From assembly GCF_016888165.1 (NCBI RefSeq), contig NZ_JACSWC010000429.1, forward strand, positions 1 through 38,914: a stretch of 38,914 nt of DNA, read 5' to 3'. Positions 1-38,914 of the stretch are shown here, piece after piece. Origin of the DNA: Halomicronema sp. CCY15110. GTDB taxonomy: Bacteria; Cyanobacteriota; Cyanobacteriia; Phormidesmidales; Phormidesmidaceae. How positions within the stretch are numbered: the first letter of the stretch is position 1; each line of letters begins with the position of its first letter. Below the pieces are notes generated by a model, which was given only the letters and a program-made list of their open reading frames with translations, made no database searches and had not been told where the DNA came from. The translations under genes were made by a program, and so were the position numbers.

Positions 1-6
1 AACCTA

Positions 7-32
7 GCTGATTGAGCGGAGTCGAAATCAGC
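7..32. repeat. Palindromic repeat, hairpin with conserved 12-nt loop (copy 1)
   Basis: Arms GCTGATT (7-13) and AATCAGC (26-32) are perfectly complementary and enclose the loop GAGCGGAGTCGA. The same loop occurs at 24989-25014, 25042-25063 and, with one change, 38876-38897. Copy 2 is identical to this one on the opposite strand. The outer arms differ in copies 3 and 4 but stay complementary. Confidence 0.75.
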
Positions 33-726
33 GACTGGTTCGACTGATTCGACGTTTAATTCGGCCCAGCTACTTACAGTGCTGTATCTTGACAGCAACC
101 TGACGAGGAAAAGCAGCCTTGAATGTTCCCTAAAAACTAGAGAGACGGGAGTTCAAAATCTGCAAATATAGGGATATCAGGAACAAAAATAGTATTAATA
201 ACGGTTAACCTGACTGACTTGTGACTTAGCGAACATGTCGCTTATTGTAATCCATACGGTTATTGCGTAGCTGTGTTAACACTTAATTTAGCCACCCAAG
301 TATATTTATCATTGTCATGCTGTAGTCTCAGTCGTCATAGTGGTTACAGTATCTACCAAGTTTGTTTTTCTGGTAACGCTGCTACTCAATTATGAGACAT
401 ACGTATTGCCGTGAATCCAATTCTTGGATCGCAGATGTCTGAGCCAATGGGCGGTTTGATTTCCGGCTCCACACTCATGCCCGAAGTCGACTATACAGTT
501 TGCTCAGGGTCACAAAGCATCGCTTCATCTACCTTGATGCGACCCCTCTAGCAACGCGAGTTTCACCACAAACAGGGAATTTCAGGTGTTCTCAATGTTG
601 GGCTGTTCTCAATGTTGGGCTCACATGTCATTGAAGGCGGCAAGGCACTACTTCGTCTACCTCAGTGCCAGCCTTTGACGATTTTTGGCTATGAGAGTCT
701 GGTGCAAGATAGGGATTTTAGGTGCT

Positions 727-755
727 CTCAATGTTAGGCAATCCCTAACGTTGAG
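727..755. repeat. 12-bp hairpin within degenerate repeat region
   Basis: CTCAATGTTAGG (727-738) and CCTAACGTTGAG (744-755) pair over 11 of 12 positions around a 5-nt loop. The left arm is a version of the sequence that also appears twice in tandem near 590-616 (CTCAATGTTGGGC). The hairpin is therefore part of a small repeat family, not a simple terminator. No T-run follows. Confidence 0.5.
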
Positions 756-897
756 CCCATCGCTGATCTCTGGAAGCCAAGCACCATTTTCTCGATCTTG
801 GCACTCCCCCTAGTCAAGCAAATCTTAGGAAAAACAGGGTATTTCAGTCCTGAACTGTGTAATTAATCCCGACTGCTAACCCGGCAGCTACTTCATC

Positions 898-2037
898 ATG
901 GAAAATAATTCGTTCGTTTTAGAAGTCATTAATCTCACGAATCAACATCGAACCCAAATGGGATTGTCGGCCCTGTCAGTCGATATTGATCTAAAAGAAG
1001 CTGCTCAATATCACTCTGGTAATATGGCAGTCTTAGACTTTTTTGATCATCAAGATCTGGATGGTAAGCGTCCGGCCGATCGCGCTGAAGATTTTGGCTA
1101 TGAAACCCGCTACGTGGGCGAAAATATTGCCTTGGGCCAGACAACTCCCCAGGCGGTATTTACCGCTTGGCTCAACAGCAGCGGTCACCGGGCCAATATT
1201 GAAAATGCCAACTATAACGAAATTGGCGTCGGCTATTACTTTATGGCGAATGACCCAGGAACCTACACATTTAGACATTATTGGACTCAGAAGTTTGGTC
1301 GAGGTGACATCGAGAATCCTGGTGGCGGTGGTACTCCAGCAAATGGCGGTGGCACTCCAGTAAATGGCGGTGGCAGTACTCCAAAAAGTCCCTCCAATGG
1401 TGCTCTGCCCCTAGACTTTGATCCCCTCATCTATGGGGCTTCTCATCATGATTTGATGGCCGCCTTTGGCACGAATGCCGCTGCGTTGCAGGCTCATTAC
1501 CTCGCTTATGGTCAGGCCGAAGGGCGGTCCTACGATCGGTTTGATGCAGGTCAATATTTGGCTGCTTACGATGACTTGTTGAGCGTCTTTGGCAATGACC
1601 TGCAAGCGGCTACTTTGCACTATATGCAATTTGGCCGACAAGAAGGTCGATCCATGCAGGGGGGCATTTTCGATCCTGCGCAATATCTGGCGTCCTATCA
1701 AGACTTGATCAATGCTTTTGGCTACAACCTGGACGCGGCCACCGCTCACTATCAACAAATGGGGCAGTTTGAAAATCGCAACCATGATCGATTCAACGAG
1801 AGTCGATATTTAGCCTCCAACCCAGATCTAATTCAGGCGTTTGGCTATGACTTGGTAGCGGCCACCGCCCACTACATCAGTTTTGGTAGCCACGAAGGAC
1901 GGGGCCACGGGAGCTTTGACGCCGCGACTTATTTACAGAACTACGGTGACTTGCAAGCGGCGTTTGGCTCAGATTTAAATGCCGCGACTCAGCATTATAT
2001 TCAGTCAGGCTTTGCGGAAGGTCGTAGTCCGGTGTAG
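898..2037 (+). CDS. CAP/SCP-domain protein with five C-terminal 'EGR' repeats
   Basis: A 379-residue protein. Residues 1-135 resemble the bacterial CAP (SCP/PR-1, 'cysteine-rich secretory protein') domain. Conserved polar residues are visible in the expected order: H39 (QYHSGNM), H51, E75 (GENIA) and H97 (SGHRANI). A Gly/Pro/Asn-rich linker follows (about 140-168). Five repeats of about 40 residues then run from about 173 to 377, each with the pattern YLAxYxDLxxAFGxDLxAATxHYxxxGxxEGR. No N-terminal signal peptide is visible, so if the protein is secreted it would need a leaderless route such as type I export; that is inference. Repeats of this type occur in large cyanobacterial surface proteins. 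The ATG lacks a clear Shine-Dalgarno sequence. A hairpin at 2074-2124 follows the gene. The CAP call is firm; substrate and role are unknown. Confidence 0.85.
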   Translation: MENNSFVLEVINLTNQHRTQMGLSALSVDIDLKEAAQYHSGNMAVLDFFDHQDLDGKRPADRAEDFGYETRYVGENIALGQTTPQAVFTAWLNSSGHRANIENANYNEIGVGYYFMANDPGTYTFRHYWTQKFGRGDIENPGGGGTPANGGGTPVNGGGSTPKSPSNGALPLDFDPLIYGASHHDLMAAFGTNAAALQAHYLAYGQAEGRSYDRFDAGQYLAAYDDLLSVFGNDLQAATLHYMQFGRQEGRSMQGGIFDPAQYLASYQDLINAFGYNLDAATAHYQQMGQFENRNHDRFNESRYLASNPDLIQAFGYDLVAATAHYISFGSHEGRGHGSFDAATYLQNYGDLQAAFGSDLNAATQHYIQSGFAEGRSPV

Positions 2038-2073
2038 CTTGGTCGATCTCAAAGGTCAGCAGCGCACACACAT

Positions 2074-2124
2074 CTTGGCCCTCATCCCGGCAGTCACCCG
2101 CGCTCAAAAACGGGTGAGGCCAAG
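2074..2124. terminator. Nested stem-loop after the CAP-domain gene, possible terminator
   Basis: Outer arms CTTGGCC (2074-2080) and GGCCAAG (2118-2124) enclose inner arms CACCCG (2095-2100) and CGGGTG (2111-2116). It lies 37 bases after the stop codon. No U-tract follows, so factor-independent termination is only a possibility. Confidence 0.4.
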
Positions 2125-2259
2125 ACCGCACAGCAAGGGGTACAGAACTTATGTATAGTTAATTGCTCAACCCTGAGAGCAGGGGGCGAGCGGTGGATAG
2201 CCCCTGCGCCAGTTGGGCACAGGGCTGGGGATGGAGTTTCCCGGTGACATGCGTCCGTC

Positions 2260-2365
2260 TTTAGGAATGAGGATCAAATAACAGCCAAATTGTTAGGGCA
2301 GACATCTTGCCTGCCTGAAGACAGCCGAGACGGCTATCCCAACTTATTTAAGTCTCATTCTTTAG
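2260..2365. mobile_element. MITE-like element of about 106 bp with terminal inverted repeats
   Basis: The left end (2260-2281, containing GAGGATCAAATAA) and the right end (2344-2365) are inverted copies matching at 16 of 22 positions. Inside is a smaller hairpin AGCCG-aga-CGGCT. A sequence matching the left end at 19 of 22 positions occurs at 38821-38842, so the end sequence is dispersed. No coding capacity. A non-autonomous element is inferred, not proven. Confidence 0.5.
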
Positions 2366-2465
2366 CGATTTGTAGAGTCGCGATGCTTGCTGTTTTCAGG
2401 TGAAACGGCAAACTATGAGGGCCATCGGGGAAACCTTGAAATCATCTACTACCGGAGAATTGGGT

Positions 2466-3224
2466 ATGGGTACTTGGATTAAAGAAACGGCGAAGGCGAT
2501 TTATCTGATGGAAGGGGGCTATTGGATTTCTAAACTGTCCAAATATCCTTCCAAAACCAATCCTGACGAACAAGTGCTGAATATTTCAGCCGTGCGCTCT
2601 TGGTTTACCCGCACCGACTATCCCCGTGCGATGACGGTCTCACTAACGGGGCCGGAACCGTCTCCTCGACCCGCGCCGCCTAAACCGCCGGAACCTGCCC
2701 CTAGTGCTAGCGCTAGCACTAGCAGCGGTAAGATTCCCCGCGCGGCGATCGACATTATCAAAGAATTTGAAGGATATGCCGAACAGTTGCCAGATGGGCG
2801 GGTACGGGCCTATGCCGACCCGATCCATGGCTGGGGTGTTCCCACAATTGGCTATGGCACCACCAAATATCCCGATGGCCGCAAGGTAAAACAGGGCGAC
2901 ATCATTAACCGAGAGCAGTCTGAGGAATACCTGATTGACCATATCGAGCAGTCGACCCGCGCCGCCATGGAGCGCATTCCGACTTGGTCGCAAATGAATG
3001 ACAATCAGCGCAGCGCCATCTACAGCTTCGCTTATAACTTGGGGGCTGGGTTTTATCGCGGCAATGGCTTCAAGTCCATCACGGCGGTGTGTGACTCGCC
3101 CCAGCGTTGGAAAGATCGCGCTTGGATTACTGAGCAGTTCAGCAAGTATCGCAATCCTGGCACTTCGGCGGAAGCGGGACTCCTGCGGCGGCGTAAGGCT
3201 GAGGCCGATCTGTTTCTTTCGTAG
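2466..3224 (+). CDS. Phage-type lysozyme (glycoside hydrolase family 24)
   Basis: Predicted to cleave the beta-1,4 bond between N-acetylmuramic acid and N-acetylglucosamine in peptidoglycan. With the ATG at 2466 the protein has 252 residues. That start is preceded by GGAG at 2454-2457; a GTG 22 codons upstream lacks such a site. An N-terminal segment (1-62) of unknown function contains WISKLSKYP and VRSWFTR. A Pro/Ser-rich linker (about 63-87) follows, then the lysozyme domain (about 89-252). The catalytic set of the T4/P22 family is visible: E102 in EFEG, D118 in YADP, and T132 in GYGTT. The C-terminal GLLRRRKAEADLF motif is typical of phage endolysins. There is no signal peptide, and no holin or other phage gene lies nearby, so this is probably a captured or domesticated lysozyme rather than part of a prophage. 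Confidence 0.85.
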   Translation: MGTWIKETAKAIYLMEGGYWISKLSKYPSKTNPDEQVLNISAVRSWFTRTDYPRAMTVSLTGPEPSPRPAPPKPPEPAPSASASTSSGKIPRAAIDIIKEFEGYAEQLPDGRVRAYADPIHGWGVPTIGYGTTKYPDGRKVKQGDIINREQSEEYLIDHIEQSTRAAMERIPTWSQMNDNQRSAIYSFAYNLGAGFYRGNGFKSITAVCDSPQRWKDRAWITEQFSKYRNPGTSAEAGLLRRRKAEADLFLS

Positions 3225-3306
3225 TTGGGTAGGCGATCGCGGCTAATGCCGACGGCTTGGTACGTTAAACCTGCTGCTTGATTCCACTTTTCGAGTGACC
3301 TAACTT

Positions 3307-3342
3307 AAAAGCCTGCCGGAGTACTTGCTCTGACAGGCTTTT
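3307..3342. terminator. Bidirectional terminator between lysozyme and psb34
   Basis: AAAAGCCTG (3307-3315) pairs perfectly with CAGGCTTTT (3334-3342), giving an A-tract before and a T-tract after the stem on either strand. It sits between two convergent genes, 83 bases after the lysozyme stop and 30 bases after the psb34 stop. Confidence 0.75.
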
Positions 3343-3371
3343 ACTTTACTTAGTTGGACTTTGAATATTAG

Positions 3372-3542
3372 TTAGGAAACGACGAAGGCGAGAGAAAAGA
3401 CACCCGCAACTAAGCCAAAAGCTAGTGCACCAAGAATGATGTAGTTGCGCTTTTCAGTAGCGTTAGGAGGCTCAGCTTCATACATCTTGGGCTCAACGGC
3501 AAAATTATTCAACCGACCACCTTCTTCAACGGTGTAGCGCAT
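3372..3542 (-). CDS. psb34: Photosystem II assembly protein Psb34
   Basis: A 56-residue protein beginning MRYTVEEGGRLNNFAVEPK. It has a soluble N-terminal half carrying the EGGRLNNFA and EPKMYEAEPP motifs, then KRNYIILGA and one C-terminal transmembrane helix (about 35-55). This matches the small cyanobacterial protein (Synechocystis ssl1498 type) that binds photosystem II assembly intermediates at the thylakoid, near CP47. The start is supported by GAGGA about 7 bases upstream on the minus strand. A terminator lies 30 bases downstream. The length is normal for the family. No other photosystem gene is adjacent. Confidence 0.85.
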   Translation of the reverse strand: MRYTVEEGGRLNNFAVEPKMYEAEPPNATEKRNYIILGALAFGLVAGVFSLAFVVS

Positions 3543-3719
3543 ACAAGTTCCTCTTCGTATCAGTTCTCATTACCTTAGCAGACACCCAGACAAAAAGTAC
3601 ACACTTCTTAACGTTTTTCAGGTTTTCTAAATCTTTCGATAGAGAAATATATATGCTGTCTGCTCTGCATTGAGCGGGCGAGCTGTGGGCTTCTGGTGGG
3701 CAAGTGTATCGCTGAGAGT

Positions 3720-3747
3720 GGCGACTCGTGGGTAAAGGCGAGTCGCC
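3720..3747. repeat. 9-bp hairpin downstream of the 27-codon ORF
   Basis: GGCGACTCG (3720-3728) and CGAGTCGCC (3739-3747) are perfectly complementary around a 10-nt loop. It lies 23 bases beyond the stop of the small minus-strand ORF and could end its transcript, although no U-tract follows on that strand. Confidence 0.45.
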
Positions 3748-3769
3748 GCCATCCGGTCTGAATGTGTCG

Positions 3770-3853
3770 TTAAATCCGCGCAAAGTAGAGGGCGGCAAGA
3801 ACGATTAACCCAAGTAACGCTAGCGGAACCCAGAGATCGACGAGACTTATCAT
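3770..3853 (-). CDS. Possible 27-residue single-helix membrane peptide
   Basis: The ORF starts ATG-ATA-AGT and encodes a peptide that is almost entirely one hydrophobic helix: MISLVDLW, then a Leu/Ala/Val/Ile stretch, ending YFARI. AGGTG lies about 5 bases before the ATG on the minus strand. A 9-bp hairpin follows the stop. Size and layout recall single-helix subunits of photosynthetic complexes such as Pet, Psb and Psa small subunits, but it matches none I can name. It is transcribed divergently from the 3904 gene and lies upstream of psb34 on the same strand. Existence as a gene is plausible, not proven; function is unknown. Confidence 0.4.
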   Translation of the reverse strand: MISLVDLWVPLALLGLIVLAALYFARI

Positions 3854-3903
3854 AGGAGCACCTGCACGTTAGTGACTGTAGGGTAGGGCAATGAGGATAA
3901 ATC

Positions 3904-6444
3904 ATGGTGACGACTACAGCACACGATCGCCTGATCTGGTTACAAGAGCGATCTGCTCTCAATGTCTTGAGTCCTGACACCTTAGCGGTCCTGAGTGAGC
4001 ATCTTGAGCCCCGTTCTCTGCCGCCGCATCAACCCGTGGTGATGGCCGACACTCCACCAGACGGGCTTTACATCTTGATTGCGGGGCGATTGGAGCATAA
4101 GCCCGGTGTGCGCAGCCCGATGAGTTTTTTGCCGGGAGCCGTGTTAAATCTGCGATCGCTGCTCCTGGGCGAATCCGTCGAAAGCACCATCTTGACTCTG
4201 AGTCACTGTCAGTTTTGGTTCTTGCCAGCGGCGACGGTGCAGCAGTTAAAGGCGGACTATCCCGAAATCATGCAGTTGTTTTCGCAACGCATTGCCGCAG
4301 AATTACGACAAGTCGCCTCCCAACTGAACTATGAACAAGAACGTCAGGACATTTTGCGCCCCTACTTGGTGACCAAAGCGCGGCGCGGGGTGATTGGCCG
4401 CAGTCGCTATGCCCAGAGGCTCCGGCAGCAAATTCGCGATGCGTTCAAAAACTGTCCAGACGCCTGTGGTTCGGTGCTGGTGTTTGGTGAGCCGGGCACC
4501 GAAAAAGATAATATTGCTGCGCTCATTCATTACGGGTCGGCCTATCGGCGGCAACCTATCATCAAGGTCGATTGCGCCCGTCTGCAAGCGAGTGGAGCAG
4601 AGCTATTTGGCCGTGTGGGGGGGAAGCCTGGACTGCTGGAAGCGCTCGGCCAGGGCACGCTGATTCTTAACAACGTCGAAGAGTTGCCGAAGAGTTTGGT
4701 CGGGGCGATCGCGCAACTGCTGACCCAGCAGACGTATCGCCCAATTAGCCGCGATCGCGATGAATCAGCCCCAGAGCGCCCCAGTAGCGCCCACATCATT
4801 CTCATTTCCGAGCGTCCCATCGCTGCTGTAGACAAAGTAGTTGACACTCAGATCAAAGTGCCGCCCCTGCGCGTGCGCAAAGCGGACATCGAAGATTACG
4901 TCAATTACTACATCAGCTTGATCAGCCGTGCCCGGGGGCAACAGAAGATTTCAGTGACTCCAGAAGCGATTCGTCGGTTACAAGCCTATGACTTTCCCAA
5001 CAATCTGCGAGAGCTGGAGAGCTTGGTTACTCGGGCGTTGTCGCAGGTTGCCCCCGATTGCGTCTTGACCGAAGAAATTCTCTGGCCGTCCCAGAGCAAA
5101 AAGAAACAGTTCCGCCTGAATCTGCTGAATGCCTATCCCGCCCTCAGGCAATTTCTGCGGAGTCCGTGGTGGCCCGATCGCCTCAACTACGGCTTCACCC
5201 TGTCGGTATTTGCCTTGGTCAACATTGTGTTGTTTGTCGGCCCCCAAACCCGCGATCAAAACATCGCCCTCAGTCTGTTTTGGGTCTGGTGGTGGCCAGT
5301 GATCTTGCTCGTGTTTCCCTTTTTGGGGCGGGTCTGGTGTGCGGTTTGCCCGTTCATGATTTACGGTGAATTGCTGCAAACCCTCTCGCTCAAGCTGTGG
5401 CCTCGCCAGTTAAAACGCTGGCCCCGCGAAGCCGGTGAGCGTTGGGGCGGCTGGTTTCTCTTTGGCCTCTTTGCCTTGATTTTGTTGTGGGAAGAGCTAT
5501 GGGATTTGCAGAACACGGCGTATTTGTCGTCCTGTTTGTTGCTGCTGATTACGGCAGGAGCGATCGTGTTTTCCCAAATTTTTGAACGGCGGTTTTGGTG
5601 TCGCTACCTCTGCCCCATCGGCGGCATGAATGGGCTGTACGCCAAGCTCTCGATGACCGAACTGCGGGCGCAGCAGGGCACCTGCTCAGCGGAATGCACC
5701 ACCTATCAGTGTTACAAAGGCGGCCCCGCCAAGGGGGAAGGGCAGGAAACCGGGGGTTGTCCGATCTACTCGCATCCGGCACAACTGGAGGAAAATCGCG
5801 ATTGTGTGTTGTGCATGACCTGTCTTAAGGCCTGTCCCCATCGCTCGGTGGAATTTAATCTGCGCCCTCCCGGCATCGAACTGTGGACCACCCACACGCC
5901 CCGCGCCCATGAAGTCGCGTTGCTGTTCCTACTGTTGGATGCGGTTTTTCTCCATCGCTTACCGGAACTTTTAACGGCTGTGGGATGGACTGTGGATTTG
6001 ACCAACGGTTGGATTCACGCGGGGGTCGCGATCGCCCTCCTCACCCTGCCCGCATTGCTACCCTTGGCGGCCCAAGGCGGACTCCACCTCATTCACCAAC
6101 TGGCTCGCACCCGCAAACCGCGACCGTTCACCGAGCTGGCCTACGGCTATTTGCCCCTAGTGCTAATGGGCACCCTGGCCCACTATTTGCACCTGTTTCT
6201 GAACGAAGCGGGGCGAGCCTTGCCCGTGAGCGCTGCCACCATCGGCCTGTCAGGGATGAATTTGCCCGTGGTCGTCGCGCATCCCGCAGTAGTGGCCTTT
6301 TTGCAAGGCACCTCGCTGTTGGCAGGGGCGGGGTTAGCGATCGTGCTGACTCAAAAAATTGCCCGGTATCCCCTGCGGTTACTGTTGCCTCAGCACCTGG
6401 CCACTCTGGCGTTGACGGCAGCGCTGTGGCGGCTCATGGTGTAG
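3904..6444 (+). CDS. Fusion protein: cNMP-binding domain, degenerate bEBP-type AAA+ domain, NapH-like Fe-S membrane module
   Basis: An 846-residue protein with three modules. Residues about 20-140 look like a cyclic-nucleotide-binding (Crp-type) sensor domain. Residues about 160-395 resemble the AAA+ domain of sigma-54 activators: GRS at 165, Walker-A-like GEPGTEKD (195-202), AELFG, PPLRVRKADIED (320-331) and FPNNLRELE (364-372). The GAFTGA loop that contacts sigma-54 is absent between ELFG and GLLEAL. The Walker B region reads GTLILNNVEE instead of the usual LDE. There is no DNA-binding HTH. Residues about 425-846 hold several membrane segments and NapH/NosR-like cysteines: WCAVCP (C479, C482), FWCRYLCP (C566, C570), C594, C598, C603, C619, and a ferredoxin-type cluster site C634-x2-C637-x2-C640-x3-C644-P. 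It is likely a redox membrane protein with a sensory front end. Its partner and electron donor are unknown. The gene appears monocistronic. Confidence 0.8.
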   Translation: MVTTTAHDRLIWLQERSALNVLSPDTLAVLSEHLEPRSLPPHQPVVMADTPPDGLYILIAGRLEHKPGVRSPMSFLPGAVLNLRSLLLGESVESTILTLSHCQFWFLPAATVQQLKADYPEIMQLFSQRIAAELRQVASQLNYEQERQDILRPYLVTKARRGVIGRSRYAQRLRQQIRDAFKNCPDACGSVLVFGEPGTEKDNIAALIHYGSAYRRQPIIKVDCARLQASGAELFGRVGGKPGLLEALGQGTLILNNVEELPKSLVGAIAQLLTQQTYRPISRDRDESAPERPSSAHIILISERPIAAVDKVVDTQIKVPPLRVRKADIEDYVNYYISLISRARGQQKISVTPEAIRRLQAYDFPNNLRELESLVTRALSQVAPDCVLTEEILWPSQSKKKQFRLNLLNAYPALRQFLRSPWWPDRLNYGFTLSVFALVNIVLFVGPQTRDQNIALSLFWVWWWPVILLVFPFLGRVWCAVCPFMIYGELLQTLSLKLWPRQLKRWPREAGERWGGWFLFGLFALILLWEELWDLQNTAYLSSCLLLLITAGAIVFSQIFERRFWCRYLCPIGGMNGLYAKLSMTELRAQQGTCSAECTTYQCYKGGPAKGEGQETGGCPIYSHPAQLEENRDCVLCMTCLKACPHRSVEFNLRPPGIELWTTHTPRAHEVALLFLLLDAVFLHRLPELLTAVGWTVDLTNGWIHAGVAIALLTLPALLPLAAQGGLHLIHQLARTRKPRPFTELAYGYLPLVLMGTLAHYLHLFLNEAGRALPVSAATIGLSGMNLPVVVAHPAVVAFLQGTSLLAGAGLAIVLTQKIARYPLRLLLPQHLATLALTAALWRLMV

Positions 6445-6520
6445 GTACGAGGCAACCCGCTCCTCTGGATTGGTTCAACGCTCCAGAACAGCCCTGCCTT
6501 TGGCGAAGTTGAGAGTTACC

Positions 6521-7594
6521 CTAAAACTCGTAGCGCGCCCCCAATTGCAGCGAGTGAATGAAGAGGGTATCGGCATCTAAATCGGTGCCTAGCACTTCAA
6601 AGCTTTGGCCGGGAATGCCCATCAACCGATAGCCTAAAAATGCCGTCAATTCATCCGTGATGTCGTAACCCGCTCCCGCTTTGAATTGGAAGATAAAGCT
6701 GGAGTTAGAGTCGTCGATGCTGACAGCTCCAAATGGGGGCAATGACGCGGACACATCATTGGCTGACAAAATAGCGAGTCCTGCGCCCCCGCCGACATAA
6801 GGGCTGAAGCGGCTGTCGGTCGGGAAGTCGTAATAACCATTGATCAAGAACTTCCAGTTGCCGATGTCGCCGTCGGCCGAGGCCTCAATATCATTGACAA
6901 CGATGTTGTCGACGTTGTTGTTGTAGTAGCCCACCTCAAACTCGACTCGAGCATTGTCAAAGCGATACCCGACGGCTCCGCCAAAGCCAAAGCCAGTATC
7001 GGTATCCAGTGAGGCGTCGAGCGGTACGGTGGTGGTGCCGACCGGGGGCAAACCCGGTGCAGGGATCACCGGCACTGCCACATTGCCGCCATCAGTATCA
7101 ATGTCATAGCCAAAGACGACCTCGGGCGCGAGCGAAACGTACCAGCCGGTAGTGGTTTCAGCGGTGGGGATAACCTGGGCGATCGCCTCCCTCTCGCCAC
7201 GGAAGGCGCTGGCCGACTGCGCGGGTGACCAGGCGTTACCAGTGCCAGGTTCCACGAGTTGGATGACCGACTGGGGGGCAGTGGCCGTCAGCGGCGCGAT
7301 GGTTGTGGCCACCGCCTCTAAATCCATCAGCGTCGTAGCGGTTGGGGCTGATGGGGCAGTAACCGCAGCGTCCGCTGCACTCGTGATGTGAGCGTCGGCG
7401 CTCAAAGCCTGGGCAAGATTCACACCGGGCGATCGCTCGCTGGTCGCCTCTATTTCTGTCGGTGCGGATGAATTGACCGACTCTTCTACGTCAATTTTCA
7501 TCAGCGTTGCCATAGAAGCCTGCGCGACTGGTGCCAGGGCGATTGCCCCAGTCAGGGTGGCCAGCTGCAACAAACACAACTGAGAATATTTCAT
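6521..7594 (-). CDS. Outer-membrane beta-barrel protein
   Basis: A 357-residue protein. A signal peptide is clear: basic MKYSQ, a hydrophobic core, and cleavage likely after VAQA at residue 26. Residues about 27-150 are Ala/Thr/Pro-rich and probably flexible. From about 150 onward the sequence alternates polar and hydrophobic residues as in an eight-stranded OmpA/opacity-type barrel (FGFGGAVGYRF, ARVEFEVGYY, FSPYVGGGAGLAIL, FKAGAGYDITDELTAFLGYRL). It ends LGARYEF, the terminal-Phe signature used for outer-membrane insertion. Likely role: small pore or structural envelope protein; the substrate is unknown. It is convergent with the upstream fusion gene, with a 76-bp gap and no obvious terminator. 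Confidence 0.8.
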   Translation of the reverse strand: MKYSQLCLLQLATLTGAIALAPVAQASMATLMKIDVEESVNSSAPTEIEATSERSPGVNLAQALSADAHITSAADAAVTAPSAPTATTLMDLEAVATTIAPLTATAPQSVIQLVEPGTGNAWSPAQSASAFRGEREAIAQVIPTAETTTGWYVSLAPEVVFGYDIDTDGGNVAVPVIPAPGLPPVGTTTVPLDASLDTDTGFGFGGAVGYRFDNARVEFEVGYYNNNVDNIVVNDIEASADGDIGNWKFLINGYYDFPTDSRFSPYVGGGAGLAILSANDVSASLPPFGAVSIDDSNSSFIFQFKAGAGYDITDELTAFLGYRLMGIPGQSFEVLGTDLDADTLFIHSLQLGARYEF

Positions 7595-7847
7595 GGAGTC
7601 ACAATTCTAGAAATTCCAATTGCCTAAAATATTAACTCTGAAATCGCTCAGCGATATGAAGCTTAAGTGTGAACCATCAGGATTCTTTTATACCAAGGAT
7701 TGAGCCGCGTCACGATCGCCACTGATCGCCACGTTGACGGATGAATTTCTGGGGCGATTGCCTTCAGGCGACTGCCCTCATAACTCGCCATCCGGGCTCG
7801 GCATTTGAAAACTGGAGTTTTGCGTGTTTGGCAAAAACCCCACCTAA

Positions 7848-8044
7848 CCTCTCCTTCTCAAGGCTGCCGCTTATACACAAGCTCCTGGTCTATCGTTCTC
7901 AACGACTTGGCCCCCTAAATCCCCCAAAATTGGGGGACTTCGAACTCTGGTCTCCCCCCAGAATTGGGGAGACTAAGGGGGGCGATGCAGTCGATTGAGT
8001 CAGCAATCGAGATGTGTATAAGCTGTAGCCTTCTCAGGGAGAGG
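7848..8044. mobile_element. MITE-like element, 32-bp terminal inverted repeats
   Basis: The arms at 7848-7879 and 8013-8044 match at 26 of 32 inverted positions. The inner 11 bases, GCTTATACACA and TGTGTATAAGC, match perfectly. The CTTATACACA core resembles ends of IS4-group elements such as IS50/Tn5. No transposase is encoded, so this would be a non-autonomous derivative. The relation to IS4 is inference from this short motif. Confidence 0.5.
7909..7983. repeat. GC-rich palindromic repeat (CCCCCTAAATCCCCC type)
   Basis: CCCCCTAAAT at 7911-7920 is an inverted counterpart of ACTAAGGGGGG near 7973-7982. Each half also contains its own small hairpin (CCCCCAAAATTGGGGG and CCCCCAGAATTGGGG). From memory, repeats of this form are common between genes of filamentous cyanobacteria. 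It is nested inside the larger element at 7848-8044. Confidence 0.65.
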
Positions 8045-8112
8045 TGCCGCAGGCGGTGAGGTTCGAGCCGATGTTGCGGCTCCGCTTCTGCATCTGGATG
8101 AGGTTTAGTGAC

Positions 8113-8604
8113 TTATTCAGCGACGCTGAAATGCTCCTTCAAAGTCGTTTCCTGCTCTTTCGTTAGGTTGGACTGAATGAGTTCAGGGTTGTGGGCTTTA
8201 ACCGCGTCTTGCACCTTATCGAGGGTGACATCTTCAGTCAGCAAAAACAGGGCAGACGTCCCTTCAGTGACTTTGTCGCGCACCTCTTTGATGAAGTCAT
8301 CGTTGATGCCATAGTCCCGAAAATGACCGGATAAAGCGCCGGTGATGGCCCCCACTGCGGCACCAAACAAAGGGACGAAGAAAATCAAGCCAAACAACAT
8401 GCCCCAAAATGCGCCATCCAACGCACCTAAGCTGGTGAGGGGCAGGGCTTGTTTAGTTTTGGGCTTTTTCTTGCCGGTGGCCCAAGTAACGATCGCCGCA
8501 TCCTTAATTTCGATCAAATGTTGCTTTTGCAAATCGGCCAGTGTGGTCAACACACTTTCCGCCCCTGTCGGACTCGAAAATTTCCAAACCGTTAAATCAG
8601 ACAT
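8113..8604 (-). CDS. DUF1269 family membrane-associated protein
   Basis: A 163-residue protein starting MSDLTVWKFSSPTGAESVL. The N-terminal half contains the DUF1269 hallmarks: the 'A..L..L......I.I.DAAIV.W..GKKKPK' strand, then a Gly-zipper hydrophobic hairpin (about 59-93) of the form GALDGAFWGMLFGLIFF...GAAVGAITGALSG. The C-terminal half (about 100-163) is soluble and acidic (DDFIKEVRDKV, SALFLLTED). The family is widespread and often stress-linked; no biochemical activity is known. The minus-strand start is preceded by AGGA about 10 bases upstream. A small hairpin (AGCCGC-catct-GCGGCT, 8649-8665) lies in its leader. Confidence 0.75.
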   Translation of the reverse strand: MSDLTVWKFSSPTGAESVLTTLADLQKQHLIEIKDAAIVTWATGKKKPKTKQALPLTSLGALDGAFWGMLFGLIFFVPLFGAAVGAITGALSGHFRDYGINDDFIKEVRDKVTEGTSALFLLTEDVTLDKVQDAVKAHNPELIQSNLTKEQETTLKEHFSVAE

Positions 8605-8930
8605 CGTTTTAGCTATCCTTTCGTGTTGAGTGCAAAGAATTGGTTGGGAGCCGCCATCTGCGGCTGGCCTTGGCCCATATCAGTAAACCGTATCTTCGCC
8701 CGTTCACATTAAGAACTGCATAAAAAATTAAGCGCCCTCGCAATTTCAGCCGTCAGTCTGAGTGACTGCCGTTTCTCCAAAACTGTGGTGGGCGGCAATG
8801 GGGGACGGGGGCGGCTCAGCCAACATTGCAGTGATGTTGAGTTGGTGATCTGGATGCGCCGTCAGTGCCTATATTTTGAGGAGATCATTTTTGTGTTGGT
8901 CGCTCGGCAAATCGCACGGCAAGGCAAGCT
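8605..8930. other. Divergent intergenic region (DUF1269 / pxcA)
   Basis: 326 bases between two divergently transcribed genes, so it should carry both promoters. Apart from the 6-bp hairpin at 8649-8665 in the DUF1269 leader I see no structured feature, and no clear promoter boxes. Confidence 0.5.
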
Positions 8931-10226
8931 ATGGAATTTAGAGAGGCGTCAGCTCAAGTTTTAAGGTGGTTTTCTCAGCGGCGGGAAAAAGCGCTCAATA
9001 CGGCCTATGAGGGAGCGCTGACCATCCAAAAGCTGGAAGAGGAGCTGTTCGCGGGGCAAAAAATTGGCGCGAGTACCGACAAAAGCAAAACGGTGGTCGA
9101 CTACGCTTGTAGCCTGCGCGATCGCCAATTGCTCAAAATCCGCGTTAGTCTCACCCAATTCAAGGCCAACAGCTTTTTGTTTGAGTCGTCAGACCCAGCC
9201 GCCGCCCAAGCCACGACTGCCGATCAGACCTCGACCTCGGAAGTGGCTGCAGCAGCTCCCCCCCATGAGCCAATTCTCGCGAAGTTAGAGTTTATTGAAG
9301 GGGTCATTGCTAAATATCGTGGCGAGGGGAATTTGACGGCCTTCTTTGCCGGGGATGAAGCGTTGATGTCGCCGGAAGGGCCATTGGAGCGTGCGGCCCG
9401 CGATCGCACCCTCGACATGCCCGCGTTAGAGATGGACAGCGAACGCCAGCGGGAAAAGCTACTGCCCCGATTGCGATCGGCCAGCAAGGAAGCCACCGCC
9501 GAATACGAGCAACAAATTATCGATACGCTGCGGTTGCAGCGCAAACAAACCCAGGTCGCCGTCCGCTGGCTGGCCGTGTTGCTCATCATTCCGCTATCGG
9601 TACAGATTTTGACTAAAAATCTGATTTTCGAGCCGCTGTTGGGAACGTACAGCGATCGCAACCCCACTGAAATTGAACTCAATGAAGAAATTCAGGATGA
9701 ATTTGCCCGCGACTACCTCTTCGCCAAAGAAAAGCTGGAGGTCGCCACGCTGCTCGGCTACCACGACGGCATGGACGATGCGCAGCGCACCGAATATTTG
9801 CAAGAAGCAACCTTTGATCTCTGGCGCGAGGCCCGTGAAGCAGAGCTCAACGGGTTAAAAAACTTGCTCGCCGACTTGATGGCCTTCCTCTCGGTAGTGG
9901 TGCTATTGCTCATTGGCAGACGTCAAGTGGCGTTGATCCGCACCGTTGCCAATCGCAGTTTTCTCAACTTGCGAGATCCGGTCAAGGTATTTCTCTTCAT
10001 TTTGATTACCGATATTTTTGTTGGTTTCCACTCGGCGGAAGGCTGGGAAGTCATTTTAGTAGCCACGTCCCAGCACCTCGGTATCCCAGAAAATATGTTT
10101 TTCATCAACGGGTTTATTGCCACTGTGCCGGTCATCATCGATGCCTGTATCAAGTTCTGGATCTTTAACTTCCTGACCCGCTACTCGCCCGCTACCTCAG
10201 CGATCTACGAACGGATGAATACTTAA
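8931..10226 (+). CDS. pxcA: Proton extrusion protein PxcA (CemA family)
   Basis: A 431-residue member of the CemA/PxcA family, an inner-membrane protein required for light-induced proton release and pH adaptation in cyanobacteria; CemA is the chloroplast-envelope homologue. The N-terminal 200 residues are charged and probably cytoplasmic. They contain a low-complexity Ala/Thr/Ser stretch near 88-112 and helical segments. Four membrane segments follow: about 212-232, 305-328, 348-368 and 385-412. The most diagnostic piece is the C-terminus, KFWIFNFLTRYSPATSAIYE, which matches the CemA signature. Length agrees with cyanobacterial PxcA (about 430-470). The paralogue PxcL is the main alternative. 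It is probably transcribed alone; the next gene starts 81 bases downstream. Confidence 0.85.
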   Translation: MEFREASAQVLRWFSQRREKALNTAYEGALTIQKLEEELFAGQKIGASTDKSKTVVDYACSLRDRQLLKIRVSLTQFKANSFLFESSDPAAAQATTADQTSTSEVAAAAPPHEPILAKLEFIEGVIAKYRGEGNLTAFFAGDEALMSPEGPLERAARDRTLDMPALEMDSERQREKLLPRLRSASKEATAEYEQQIIDTLRLQRKQTQVAVRWLAVLLIIPLSVQILTKNLIFEPLLGTYSDRNPTEIELNEEIQDEFARDYLFAKEKLEVATLLGYHDGMDDAQRTEYLQEATFDLWREAREAELNGLKNLLADLMAFLSVVVLLLIGRRQVALIRTVANRSFLNLRDPVKVFLFILITDIFVGFHSAEGWEVILVATSQHLGIPENMFFINGFIATVPVIIDACIKFWIFNFLTRYSPATSAIYERMNT

Positions 10227-10307
10227 GTCAGCCACGGATTTAGATCACTTCAGCCTCCAGATTATTCGGCACAATGAAAAGCGATCGCCCCACTCAAGAG
10301 AGAGCCC

Positions 10308-12383
<2,076 letters not shown>

Positions 12384-12433
12384 GATGTGTGGCACGGCTT
12401 TTCCACTCCCACGTCCTGGTCGTTTTTTCGGAG

Positions 12434-12445
12434 GAGACGGGTCTC
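12434..12445. repeat. Short palindrome GAGAC-GG-GTCTC
   Basis: First of three palindromes sharing the core GAC-GG-GTC within 80 bases. The flanks are GA/TC here and GG/CC in the other two (12455-12466, and 12502-12513 in reverse orientation). Pairing extends outward to GGAG/TTCC with one mismatch. Confidence 0.5.
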
Positions 12446-12453
12446 TTCCAGAA

Positions 12454-12514
12454 GGGGACGGGTCCCTGTTGGCTCAACCAATACATTAAAGATTAGACCA
12501 AGGGACCCGTCCCC
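12454..12514. terminator. 14-bp perfect inverted repeat between convergent genes
   Basis: GGGGACGGGTCCCT (12454-12467) and AGGGACCCGTCCCC (12501-12514) are exact reverse complements separated by 33 bases. It is placed between the prolyl oligopeptidase stop (12383) and the stop of the minus-strand methyltransferase gene (12527), so a transcript-ending or insulating role is plausible. No T-run is present. Confidence 0.5.
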
Positions 12515-12526
12515 TGTGTCAGCGCG

Positions 12527-13039
12527 TTAATACAGCCAGGGAATGAACTTGCTGACCCGCTGTTGGTAGTCGGCATAGTCGGGAAAGCGCTCCCTGAGCC
12601 AGGCTTCTTCTTGGCGGGCTTTGAGGTCGAGCACGACGAAGAGCAGGGCGGTTGCGGCCACATGGGGCAGGCTCAAAGTCCACAGGCTGTAGGCGGCGGT
12701 GCCAAAAATCAGGCCGCTGTAGAGGCAGTGTCGCACCCAGCCGTAAACGCCGGTTTGCACCAGGCTGCTATCTTCCCGAGGGTAGGGCAGTGGCGTCAGG
12801 TTTGCGCCCAAGTCGAGGAGCCCTTTACCCAGCAAGATGGCGGCGAAGAGGGCACAGGCAAGGGCGATCGCTGCCCGCCCATAGGTGATTGCCACGGGCC
12901 AACGATCCCACGCGGCAGGATGCCACGCTGGCAGGAGCGCAAAGCCCCCCAAAATGAGTCCCTGGGCGAGCACCCAATATTCGCCATGGGTGCCCTTCCA
13001 GCTGTCTTTCGAAAAGCCCCAATCCGAAAACTTGCCCAT
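12527..13039 (-). CDS. Isoprenylcysteine/phospholipid methyltransferase-like membrane protein
   Basis: A 170-residue integral membrane protein with about four helices (25-40, 50-72, 108-125, 125-140). It carries the ICMT/PEMT family signatures: GVYGWVRHCLYSG (the 'RHP.Y.G' motif, here RHCLYSG) and, near the C-terminus, EEAWLRERFPDYADYQ. In the family these bind S-adenosylmethionine and the substrate head group. The actual methyl acceptor is not predictable; related bacterial proteins methylate lipids, quinone-like or unknown compounds. AGGA precedes the ATG. The gene is transcribed in the same direction as the giant gene upstream of it, with a 78-bp gap. Confidence 0.7.
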   Translation of the reverse strand: MGKFSDWGFSKDSWKGTHGEYWVLAQGLILGGFALLPAWHPAAWDRWPVAITYGRAAIALACALFAAILLGKGLLDLGANLTPLPYPREDSSLVQTGVYGWVRHCLYSGLIFGTAAYSLWTLSLPHVAATALLFVVLDLKARQEEAWLRERFPDYADYQQRVSKFIPWLY

Positions 13040-13117
13040 GCTGATATCCTCCGTACCAAGCTGCTGGCTGATTACACCTGGCTAAATGCTCGCACATTCA
13101 CTCCGTTAAACGGGCGA

Positions 13118-16100
13118 TCAAACGGCGACCAATTGCGCAATCAGGGGTTCAGCCAACGATTGCTGTTTGTCTTGCATGAGCCGGGTTAGGTGCTCGCGAA
13201 GGCGATCTCGCTGGGCGGCATTCACCATATAAATATTGCGGGTTTGCTGAGTAAAGAGACTCCCCGCCGCGAGGTCTTGATAGGTGCGATTCGTCCGGGT
13301 ATCGCGGCTCAGCAATTCGCGAGTCGCCAGATCGGGCAACAGGCCGGGGGGCAAATGCCCTTCCAGAATCGCGACAATGCGCGACTGGCAAGCCGAGACG
13401 TTGAGGCCTTGGGCTTCGAGCAGGTGCAAAATGCCATCCAACGGCAGCGGCGCATCGGGAATGACCCGCATCATCTCATGCAGCAAAAAGTAATCGCTGT
13501 ATTGGTGCCGGGGCACATCCAAAATCTGCGGATAGCGGCACAAATTGACCAAGCCATAGGCGACCCGGCTACAGGTTTGGGGCCGATTGCTGGGATAGGT
13601 ATCTTGAATGATCGTGGCGTTGGGAAACTTTTGCCGCAGCCACTTGGCAATCGTGCCAAAAGAAGCGTTGCCCCCAGTGCAGATCACCTGATTGATGCCC
13701 TGGGAGGCGAGCCCCGTTTGGCTCAGCAGCGCATTCATCTGTTGGTTGATGCGCTGAATGTAGGGCACCAGTACCCGACTTTCCAGGTCACGTCGCAGCA
13801 CTCGCCAAGACTGATCTGCCAGTTCTAGTTGGTATTGATTTTGATGTTGCAAAATCAATTTCAGATAACGGGCGGCTTCCAGCAAGCTCTGCCCCAGGGG
13901 AGACGATTCGAGGTGCTGGCGCAACCGTTGCCGGAGTCCCGCATCAGGTTCTGCCAAACGGGGCAGGTCAATGCCGTCGAGTTGCAAGTCGGCCCACTTC
14001 GCATTGGCGACCTCGGGCAAGGCGGCCTGCCAGCCCCAGCCCCGATTGGGCGATCGCCGACTGCCAGCATTCAGCGTTTGACGGCGCTCTGACGGCAGTA
14101 ATAACTGACAAATAATGTCCAGATCTAAGGCATCGCCCCCGTAGGCCAAATTGCGTAACTTAAAGTCTTCGCGACTGACGGTATCGAGTGGTTGGGGCAA
14201 ATCGACAATGCCCACCTCGGTGCAGGCTGCGCCACTGCCAATCATGACGGTGCCGCCTTGCCAGTGACATTGATACAGGGCTTGGGCGGATCGATTGGCG
14301 GTGGGGGCGGGTTCGCTTGGGTCAGGCAACCCGGAGAGCAGGGCCGCGATCGCTTCTTCCACAAAAAAGACCTGACCAGCCGCCTCAACGAGGCCCGCAG
14401 CGAGGACGGCCTCTCGCAGGTTGAAACAATAGGTGTCCGACCAATGGGTCGGCAAGCCCATCACGACGCCCTGCAAGTTAGCCAAGACGCCAGCGAGGGT
14501 TTCCGGTTCCAGCCCGATCGCGGTGAGCTGTAGCTCTGCACTCTCGGGATGGCTGACCAACTCTAACAGGGCCGTGACTGTAGACACCACCTGCTGGAGG
14601 GGGAGCGTTTCGGCGTCTGACCATTGCACCCGAGGGATCGCCAGGCCAGCGCTGTCGTGGTGGGGAATGCCTGCCCGCAACAAGGGTCGCAAGGTATGCA
14701 AAAGCCGCTGGTCTGAGGCCGTGGCCGCTGGCGTCGCGGCGGCTGGCCCCACGGACAGCAACTCGAACGGGGCATCGCCAGCCAGGGCGGCGGTCGGCAG
14801 CGTGGCTACCGTCGGGATGCGGAAGGTGGCGACCGTATCGGCGGATGCGTTGGCGGGGACCCAACAAAGGGGATGCGCCGAGCCGCTGTGATGCTCCATC
14901 AGCACGGCGGACAAGCCACTGGTGCCCAGGTCAATGCCGAGAAACCATTCTTCGTCGGGCTCGTCGTCGTCATCTGGCAGGGTTGCCTCAGGCTCGTCGC
15001 CCAGAGTGGCTAGCCGACCTGAAGAGGCAAACACGGGGTCTTCAGTCGGGGGAACGGCAGGGGGGGCAGGCGTGGCTGTGGGTTCTGCCTCTTGAGGCTC
15101 AATCGAGGGCGCTGCGGGGGCCGTTTCCCGAGCAGTCGGCAGGATTTCTTGATCAGTGGTGAGGGCGTCGAGATCAGCGATCGCCGCCGCCGATAAAAAC
15201 TCGTCGTCCGCCTCGGAGCGATCGCCCGCTGACATGGCATCGTCAAAGGCGAACTGAAACGCCGCATCGGTGGCAATATCTTCCTCGGGAATCTCTTCCA
15301 TCGAGAGGTCTAGAGATTCTAGGGTCTGGCTGAGTTCTCGGTCATCCTGATTGGTTGCCCCGGCCTCGGCCGTCGCCGCATCGGGTGCGGTCGGGGGGCG
15401 ATCGGCGGCGACGTCATCCGGTTCCTCAGTCATGGGCAATTCCGGCCTGGATGATTCCGGGGCCGATAGGGCGTCCTCTCGGGTGGCGTCGTTGCTGGGG
15501 GCCGCTAAATCGGCAGCCGTGGGCTCATCAGCGGGCAAACCGCCCTCATCGGCGACGGATGGTTCTGACAAATCCGGGGCATCCAGATCGGCAGCACTGG
15601 CGACATCGATGGCGCTCGCCTCGGGGGGAAACAGGGTCGCCAGTTCGTCATCCGTTAGGGGAGCCGATGCCTCAGGGCCATCCCCAGTCTCGGAGCCGGA
15701 GCGGGCTAAGTCTATCGTTTCGGCCTCCGGTCCCGTCTCAGGGTCGCTGTCCGCCGCCAATGTGGGCCAGAGCAGTGCCGCCAGGGAGGGCGCATCCGGC
15801 CCGACGATCGCAAACCCCTCTTCGACGGATCCCGTCAATGACAAGGCGGACTCGGTGGGTCTTGCCGCCGGACTTGTCGGCGCTCCAGAGGCCGCAGCGC
15901 GGGCGGGCGACACGGGGGCATCGGGGTCAGGAATCGTCAGATTTGAGAGATCCGCCCCGGTGGAAAAGGGCAGCGACGTCGCTGCCACCATGCCTTGCCA
16001 CGAGGTCAGTCGCCGACCATATTCGCGTTGTAGTTGACTCGAGTCAGGCGCATCGTCAGCATCGTCAGTAAACGCTGCCACAGTCGTTTCTGGCGCATCG

Positions 16101-19100
16101 ATCAAGGCGCGATCGATCGCTGCGTCAGACGGAGCTGCGGCAAAGCTGAGCTGATAGCCATCGGTAATGGAGCCGCTGACCGTGCTCTCGGGCTCAGGTC
16201 GGGGGGAATCAGGCGGAACGAGGGGCTGACCGGTAGCGCTCTCCAGCTCTGGCAGGGTGGCTAGCGCTTGCCTGAGCGCCTCACTGGGCGCGTCGGAAAC
16301 AATTTGTAGACCGTCGTCCGCCGTGGTTGCGATCGCTAACTCCGATGGGGTTGGTTCCGGCGTCGCTGCCGCCCCGGTCTCTGGCGGTGGCGAGTCAAGC
16401 ATGGGGGCCGTATCCTCGGCTCCCGGTGGCACCGAGGGCGAGTCGGGGTCGGAGAGTTCGGCAAATCGGTCTGCGGCTGAGGTCGGCAATTCCGGTGCCA
16501 CAGTGGACGCTTTGGCCCCAAGGGAAGCCGCGTCATCAACGGGGGCATCCGGCAGGCGATCGCTGGGCTCATCCAGCGGCGGCCCGCCCAAGTCAGGCGA
16601 GTCGGCAAATAAATCTTCTACGGATGCGGTCTCTGGCTCCTCAGGTTTGGTGGCGGGCACATCGAATTCGGAATCAGCGGCCAAGTCTCCGCCCAGGCTC
16701 CCAAAGTCCAAGCGATCGTCCCCTGCGGGCGGGCCGCTGGGAACGTCGTCCAGGGCGGTGCCCCAAGTTTCCAGGGAAACGTCATCGGCGATGGGGGCGA
16801 TGTCGTCAGGCACATCCCCCAGCTCTAGCTCATCAACCAGCTGATCCGGGGCGATCGCGGCCCCCTCAGGCTTAGTCGCAGTTTCGTCTTCCCCGCCAAA
16901 GAGGTCGGCCTCTAGGGTTAACTCTGGCGAGATTTCATCATCGTTTGCATCCACCACTCCCAGGTCAAGGCCAATGTCATCCACGGTCAGGAACGGGTCT
17001 GTTATGGGCGGCACTGGCTCTGAGGATGTGCGGGGCTCGTCGGGAATTAAATTGGGCGCGGGTGAGGGCTCCAATGGCGAGCTCGATACGGCGGCGGCAA
17101 AATCGTCCAGGGTGGCATTGTCAGTAGTTGCCTCGGCAGGTGCCGCTGGGGCAACCTCACCAAAGGCGTTCTCTAAGCTGAAGTCAGCGGCACTATCCGG
17201 CGCGGCCGCGACCTCGTCAGCTTCGCCAAAGGCACTCTCCAGCGTCAACCCAGGGTCGTCTTTGCGGGCATCACTGCGATCTCCCGTATCCCCAAAGACA
17301 TCCCCCAAAGTCAGGCTTGGCCCGTCGTCAACTGACTCGTCGGCCTCACCAAAAGCATCCTCCAGAGTGAAACCAGGGGAAGCAACTTCGGGATCTTCAA
17401 CATCACCAAAAGCATCCTCCAGAGTGAAGCCAGGGGAAGAAGCTTCGGGATCTTCAACATCACCAAAAGCATCCTCCAGAGTGAAGCCAGGGGAAGAAGC
17501 TTCGGGTTCTTCGGCTTCCCCAAAGGCATCCTCCAGGGTGAAGCCAGGGGAAGAAGCTTCGGGTTCTTCAGCCTTGCCAAAAGCGTCGTCAAGTGTGAAG
17601 CCAGGGTCGCGATCGCTGGATCCTTCAACATCACCAAAAGCGTCATCGAGCGTGAAGCCAGGGGAAGCAACTTCGGGAGCTTCGGCATCGCCAAAAGCGT
17701 CGTCAAGCGTGAAGTCGGGGGCGCGATCGCTCACCTCTTTGGCCTCCCCAAAGGCATCCTCCAGAGTCAAGTCGGGCGCTAGATCGTCTGCTGCTTCCGC
17801 GTCATCAAACGCACTTTCGAGGGTCAGGTCAGCGTCGCTACTGTCCGCAGCGGCTTCGAACAACGTGGACATTGTGACTGCCGACTCTGGCGATTCGGAC
17901 ACATCCGCGATGTCGGATGAGTTGCCTGTATCCTTCTGGGAAGCATCGTCCCCCAGCCCCGAACTGATGTCGTCAACTGCGGGCGGGGCGGCGAGCTCAT
18001 CAAAAAAACTGTCGAGAGACCAGGACTCAGCGGTGGCTGGCGGCTCTGTCACCGCTGGCGAGGCAGTGCTGCTAGGGGCATCGCTGTTAAAAAAATCCTC
18101 TAATGAAGCCTCTGCATCGGGGGTGTCTGAGTCCGTCGCTGGATTGTCTGGGAAGTCCAGCAGGCTGTCTGAGGCTTCGGGTGCTTGGGGGCGATCGCTC
18201 TGGCTCCCCGACCCCAGGGGCGGCTCGTCAAACAGTTCCAACTCATCTAAATCAAGTCGCGGCAGGATGTCATCTTCGCCGTCATTCTCCGCAGCCTCAC
18301 TGGCGCTTTCCAACTCAAATAACAGCGGGTTGTCGTCAGCGGTGCTCTCATCACCCACGTCAGCACTATCCGCAGGGGGAACGACAGCGGCGTCACTCGG
18401 TTTTTCGGCGTCAGGGGAGGGCTCAGCGGCCTCCGGGAGCAGCTCAGCGGTCAATGCGCGATCGTCGAGCTCGTCGGTGGCATCCGTTTCGCCAAATAAT
18501 GCCGTCAGTTCCAGGTCAGCATCAAGATTGAAATCCGCTGATTCCTCCGCCGATTCTGTGGGGGAGTCGTCCGCCTCCAGCAACAGCTGGTCTTCAGCGG
18601 TCGTCATCACTTCCGAATCGCGATCGCCCGCCCATGCCTCATCTCCATCCTCGAAGTCGCTCTGCATATCGGTGGATGGCGGAGCGGCATTCTCAGGTGC
18701 GGCGGGGGGCGCGGCGGGTTCGTCGCTAGCCTCGTCAAATAACTCGGCAAAGAGCTCCTCTTCTGCTGCTTCCAGCTGATCGGCGGCGGCTGACACCGTC
18801 TCGTCCATCTCTAATGCTGTGAAGTCAAAGGAATCAGCGGCGGCGGCATGGCTCGCAGCCGACGCGGACTCGCTCGTGGGGGCGGTTGCCGAGGCATCGA
18901 GGGCGTCCGGCTCTAGTTCCGAAAACTCTGGAACGATGGCGTCTTGAGGCGCGTCATCGAGTTCTAGGGATTCACTTAACTGCGCGGCTGCCAGGGTTTC
19001 GTCCGGGGTACTTCCCTCTAACCGCGACAAGTCGGTGGACAACATCCCAAAGGTGTCATCGTCCAGGTTGAGATCCACCTGCGGTCGGGCAACTTCCCGT

Positions 19101-20860
19101 TCTGTGTCCAGCAGGTTTTCATCGGGGGAAGCTGGGATGAAGGTATCAGCAGTTTCTTCAAAAGTGGCAAAGGGATCCGGCTGCCGCTGCTGCTCCGACT
19201 CCGGCAACAGTTCCGTCAGAGACGTGATCGTGTCGCTGAGAGACGTGCCAGCCGTTTCACCTGGCGACAGCTCAGCGGCCATTTCCGAACCTAGCAATGC
19301 TTCTAAGGGCGGCTCATCCGGGGGAGTTGCCGTCATATCGGTGTCGGCAACGGGCTCAGCTGCTTCCAACAGGAAATCCAGATCTAAAGAGGTGTCGTTC
19401 GCTGCGGACAAGGGCGGCTCCGTGTCAGAGGTGGCGGGCTCAGCGATCGCCGCCTCAGGGGCACTGTCGTCCACCGCTGACGTATCGGCCAGCCGCAGCT
19501 GCTCATCGACCGTCGCCTCCACCGCATCACTGGGAGCCACCGGCGTTGTCGAATCGGGGGCTACGGCATCAGGCGCTGCGACGACCCCAAATAAATTGTC
19601 ATACAGCGCATCGATTTCTTCGGTATATGCCACGGTGGGCTCACCGTCGGTGGCCGTCTCGGCTTCAGCGTCATCATCAGCTTGTCCGGTGGCGACTTCC
19701 CAAGCAATGGGCTCGGTCTGCATGATGGTTTGGTCCTCGCGATCGCTCGCGAGTTCAGACCAGGCTGCATCCTCCTCTGCATCTGACCAGTCTTCAAATT
19801 CTTCATCGAGTTGAAACAACGTGACTTCTTCCTCCAGCGGGAAGTCATCATCCCCCTCAAACTCGCTCAAATCGTCTAATTCAACATCATCAAAATCAAC
19901 GACCGCATCCATCAAGTCATCCTGGGCGTCGATCGCTGAGTCATCCCCGTCATCCATCGAGTCGTCGATGTCTCCCTGGAGCCGCGCCAATTCTTGCTGA
20001 CTCGCGAGCTGCTCCGCCAGGGCGCTGCCTTCCGCTTGGAGCTGTTCGGCCAGATGGTTGATAAATGTCCGAAAAATGAATTCCCCTTGTTGGCCTAACC
20101 CATGCATGGCCCCTAAGCCCTGGTTCAGCGTGTCGCAATAGCTTTGGATGCTTTGATCCAGAGACTCAAACACGGCTCGCAGGTTGCCATCAAGCTTCAG
20201 CAACATCCCATCGGTTTGTGATTGAATTTGGCGCAATTGCTCTAGGCGCTGCTGTGGGCTGAGTTGGGGCAGCGACTCCGTCCCGGCGAGTCGATTTTGC
20301 TCCGGCGAAAAGGCTAATAGCGCCAGCTCATCCGGGGGAGCGCTGGGCAGAGCTTGTAGCTTCGGGGTCAAGTCGGCAATGAGGGACGATCGCAACTGGG
20401 TAACGACTTCATTCACCCATTCAGGACTGGGTTGCTGGGCTGCCGCCGCTCGCTGTAAGCGTTCTTGCTCTAGCTGCCGTACTTCATTTTTGAGCGTTTC
20501 GCGTTGCTGCTGTAGCGCAATCACTTCACTCGTCAGCGGTTGCACCATTTGCGCCCGCAAATACTGCATTTCTTGCAAGAGGGCCTGCAATACTTGCTGA
20601 CTCTCGGCGGTGGCCCCAGTCGCAGTCTCTGGGGTGGCTGATGTGGGAGCGATCGCCGCTCCCTGGCTAGCCACCAACCCCCACCCCGCATCCCCTGGAG
20701 TGGACTGTAATTCTTTCAGATAGTCCAGCGCCTGTCCCATGACGCGCCGCTGCTCACTGACTCCACCCGATCCCATCCAAGGCAACTTGGGCGCTGCTCG
20801 CCCCAGCAACGCTTCAATTTCAGTAATCAGTGCTTGTAGTTGCCCTTGTTGCGAAGTCAC
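13118..20860 (-). CDS. Giant protein: coiled coil, acidic disordered repeats, Hsp70-like ATPase domain
   Basis: One uninterrupted 2580-codon frame. The start is GTG at 20860, supported by AGGAG six bases upstream. Residues about 1-300 are Gln/Leu/Glu-rich with a probable coiled coil (about 85-145). Residues about 300-1960 are extremely rich in Asp, Glu, Ala, Ser and Pro and lack globular character. Within them (about 1009-1237) are twelve copies of a 19-residue repeat, typified by GFTLEDAFGEAEEPEASSP. From about 1970 an actin/Hsp70-fold nucleotide-binding domain begins: FLGIDLGTSG (phosphate 1, D1977), VEEAIAALLSG, the degenerate phosphate-2-like MIGSGAACTEVG, GGDALDLDII as in DnaK, and CTGGNASFG (adenosine motif, about 2395). 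No canonical substrate-binding domain follows, only a helical tail of about 150 residues. Likely a nucleotide-regulated cytoplasmic scaffold; partner and function are unknown. Confidence 0.8.
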   Translation of the reverse strand: MTSQQGQLQALITEIEALLGRAAPKLPWMGSGGVSEQRRVMGQALDYLKELQSTPGDAGWGLVASQGAAIAPTSATPETATGATAESQQVLQALLQEMQYLRAQMVQPLTSEVIALQQQRETLKNEVRQLEQERLQRAAAAQQPSPEWVNEVVTQLRSSLIADLTPKLQALPSAPPDELALLAFSPEQNRLAGTESLPQLSPQQRLEQLRQIQSQTDGMLLKLDGNLRAVFESLDQSIQSYCDTLNQGLGAMHGLGQQGEFIFRTFINHLAEQLQAEGSALAEQLASQQELARLQGDIDDSMDDGDDSAIDAQDDLMDAVVDFDDVELDDLSEFEGDDDFPLEEEVTLFQLDEEFEDWSDAEEDAAWSELASDREDQTIMQTEPIAWEVATGQADDDAEAETATDGEPTVAYTEEIDALYDNLFGVVAAPDAVAPDSTTPVAPSDAVEATVDEQLRLADTSAVDDSAPEAAIAEPATSDTEPPLSAANDTSLDLDFLLEAAEPVADTDMTATPPDEPPLEALLGSEMAAELSPGETAGTSLSDTITSLTELLPESEQQRQPDPFATFEETADTFIPASPDENLLDTEREVARPQVDLNLDDDTFGMLSTDLSRLEGSTPDETLAAAQLSESLELDDAPQDAIVPEFSELEPDALDASATAPTSESASAASHAAAADSFDFTALEMDETVSAAADQLEAAEEELFAELFDEASDEPAAPPAAPENAAPPSTDMQSDFEDGDEAWAGDRDSEVMTTAEDQLLLEADDSPTESAEESADFNLDADLELTALFGETDATDELDDRALTAELLPEAAEPSPDAEKPSDAAVVPPADSADVGDESTADDNPLLFELESASEAAENDGEDDILPRLDLDELELFDEPPLGSGSQSDRPQAPEASDSLLDFPDNPATDSDTPDAEASLEDFFNSDAPSSTASPAVTEPPATAESWSLDSFFDELAAPPAVDDISSGLGDDASQKDTGNSSDIADVSESPESAVTMSTLFEAAADSSDADLTLESAFDDAEAADDLAPDLTLEDAFGEAKEVSDRAPDFTLDDAFGDAEAPEVASPGFTLDDAFGDVEGSSDRDPGFTLDDAFGKAEEPEASSPGFTLEDAFGEAEEPEASSPGFTLEDAFGDVEDPEASSPGFTLEDAFGDVEDPEVASPGFTLEDAFGEADESVDDGPSLTLGDVFGDTGDRSDARKDDPGLTLESAFGEADEVAAAPDSAADFSLENAFGEVAPAAPAEATTDNATLDDFAAAVSSSPLEPSPAPNLIPDEPRTSSEPVPPITDPFLTVDDIGLDLGVVDANDDEISPELTLEADLFGGEDETATKPEGAAIAPDQLVDELELGDVPDDIAPIADDVSLETWGTALDDVPSGPPAGDDRLDFGSLGGDLAADSEFDVPATKPEEPETASVEDLFADSPDLGGPPLDEPSDRLPDAPVDDAASLGAKASTVAPELPTSAADRFAELSDPDSPSVPPGAEDTAPMLDSPPPETGAAATPEPTPSELAIATTADDGLQIVSDAPSEALRQALATLPELESATGQPLVPPDSPRPEPESTVSGSITDGYQLSFAAAPSDAAIDRALIDAPETTVAAFTDDADDAPDSSQLQREYGRRLTSWQGMVAATSLPFSTGADLSNLTIPDPDAPVSPARAAASGAPTSPAARPTESALSLTGSVEEGFAIVGPDAPSLAALLWPTLAADSDPETGPEAETIDLARSGSETGDGPEASAPLTDDELATLFPPEASAIDVASAADLDAPDLSEPSVADEGGLPADEPTAADLAAPSNDATREDALSAPESSRPELPMTEEPDDVAADRPPTAPDAATAEAGATNQDDRELSQTLESLDLSMEEIPEEDIATDAAFQFAFDDAMSAGDRSEADDEFLSAAAIADLDALTTDQEILPTARETAPAAPSIEPQEAEPTATPAPPAVPPTEDPVFASSGRLATLGDEPEATLPDDDDEPDEEWFLGIDLGTSGLSAVLMEHHSGSAHPLCWVPANASADTVATFRIPTVATLPTAALAGDAPFELLSVGPAAATPAATASDQRLLHTLRPLLRAGIPHHDSAGLAIPRVQWSDAETLPLQQVVSTVTALLELVSHPESAELQLTAIGLEPETLAGVLANLQGVVMGLPTHWSDTYCFNLREAVLAAGLVEAAGQVFFVEEAIAALLSGLPDPSEPAPTANRSAQALYQCHWQGGTVMIGSGAACTEVGIVDLPQPLDTVSREDFKLRNLAYGGDALDLDIICQLLLPSERRQTLNAGSRRSPNRGWGWQAALPEVANAKWADLQLDGIDLPRLAEPDAGLRQRLRQHLESSPLGQSLLEAARYLKLILQHQNQYQLELADQSWRVLRRDLESRVLVPYIQRINQQMNALLSQTGLASQGINQVICTGGNASFGTIAKWLRQKFPNATIIQDTYPSNRPQTCSRVAYGLVNLCRYPQILDVPRHQYSDYFLLHEMMRVIPDAPLPLDGILHLLEAQGLNVSACQSRIVAILEGHLPPGLLPDLATRELLSRDTRTNRTYQDLAAGSLFTQQTRNIYMVNAAQRDRLREHLTRLMQDKQQSLAEPLIAQLVAV
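17150..17835 (-). repeat. 57-bp tandem repeat array coding for a 19-residue motif (12 units)
   Basis: Twelve successive units of the pattern (F/L)(T/S)LE(D/S)AFG(E/D) plus an acidic spacer and Pro-Gly. The unit starts at 17356, 17413, 17470 and 17527 are exactly 57 bases apart. Those central units are nearly identical in DNA, whereas units at both edges have diverged. This gradient indicates recent unequal exchange or slippage in the middle of the array. Confidence 0.85.
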
Positions 20861-21501
20861 CGCGAACTCCTAAAAACCGACTGACTCAACTGCCCCCAAA
20901 CTATCGGGCGCAGGCCTGGATTGCAGGCTGGCCGGATGCCGCTGGCTTGAGTTAGGCCACCAGCAGATCCAGCAATTGCTCACTAGCATACTCATGACAC
21001 GAGTTTTCCTTTCAAAACCCAGGCTAGTTTGCCCAAAGTGTAGGACAGTCAGCCGGAATCTGTGAGGAATTGTTATGGCTCAGCAATGAATTCTTCGTAA
21101 TGGCCCCATAGAAGTCTGCGCTAGGGCGATTCATCACCAGCCTGACATCCGCCCCTGATGGATCCCGGAGGTCGCAACGCATCAGTTAATGTGAGTGATA
21201 TTTTAGGTGGACTATGGGAGAATACTAGCCCAAGGCAAGTTAGATAGGCTTTGATTTATGTGATGTATTGAGTGGGCGATCGCGGCTTGTCGCTAAGTGC
21301 AACGTTTCATCAAGGCATCATTACGGGTCAGACTTCAATCTTCATTGCCTCGACCAAGCCAGGAGTTTGGATGGAAATCGTATCACTCTATCGTGGATAG
21401 TCAAGTTTCATGGATAGCAGTCGCTATGGAGCCCGTGACCATGATGCTGCCGGATCAGCGCTCAGCACCACGCCCTTTTTGCCGGTTTACCCGCAGCCGC
21501 T
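20861..21501. other. Divergent intergenic region (giant gene / Crp-type regulator)
   Basis: About 640 bases without a convincing gene. Two short frames are open (one overlapping the regulator's start), but neither looks coding on its own. The last 60 bases probably encode the missing N-terminus of the regulator, out of frame with the available start codons. No full Crp-type palindrome TGTGA-N6-TCACA was found; only half-sites such as TGTGA at 21191 and 21260. Confidence 0.5.
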
Positions 21502-22116
21502 GTGCAGCAGGCAACCGCCCAGGCGGTCACGCGTCGTCATCCCGCTAATCAAGTCCTGTTGTTAGAAAATGACTGGGGCAGTTCTGTCTACTTCATTTTG
21601 GAAGGCTGGGTCAAAATCCGCACTTACAACTTGGATGGCAAAGAAATTACCCTCAACATCTTGGGCAAGGGGGAACTCTTTGGCGAAATGGCTCCGTTAG
21701 ACGAGGTGCCCCGCTCGACCGATGTGATGACCCTGGTGCCCACGGTGATCTGCAACCTCCCCGCCCAAGATTTTGTGCAACTGATCCAGACTGAGCCCCA
21801 GGCGGGCATTCGGTTATCGCAGTTAATGGCGCGTCGCCTGCGGCAAGTCAATCGGCGGTTGCGCTTGCGCGAATCCGACAGCACTTCTCGCGTCATCGAC
21901 ATTTTGTTGTTCTTGGCGGATGGTCAGGGGGTGGTGTCGCCCACCGGCACTGAAATTCCCAACTTGCCCCATCGCGAGCTCAGTAGCCTCAGCGGCTTGG
22001 CGCGAGAAACCGTGACTCGCGTATTGAATAAGCTAGAAAAGAAAGACCTGTTAAAACGCGATCGCGATATCATGCGCATCCCTGATATCGTGGCTCTGGA
22101 AAAGCTCTTGGTATAA
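21502..22116 (+). CDS. Crp/Fnr-family transcription regulator (SYCRP1-like)
   Basis: At least 204 residues, counted from the GTG at 21502. It has an N-terminal cyclic-nucleotide-binding beta-roll (about 10-105) with GELFGEMAPLDEVPRST, the phosphate-binding cassette in which E and R/S contact cAMP in Crp proteins. A dimerisation helix (about 110-140) follows, then a winged HTH (about 140-204) with HRELSSLSGLARETVTRVLNKL as recognition region. The FGEM...PRST pattern suggests real ligand binding. The sequence resembles the cyanobacterial cAMP receptor SYCRP1. Codons upstream of the GTG, back to a stop at 21442, read in frame as ...SAQHHALFAGLPAAA, which looks like genuine family N-terminus without a start codon; see findings. 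DUF2232 follows 9 bases downstream. Confidence 0.8.
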   Translation: MQQATAQAVTRRHPANQVLLLENDWGSSVYFILEGWVKIRTYNLDGKEITLNILGKGELFGEMAPLDEVPRSTDVMTLVPTVICNLPAQDFVQLIQTEPQAGIRLSQLMARRLRQVNRRLRLRESDSTSRVIDILLFLADGQGVVSPTGTEIPNLPHRELSSLSGLARETVTRVLNKLEKKDLLKRDRDIMRIPDIVALEKLLV

Positions 22117-22125
22117 CTTTTTGGC

Positions 22126-22923
22126 ATGGCTGAGTCGGCTTCAGACGCAACTCCCGATCCCGCGAATCCTCAATGGGGCGACCCCGCACCGCCGCCACAT
22201 CCTGATGAGTTTGACGCGGTTGAATCTTATCTCGACTATCGACCCACCGCCCAGGGGGAGAGCGATCGGCCGCTCCGGCGACCCACCGTTGGCCCTGCCG
22301 CCATGGTCGAAACAGCGTTTCTTGCCAGTGCGGCCAGCCTGATCTGGTTGGTGAATGCCTACTTTCCGCCGGGACCGCTGCTCCGGATTGTTTTTCCCCT
22401 GCCCATTGCGCTGGTGTACTTGCGCTGGGGCCACCGCGCCGCTTGGATGGCAGCCCTCGTTTCCACCATGCTGCTCGCTGTGCTCATGGGGCCTCCCCGC
22501 AGTTTGCTCTACCTCATGCCCTACGGTTTACTCGGCGTACAGCTGGGGTGGCTCTGGTATCGTGGGGCCTCTTGGTATATCTCTATTGGTATCGGCACGA
22601 TCCTGAATAGCTTGGGCTTTTTTGTGCGACTGTGGCTGCTTTCCCTCATGCTGGGCGAAGACCTGTGGGTCTATCTCATTAACCAAGCAACCCAGATGAT
22701 TAACTGGGTGTTATCTCGCCTGGTGAGCTTTGGTCTATTGTCAGTGGGCAGCCTGAGTCAATCGAATATGACTCTGGTGCAGTTAGTCGCCTTGCTGATT
22801 GTCATCGTCAGTTCCCTGGTCTACCTGTTCACAGTGCATTTGGCATCTTGGCTATTGCTCGAACGCTTGGGCGAAAAAATGCCTTCACCGCCACCCTGGG
22901 TGCAGCGATTACTCGAAACTTAG
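22126..22923 (+). CDS. DUF2232 family membrane protein
   Basis: A 265-residue protein with a Pro/Asp-rich cytoplasmic N-terminus (1-60) and six or so hydrophobic helices: about 62-80, 84-100, 105-122, 125-160, 165-178 and 215-240. The helices WLVNAYFPPGPLLRIVFPLPIALVY and the 'MPYGLLGVQLGWLWYRG' region are typical of DUF2232 (YybS-like) proteins, which resemble ECF-transporter S components in topology. Whether it transports anything is unknown. It starts 9 bases after the regulator gene and ends 11 bases before the CobT-like gene, so the three are probably one operon. Confidence 0.75.
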   Translation: MAESASDATPDPANPQWGDPAPPPHPDEFDAVESYLDYRPTAQGESDRPLRRPTVGPAAMVETAFLASAASLIWLVNAYFPPGPLLRIVFPLPIALVYLRWGHRAAWMAALVSTMLLAVLMGPPRSLLYLMPYGLLGVQLGWLWYRGASWYISIGIGTILNSLGFFVRLWLLSLMLGEDLWVYLINQATQMINWVLSRLVSFGLLSVGSLSQSNMTLVQLVALLIVIVSSLVYLFTVHLASWLLLERLGEKMPSPPPWVQRLLET

Positions 22924-22934
22924 GGGCTGCTCCG

Positions 22935-24068
22935 ATGAATCGTATCTACACCCAAACCCCCCAGGGACAACGCTGGTTGCGGCGCTATCGTGGGCATCGT
23001 CCCCGGCTAGCTTGTGTGTTGGGCTTTACCGAAACGGGTCTGATACCGGGTATTTCCGCCGCCGGAGCGACCCCTGACGATCGCCGCTTCACCGCGATCG
23101 CCGATGCCGAGTTTTTATGGCAAGGGCTCAAAGCACCTGCCCAATATCCCCTACCACCGCTCCTTGAGGGCGTATCACCAGTGCTCATTGCCCGTGCCAT
23201 TGTGGCGGCGCAGCTCATCCCAGTGATGATTTTTGACGCCGGGTTGCCCGTAGCGCCATCGGTACCCCACATTGAGTTGCCGGGACAGCCCGCCGCCTGC
23301 GTGAGTAGCGGCCAAGCGCTACCGCTCGCCGTAGTCGAACGGCTGTTTCGGCAAGGGCTGGCCTGGGGCCATCATTTGGGCAACCAGGTCGATTCGGACT
23401 ATGTGATTTTGGGGGAATGTGTGGTGGGGGGCACCACGACGGCGTTGGCTGTATTGCTGGGACTAGGCTTGCCCATCACCGACAAAATGGGTAGTAGCCA
23501 TGTCACCTGCAATCACGCCCAAAAACAGGCGATCGCTAACCAGGGGCTCGCCCGCTGGCGCGCCGCGATCGCCACAGACGCCACAGCAGTGTCCCCCCTG
23601 GCCCTGGTGGCCGCCGTCGGCGACCCGATGCAAGTGGTCGTTGCTGCGATGGCCATTGGGGCCAGTTGCCACGGTGGGGTGATGCTGGCCGGGGGCACGC
23701 AGATGCTCGCTGTGTATGCCCTGGCGCGATCGCTGGCCCGAGCCTATCGGCTGTCATGGCAACCGGAAAGGGTGGTTGTGGGCACCACTCGCTGGGTCGC
23801 TGAAGATCCCACCTGCGATACCGTTGGCGTAGCAGAACTGGTGGGTGATGTGCCGTTAATCGCGACGGAGCTGTCGTTTGCGACCTCACGCTATGAGGCC
23901 CTGCGACGGTACGAAGCCGGGTTTGTGAAGGAAGGCGTTGCCGCTGGTGGGTGTGCGATCGCCGCTCATCTGTATCAGCACTGGCAGCAGCCACAGCTCT
24001 TGCACATCATCGAATCTCAGTACGAACAATTGCAACAGCAGCAGCAACCTGCTCCCGTCCCGTCTTGA
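22935..24068 (+). CDS. UPF0284 / CobT-like phosphoribosyltransferase family protein
   Basis: 377 residues from the ATG at 22935 (MNRIYTQTPQGQRWL). A longer frame would overlap DUF2232 by 76 bases and has no family support. The core resembles nicotinate-nucleotide:dimethylbenzimidazole phosphoribosyltransferase (CobT), in particular LGECVVGGTTTALAVLLGLG, the counterpart of CobT's GEMGIGNTT loop, and GGVMLAGGTQMLAVYAL. Cyanobacterial members of this UPF0284 (TIGR00303-type) group are thought to act in attaching the lower ligand of (pseudo)cobalamin; that activity is not shown by the sequence. The C-terminus ends in a poly-Gln tract (EQLQQQQQPAP). Last gene of the putative regulator-DUF2232-CobT-like operon. 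Confidence 0.75.
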   Translation: MNRIYTQTPQGQRWLRRYRGHRPRLACVLGFTETGLIPGISAAGATPDDRRFTAIADAEFLWQGLKAPAQYPLPPLLEGVSPVLIARAIVAAQLIPVMIFDAGLPVAPSVPHIELPGQPAACVSSGQALPLAVVERLFRQGLAWGHHLGNQVDSDYVILGECVVGGTTTALAVLLGLGLPITDKMGSSHVTCNHAQKQAIANQGLARWRAAIATDATAVSPLALVAAVGDPMQVVVAAMAIGASCHGGVMLAGGTQMLAVYALARSLARAYRLSWQPERVVVGTTRWVAEDPTCDTVGVAELVGDVPLIATELSFATSRYEALRRYEAGFVKEGVAAGGCAIAAHLYQHWQQPQLLHIIESQYEQLQQQQQPAPVPS

Positions 24069-24210
24069 CCGCCTGCTCGCGCACTATAGAGATCTGGCGC
24101 TAAAGGCGATCCCTGAGCAACCCAGTCGAAACTCGATTCCCAGGTCTTTTATTTTCAAACGCATCCTGTGTCCGGCACTGAGAGACCCGCCCAGAATCAA
24201 AGGGCTAATC

Positions 24211-24262
24211 CCTCACCTACGCATCCACCCACCCATCCACTCCACTACGGGATCAGAATGTC
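24211..24262. repeat. CCCATCCAC tract with conserved tail (copy 1)
   Basis: Consists of short CATCCACCCACCCATCCACT units followed by a tail ending in GATCAGAATG. Related tracts lie at 27885-27934 (opposite strand) and 29561-29618. In both of those the tail reads CCACTGTCCTCAACCRGAATG-like, and this copy is the most diverged. Confidence 0.4.
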
Positions 24263-24395
24263 ACCGTCTCGCCGATCCCTGCAGCCGGCTTATCCCCGTG
24301 ACAGTTTCCTATCGATTTCGCGGAATTGGGTAGAACCCCCACGGTAATGCGCGGAGTTTCCCAGTGTCCAAAGCGGATGGTAATCACGAGAATAA

Positions 24396-24429
24396 AGACA
24401 TACGCACCCACCACAGACATACGCACCCC
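24396..24429. repeat. Direct repeat in leader of the 24447 gene
   Basis: AGACATACGCACCC occurs twice with a 19-base period, ending just before the ribosome-binding site GGAGG (24433-24437). It could be an operator or a simple duplication. Confidence 0.4.
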
Positions 24430-24446
24430 ACCGGAGGGTATCTAAG

Positions 24447-24836
24447 ATGGACTTCATCTATCACCTCGCAAACGCCAGCTTAACCCTTCGAGTTGTCGAA
24501 CACCTGCTGCAAAAGGCCGATCTGCCTCTTTCCTGGATTACCGTAATTCATCAAATTGACGGTTGGGTTATTAAAGTCAGAATGGACGACATCATCGAAG
24601 AGTCCACCGCTGAAGATTTCCGCGCTTATTTGAATGAACTGGGCATTCCCCACGAGCCCAATATTCGCCTCCGCATGGCGCTGTGGGCACTTGAAACGGG
24701 CCAATCCCCTGTTGATGTCATGCGTCGCTATCAAGTCGCGGTCGTTTCCCACGGCAAGCCGGAGCGAGCAGAAATTGAAGCGTTCCGTAATCAGTTTGTG
24801 ATGGGATTGGGGTACTGCCCGGAGACCCTCGCCTAA
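24447..24836 (+). CDS. Conserved-looking small protein of unknown function
   Basis: A 129-residue soluble protein beginning MDFIYHLANASLTLRVVEHL. I do not recognise the family. Predicted secondary structure from reading: an N-terminal helix (8-24), strands around WITVIHQI and WVIKVRM (30-47), then helices in AEDFRAYLNELG, NIRLRMALWALETG and ERAEIEAFRNQFVMGLG. There is one Cys near the C-terminus (GYCPETLA). The start is supported by GGAGG nine bases upstream, and a textbook terminator follows at 24876-24912. Together with normal codon use these indicate a real, independently transcribed gene. Confidence 0.7.
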   Translation: MDFIYHLANASLTLRVVEHLLQKADLPLSWITVIHQIDGWVIKVRMDDIIEESTAEDFRAYLNELGIPHEPNIRLRMALWALETGQSPVDVMRRYQVAVVSHGKPERAEIEAFRNQFVMGLGYCPETLA

Positions 24837-24875
24837 AAGGTTTTGACGTGGCAGTCGGTTTGTCTCTCTTCCCCA

Positions 24876-24912
24876 CCGTCCCATTTTCTTTATGAAAGTG
24901 GGACGGTTTTTT
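24876..24912 (+). terminator. Rho-independent terminator of the 24447 gene
   Basis: CCGTCCCA (24876-24883) pairs with TGGGACGG (24899-24906) and is followed by six T residues (24907-24912). It lies 40 bases after the stop codon. Confidence 0.9.
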
Positions 24913-24988
24913 GGGGTGATTGCAAGCCATCCATGGCAGCGAATGAACCGGATAAGTAGCTCGGCCTAATTACAACGATAGCCTGGTG

Positions 24989-25014
24989 GCTGATTTCGAC
25001 TCCGCTCAATCAGC
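24989..25014. repeat. Palindromic repeat with conserved loop (copy 2)
   Basis: Arms GCTGATT (24989-24995) and AATCAGC (25008-25014) surround TCGACTCCGCTC, the reverse complement of the copy 1 loop. It is identical to positions 7-32 read on the other strand. Confidence 0.75.
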
Positions 25015-25041
25015 GATATTGCTTGGCAGGTCAGAAGTTAA

Positions 25042-25063
25042 GGGTTGAGCGGAGTCGAAACCC
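25042..25063. repeat. Palindromic repeat with conserved loop (copy 3)
   Basis: Arms GGGTT (25042-25046) and AACCC (25059-25063) surround GAGCGGAGTCGA, the same loop as copy 1. The outer arm bases differ from copies 1 and 2 yet remain complementary. Confidence 0.7.
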
Positions 25064-25177
25064 GTTTGTGAAATGATTTTGCCTATCTGCTTACACCGAA
25101 CTTGATGATCACCGTCCAGGTCACCATGACCCTGAAGTCACCGCGTAGAATAAAGCCAGGTAAACGGGACGGCACAG

Positions 25178-25552
25178 ATGGCATCGAATCAACTCAACAA
25201 AGCGCTGATCAAAATTGTGGGGTTGGGCTGGGCGGCCTTTGCGATCGCGGCGATCGCCATTCGGGTCGTCTTTGCCGCGCCCGATGTCGTCTTACTGGTC
25301 GATCGCAGCTACTGCGAACCCACTGCCTGGGCCGTCGTGGCTGACACTTATCAAGAGCTTTATCAGCAAGACCAGCGCGGACACATCAATTTAGAGGCCG
25401 TCATCCTCTTCAGTGACCTGGGCGAAGAAACCACCGAACCACTCGCCCCAGAAGCTTTTCGCAGTCTCAATACTTACGGCCAATCGAGTCCAGAGCGGCA
25501 AACCGACTTAATGGCTCAGTATCCTGATGCCCGTCTGTTGCAATGTCCATAG
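25178..25552 (+). CDS. Small membrane-anchored protein of unknown function
   Basis: A 124-residue protein with one N-terminal hydrophobic segment (about 12-36, IKIVGLGWAAFAIAAIAIRVVFA) that is either an uncleaved anchor or a signal sequence, then a soluble domain with two Cys (C46 in DRSYCEPTAW and C123 in LLQCP). Motifs visible are VVLLVDRSYCEP, TYQELYQQDQRGHINLEAVILFSDLGEE and the C-terminal YPDARLLQCP. The two cysteines at either end of the domain could form a disulphide if it faces the periplasm or lumen. The family is not recognised. It is 126 bases upstream of the caspase homologue on the same strand; co-transcription is possible. Confidence 0.6.
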   Translation: MASNQLNKALIKIVGLGWAAFAIAAIAIRVVFAAPDVVLLVDRSYCEPTAWAVVADTYQELYQQDQRGHINLEAVILFSDLGEETTEPLAPEAFRSLNTYGQSSPERQTDLMAQYPDARLLQCP

Positions 25553-25678
25553 CCCGATCATGGTGTTGCCTTCACTGTAAACATCATTAGCCCTTTCAGG
25601 ATTGCTGACACGCACGACTGTAGGCTTGATCACAGCGAATGCTGGGATCGGTTGACACTTGCGTCAGAGGAATGAGCT

Positions 25679-27853
25679 ATGTCACGGGGATTTTCGCGGC
25701 GGCATTTTTTGCAAACGACGGGGGCAACCTTAGCGGCGCTGGGCTGGTCGCAAATAGACGTGATGCGGCAGGGCGATCGCTACGGTCGCGCTTGGGCGCA
25801 GTCGACTCCGCGAAAACTGGCGCTATTGGTCGGCATCAATGACTATCCGCAGGAGAGCCGCTTTGCCCCCTTAAATGGCTGCGTTAATGATGTCGAGCTG
25901 CAATATTTCCTCCTGGTACATCGCTTTGGCTTCAACCCGCGCGACATTGTCAAACTGACGGATCAACAGGCCACCCGTGAGAATATTCTCACTGCCTACG
26001 AAGAACATCTGATCAAACAGGCCCAACCCGGCGATGTCGTCGTGTTCCACTTTTCGGGCCACGGCTCCCGCGTACTCGACCCTGATCAAGACTTTGAAGA
26101 TGGCCTCAACAGCACCCTTGTGCCAGTCGATAGTCCCCTGCCAGCAGGGTTTCCCCGAGAGGGTGGGCCAGTGAACGACATTACTGGACACACGATGTTT
26201 CTGCTGGGCAGCGCCATGCCGACGGAAAACTACACGGTGGTGCTGGACAGTTGCCATTCCGGTGGGGCCAAGCGCGGTAACTTGACTATTCGATCGCGGG
26301 CGGGGGGCAGCGGCCTCACCATGAGTGATTCGGAGCTGGCCTATCAGGCGGACTGGCGATCACGCCTTGATTTGAGTCAGGCAGACTTCATTCAGCGGCG
26401 GCGGGCGGGCATTGCCAAAGGGGCCGCGATCGCCTCAACCCGGCGCGAGCAGTATGCCGCCGACGCCCCCTTCGATGATTTTTACGCGGGCGCTTTCACC
26501 TTTGTGCTCACCCAGTATCTGTGGCAGCAAACGGGAGAATCGCCTTTGACCGGAGCGATCGCCAACGTGGCCCGCACCACCACCGAGCTATCGTTTAGCA
26601 ATCAAGAACCGCAGTTCGAGACGCAACCCGGCAGCAACTTTGACAATCAGCCCCTGTATTTTGTCCCCAAAATCGCCACCCCAGCCGAAGCCGTCGTGAC
26701 CAACATCGCGGGTGGTGAAGTCGAAATGTGGCTGGGCGGCGTCGATCCCAACAGTTTGGAAGCCTTTGACGCGGGCGCTGTGCTCTCCAGTGTGGATGCT
26801 CGGGGACAAGCGCGGGGCCTGGTGCAACTCACGACCCGCAGCGGCCTGACCGGGCGCGGGCGGTTGATGGATGCGGATAGTTTGCCGTCTGGCTCACTGC
26901 TGCAAGAGCAGGTGCGCGGCATTCCCACCGATGTCAAATTACGCATTGGCTTAGACGAATCTTTAGGAGCTGAGGCCAACCGTGCCCGCGCAGCCTTAGA
27001 AACGATTCCTGGGGTCGAAGCCCTGGCCCTGGGGGGGGACGAGGTGCACTATATTTTCGGGCGCATGACCGCCGCCAATCGGCAGGAACTCGCGGGGCAG
27101 CCTCACCTACCGGCTGAGGGCGCGATCGGGTTATTTTCCCAAGGTTTGGATTTGGTGCCCAACGCCTATGGCAATGCCGGAGAATCGATCACGGCGGCCA
27201 TTGAGCGATTGCGGCCCAAACTGCGGTTGTTGCTGGCGGCGCGCACGGTCAAACTGGCGTTAAATCCAGGCACCTCTCGCCTCAATCTCAACGTGGCGAT
27301 GTTTGATGAAACGGGCAATCAAATTCTCGGCAAGGTCGTGGCAGTGCGCGGCGCGAATGCGGCTCCTGAACCCCGGCCCACCGTGCCGCAAATTGCGATC
27401 GGGCAGGGACTGCGGTTCGAGATTCAAAACCAAGAAGATCAAGACTTGTACTTGAGCGTGTTGGTGATTGATGCCGAGGGGATTATGTCGGTCATTTTTC
27501 CTAACCAGTGGACGGCCTCGATCGCGGCCACGCTGCTACCCGCCAGAACAACGTTGCAATTGCCCAAGCCCAGCGACAGCTTTCGCCTGGTAGCGCAAGC
27601 CCCGATCGGCACGACCGAGGTGTTAGTGGTGGCGAGCACGAATCCGCTGAATAACGCGCTGCAAGGATTACAGGCGATCGCGAACAATGTTGGCGTATCC
27701 CGTGGTCCCGTTGGTATCGAAGATCCCAATGAAGTCATTGATGGCTTATTGGCCGATATCAGTGATGGGACGCGGGGCACCGGCAACGCCACCACGCGAT
27801 CGATCAATGTCTCGCAACTCGCGGCGCTCTCCATCACCTTTGACACGATTTAG
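25679..27853 (+). CDS. Tat-exported caspase homologue (peptidase C14) with DUF4384-like C-terminus
   Basis: A 724-residue protein. The N-terminus has a twin-arginine signal (SRRHFLQTTGATLAALG, R7-R8), so the folded protein is predicted to reach the periplasm or lumen. The peptidase domain (about 45-330) begins KLALLVGINDYP. It carries the catalytic dyad H128 (HFSGHGS) and C192 (VVLDSCHSGG), as in active prokaryotic caspase homologues or metacaspases, which usually cut after Arg or Lys. Acidic D190 next to the Cys fits that specificity. The middle (about 335-530) is of unknown fold. The C-terminal part (about 535-690) resembles DUF4384, with LRFEIQNQEDQDLYLSVLVID and IMSVIFPNQW. AGAGGAA precedes the ATG. 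Substrates are unknown. Tat export of a caspase-like enzyme is notable but known from some cyanobacteria. Confidence 0.85.
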   Translation: MSRGFSRRHFLQTTGATLAALGWSQIDVMRQGDRYGRAWAQSTPRKLALLVGINDYPQESRFAPLNGCVNDVELQYFLLVHRFGFNPRDIVKLTDQQATRENILTAYEEHLIKQAQPGDVVVFHFSGHGSRVLDPDQDFEDGLNSTLVPVDSPLPAGFPREGGPVNDITGHTMFLLGSAMPTENYTVVLDSCHSGGAKRGNLTIRSRAGGSGLTMSDSELAYQADWRSRLDLSQADFIQRRRAGIAKGAAIASTRREQYAADAPFDDFYAGAFTFVLTQYLWQQTGESPLTGAIANVARTTTELSFSNQEPQFETQPGSNFDNQPLYFVPKIATPAEAVVTNIAGGEVEMWLGGVDPNSLEAFDAGAVLSSVDARGQARGLVQLTTRSGLTGRGRLMDADSLPSGSLLQEQVRGIPTDVKLRIGLDESLGAEANRARAALETIPGVEALALGGDEVHYIFGRMTAANRQELAGQPHLPAEGAIGLFSQGLDLVPNAYGNAGESITAAIERLRPKLRLLLAARTVKLALNPGTSRLNLNVAMFDETGNQILGKVVAVRGANAAPEPRPTVPQIAIGQGLRFEIQNQEDQDLYLSVLVIDAEGIMSVIFPNQWTASIAATLLPARTTLQLPKPSDSFRLVAQAPIGTTEVLVVASTNPLNNALQGLQAIANNVGVSRGPVGIEDPNEVIDGLLADISDGTRGTGNATTRSINVSQLAALSITFDTI

Positions 27854-27884
27854 CCAGAGCGCTCAAGGATTGGTGAGCACATCA

Positions 27885-27934
27885 CATTCTGGTTGAGGAC
27901 AGTGGCTGGGTAATTGGGTGGCTGGGTCGTTGGG
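27885..27934. repeat. CCCAGCCAC tract with conserved tail (copy 2, minus orientation)
   Basis: Read on the minus strand it consists of CCCANCC-like units followed by CCACTGTCCTCAACCAGAAT. The same tail (with CCGG for CCAG) occurs at 29598-29616 on the plus strand. Confidence 0.5.
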
Positions 27935-28234
27935 ATTAGCTTTGACCGCGTTCTTTAGCGCTCTAAGGCCGGTGTTGGTGTGAAGATACGGTGATCTCCC
28001 CATCAAGTTTTTACCAGCGAATGTCGTTGCCCGAATCGCCGATATTTCAGTGTTTTCACGGACTGGATTCTCTTCTGAACGTCCGGTCTTGGCGACCTGA
28101 TTCAAGAAGAGATGGTTAAGGGCGATCGCATCCACCGCTAGAGTCATTTCAGCGCGGCAAAATAAAAGTCGTTCATTCTCCTGCAAGTGGAATATCTGCT
28201 TTTACGGATGGCGCGTGTGGTTTACCGGATGGTC

Positions 28235-28263
28235 TTAACCGGTCTTGAACTGACGGTTATACT
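28235..28263 (+). promoter_or_regulatory. Candidate sigma-70-type promoter for the TPR gene
   Basis: TTAACC (28235-28240), a 17-base spacer, then TATACT (28258-28263), which is five of six bases of the -10 consensus. It lies about 125 bases before the start codon at 28390. No experimental support. Confidence 0.35.
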
Positions 28264-28389
28264 CAGCCATTGGAGTGAATGCTGACTGTCGATGACTCTA
28301 ATCAGAACTGACAAACTTTAACGGGTGACGGTTCTGCACTGTCGGCTCGGTCAGGCCATCCCAAATCGAGTCCTATTAAGTCTGGAAAT

Positions 28390-29454
28390 ATGAAGTCAAC
28401 CGCTGATCTTGAGCAATGGCTCGCAGAGTGTGACGCTGAGCTGGAGCAAGGCCAGAACACCGCCGAGATTTGGCAACAGCGCAGCTTTTGCCTGGCGCAG
28501 TTGCAGCGCTATCCAGAAGCCATCATGAGTTTTCAACAGGCGCTCAACTTAGATCCCGATAATCCTCGGGTATGGTGCAACTATGCCAGTACGCTGGCGG
28601 CCACCGGACAACTAACCGATGCCGTTTACGCCTATGACCGGGCGCTCGATTTGGCTCCTGATTACGCCAATGTGTGGCGACGGCGCGGTCGGGTGCTCTA
28701 TCACCAAAAAGAATATGTCAAAGCGATCGAAAGTTATGATCACGCTCTGGCGCTAGCGCCGACGGATGCTCGCCTGTGGTACGGCAAGGGTTTAGCGACT
28801 TATCAGTTGGGGCAACTGGCTCCAGCGATCGAGTTATTTAAGATGGCGATCGCCAACGAACCCAATAGTCCCGAAATTCATATTTCGCTGGCTTATGCCC
28901 TGATTGACAACCAGCAAAAGAGTCAAGCCCTCGCGTATTTACAACCCTGGATTACCAAAGGGTTCCAAAATGACCGCTTATTTCAATGTTATGCCTATTT
29001 ATTAGACCAGCGCGGCGACCATAACGAGGCGCTGTATTACTTAGAACAAGCTTGTGAACTCGATCCCTGCAATGTCGATTTCTGGTTTCACCGAGGCATG
29101 GTGCTCACCCGGTTAAAACGATTATCGGAAGCCCATCAAATCTTTCGAGAAGTGCTGATGCGCCGGGCAGATAACCCCGATGGCTGGCTCGCCCTGGGGT
29201 TAGTATTACGCCATCTGTCGGAACCAGAGGCCGCGATCGCGGCGTTTGATAAAGCGTTGGCGCTGTCCCCGAGTCATCCCCTCGCGTTCTTTCACCAAGC
29301 GAGTTGCTATGCCGCCCTTGGACGCGATGACTGGGCCGCTGAGCATTTGCGGCGGGCGCTATCGCTCGATACTCAATACTTGCTCAAAGCGCAACGCGAT
29401 CCGATTTTGCAAGGGCTAGGCCAGTACTTTTTACCCGCCGCAAATGCCAGCTAG
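28390..29454 (+). CDS. Tetratricopeptide repeat protein
   Basis: A 354-residue protein consisting of nine consecutive 34-residue TPR units from about residue 24 to 330. The usual pattern is W/L-G/A-Y-A-P, for example AEIWQQRSFCLAQLQRYPEA, VWRRRGRVLYHQKEYVKAIE and GWLALGLVLRHLSEPEAAIA. There is no signal peptide or membrane segment, so a cytoplasmic protein-interaction scaffold is likely. The first 20 residues are an acidic helix. Partners cannot be inferred: the neighbours are a caspase homologue upstream (own transcript) and a convergent solute-binding protein. A weak AGGGAC/GTCCCT hairpin (29460-29486) follows the stop. Confidence 0.85.
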   Translation: MKSTADLEQWLAECDAELEQGQNTAEIWQQRSFCLAQLQRYPEAIMSFQQALNLDPDNPRVWCNYASTLAATGQLTDAVYAYDRALDLAPDYANVWRRRGRVLYHQKEYVKAIESYDHALALAPTDARLWYGKGLATYQLGQLAPAIELFKMAIANEPNSPEIHISLAYALIDNQQKSQALAYLQPWITKGFQNDRLFQCYAYLLDQRGDHNEALYYLEQACELDPCNVDFWFHRGMVLTRLKRLSEAHQIFREVLMRRADNPDGWLALGLVLRHLSEPEAAIAAFDKALALSPSHPLAFFHQASCYAALGRDDWAAEHLRRALSLDTQYLLKAQRDPILQGLGQYFLPAANAS

Positions 29455-29459
29455 GTCTC

Positions 29460-29486
29460 AGGGACAAACCGGGGCAACTCGTCCCT
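29460..29486. terminator. Weak hairpin after the TPR gene
   Basis: AGGGAC (29460-29465) pairs with GTCCCT (29481-29486). It lies a few bases after the stop codon at 29454, with no U-tract. A possible weak terminator, or a remnant of a GGGAC-type repeat. Confidence 0.3.
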
Positions 29487-29560
29487 ACCGGCAACTGAAT
29501 CGCTAGCCGATGCTTGAGGTTAGGAAAGGGCTCACCATCAACGTCCCAACACCTCATCCT

Positions 29561-29618
29561 CCACTTACCCATCCACCCACCAACTCACCTACCCATCCAC
29601 TGTCCTCAACCGGAATGG
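29561..29618. repeat. CCCATCCAC tract with conserved tail (copy 3)
   Basis: ACCCATCCACCCACC-like units followed by CCACTGTCCTCAACCGGAAT. It is related to 27885-27934 (inverted) and more distantly to 24211-24262. It lies between the TPR gene and the convergent solute-binding protein gene. Confidence 0.5.
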
Positions 29619-29636
29619 TATTTTCCCGCTCATCCC

Positions 29637-31397
29637 TTATTCAGCAGCTTGGCGCTGCCAGTCGCCGATGTTCCACGTGCTGGCATCCCAGGGAGTCGGG
29701 TTGACGCCCGTCAGCGTTTTGCTCACGCCATTGGCGATCGCCCGATGCACGATGGGAATCACCGCCACATCTGCCGCCAGTAATGCATCCAGTTCTTGAA
29801 AGAGGGCGGCCCGTTTTTCGAGATTGAGCTCCTGCTTCGCCGTGGCGAACAAGGCATCGTACTCGGGATTGCAGTAGCGGGCGTTATTTGGCTTTTGCCA
29901 CTGATTCGCTTGGGTGGCAATCTGGTCACAGGTCCACCAGCCCAGATAAATGGTCGGGTCGGGGTGATCGTTGCCAGTGGTGTACGCCTGCATGTCCGCG
30001 TAGAAATGATTGATGCTGTTGGTCTGCTCCGGATCCCCCGAAAAGAAATCATCCACCCGCACCCGTTTAATATCCACGTCGATGCCCAACTCTTCCAGGC
30101 TTTCAGCAATGAGGGTTTGGGTCTTTTGCCGCACCGGATTCACCGAGGTCTGAAAGACCAGCTCCATGGGTTGCCCATCGCGATCTCGCACCCCATCGCC
30201 GTCGGTATCCGTCCAACCAGCGGCATCGAGCAAGTCGGCGGCCCGCGCCAAATCATACTCGTAGGGCACCGTGCCGGGACTGGCAAAGGGGCGGGGCGCG
30301 ACTAGCAGCTGAGCGGTCGGGCGACCCGTAAACCCGTAAAGCTCTTCGGTAATGGTGTCGCGATCGATGGCGTAGGCGATCGCCTGCCGCACCTGCACAT
30401 CACTCAAAAATGGATGGGGAGCCTGCAAGCTGGAGCGTTCGCCAGCTTCGGTCTCGGCAAAGGGATCGGTGGGGTTGAGCATAATGCGCTCCACCAGTCC
30501 GCCAAACACGGTATCCACCACCCCCTGGCCATCCTGCTGCAAATCTTGGAGTAACTCGACCTCCACTTGCAGATTGTGGGCAAAGTCAGCTTCTCCGGTG
30601 CTCAAGACTTCCCGCGCGGCGGCATAGGGGGCCAAGCCACCGACAAATTCCACCGTCTTGAAGGCTGGCGGGTCGCCGCGATAGTTAGGGTTGGGGACAA
30701 AGGTGATGCTGCCGGGTTGCGAGTCGCTGACCTGATACGGGCCAGTGCCGATGGGGGCCAGATTCGCGTCGGCACTCCGCGCGTCCGCACCATTGGCCGC
30801 CTCAAAAATATGTTTTGGCAAAATGACGCCCGTTTGTCCCGTAAAAGGGATTTGCCAGGCGGCAGTGACATCGGTGAAATTGATTTTAACCGTCTGCTCG
30901 TCCAGCGCTTCGACCGACTCCACCCCTTCGTAATACTGGGCGGTCGCGGCTCCCACTTGTGGATTGCTGACAAAATCAAAGGTGAAGACGACATCTTCGG
31001 CGGTGAAAGGTTCGCCGTCTGACCACACGACATCTGGCTGGAGTTGCCAGGTCACCGATCGCCCGTCGGCAGCCACGCCGTCATTCTCTTCTGAGGGAAT
31101 TTTTGCCGCCAAAATGGGCACCAACTCCCCCCGCTCATTAGCGGTTGCCAGGGGTTCCAGGACAATGCGCCCCGCTTCAAAATCTTGGATGCCGGTCGCC
31201 AAGTGAGGATTGAGGGTGGTCGGGACGCGGCTATAGAGCAGACGCAAGGTCTGGCGATCGCGGGGCGCTACCGCTGCCGTCGCCGACTCGTTACCCGTAT
31301 CCGCGATCGGCGGCTGACTGCACCCCCCGGAGATCGCTGCCCCCAGCAGGACACAACCCGCTGCCACCCCTGCTAGATATCGACGCTGCTCGGTCAT
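29637..31397 (-). CDS. ABC transporter solute-binding lipoprotein (family 5, peptide/nickel type)
   Basis: 586 residues from the ATG at 31397; an upstream extension of 58 residues is Arg/Pro-rich and not family-like. The N-terminus MTEQRRYLAGVAAGCVLLGA followed by AISGGC is a lipoprotein signal with C26 as the acylated residue. The mature part is a typical SBP_bac_5 protein: LNPHLATGIQDFEAGRIVLEPL near the start, WSDGEPFTAEDVVFTF, the family signature region around GTGPYQV, AIDRDTITEELYGFTGRP, and a C-terminal IPIVHRAIANGV. Such proteins deliver oligopeptides, nickel or other small solutes to an ABC importer. No permease or ATPase genes of that importer are in the window, so this is an orphan receptor here. 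It is divergent from the formamidase gene across a 232-bp gap. Confidence 0.85.
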   Translation of the reverse strand: MTEQRRYLAGVAAGCVLLGAAISGGCSQPPIADTGNESATAAVAPRDRQTLRLLYSRVPTTLNPHLATGIQDFEAGRIVLEPLATANERGELVPILAAKIPSEENDGVAADGRSVTWQLQPDVVWSDGEPFTAEDVVFTFDFVSNPQVGAATAQYYEGVESVEALDEQTVKINFTDVTAAWQIPFTGQTGVILPKHIFEAANGADARSADANLAPIGTGPYQVSDSQPGSITFVPNPNYRGDPPAFKTVEFVGGLAPYAAAREVLSTGEADFAHNLQVEVELLQDLQQDGQGVVDTVFGGLVERIMLNPTDPFAETEAGERSSLQAPHPFLSDVQVRQAIAYAIDRDTITEELYGFTGRPTAQLLVAPRPFASPGTVPYEYDLARAADLLDAAGWTDTDGDGVRDRDGQPMELVFQTSVNPVRQKTQTLIAESLEELGIDVDIKRVRVDDFFSGDPEQTNSINHFYADMQAYTTGNDHPDPTIYLGWWTCDQIATQANQWQKPNNARYCNPEYDALFATAKQELNLEKRAALFQELDALLAADVAVIPIVHRAIANGVSKTLTGVNPTPWDASTWNIGDWQRQAAE

Positions 31398-31629
31398 TGA
31401 CGTATCCACTGTTACGAATTGCGATCCTATCCTAGCGATCGCAGCCCTGATTGCGGCATGTGCTGATTTTTTCGGTGGGCGTTTCGGTCGGGGGCGGCCG
31501 ATGTTGGCAGAGGGCGATGGAGCTCTCACGCTGCTCCCAAATTGAGGGCGACGTTGCAGCGATCGCCACAAAATAGCGCTCCCCGCAGTGGCACAGTAAG
31601 TGTGTTCCTAATATTTGTTAAAGATTGCC

Positions 31630-32652
31630 ATGAGTGGACTTGGTGGACTGAATAAAACTCCCAATGGCGTGGTTTTAGGCATGGTGCAGGCGCAGTTGCC
31701 CAACGTCGTGACCCCGGAAGACCTGGCCGCCCAAACCCAGCGCATCGTTGACATGGTCGGCAAAGCTCGTCGCAATATGCCCACGATGGATCTGGTGGTT
31801 TTTCCCGAATACTCGCTGCACGGGTTGTCGATGGATACCAACCCCGACATTATGTGTCGCCTCGACGGGCCAGAAGTCGCCGCCCTGCGCCAAGCCTGCA
31901 TTGACAACGCCATCTGGGGCTGCTTTTCCATCATGGAATTTAACCCCAAGGGCAACCCTTACAACAGCGGCCTGATCATCGACGACCAAGGGGAGCTCAA
32001 ACTTTACTATCGCAAGCTGCACCCCTGGGTGCCCGTCGAACCCTGGGAACCCGGCAACATCGGCATCCCCGTCTGCGAAGGCCCCAACGGCAGCACCCTG
32101 GCGCTGATCATCTGCCACGACGGCATGTTCTCCGAAATGGCGCGGGAATGTGCCTACAAAGGGGCCGAAATCATGATCCGTACCGCTGGCTATACTGCGC
32201 CAATTCGTCATTCCTGGCGCATCACTAACCAGGCGAATGCCTTCAGTAACCTCATGGTCACGGCTTCGGTCTGCATGTGCGGCACCGATGGCACCTTTGA
32301 CTCGATGGGTGAGGGCATGATCGTCAACTTTGATGGGGAACCGTTGGTGATGGGCAGCCACCGGCCCGATGAAATCATCACCGCCGAAGTGCGTCCCGAC
32401 CTGGTGCGCGAAGCTCGCCAATACTGGGGCGTTGAGAACAATATCTACCAGTTCGGCCATCGCGGTTACGTCGCGGTAAAGGGCGGTGCCCAAGACTGCC
32501 CCTACACCTATATGAAAGATATGGTGGACGGCAACTATCGCCTGCCTTGGGAAGATGAAGTAGTACATACCGATGGCACCTCCTGCGGCTTTGATGCCCC
32601 CACGCGAGAGTATCAGGGCGAAGAAATGCCGACCTTGCCCAGCAAGGTTTAA
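31630..32652 (+). CDS. amiF: Formamidase (nitrilase superfamily, aliphatic amidase branch)
   Basis: 340 residues from the ATG at 31630 (MSGLGGLNKTPNGVVLGMVQ), the start matching the family; a TTG five codons upstream is less likely. It hydrolyses formamide to formate and ammonia. The nitrilase triad is visible as E60 (VFPEYS), K129 (YYRKLHPW) and C162 (IICHDGM), with an additional active-site Glu in VPVEPW (E137). The C-terminal LPWEDEVVHTDGTSCGF region resembles AmiF rather than the acetamide-specific AmiE, but the two are close and the substrate call is not absolute. In cyanobacteria such enzymes serve nitrogen scavenging. No perfect NtcA site (GTA-N8-TAC) was found upstream. Confidence 0.8.
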   Translation: MSGLGGLNKTPNGVVLGMVQAQLPNVVTPEDLAAQTQRIVDMVGKARRNMPTMDLVVFPEYSLHGLSMDTNPDIMCRLDGPEVAALRQACIDNAIWGCFSIMEFNPKGNPYNSGLIIDDQGELKLYYRKLHPWVPVEPWEPGNIGIPVCEGPNGSTLALIICHDGMFSEMARECAYKGAEIMIRTAGYTAPIRHSWRITNQANAFSNLMVTASVCMCGTDGTFDSMGEGMIVNFDGEPLVMGSHRPDEIITAEVRPDLVREARQYWGVENNIYQFGHRGYVAVKGGAQDCPYTYMKDMVDGNYRLPWEDEVVHTDGTSCGFDAPTREYQGEEMPTLPSKV

Positions 32653-32682
32653 GTCACTGTGTTGCAGTAGGCCTAAAATACT

Positions 32683-32778
32683 CACCTCAAAGCGCTATCT
32701 ACTCGTAAAGCTGTCCGGTTTTCTCAACTAGGGCAGGGCGGTATCGCTACAGTAGGATTGGATAGCCGCTTTGAGGTG
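32683..32778 (+). promoter_or_regulatory. Long-range hairpin that would cover the ribosome-binding site of the GT2 gene
   Basis: CACCTCAAAGCG (32683-32694) is the exact complement of CGCTTTGAGGTG (32767-32778). With one bulged G the pairing extends five more bases (CTATC with GATAG). The right arm contains GAGGTG, the Shine-Dalgarno sequence of the gene starting at 32783. The loop is about 60 bases. If both arms are in one transcript, initiation would be blocked unless the structure opens. Confidence 0.45.
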
Positions 32779-32782
32779 TGCT

Positions 32783-33727
32783 GTGTTCATCAGCGTTGTC
32801 ATTCCCACATACAACCGCCAACCGATTTTAGCCAAGTGTCTGCGGGCGATGGAGCAGCAGCAGTTGCCTGCTGATAGCCCGGTGGCCGATTACGAAATCG
32901 TGATTGTGGATGACGGTTCCACCGACGGTACGGTCGCTTGGCTCCAGGAAAGTGCGGTGGAATTTCCCCATGTGCGGCTGTTTGAGCAAGACCACAAAGG
33001 CCCCGCGATCGCCCGCAACTTTGGCGTCACGGAAGCAAAGGGCGACACCATTATTTTTATCGACAGCGACTTAGTGGTGCTGCCCGATTTCTTGCACCAC
33101 CACGGCACGGCGTTGAAAAAGGCGTACGAGGAGAAGGGCAGCGATCGCGTTTTCACCTACGGGCGCGTGGTCAATACCTGCAACTTTGACGATCCCACCT
33201 CAGAGCCGTTCAAAGTGACGGATTATTCCCAGGCGTTTTTTGCGACGGGTAATGTGGCGATCGCTAAACACTGGCTAGAGGAAGCGGGCCTGTTCGATAC
33301 CCAGTTTCAACTCTATGGTTGGGAAGATTTGGAACTGGGGGTGCGGCTCAAAAAATTAGGTCTATCTTTGGTCAAAGTCCCTGAAGCAGTGGGATATCAC
33401 TGGCATCCCCCCTTCGCTCTCGACCAGGTGCCCCGCCTGATTGAGCAAGAAATGCAGCGGGGGCGCATGGGGGTTTTGTTTTACCAAAAGCATCCCACCT
33501 GGGATGTGCGCCTGATGATTCAGATGACGTGGCTGCATCGAGTGCTGTGGGGCGTCCTGTCATTGGGTGGCCGGTTGAATGAACAGACCTTGGCCCCGCT
33601 GTTGCAGTGGCTGATCGACTCGGGACGACCGCAATTGGCCCTCGAAGTGGCGCGGGTGTTCCTGAATTGGTATAACGTGCAAGGCGTGTATGCTGCCTAT
33701 GCTGAAATGGAGCAGCAGGGTGCTTAA
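32783..33727 (+). CDS. Glycosyltransferase family 2
   Basis: 314 residues from the GTG at 32783, which is preceded by GAGGTG with proper spacing; a TTG four codons upstream overlaps that site and is less likely. The GT-A fold motifs are clear: SVVIPTYNR at the N-terminus, EIVIVDDGSTDGT, the metal-binding DXD (FIDSDLVVLP), a FATGNVAI segment, and YGWEDLELGVRLKKLG, the ED acid pair typical of family 2 inverting enzymes. No membrane segment, so cytoplasmic or peripheral. Donor and acceptor sugars cannot be predicted; a role in envelope or exopolysaccharide synthesis is plausible. The next gene (aat) begins 33 bases after its stop. Confidence 0.85.
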   Translation: MFISVVIPTYNRQPILAKCLRAMEQQQLPADSPVADYEIVIVDDGSTDGTVAWLQESAVEFPHVRLFEQDHKGPAIARNFGVTEAKGDTIIFIDSDLVVLPDFLHHHGTALKKAYEEKGSDRVFTYGRVVNTCNFDDPTSEPFKVTDYSQAFFATGNVAIAKHWLEEAGLFDTQFQLYGWEDLELGVRLKKLGLSLVKVPEAVGYHWHPPFALDQVPRLIEQEMQRGRMGVLFYQKHPTWDVRLMIQMTWLHRVLWGVLSLGGRLNEQTLAPLLQWLIDSGRPQLALEVARVFLNWYNVQGVYAAYAEMEQQGA

Positions 33728-33760
33728 GCCGCTGGATAACTGACCTGTGCGAACGCGATT

Positions 33761-34348
33761 GTGATTCCTTCTCAGTACAACATCACTGCCATTATCGAAG
33801 GCTACGCCAAAGGCTATTTCCTGATGTCTGACGACGATGGTCAGGGCCTCGGGTGGTATTCCAGTCGCCAACGCACGTTGATTCCTTTGGACGATCGCTT
33901 TCGCTATCCCAAATCCCTCCGTCGCGTCCTCAACCAAGACCGATTTGAAACCGCAATCAGTCGGGACTTTCTCTCGGTGGTGGAGGGCTGCGCCGATCGC
34001 GACACCACCTGGATTTCGGACGACCTGAAAGAAATTTACTGGGAACTACATCAGGCAGGCTGGGCCCACAGTTTTGAAACCTGGCAGGGCGACGAGTTGG
34101 CTGGGGGCATTTTAGGACTCACCATCGGCGGCAGCTTCGTGGGCGAGTCGATGTTCTATCGTATTCCCGAAGGCTCAAAAGTGGCGATGGTGAAGCTGGT
34201 GGAGCATCTGCGATCGCGCCAATACCTCTTTTTCGACGCACAAATGATGAATCCCCATCTGGAGCGATTTGGCGCTTATATCGTCTCTAATCGGGACTAT
34301 CGCAAACTGCTGAAACAGGCATTATCCATGCCCTGCACCTTTGTTTAG
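33761..34348 (+). CDS. aat: Leucyl/phenylalanyl-tRNA-protein transferase
   Basis: 195 residues from a GTG start. It transfers Leu or Phe from aminoacyl-tRNA to N-terminal Arg or Lys of proteins, creating N-degrons for ClpS-ClpAP/CP. The family core is plain: IIEGYAKGYFLM near the start, GLGWYSSRQRTLIPLD, GWAHSFETWQGDELAGGILGLTIGGSFVGESMFYR, and FFDAQMMNPHLERFGAYIVSN. The N-terminal domain is shorter than in E. coli Aat (234 residues). It is probably co-transcribed with the GT2 gene. Convergent with the ABC permease gene; a 14-bp inverted repeat lies between them. Confidence 0.9.
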   Translation: MIPSQYNITAIIEGYAKGYFLMSDDDGQGLGWYSSRQRTLIPLDDRFRYPKSLRRVLNQDRFETAISRDFLSVVEGCADRDTTWISDDLKEIYWELHQAGWAHSFETWQGDELAGGILGLTIGGSFVGESMFYRIPEGSKVAMVKLVEHLRSRQYLFFDAQMMNPHLERFGAYIVSNRDYRKLLKQALSMPCTFV

Positions 34349-34384
34349 AGAAGGGTATGGGGTGGACAAATCTGTGGGTAGGGA

Positions 34385-34444
34385 CGAGGCATTCTCGATG
34401 AATCATATTGGGCCTTCCCAAAACGTTATTTCGAGAATGCCTCG
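34385..34444. repeat. 14-bp inverted repeat between aat and the ABC permease
   Basis: CGAGGCATTCTCGA (34385-34398) and its exact complement TCGAGAATGCCTCG (34431-34444) are separated by 32 bases. Pairing continues outward imperfectly (GGGA/CTCC). From memory, 'GGGACGAGGCATT' sequences of this type are dispersed intergenic repeats in cyanobacteria. Here it could also separate two convergent transcripts. Confidence 0.55.
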
Positions 34445-34468
34445 CTCCGACGGAATGTAGCTGGTGCT

Positions 34469-35242
34469 TTAATATCCGCCGAGGGAACCGCGTTTTTTCG
34501 CCATCTTCTCAGCCCAGTTAAACACCAACAGCCCTAGTCCCAGGTAAGCCAAACCATTCAACAGAGCCAGCCCAAAGGTCAACCAATCGAGCGGCAAATC
34601 TCTGGCCATCAGGTCGCGCAACAACCCCGTGCTGGGAATCATCGGCAAGAAAAAGCGGAGATACTGCATGACACCCGTGGATTGCTCGAACGGGGCCGCC
34701 AGCAAGAACAGTAAAAGAAACTGAAAAATTCCCAAAATCTGCTGGACTCGCTTGAACACCAGCGCACAGGCTCCCATCATGAAGGCGAAGCCATATCCCG
34801 CCATGACCAGGGTGAGAAAGGGCAAGAGCAACACGGGGGGAAACGAGAGGCGACTGCCGGAAATCGCCATCAAGATCAGGACAATCCCAGAGATGAGGGT
34901 AAACCGCAGGGCCAAACTAGCGACGGCCCGAGCGAAAAATACGCGCGGTGACCCCCATGGCGAAAGGAAAACCTGCTCCAGCGTGCCCGTCTGCGCTTCC
35001 GACTGGAGACCGATCGCAATGTCGTTGATGATGTACAGGTTTAGTGACCACAGCACATAGCCCACGACGACGGCATCGAGGCGATCGCCAAAGGCAAAAC
35101 TGGGGCCAGCCATGTAGCGCGCACTCAAAAACAGACCGTAAAACACCGATGTGGTGATGATCAATCCGGCAATCACTTCGGCTGGATACCGAATGAACTG
35201 AATCCAGGTGCGCTTCAGTTCCACATGGAGTAAATCAATCAT
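34469..35242 (-). CDS. ABC-2 type transporter permease
   Basis: A 257-residue membrane protein with six helices (about 22-42, 60-80, 105-130, 135-160, 165-185, 225-245). It has the general ABC-2 architecture: a cytoplasmic N-terminus (LHVELKRTWIQFIRYPAEV), a segment RVQQILGIFQFLLLFLLAAPF and a re-entrant region before LLVFNWAEKMAKKRG. Its ATG overlaps the stop of the ATPase gene by four bases (ATGA), so the two are translationally coupled and form one exporter. The substrate is not predictable; related systems export drugs, polysaccharides or lipids. Confidence 0.8.
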   Translation of the reverse strand: MIDLLHVELKRTWIQFIRYPAEVIAGLIITTSVFYGLFLSARYMAGPSFAFGDRLDAVVVGYVLWSLNLYIINDIAIGLQSEAQTGTLEQVFLSPWGSPRVFFARAVASLALRFTLISGIVLILMAISGSRLSFPPVLLLPFLTLVMAGYGFAFMMGACALVFKRVQQILGIFQFLLLFLLAAPFEQSTGVMQYLRFFLPMIPSTGLLRDLMARDLPLDWLTFGLALLNGLAYLGLGLLVFNWAEKMAKKRGSLGGY

Positions 35243-36222
35243 GAGTCGGCATCCTGGGTATCTTTGACGAGCTTGAGAAAGACTTGAGTCAGGTCAGCGC
35301 GATCGCGCTGCACCGAGACAATCGGCAACGGTTGCAAGGCCGCGAGTAACGCATAAAGCTGATGGTGGTCGTCGGCATAGGTGATGTGACTGCCATCAAC
35401 GATCGCGCCGAGCTGAGAGACCTGATGCTGTTGGGCAGGGGATAAGGTGCCTTCGATTTCGATCTGATAGGTGGAGTTGGAAAATTCCTGGAGCAGCGAC
35501 TCGGTGGACTGTTCCGCAATAATTTGGCCGCGACGGATGATGGCCACGCGATCGGACAGTTCTTCCGCCACGTCCAACTGGTGGGTGGTGAGCAAGATGG
35601 CGCGGCCTTCCTGAGCAATTTGGCGCACCAGGGCTTTCACCGTTTCCCCGGCTTCCACATCTAGCCCCAGGGTGGGTTCGTCCAGCAGCAGCAGTTGAGG
35701 GTTGTGGATGAGGGCCACGGCGATCGCCAACTTTTGCTGCATTCCCCGCGACAGCTTTTGCACCGGCGTATCGCGCTTGTCCAATAGTTCAAAGCGATCG
35801 AGCAGCTCCAAGCCGCGACGGTGGGCCACCTTGCGAGGCACCTGCCGCAGCACCCCAAAATATTCTAAATTTTCTTCGGGGGTGAGTCGCCAATAGAGGT
35901 TGCGGTTGCCTTCCAACACCGCACCGATGTTGCGCAGGGCGCGGGCATGGCGGTGGGGATCTTCTCCCGCAATGGTGACCTGGCCGCGATCGGGCCTTAC
36001 CAAGCCCGCAATCATTTTGATCGTGGTGGTTTTGCCAGCCCCATTCGGCCCCAAAAAGGCGAGCACTTCGCCTCGGTGCAGCGTCAGTGAGACCTGGCGC
36101 ACCGCCTCAAAGCGCTGCTTGCCGCGGCCATAGGTTTTGGTCAGTCCTTGAGTCGCTAAAACAATGTTGTCAGGGGTGACAGCAGCAGGACGCTCAGCAG
36201 TCGGACGATTTGCAAGTTGCAC
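35239..36222 (-). CDS. ABC transporter ATP-binding protein (export type)
   Basis: 327 residues from a GTG start with no clear Shine-Dalgarno site. Walker A GPNGAGKTT (58-66), Q-loop region, signature LSRGMQQK (157-164), Walker B LLLLDEP (177-183), D-loop GLD and H-loop TTH (212-214) are all intact, so it should hydrolyse ATP. A C-terminal extension of about 90 residues (from about 240) is typical of the CcmA/DrrA-like group and may dock on the permease. It is four-base coupled with the downstream permease gene. It may also serve the permease pair at 37224-38824, which lacks an ATPase. Confidence 0.85.
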   Translation of the reverse strand: MQLANRPTAERPAAVTPDNIVLATQGLTKTYGRGKQRFEAVRQVSLTLHRGEVLAFLGPNGAGKTTTIKMIAGLVRPDRGQVTIAGEDPHRHARALRNIGAVLEGNRNLYWRLTPEENLEYFGVLRQVPRKVAHRRGLELLDRFELLDKRDTPVQKLSRGMQQKLAIAVALIHNPQLLLLDEPTLGLDVEAGETVKALVRQIAQEGRAILLTTHQLDVAEELSDRVAIIRRGQIIAEQSTESLLQEFSNSTYQIEIEGTLSPAQQHQVSQLGAIVDGSHITYADDHHQLYALLAALQPLPIVSVQRDRADLTQVFLKLVKDTQDADS

Positions 36223-36247
36223 AATTCAACGATGCTCTTAAAAGGGC

Positions 36248-36263
36248 AAAGACTTCAGTCTTT
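36248..36263. terminator. Small palindrome after the RNase III gene
   Basis: AAAGAC (36248-36253), loop TTCA, GTCTTT (36258-36263). It lies 15 bases beyond the rnc stop on the minus strand, before the ATPase start. A weak terminator or processing site is possible. Confidence 0.35.
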
Positions 36264-36277
36264 ACCTATCTTAATGT

Positions 36278-37003
36278 TTAGTGCTGAGTTTCTGTGGTGA
36301 TACTGGCTAACAAGGCCCGATAACCTTGGCTGGCTGCCGCTTTTTCAGCATCCTTGCGAGAGGCCCCGACCCCGGAGCCGAGCCAGCGATCGCCCAGTCG
36401 CACATCGGCGCGAAACCGTTGCGGATCGCCGTGCTGCGTACTAATTTCTTCGGTGCGGTAGTCGGGCAAGGTTCTGTAATGCTTTTGCGTCAGCTCTTGC
36501 AGGGCCGTTTTCGGGTTGCGCATGGCCGGATTTTCCATGAGCTGCTGGGCTGATGTCGCCAAATGCGGATCCAACCAGGGCCGCACCAGCTGCAAATGGC
36601 CTCGGCTGAGATACAGCACGGCCAAGATGGCTTCGACGGCATCGGCTAAACGGCGGGGGCGAGCGGCGCGATCGCCCGCCGCCGCACTAGAGGTTTGCAA
36701 GAATTGTTCAATGCCAATATTTTCAGCAATTTCGGCCAGCATTTGGTCACTCACGAGCTGCGATCGCACGCGGGTGAGTTCCCCTACGGTCGCTTGGGGA
36801 TAGTGCTCCATCAGAAATTCTGCCGCGGCTAGGCGCAGGACCGAGTCCCCAAAAAATTCCAACTGCTCGTTGTTGCGATCGCCCGATGCCGAAGCGTGAA
36901 CGAGGGCCTGATCGAGCAAATCCCAATTCACCGACTCGGTGGGTAAACCCAATTTCTCGACACATCGCTTGAGGGACGGCGGTGGGGGTAGTGACTCACT
37001 CAT
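36278..37003 (-). CDS. rnc: Ribonuclease III
   Basis: A 241-residue double-stranded-RNA endonuclease of rRNA and mRNA processing. The catalytic domain (about 12-145) has the signature NEQLEFFGDSVL with E46, E49 and D53, then E75 in VGELTRVRSQLV, and D121 and E124 in ADAVEAILAVLYL. These are the metal-binding residues of the family. A dsRNA-binding domain follows (about 165-236), ending in ASRKDAEKAAASQGYRALL. Length is normal. Cyanobacteria often carry more than one RNase III, so this may be one of several. It lies 55 bases upstream of the ABC ATPase gene on the same strand and could share a transcript. Confidence 0.9.
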   Translation of the reverse strand: MSESLPPPPSLKRCVEKLGLPTESVNWDLLDQALVHASASGDRNNEQLEFFGDSVLRLAAAEFLMEHYPQATVGELTRVRSQLVSDQMLAEIAENIGIEQFLQTSSAAAGDRAARPRRLADAVEAILAVLYLSRGHLQLVRPWLDPHLATSAQQLMENPAMRNPKTALQELTQKHYRTLPDYRTEEISTQHGDPQRFRADVRLGDRWLGSGVGASRKDAEKAAASQGYRALLASITTETQH

Positions 37004-37223
37004 AATTCACTCGGGCCAGAGGCCGGTAGTGCCAACAGCAGGATTTTCCAGCATAGTTGATTCCTGGGTTCATGGAGGGGCGCGATCGCGCTTCTAGTCG
37101 CTAGCCTTGAAAAGCGACATGACGGCCGCCGTCGGTTATCAGGGTGTCAGCGAAATTGCCGCGATCGCCCCCAGAAAGCGTTAGGGTTTTGGGAAAGACT
37201 CCACGATTTTGGCAGGTGATTTG

Positions 37224-38042
37224 GTGGCCCCCGCTCAGACAATACGCGTTAAAGCCCAACAAGTTTTTGCCGTATCCCGCGTTTTGCTATCGGTGTATTA
37301 CGCCTACATGGTGGAATACCGCGCTGAGCTAATGTTTTGGGTGCTATCGGGCACCCTGCCCCTGATTTTTCTGGGCATTTGGACCCAAGCCTCGCAGACG
37401 GGCCAGTTTGCCTTAGATTCCGTCACGTTCATTCGCTACTTTTTGGTCGTCTTTTTGGTCAGGCAGCTCACCGTTGTTTGGGTGATTTGGGAGTTTGAGC
37501 GAGAAGTGGTGGAAGGTAAACTGTCGCCCTTTTTGTTGCAGCCGATTGACCCAGTGTGGCGACATTTTGTCAGTCATGTCTCCGAGCGCTTTGCCCGGAT
37601 GCCCTTTATTGTCGGACTGCTGGGGTTGTGTTTTCTGCTCTACCCCCAAGCCTTGTGGCGACCGTCACTGGCCGCGATCGTGCTGGGACTCATCGCCACC
37701 AGCCTCGCGTTCTGTCTGCGCTTCGTCATTCAATACACCTTTGCGCTGTTTTCCTTTTGGACAGAGCGGGCGAACGCGATCGAGCAATTTTGGTATCTGC
37801 TCTACATTTTCTTGTCTGGCATGATTGCGCCGCTGGATGTTTTTCCTGAGTCGGTGCGGGCAGTCATTGTGTGGACGCCGTTTCCCTACCTGATTTACTT
37901 TCCCGCCAACTTATTTCTGGGGCGACAGACGGATGTGGTGCGGGGCTTTTTGGCGATCGCGCTCTGGGGCGCAATTTTCCTCGTGCTGAACCGTTGGTTG
38001 TGGAAACGTGGTTTGCGCCAATATTCGGGCATGGGGGCGTGA
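37224..38042 (+). CDS. ABC-2 type permease, first of a pair
   Basis: About 272 residues from the GTG at 37224, which is preceded by AGGTG; a TTG at 37209 is the alternative. Six hydrophobic segments can be traced, beginning MFWVLSGTLPLIFLGIW and including FIRYFLVVFLVRQLTVVWVIWE. The segments FEREVVEGKLSPFLLQPIDPVWRHF and LYIFLSGMIAPLDVFPESVRAVIVWTPFPYLIYFP are characteristic of the uncharacterised two-permease ABC-2 systems (COG4587/COG3694 type). Its stop overlaps the next start by one base (TGATG), so both permeases should be made together and probably form a heterodimer. No ATPase gene is adjacent within the window. Confidence 0.75.
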   Translation: MAPAQTIRVKAQQVFAVSRVLLSVYYAYMVEYRAELMFWVLSGTLPLIFLGIWTQASQTGQFALDSVTFIRYFLVVFLVRQLTVVWVIWEFEREVVEGKLSPFLLQPIDPVWRHFVSHVSERFARMPFIVGLLGLCFLLYPQALWRPSLAAIVLGLIATSLAFCLRFVIQYTFALFSFWTERANAIEQFWYLLYIFLSGMIAPLDVFPESVRAVIVWTPFPYLIYFPANLFLGRQTDVVRGFLAIALWGAIFLVLNRWLWKRGLRQYSGMGA

Positions 38043-38824
38043 TGCAGCGTTATTGGCAAGTGCTCACCCTATTTTGGAGTACCGCGATCGCGGCGGAGCT
38101 GGAATATCGGCTCAACTTTGTCATTGCGGCCCTGAGTAGTTTGGGTGGGTTAGCGGGCAGCTTATTTGGGCTCTTTCTCTTCTATGGAGCGGGCTATGAG
38201 TTTCCCGGCTGGAGTTGGGAAGCCGCGCTCGTCGTCTTGGGAATTTTCACGCTGTTGCAGGGCTTCTCTTCCACCTTTTTGGCACCGAATCTGAACAAAA
38301 TTGTGCGTCAAGTGCAGGAAGGCACCCTCGACTTTGTCTTGCTCAAGCCTATTAGTTCGCAGTTTTGGCTGTCCACTCGCACCCTCTCGCCCTGGGGCAT
38401 TCCTGACCTGCTGTTTGGCCTGGTAATGATCGGCTATGCCGGGTCGCAGTTGGGCATCGCTCCCAGCGCCTACTTACTCGCCTTACCCACGTTGGTCTTT
38501 GGCTTTCTGAGCCTCTACAGCCTGTGGTTCATGTTGGGGGCGACTAGCATCTGGTTCGTCAAAATTTACAACGTGACTGAAGTGCTACGCGGTTTATTAG
38601 AGGCCGGTCGCTTCCCGGTCGTCGCCTATCCAGTGGCCTACCGTTTCTTCCTGACCTTTGTGATTCCGGTGGCATTTCTAACTACGGTGCCCGCGCAAGC
38701 GCTACTCGGCAGAGTGGAATGGGGCTGGATTCTGGGATCGGTGGGGTTGGCGATCGCCCTCCTGCAACTTTCCCGGTGGTTCTGGCGCTTCGCCCTCCGC
38801 TTCTACACCAGCGCCTCCAGCTAA
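38042..38824 (+). CDS. ABC-2 type permease, second of a pair
   Basis: 260 residues from the ATG at 38042. A longer frame reaching back into the upstream gene is not credible. Six membrane segments; the loop NLNKIVRQVQEGTLDFVLLKPISSQFWLSTR aligns in character with EREVVEGKLSPFLLQPIDPVWRHF of its partner, as expected for paralogous half-permeases. A C-terminal pair of segments surrounds FFLTFVIPVAFLTTVPAQALLG. Substrate unknown. The stop codon TAA (38822-38824) is part of a dispersed repeat end that starts at 38821. Confidence 0.75.
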   Translation: MQRYWQVLTLFWSTAIAAELEYRLNFVIAALSSLGGLAGSLFGLFLFYGAGYEFPGWSWEAALVVLGIFTLLQGFSSTFLAPNLNKIVRQVQEGTLDFVLLKPISSQFWLSTRTLSPWGIPDLLFGLVMIGYAGSQLGIAPSAYLLALPTLVFGFLSLYSLWFMLGATSIWFVKIYNVTEVLRGLLEAGRFPVVAYPVAYRFFLTFVIPVAFLTTVPAQALLGRVEWGWILGSVGLAIALLQLSRWFWRFALRFYTSASS

Positions 38825-38842
38825 GGACTGAGGATCAAATAA
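38821..38842. repeat. End of a dispersed repeat overlapping the permease stop codon
   Basis: Matches the left end of the element at 2260-2281 at 19 of 22 positions, including GAGGATCAAATAA. The other end, if any, lies beyond the window. Confidence 0.5.
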
Positions 38843-38875
38843 GGGACTTGCGCGAAAAAAAGATCCCCATGAACC

Positions 38876-38897
38876 GAGTTTCGACTTCGCTCAACTC
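38876..38897. repeat. Palindromic repeat with conserved loop (copy 4)
   Basis: Arms GAGTT (38876-38880) and AACTC (38893-38897) surround TCGACTTCGCTC. On the other strand this is GAGCGAAGTCGA, one base different from the loop of copies 1-3. The arms differ from the other copies but are complementary. Confidence 0.65.
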
Positions 38898-38914
38898 TCG
38901 ATACTGGCAGGTTG

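Follow-up and report, generated by a model that had tools for sequence, protein, structure and literature searches.

A 2,580-residue cyanobacterial protein, encoded on the minus strand at 13118–20860 (GTG start, stop codon included), joins three parts: a coiled-coil head homologous by sequence to that of SepJ, a very long acidic chain, and a predicted Hsp70/actin-type nucleotide-binding domain. The gene and sepJ-like genes nearly always keep company in the same genomes. The window, i.e., the whole stretch of 38,914 nucleotides that was analysed, comes from a draft genome in 443 contigs. An earlier note, made from the letters of the window, had described the open reading frame, to which the strand is now added; the company of sepJ-like genes had escaped it. 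The gene is confirmed as real. It is more than a chance reading because it is one open frame, because its ends and its acidic middle recur across cyanobacteria, and because the middle is under purifying selection. Homologues share the order of the parts.

The head and the nucleotide-binding domain each have known relatives. Their combination was not found in a search of the open-access literature, nor was any description of such a protein (subscription papers and preprints lay outside the search). To judge from its sequence, the protein is a possible scaffold of bacterial multicellularity that has escaped study, and a scaffold, the idea of the earlier note, is our best guess too. No strongly hydrophobic 19-residue window is present anywhere in the 2,580 residues; the maximum hydrophobicity is 1.5, versus 2.2 in SepJ.

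The head and its relationship to SepJ

The head includes residues 1–300 (19961–20860, minus strand) and consists of an N-terminal helical part, conserved as MTSQ..QIQ.LI.EI, and a pair of coiled-coil helices. In the structural model of a Nostocales relative, L152 (1,200 residues, pTM 0.33), the head is two long helices with pLDDT of about 50–67. The coiled-coil that the earlier note had read here is thus supported; its type had been missed. Residues 80–284 (20009–20623, minus strand) form a SepJ-type coiled-coil, as indicated by profile alignment with its controls and by searches with a head profile. That is, hhalign of 45 heads against 31 SepJ-like coiled-coils (rows that include the same-genome duplicates L163/L182 and L166/L190) gave 99.7%, E 2.1e-26, over 185 columns, versus 1.8% for the reversed SepJ profile and 1.3% for another coiled-coil family of 14 members. 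By this comparison the head is homologous to the coiled-coil of SepJ.

A search of 292 cyanobacterial genomes with the head found a match in 66, many of which have a second matching protein too. The second match in the genome of the window is a 615-residue ORF (L161:7285–9132) made of a coiled-coil, a Pro-rich linker and an EamA permease. SepJ of Anabaena is described as having coiled-coils within residues 28–207, a linker at 208–401 and a membrane domain at 412–751 (PMC5623728), and the compared relative was taken as SepJ because it has this published layout. HmpF, a candidate from the literature for the identity of the head's relatives, was dropped, the second head-bearing protein being a coiled-coil joined to an EamA permease. 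At the Nostocales locus L162, a HetR gene (NCBIfam equivalog above cut-off) adjoins the SepJ-like gene; sepJ and hetR are neighbours in Anabaena, too. When the head profile was run on 10 genomes, the SepJ-like ORF was matched in nine, the exception being G185, with E-values of 7e-15 or better in seven genomes, 2.3e-14 in G129 and 5.5e-10 in G011. The same profile found no third strong match in four f7-family genomes (G074, G078, G199, and G284), where one further hit, a 556-residue ORF, had an E-value of 0.2.

The predicted nucleotide-binding tail

The tail extends from residue 1966 to 2580; among its named matches, the closest come from a Leptolyngbya MAG (78%) and, at 69%, two Halomicronema MAGs. 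Residues 1970–2448 (13517–14953, minus strand) are confidently predicted to be a nucleotide-binding domain of the Hsp70/actin type, based on the predicted structure and on residue conservation. An AlphaFold2 model of the tail built from 49 sequences has pLDDT 88.3 and pTM 0.91. Foldseek with this model ranks DnaK nucleotide-binding domains first, at E about 1e-12. In VIA-align, the best five DnaK rows have Z of 21.3–22.0 and rmsd of 3.3–3.9 Å over 346–370 residues (7rax, for example, 3.3 Å over 346 residues), and MreB follows at Z about 20 (8ab4, 3.2 Å over 296 residues), in agreement with the actin/Hsp70 fold that had been proposed for this end. Neither FtsA nor PilM is among the top 50 rows, a result that does not exclude either. 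At the level of profiles, the tail passes the cut-off of no profile library: a PF00012 search of the same genome finds six places, none inside the scaffold gene, and a Pfam scan of the gene returns a sub-cutoff PilM_2 match only and no EamA domain. An alignment profile of the tail touches DnaK at E 0.0023. The genome encodes three other full-length Hsp70 proteins, and the match of the tail profile to its own DnaK proteins is weak (42.5% probability, E 0.00026).

Conservation was read from two alignments: A3, in which the window protein is joined by 48 of the 80 named loci, and the wider A1, with 35 of 41 listed references (L071, L046, L047, L076, L045, and L074 were left out). Equivalences to DnaK were assigned by eye from motifs. 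On this basis, the P1 Asp is kept in all 49 rows of A3 and all 35 of A1. Lys/Arg94, matched to DnaK Lys70, is found in 49/49 rows of A3 (46 Lys and 3 Arg, the window protein having Arg) and 26/35 of A1; Glu204 in 46/49 and 25/35. The adenosine GG motif, Gly432-Gly433, is complete in 49/49 rows of A3, and Gly433 is kept in 26/35 of A1. Since the site is less conserved in A1, some family members may not bind nucleotide.

The altered phosphate-2 loop, MIGSGAACTEVG (residues 2206–2217; 14210–14245, minus strand), had been noticed before in the window protein, and the alignments indicate that it is a family trait, not a peculiarity of this protein. The position of the phosphate-2 Asp is replaced in 48 of the 49 rows of A3 (Ser 27, Asn 20, Gly 1, which is the window protein; Asp 1), and is Asp in 6/35 rows of A1. 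A loop altered family-wide suggests weak or no hydrolysis.

The domain is followed by a C-terminal extension of about 130 residues (residues 2449–2580; 13121–13516, minus strand). The best Pfam E-value of the window's piece is 0.35, which we take as chance. Pfam recognised no substrate-binding domain in the tail or in this extension, as the earlier note had also read it. Secondary structure gave the impression of a winged helix in the extension; Pfam gave no support and the assignment is not claimed.

MreB chains score close to DnaK (Z about 20, with some 296 residues aligned), so the protein might be a cytoskeletal one. That is, the C-terminal domain would polymerize with ATP like MreB or FcmB, with the head and chain tethering or spacing the filaments. 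FcmB is presented as a case of extra actin-like proteins being recruited by filamentous cyanobacteria (PMC12645912). We consider this reading unlikely. The best profile and structure matches are to Hsp70 nucleotide-binding domains, and the lost phosphate-2 Asp speaks against an active polymer cycle. FcmB itself is described as a relative of ParM with a partner, FcmC (PMC12645912), i.e., it is of another family, and identity with FcmB is rejected.

The acidic middle and its motifs

Residues 301–1965 (14966–19960, minus strand) form the very long acidic middle that had been described from the letters: 435 Asp and Glu versus 42 Lys and Arg, with zero Cys. Its assignment as disordered is based on composition and on the L152 model, where the equivalent region mostly has pLDDT of 22–36. 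We used L057, a same-genus relative of 2,608 residues, as the reference for dN/dS. Identity to L057 is 63% and 61% for the two segments of the middle, with dN/dS of 0.21 and 0.22; for the tandem array discussed below it is 51%, with dN/dS 0.16; and for the protein ends it is 88%, with dN/dS 0.08–0.09. With L077, no value could be computed for the middle, synonymous sites being saturated. Thus, the middle is translated and under purifying selection, whereas the earlier note had allowed that an untranslated middle would count against the scaffold.

Within the chain, a few short motifs are conserved. M1, DALYDNLF(G), is at residues 417–424 (19589–19612), M2, DTITSLTEL, at residues 543–551 (19208–19234), and the compound motif M3-M3b, FIPASPDENLL followed by FGMLSTDLSRLE, at residues 574–615 (19016–19141), all on the minus strand. 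The consensus forms are D.LY.SLFG; DTI..LT.LL; and [YF]IPASP.ENLL, then L..L..DL..L some 30 residues on. The motifs were counted in 45 of 98 middles, kept after discarding heads more than 60% identical, and compared with shuffled sequences, a contrast that is somewhat flattered because the patterns were derived from the same set of middles. The M1 pattern, D.[LIVFA]Y..[LF][FLA], occurs in 22/45 (0.05 in shuffles), M2 in 19 (0.75), M3 in 20 (0.9), and M3b, the sole motif present in over half, in 36 (4.0). Three or more motifs are held by 18/45 middles. Order and spacing are kept: M1 precedes M2 in 12/12 cases and M3 in 12/12, M2 precedes M3 in 12/13, and the M3-to-M3b distance is 29–32 residues in all 17 middles having both. 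An alignment of 31 of the named loci (A7) gives the same picture in its listed part, where LYASLFG is nearly invariant. The L152 model has a helix at M3b (pLDDT 49–65), the rest of the middle being mostly disorder. No confident docking of the chain motifs on the tail is seen in this weak model (pTM 0.33).

All the motifs named in the earlier note are present: LEDAFG at 1033, 1109, 1128, 1147, and 1166, LEDFF at 920, LDSFF at 949, VEDLFA at 1414, and LYDNLFG at 419. The picture of docking motifs scattered along the disordered part is not borne out in that form. LEDAFG-type motifs belong mostly to one lineage-specific tandem array with a 57-bp unit (17346–17771, minus strand; TRF), which encodes 19-residue FTLEDAFG-type repeats, and the conserved motifs are M1, M2 and M3-M3b. 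Counted in the window protein, the generic form [LIVM]..[ALIVF]F[GADES] has 16 occurrences versus 1.8 in shuffles; without residues 1001–1220 it occurs 4 times versus 1.4, and 21 of 500 shuffles reach 4. Wide conservation of the LEDAFG type is rejected: 67 occurrences over the 45 middles compare with 33.4 in shuffles, and 16 of the 67 are from the window protein. A DNA version of the M1 pattern was also looked for elsewhere. It gave 6 matches in 6 genomes versus 7 for the reversed control; three of the six were the scaffold gene family itself (G000, G170, and G074), and in the other three genomes the family gene was missed. No better than its control, the pattern suggests no partner protein.

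Activity might instead reside in the chain, which would trap basic partners as a polyanionic brush or by forming condensates, with the ends merely positioning it. Among fused relatives the middle ranges from 358 to 1,694 residues, and its net charge is nevertheless steady at −12 to −30 per 100 residues, which speaks for this reading. Seven loci (L045, L046, L048, L052, L067, L074, and L075) have a tail ORF and no long acidic chain, and conservation of motifs at fixed spacing argues for selection on more than charge. We therefore think it quite unlikely that charge is the main function.

The locus, the company of sepJ and function

Of the 71 tail-bearing genomes described below, 40 were examined with wide flanks. 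The three parts are fully fused at 15 loci (the head of L042, at E 2e-4, just missing the 1e-4 cut), and L046 is a short fused form. At 17 loci, head and middle are encoded together by a gene of their own, upstream of the tail gene and on its strand, at a distance of −128 to +149 nt by mechanically assigned start codons; the remaining seven have a tail without a recognised head gene. The earlier note had held that ends found as separate genes would tell against a single scaffold. Separate they are at 17/40 loci, yet the pieces lie adjacent and on the same strand. A quick tree of 35 tails requires 6 changes for the label "fused", of which the starred branches force at least 3. Several branches are long, so the deep order is unsure and no ancestral state is named. 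The adjacency of split genes and the repeated fusion or fission suggest that head, middle and tail work together. At L078, L117, and L124, head and tail are encoded by different ORFs, one of which also carries much of the chain; these splits may be draft or MAG assembly errors.

The neighbours fix the orthology of the locus and tell little about function. They are, all on the plus strand, a divergent CRP/FNR-family regulator (cluster c1; 21502–22116; in 30/40 loci), a DUF2232 membrane protein (c2; 22126–22923; 27/40) and a CobT-like protein (c3; TIGR00303, PRK04447.1-6; 22848–24068; 21/40). A sugar-transferase cluster, c5, its family named from the ORF that adjoins the head gene of L165, is found in 11/40 loci, and a PgsA-like cluster, so read by sequence, in 10/40. 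Several side observations concern the same region. In the CRP-family gene, an in-frame stop lies shortly upstream of the conserved region and the first ATG, GTG or TTG is at 21502 (21436–21502, plus strand), whereas relatives have about 235 residues; an unusual start codon, a sequence error or a real truncation may lie behind this. DevH is one candidate identity for the regulator. A small ORF of 161–186 residues (c9) adjoins the CRP gene in L039, L040, L051, L054, L066, and L073, and the L066 copy reads as a universal stress protein. Elsewhere in the window, an 846-residue ORF (3904–6444, plus strand) appears to be an odd fusion of a cyclic-nucleotide-binding domain, a sigma-54-type AAA domain and a polyferredoxin-like membrane part, and a 724-residue ORF (25679–27853, plus strand) looks like a caspase-family (metacaspase) protein with a twin-arginine-like N-terminus, both by their letters alone.

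The sugar-transferase neighbour, together with the Hsp70 fold of the tail, recalls the DnaK(Hsp70) system reported to link type IV pili and polysaccharide secretion in cyanobacteria (PMC9239167), with the DnaK1 form of which a divergent Hsp70 could act as chaperone or co-chaperone. The sugar transferase is far from universal, no substrate-binding domain is recognised, the phosphate-2 Asp is lost, and the genome already has its three full-length Hsp70 proteins; a chaperone is accordingly a doubtful reading, with a small share of the probability. DnaJ3 and GrpE are reportedly the partners of that DnaK system. It is very improbable that the protein serves the divergently transcribed CRP-family regulator, the most conserved neighbour at 30/40 loci, as a partner or sensor, since divergent promoters are common, no fusion with the regulator was noticed, and the regulator is missing from the fetched stretch at 10/40 loci.

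The tail was found at E ≤ 1e-5 in 71 of 292 cyanobacterial genomes. A SepJ query at E ≤ 1e-30 also matched 71, of which six were discarded as plain EamA transporters (ORFs of 317–360 residues) and 65 counted as SepJ-like; ORFs were counted from 423 residues up, most being classed by permease match and length, not by the coil. Both are present in 60 genomes, the tail only in 11, the SepJ-like gene only in 5, and neither in 216. That is, the tail is present in 60/65 SepJ-bearing genomes versus 11/227 others, with a Fisher p-value of 1e-44 that ignores shared ancestry. Because filamentous lineages share ancestry, co-occurrence is weakened as evidence for a tie to SepJ.

Among the five SepJ-only genomes, four have a head match (G185, G197, G229, and G289) and one, G051, has neither head nor tail. 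Three were inspected; each has a head-plus-middle gene (404, 676, and 913 residues) in a genome with no tail match, and one of these genes, L168, keeps M3 and M3b. From the 11 tail-only genomes, the loci of seven, i.e., those listed above as having no long acidic chain, were read. Their ORFs have 399–647 residues, some with a reduced head. A tail found without SepJ in 11 genomes, in short ORFs in the seven inspected, implies a role for the tail independent of SepJ. The gene of 585–647 residues at L048, L067, L052, and L075, which have no SepJ-like match, is a tail with a short N-terminal part, possibly a simpler form of the family.

In 2 of the 60 genomes, sepJ is about 6 kb from the scaffold genes, versus 0.3 such cases expected by chance (P about 0.04, a crude estimate); in the remaining 58, sepJ is on a different contig or at least 270 kb off. 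In G135, the order is tail, head, CRP, two ORFs of the size of DUF2232 and CobT, a 126-residue ORF, a 416-residue ORF, and sepJ, with 5.9 kb between sepJ and the head gene. The sepJ of G286 is 6.2 kb past the tail gene, on that gene's other side. The two sepJ-like genes (L230:15051–16928 and L231:14488–16338) are in distant genomes and on opposite sides of the locus. An ancestral neighbourhood shared by sepJ and the scaffold locus is possible.

We tentatively prefer, at somewhat less than even chances, a cytoplasmic scaffold of filamentous cyanobacteria that is allied to SepJ and has a nucleotide-switched tail. The scaffold would be tied to the cell-junction/divisome system of SepJ. Its SepJ-type head would form oligomers, of its own kind or perhaps mixed with SepJ; the long acidic chain would hold the parts apart while its few conserved motifs dock partners in trans; and the divergent Hsp70-type tail would bind ATP and serve as a switch that hydrolyses it slowly or not at all, without being a folding chaperone. 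According to one account, the coil of SepJ may be periplasmic (PMC12096826), in which case it would be kept apart from a cytoplasmic partner. A more specific and rather unlikely version is a septal cytoplasmic plaque, in which the protein would join SepJ by mixed coiled-coils, the tail would close on ATP, and the motif-bearing chain would recruit divisome or junction partners. If true, bacteria would have a counterpart of the plaque on the cytoplasmic side of animal junctions, derived from an Hsp70 domain turned switch.

SepJ is described as central to bacterial multicellularity, its role and the membrane side of its coil being debated (PMC12096826, PMC5623728). A soluble protein with a SepJ-homologous coil, found in nearly the same genomes and, in two of them, encoded just a few genes from sepJ, is a candidate partner of SepJ and bears on the question of its topology. 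Two further features give the protein wider interest: an Hsp70-type domain apparently turned from chaperone to switch, and a long disordered chain with just a few short motifs held fixed.

Compared with known systems, the tail shares with MreB the superfamily fold, and MreB matches slightly less well than DnaK. FcmB differs in being described as ParM-like and in having FcmC. With Hsp70/DnaK, the likeness includes the fold and, by motif reading, the P1 loop, the connect-1 Glu and the adenosine GG motif; in contrast to DnaK, the scaffold tail mostly lacks the phosphate-2 Asp, has an extra C-terminal part and falls below every curated cut-off. With SepJ (FraG), the protein shares the homologous coiled-coil (185 columns) followed by a long linker, and a nearly identical distribution among genomes. 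It differs in its acidic, motif-bearing chain and soluble Hsp70-type domain, where SepJ carries a linker rich in Pro, Ser and Thr and an EamA permease. SepI (Alr3364) is described as a coiled-coil with a linker-like domain and no permease that interacts with SepJ (PMC12096826). Going by the published descriptions, SepI is far shorter, at 521 residues (PMC12421839), and no ATPase domain is mentioned for it in the text available. SepI is a precedent for a SepJ-interacting protein that has a coiled-coil and lacks the permease.
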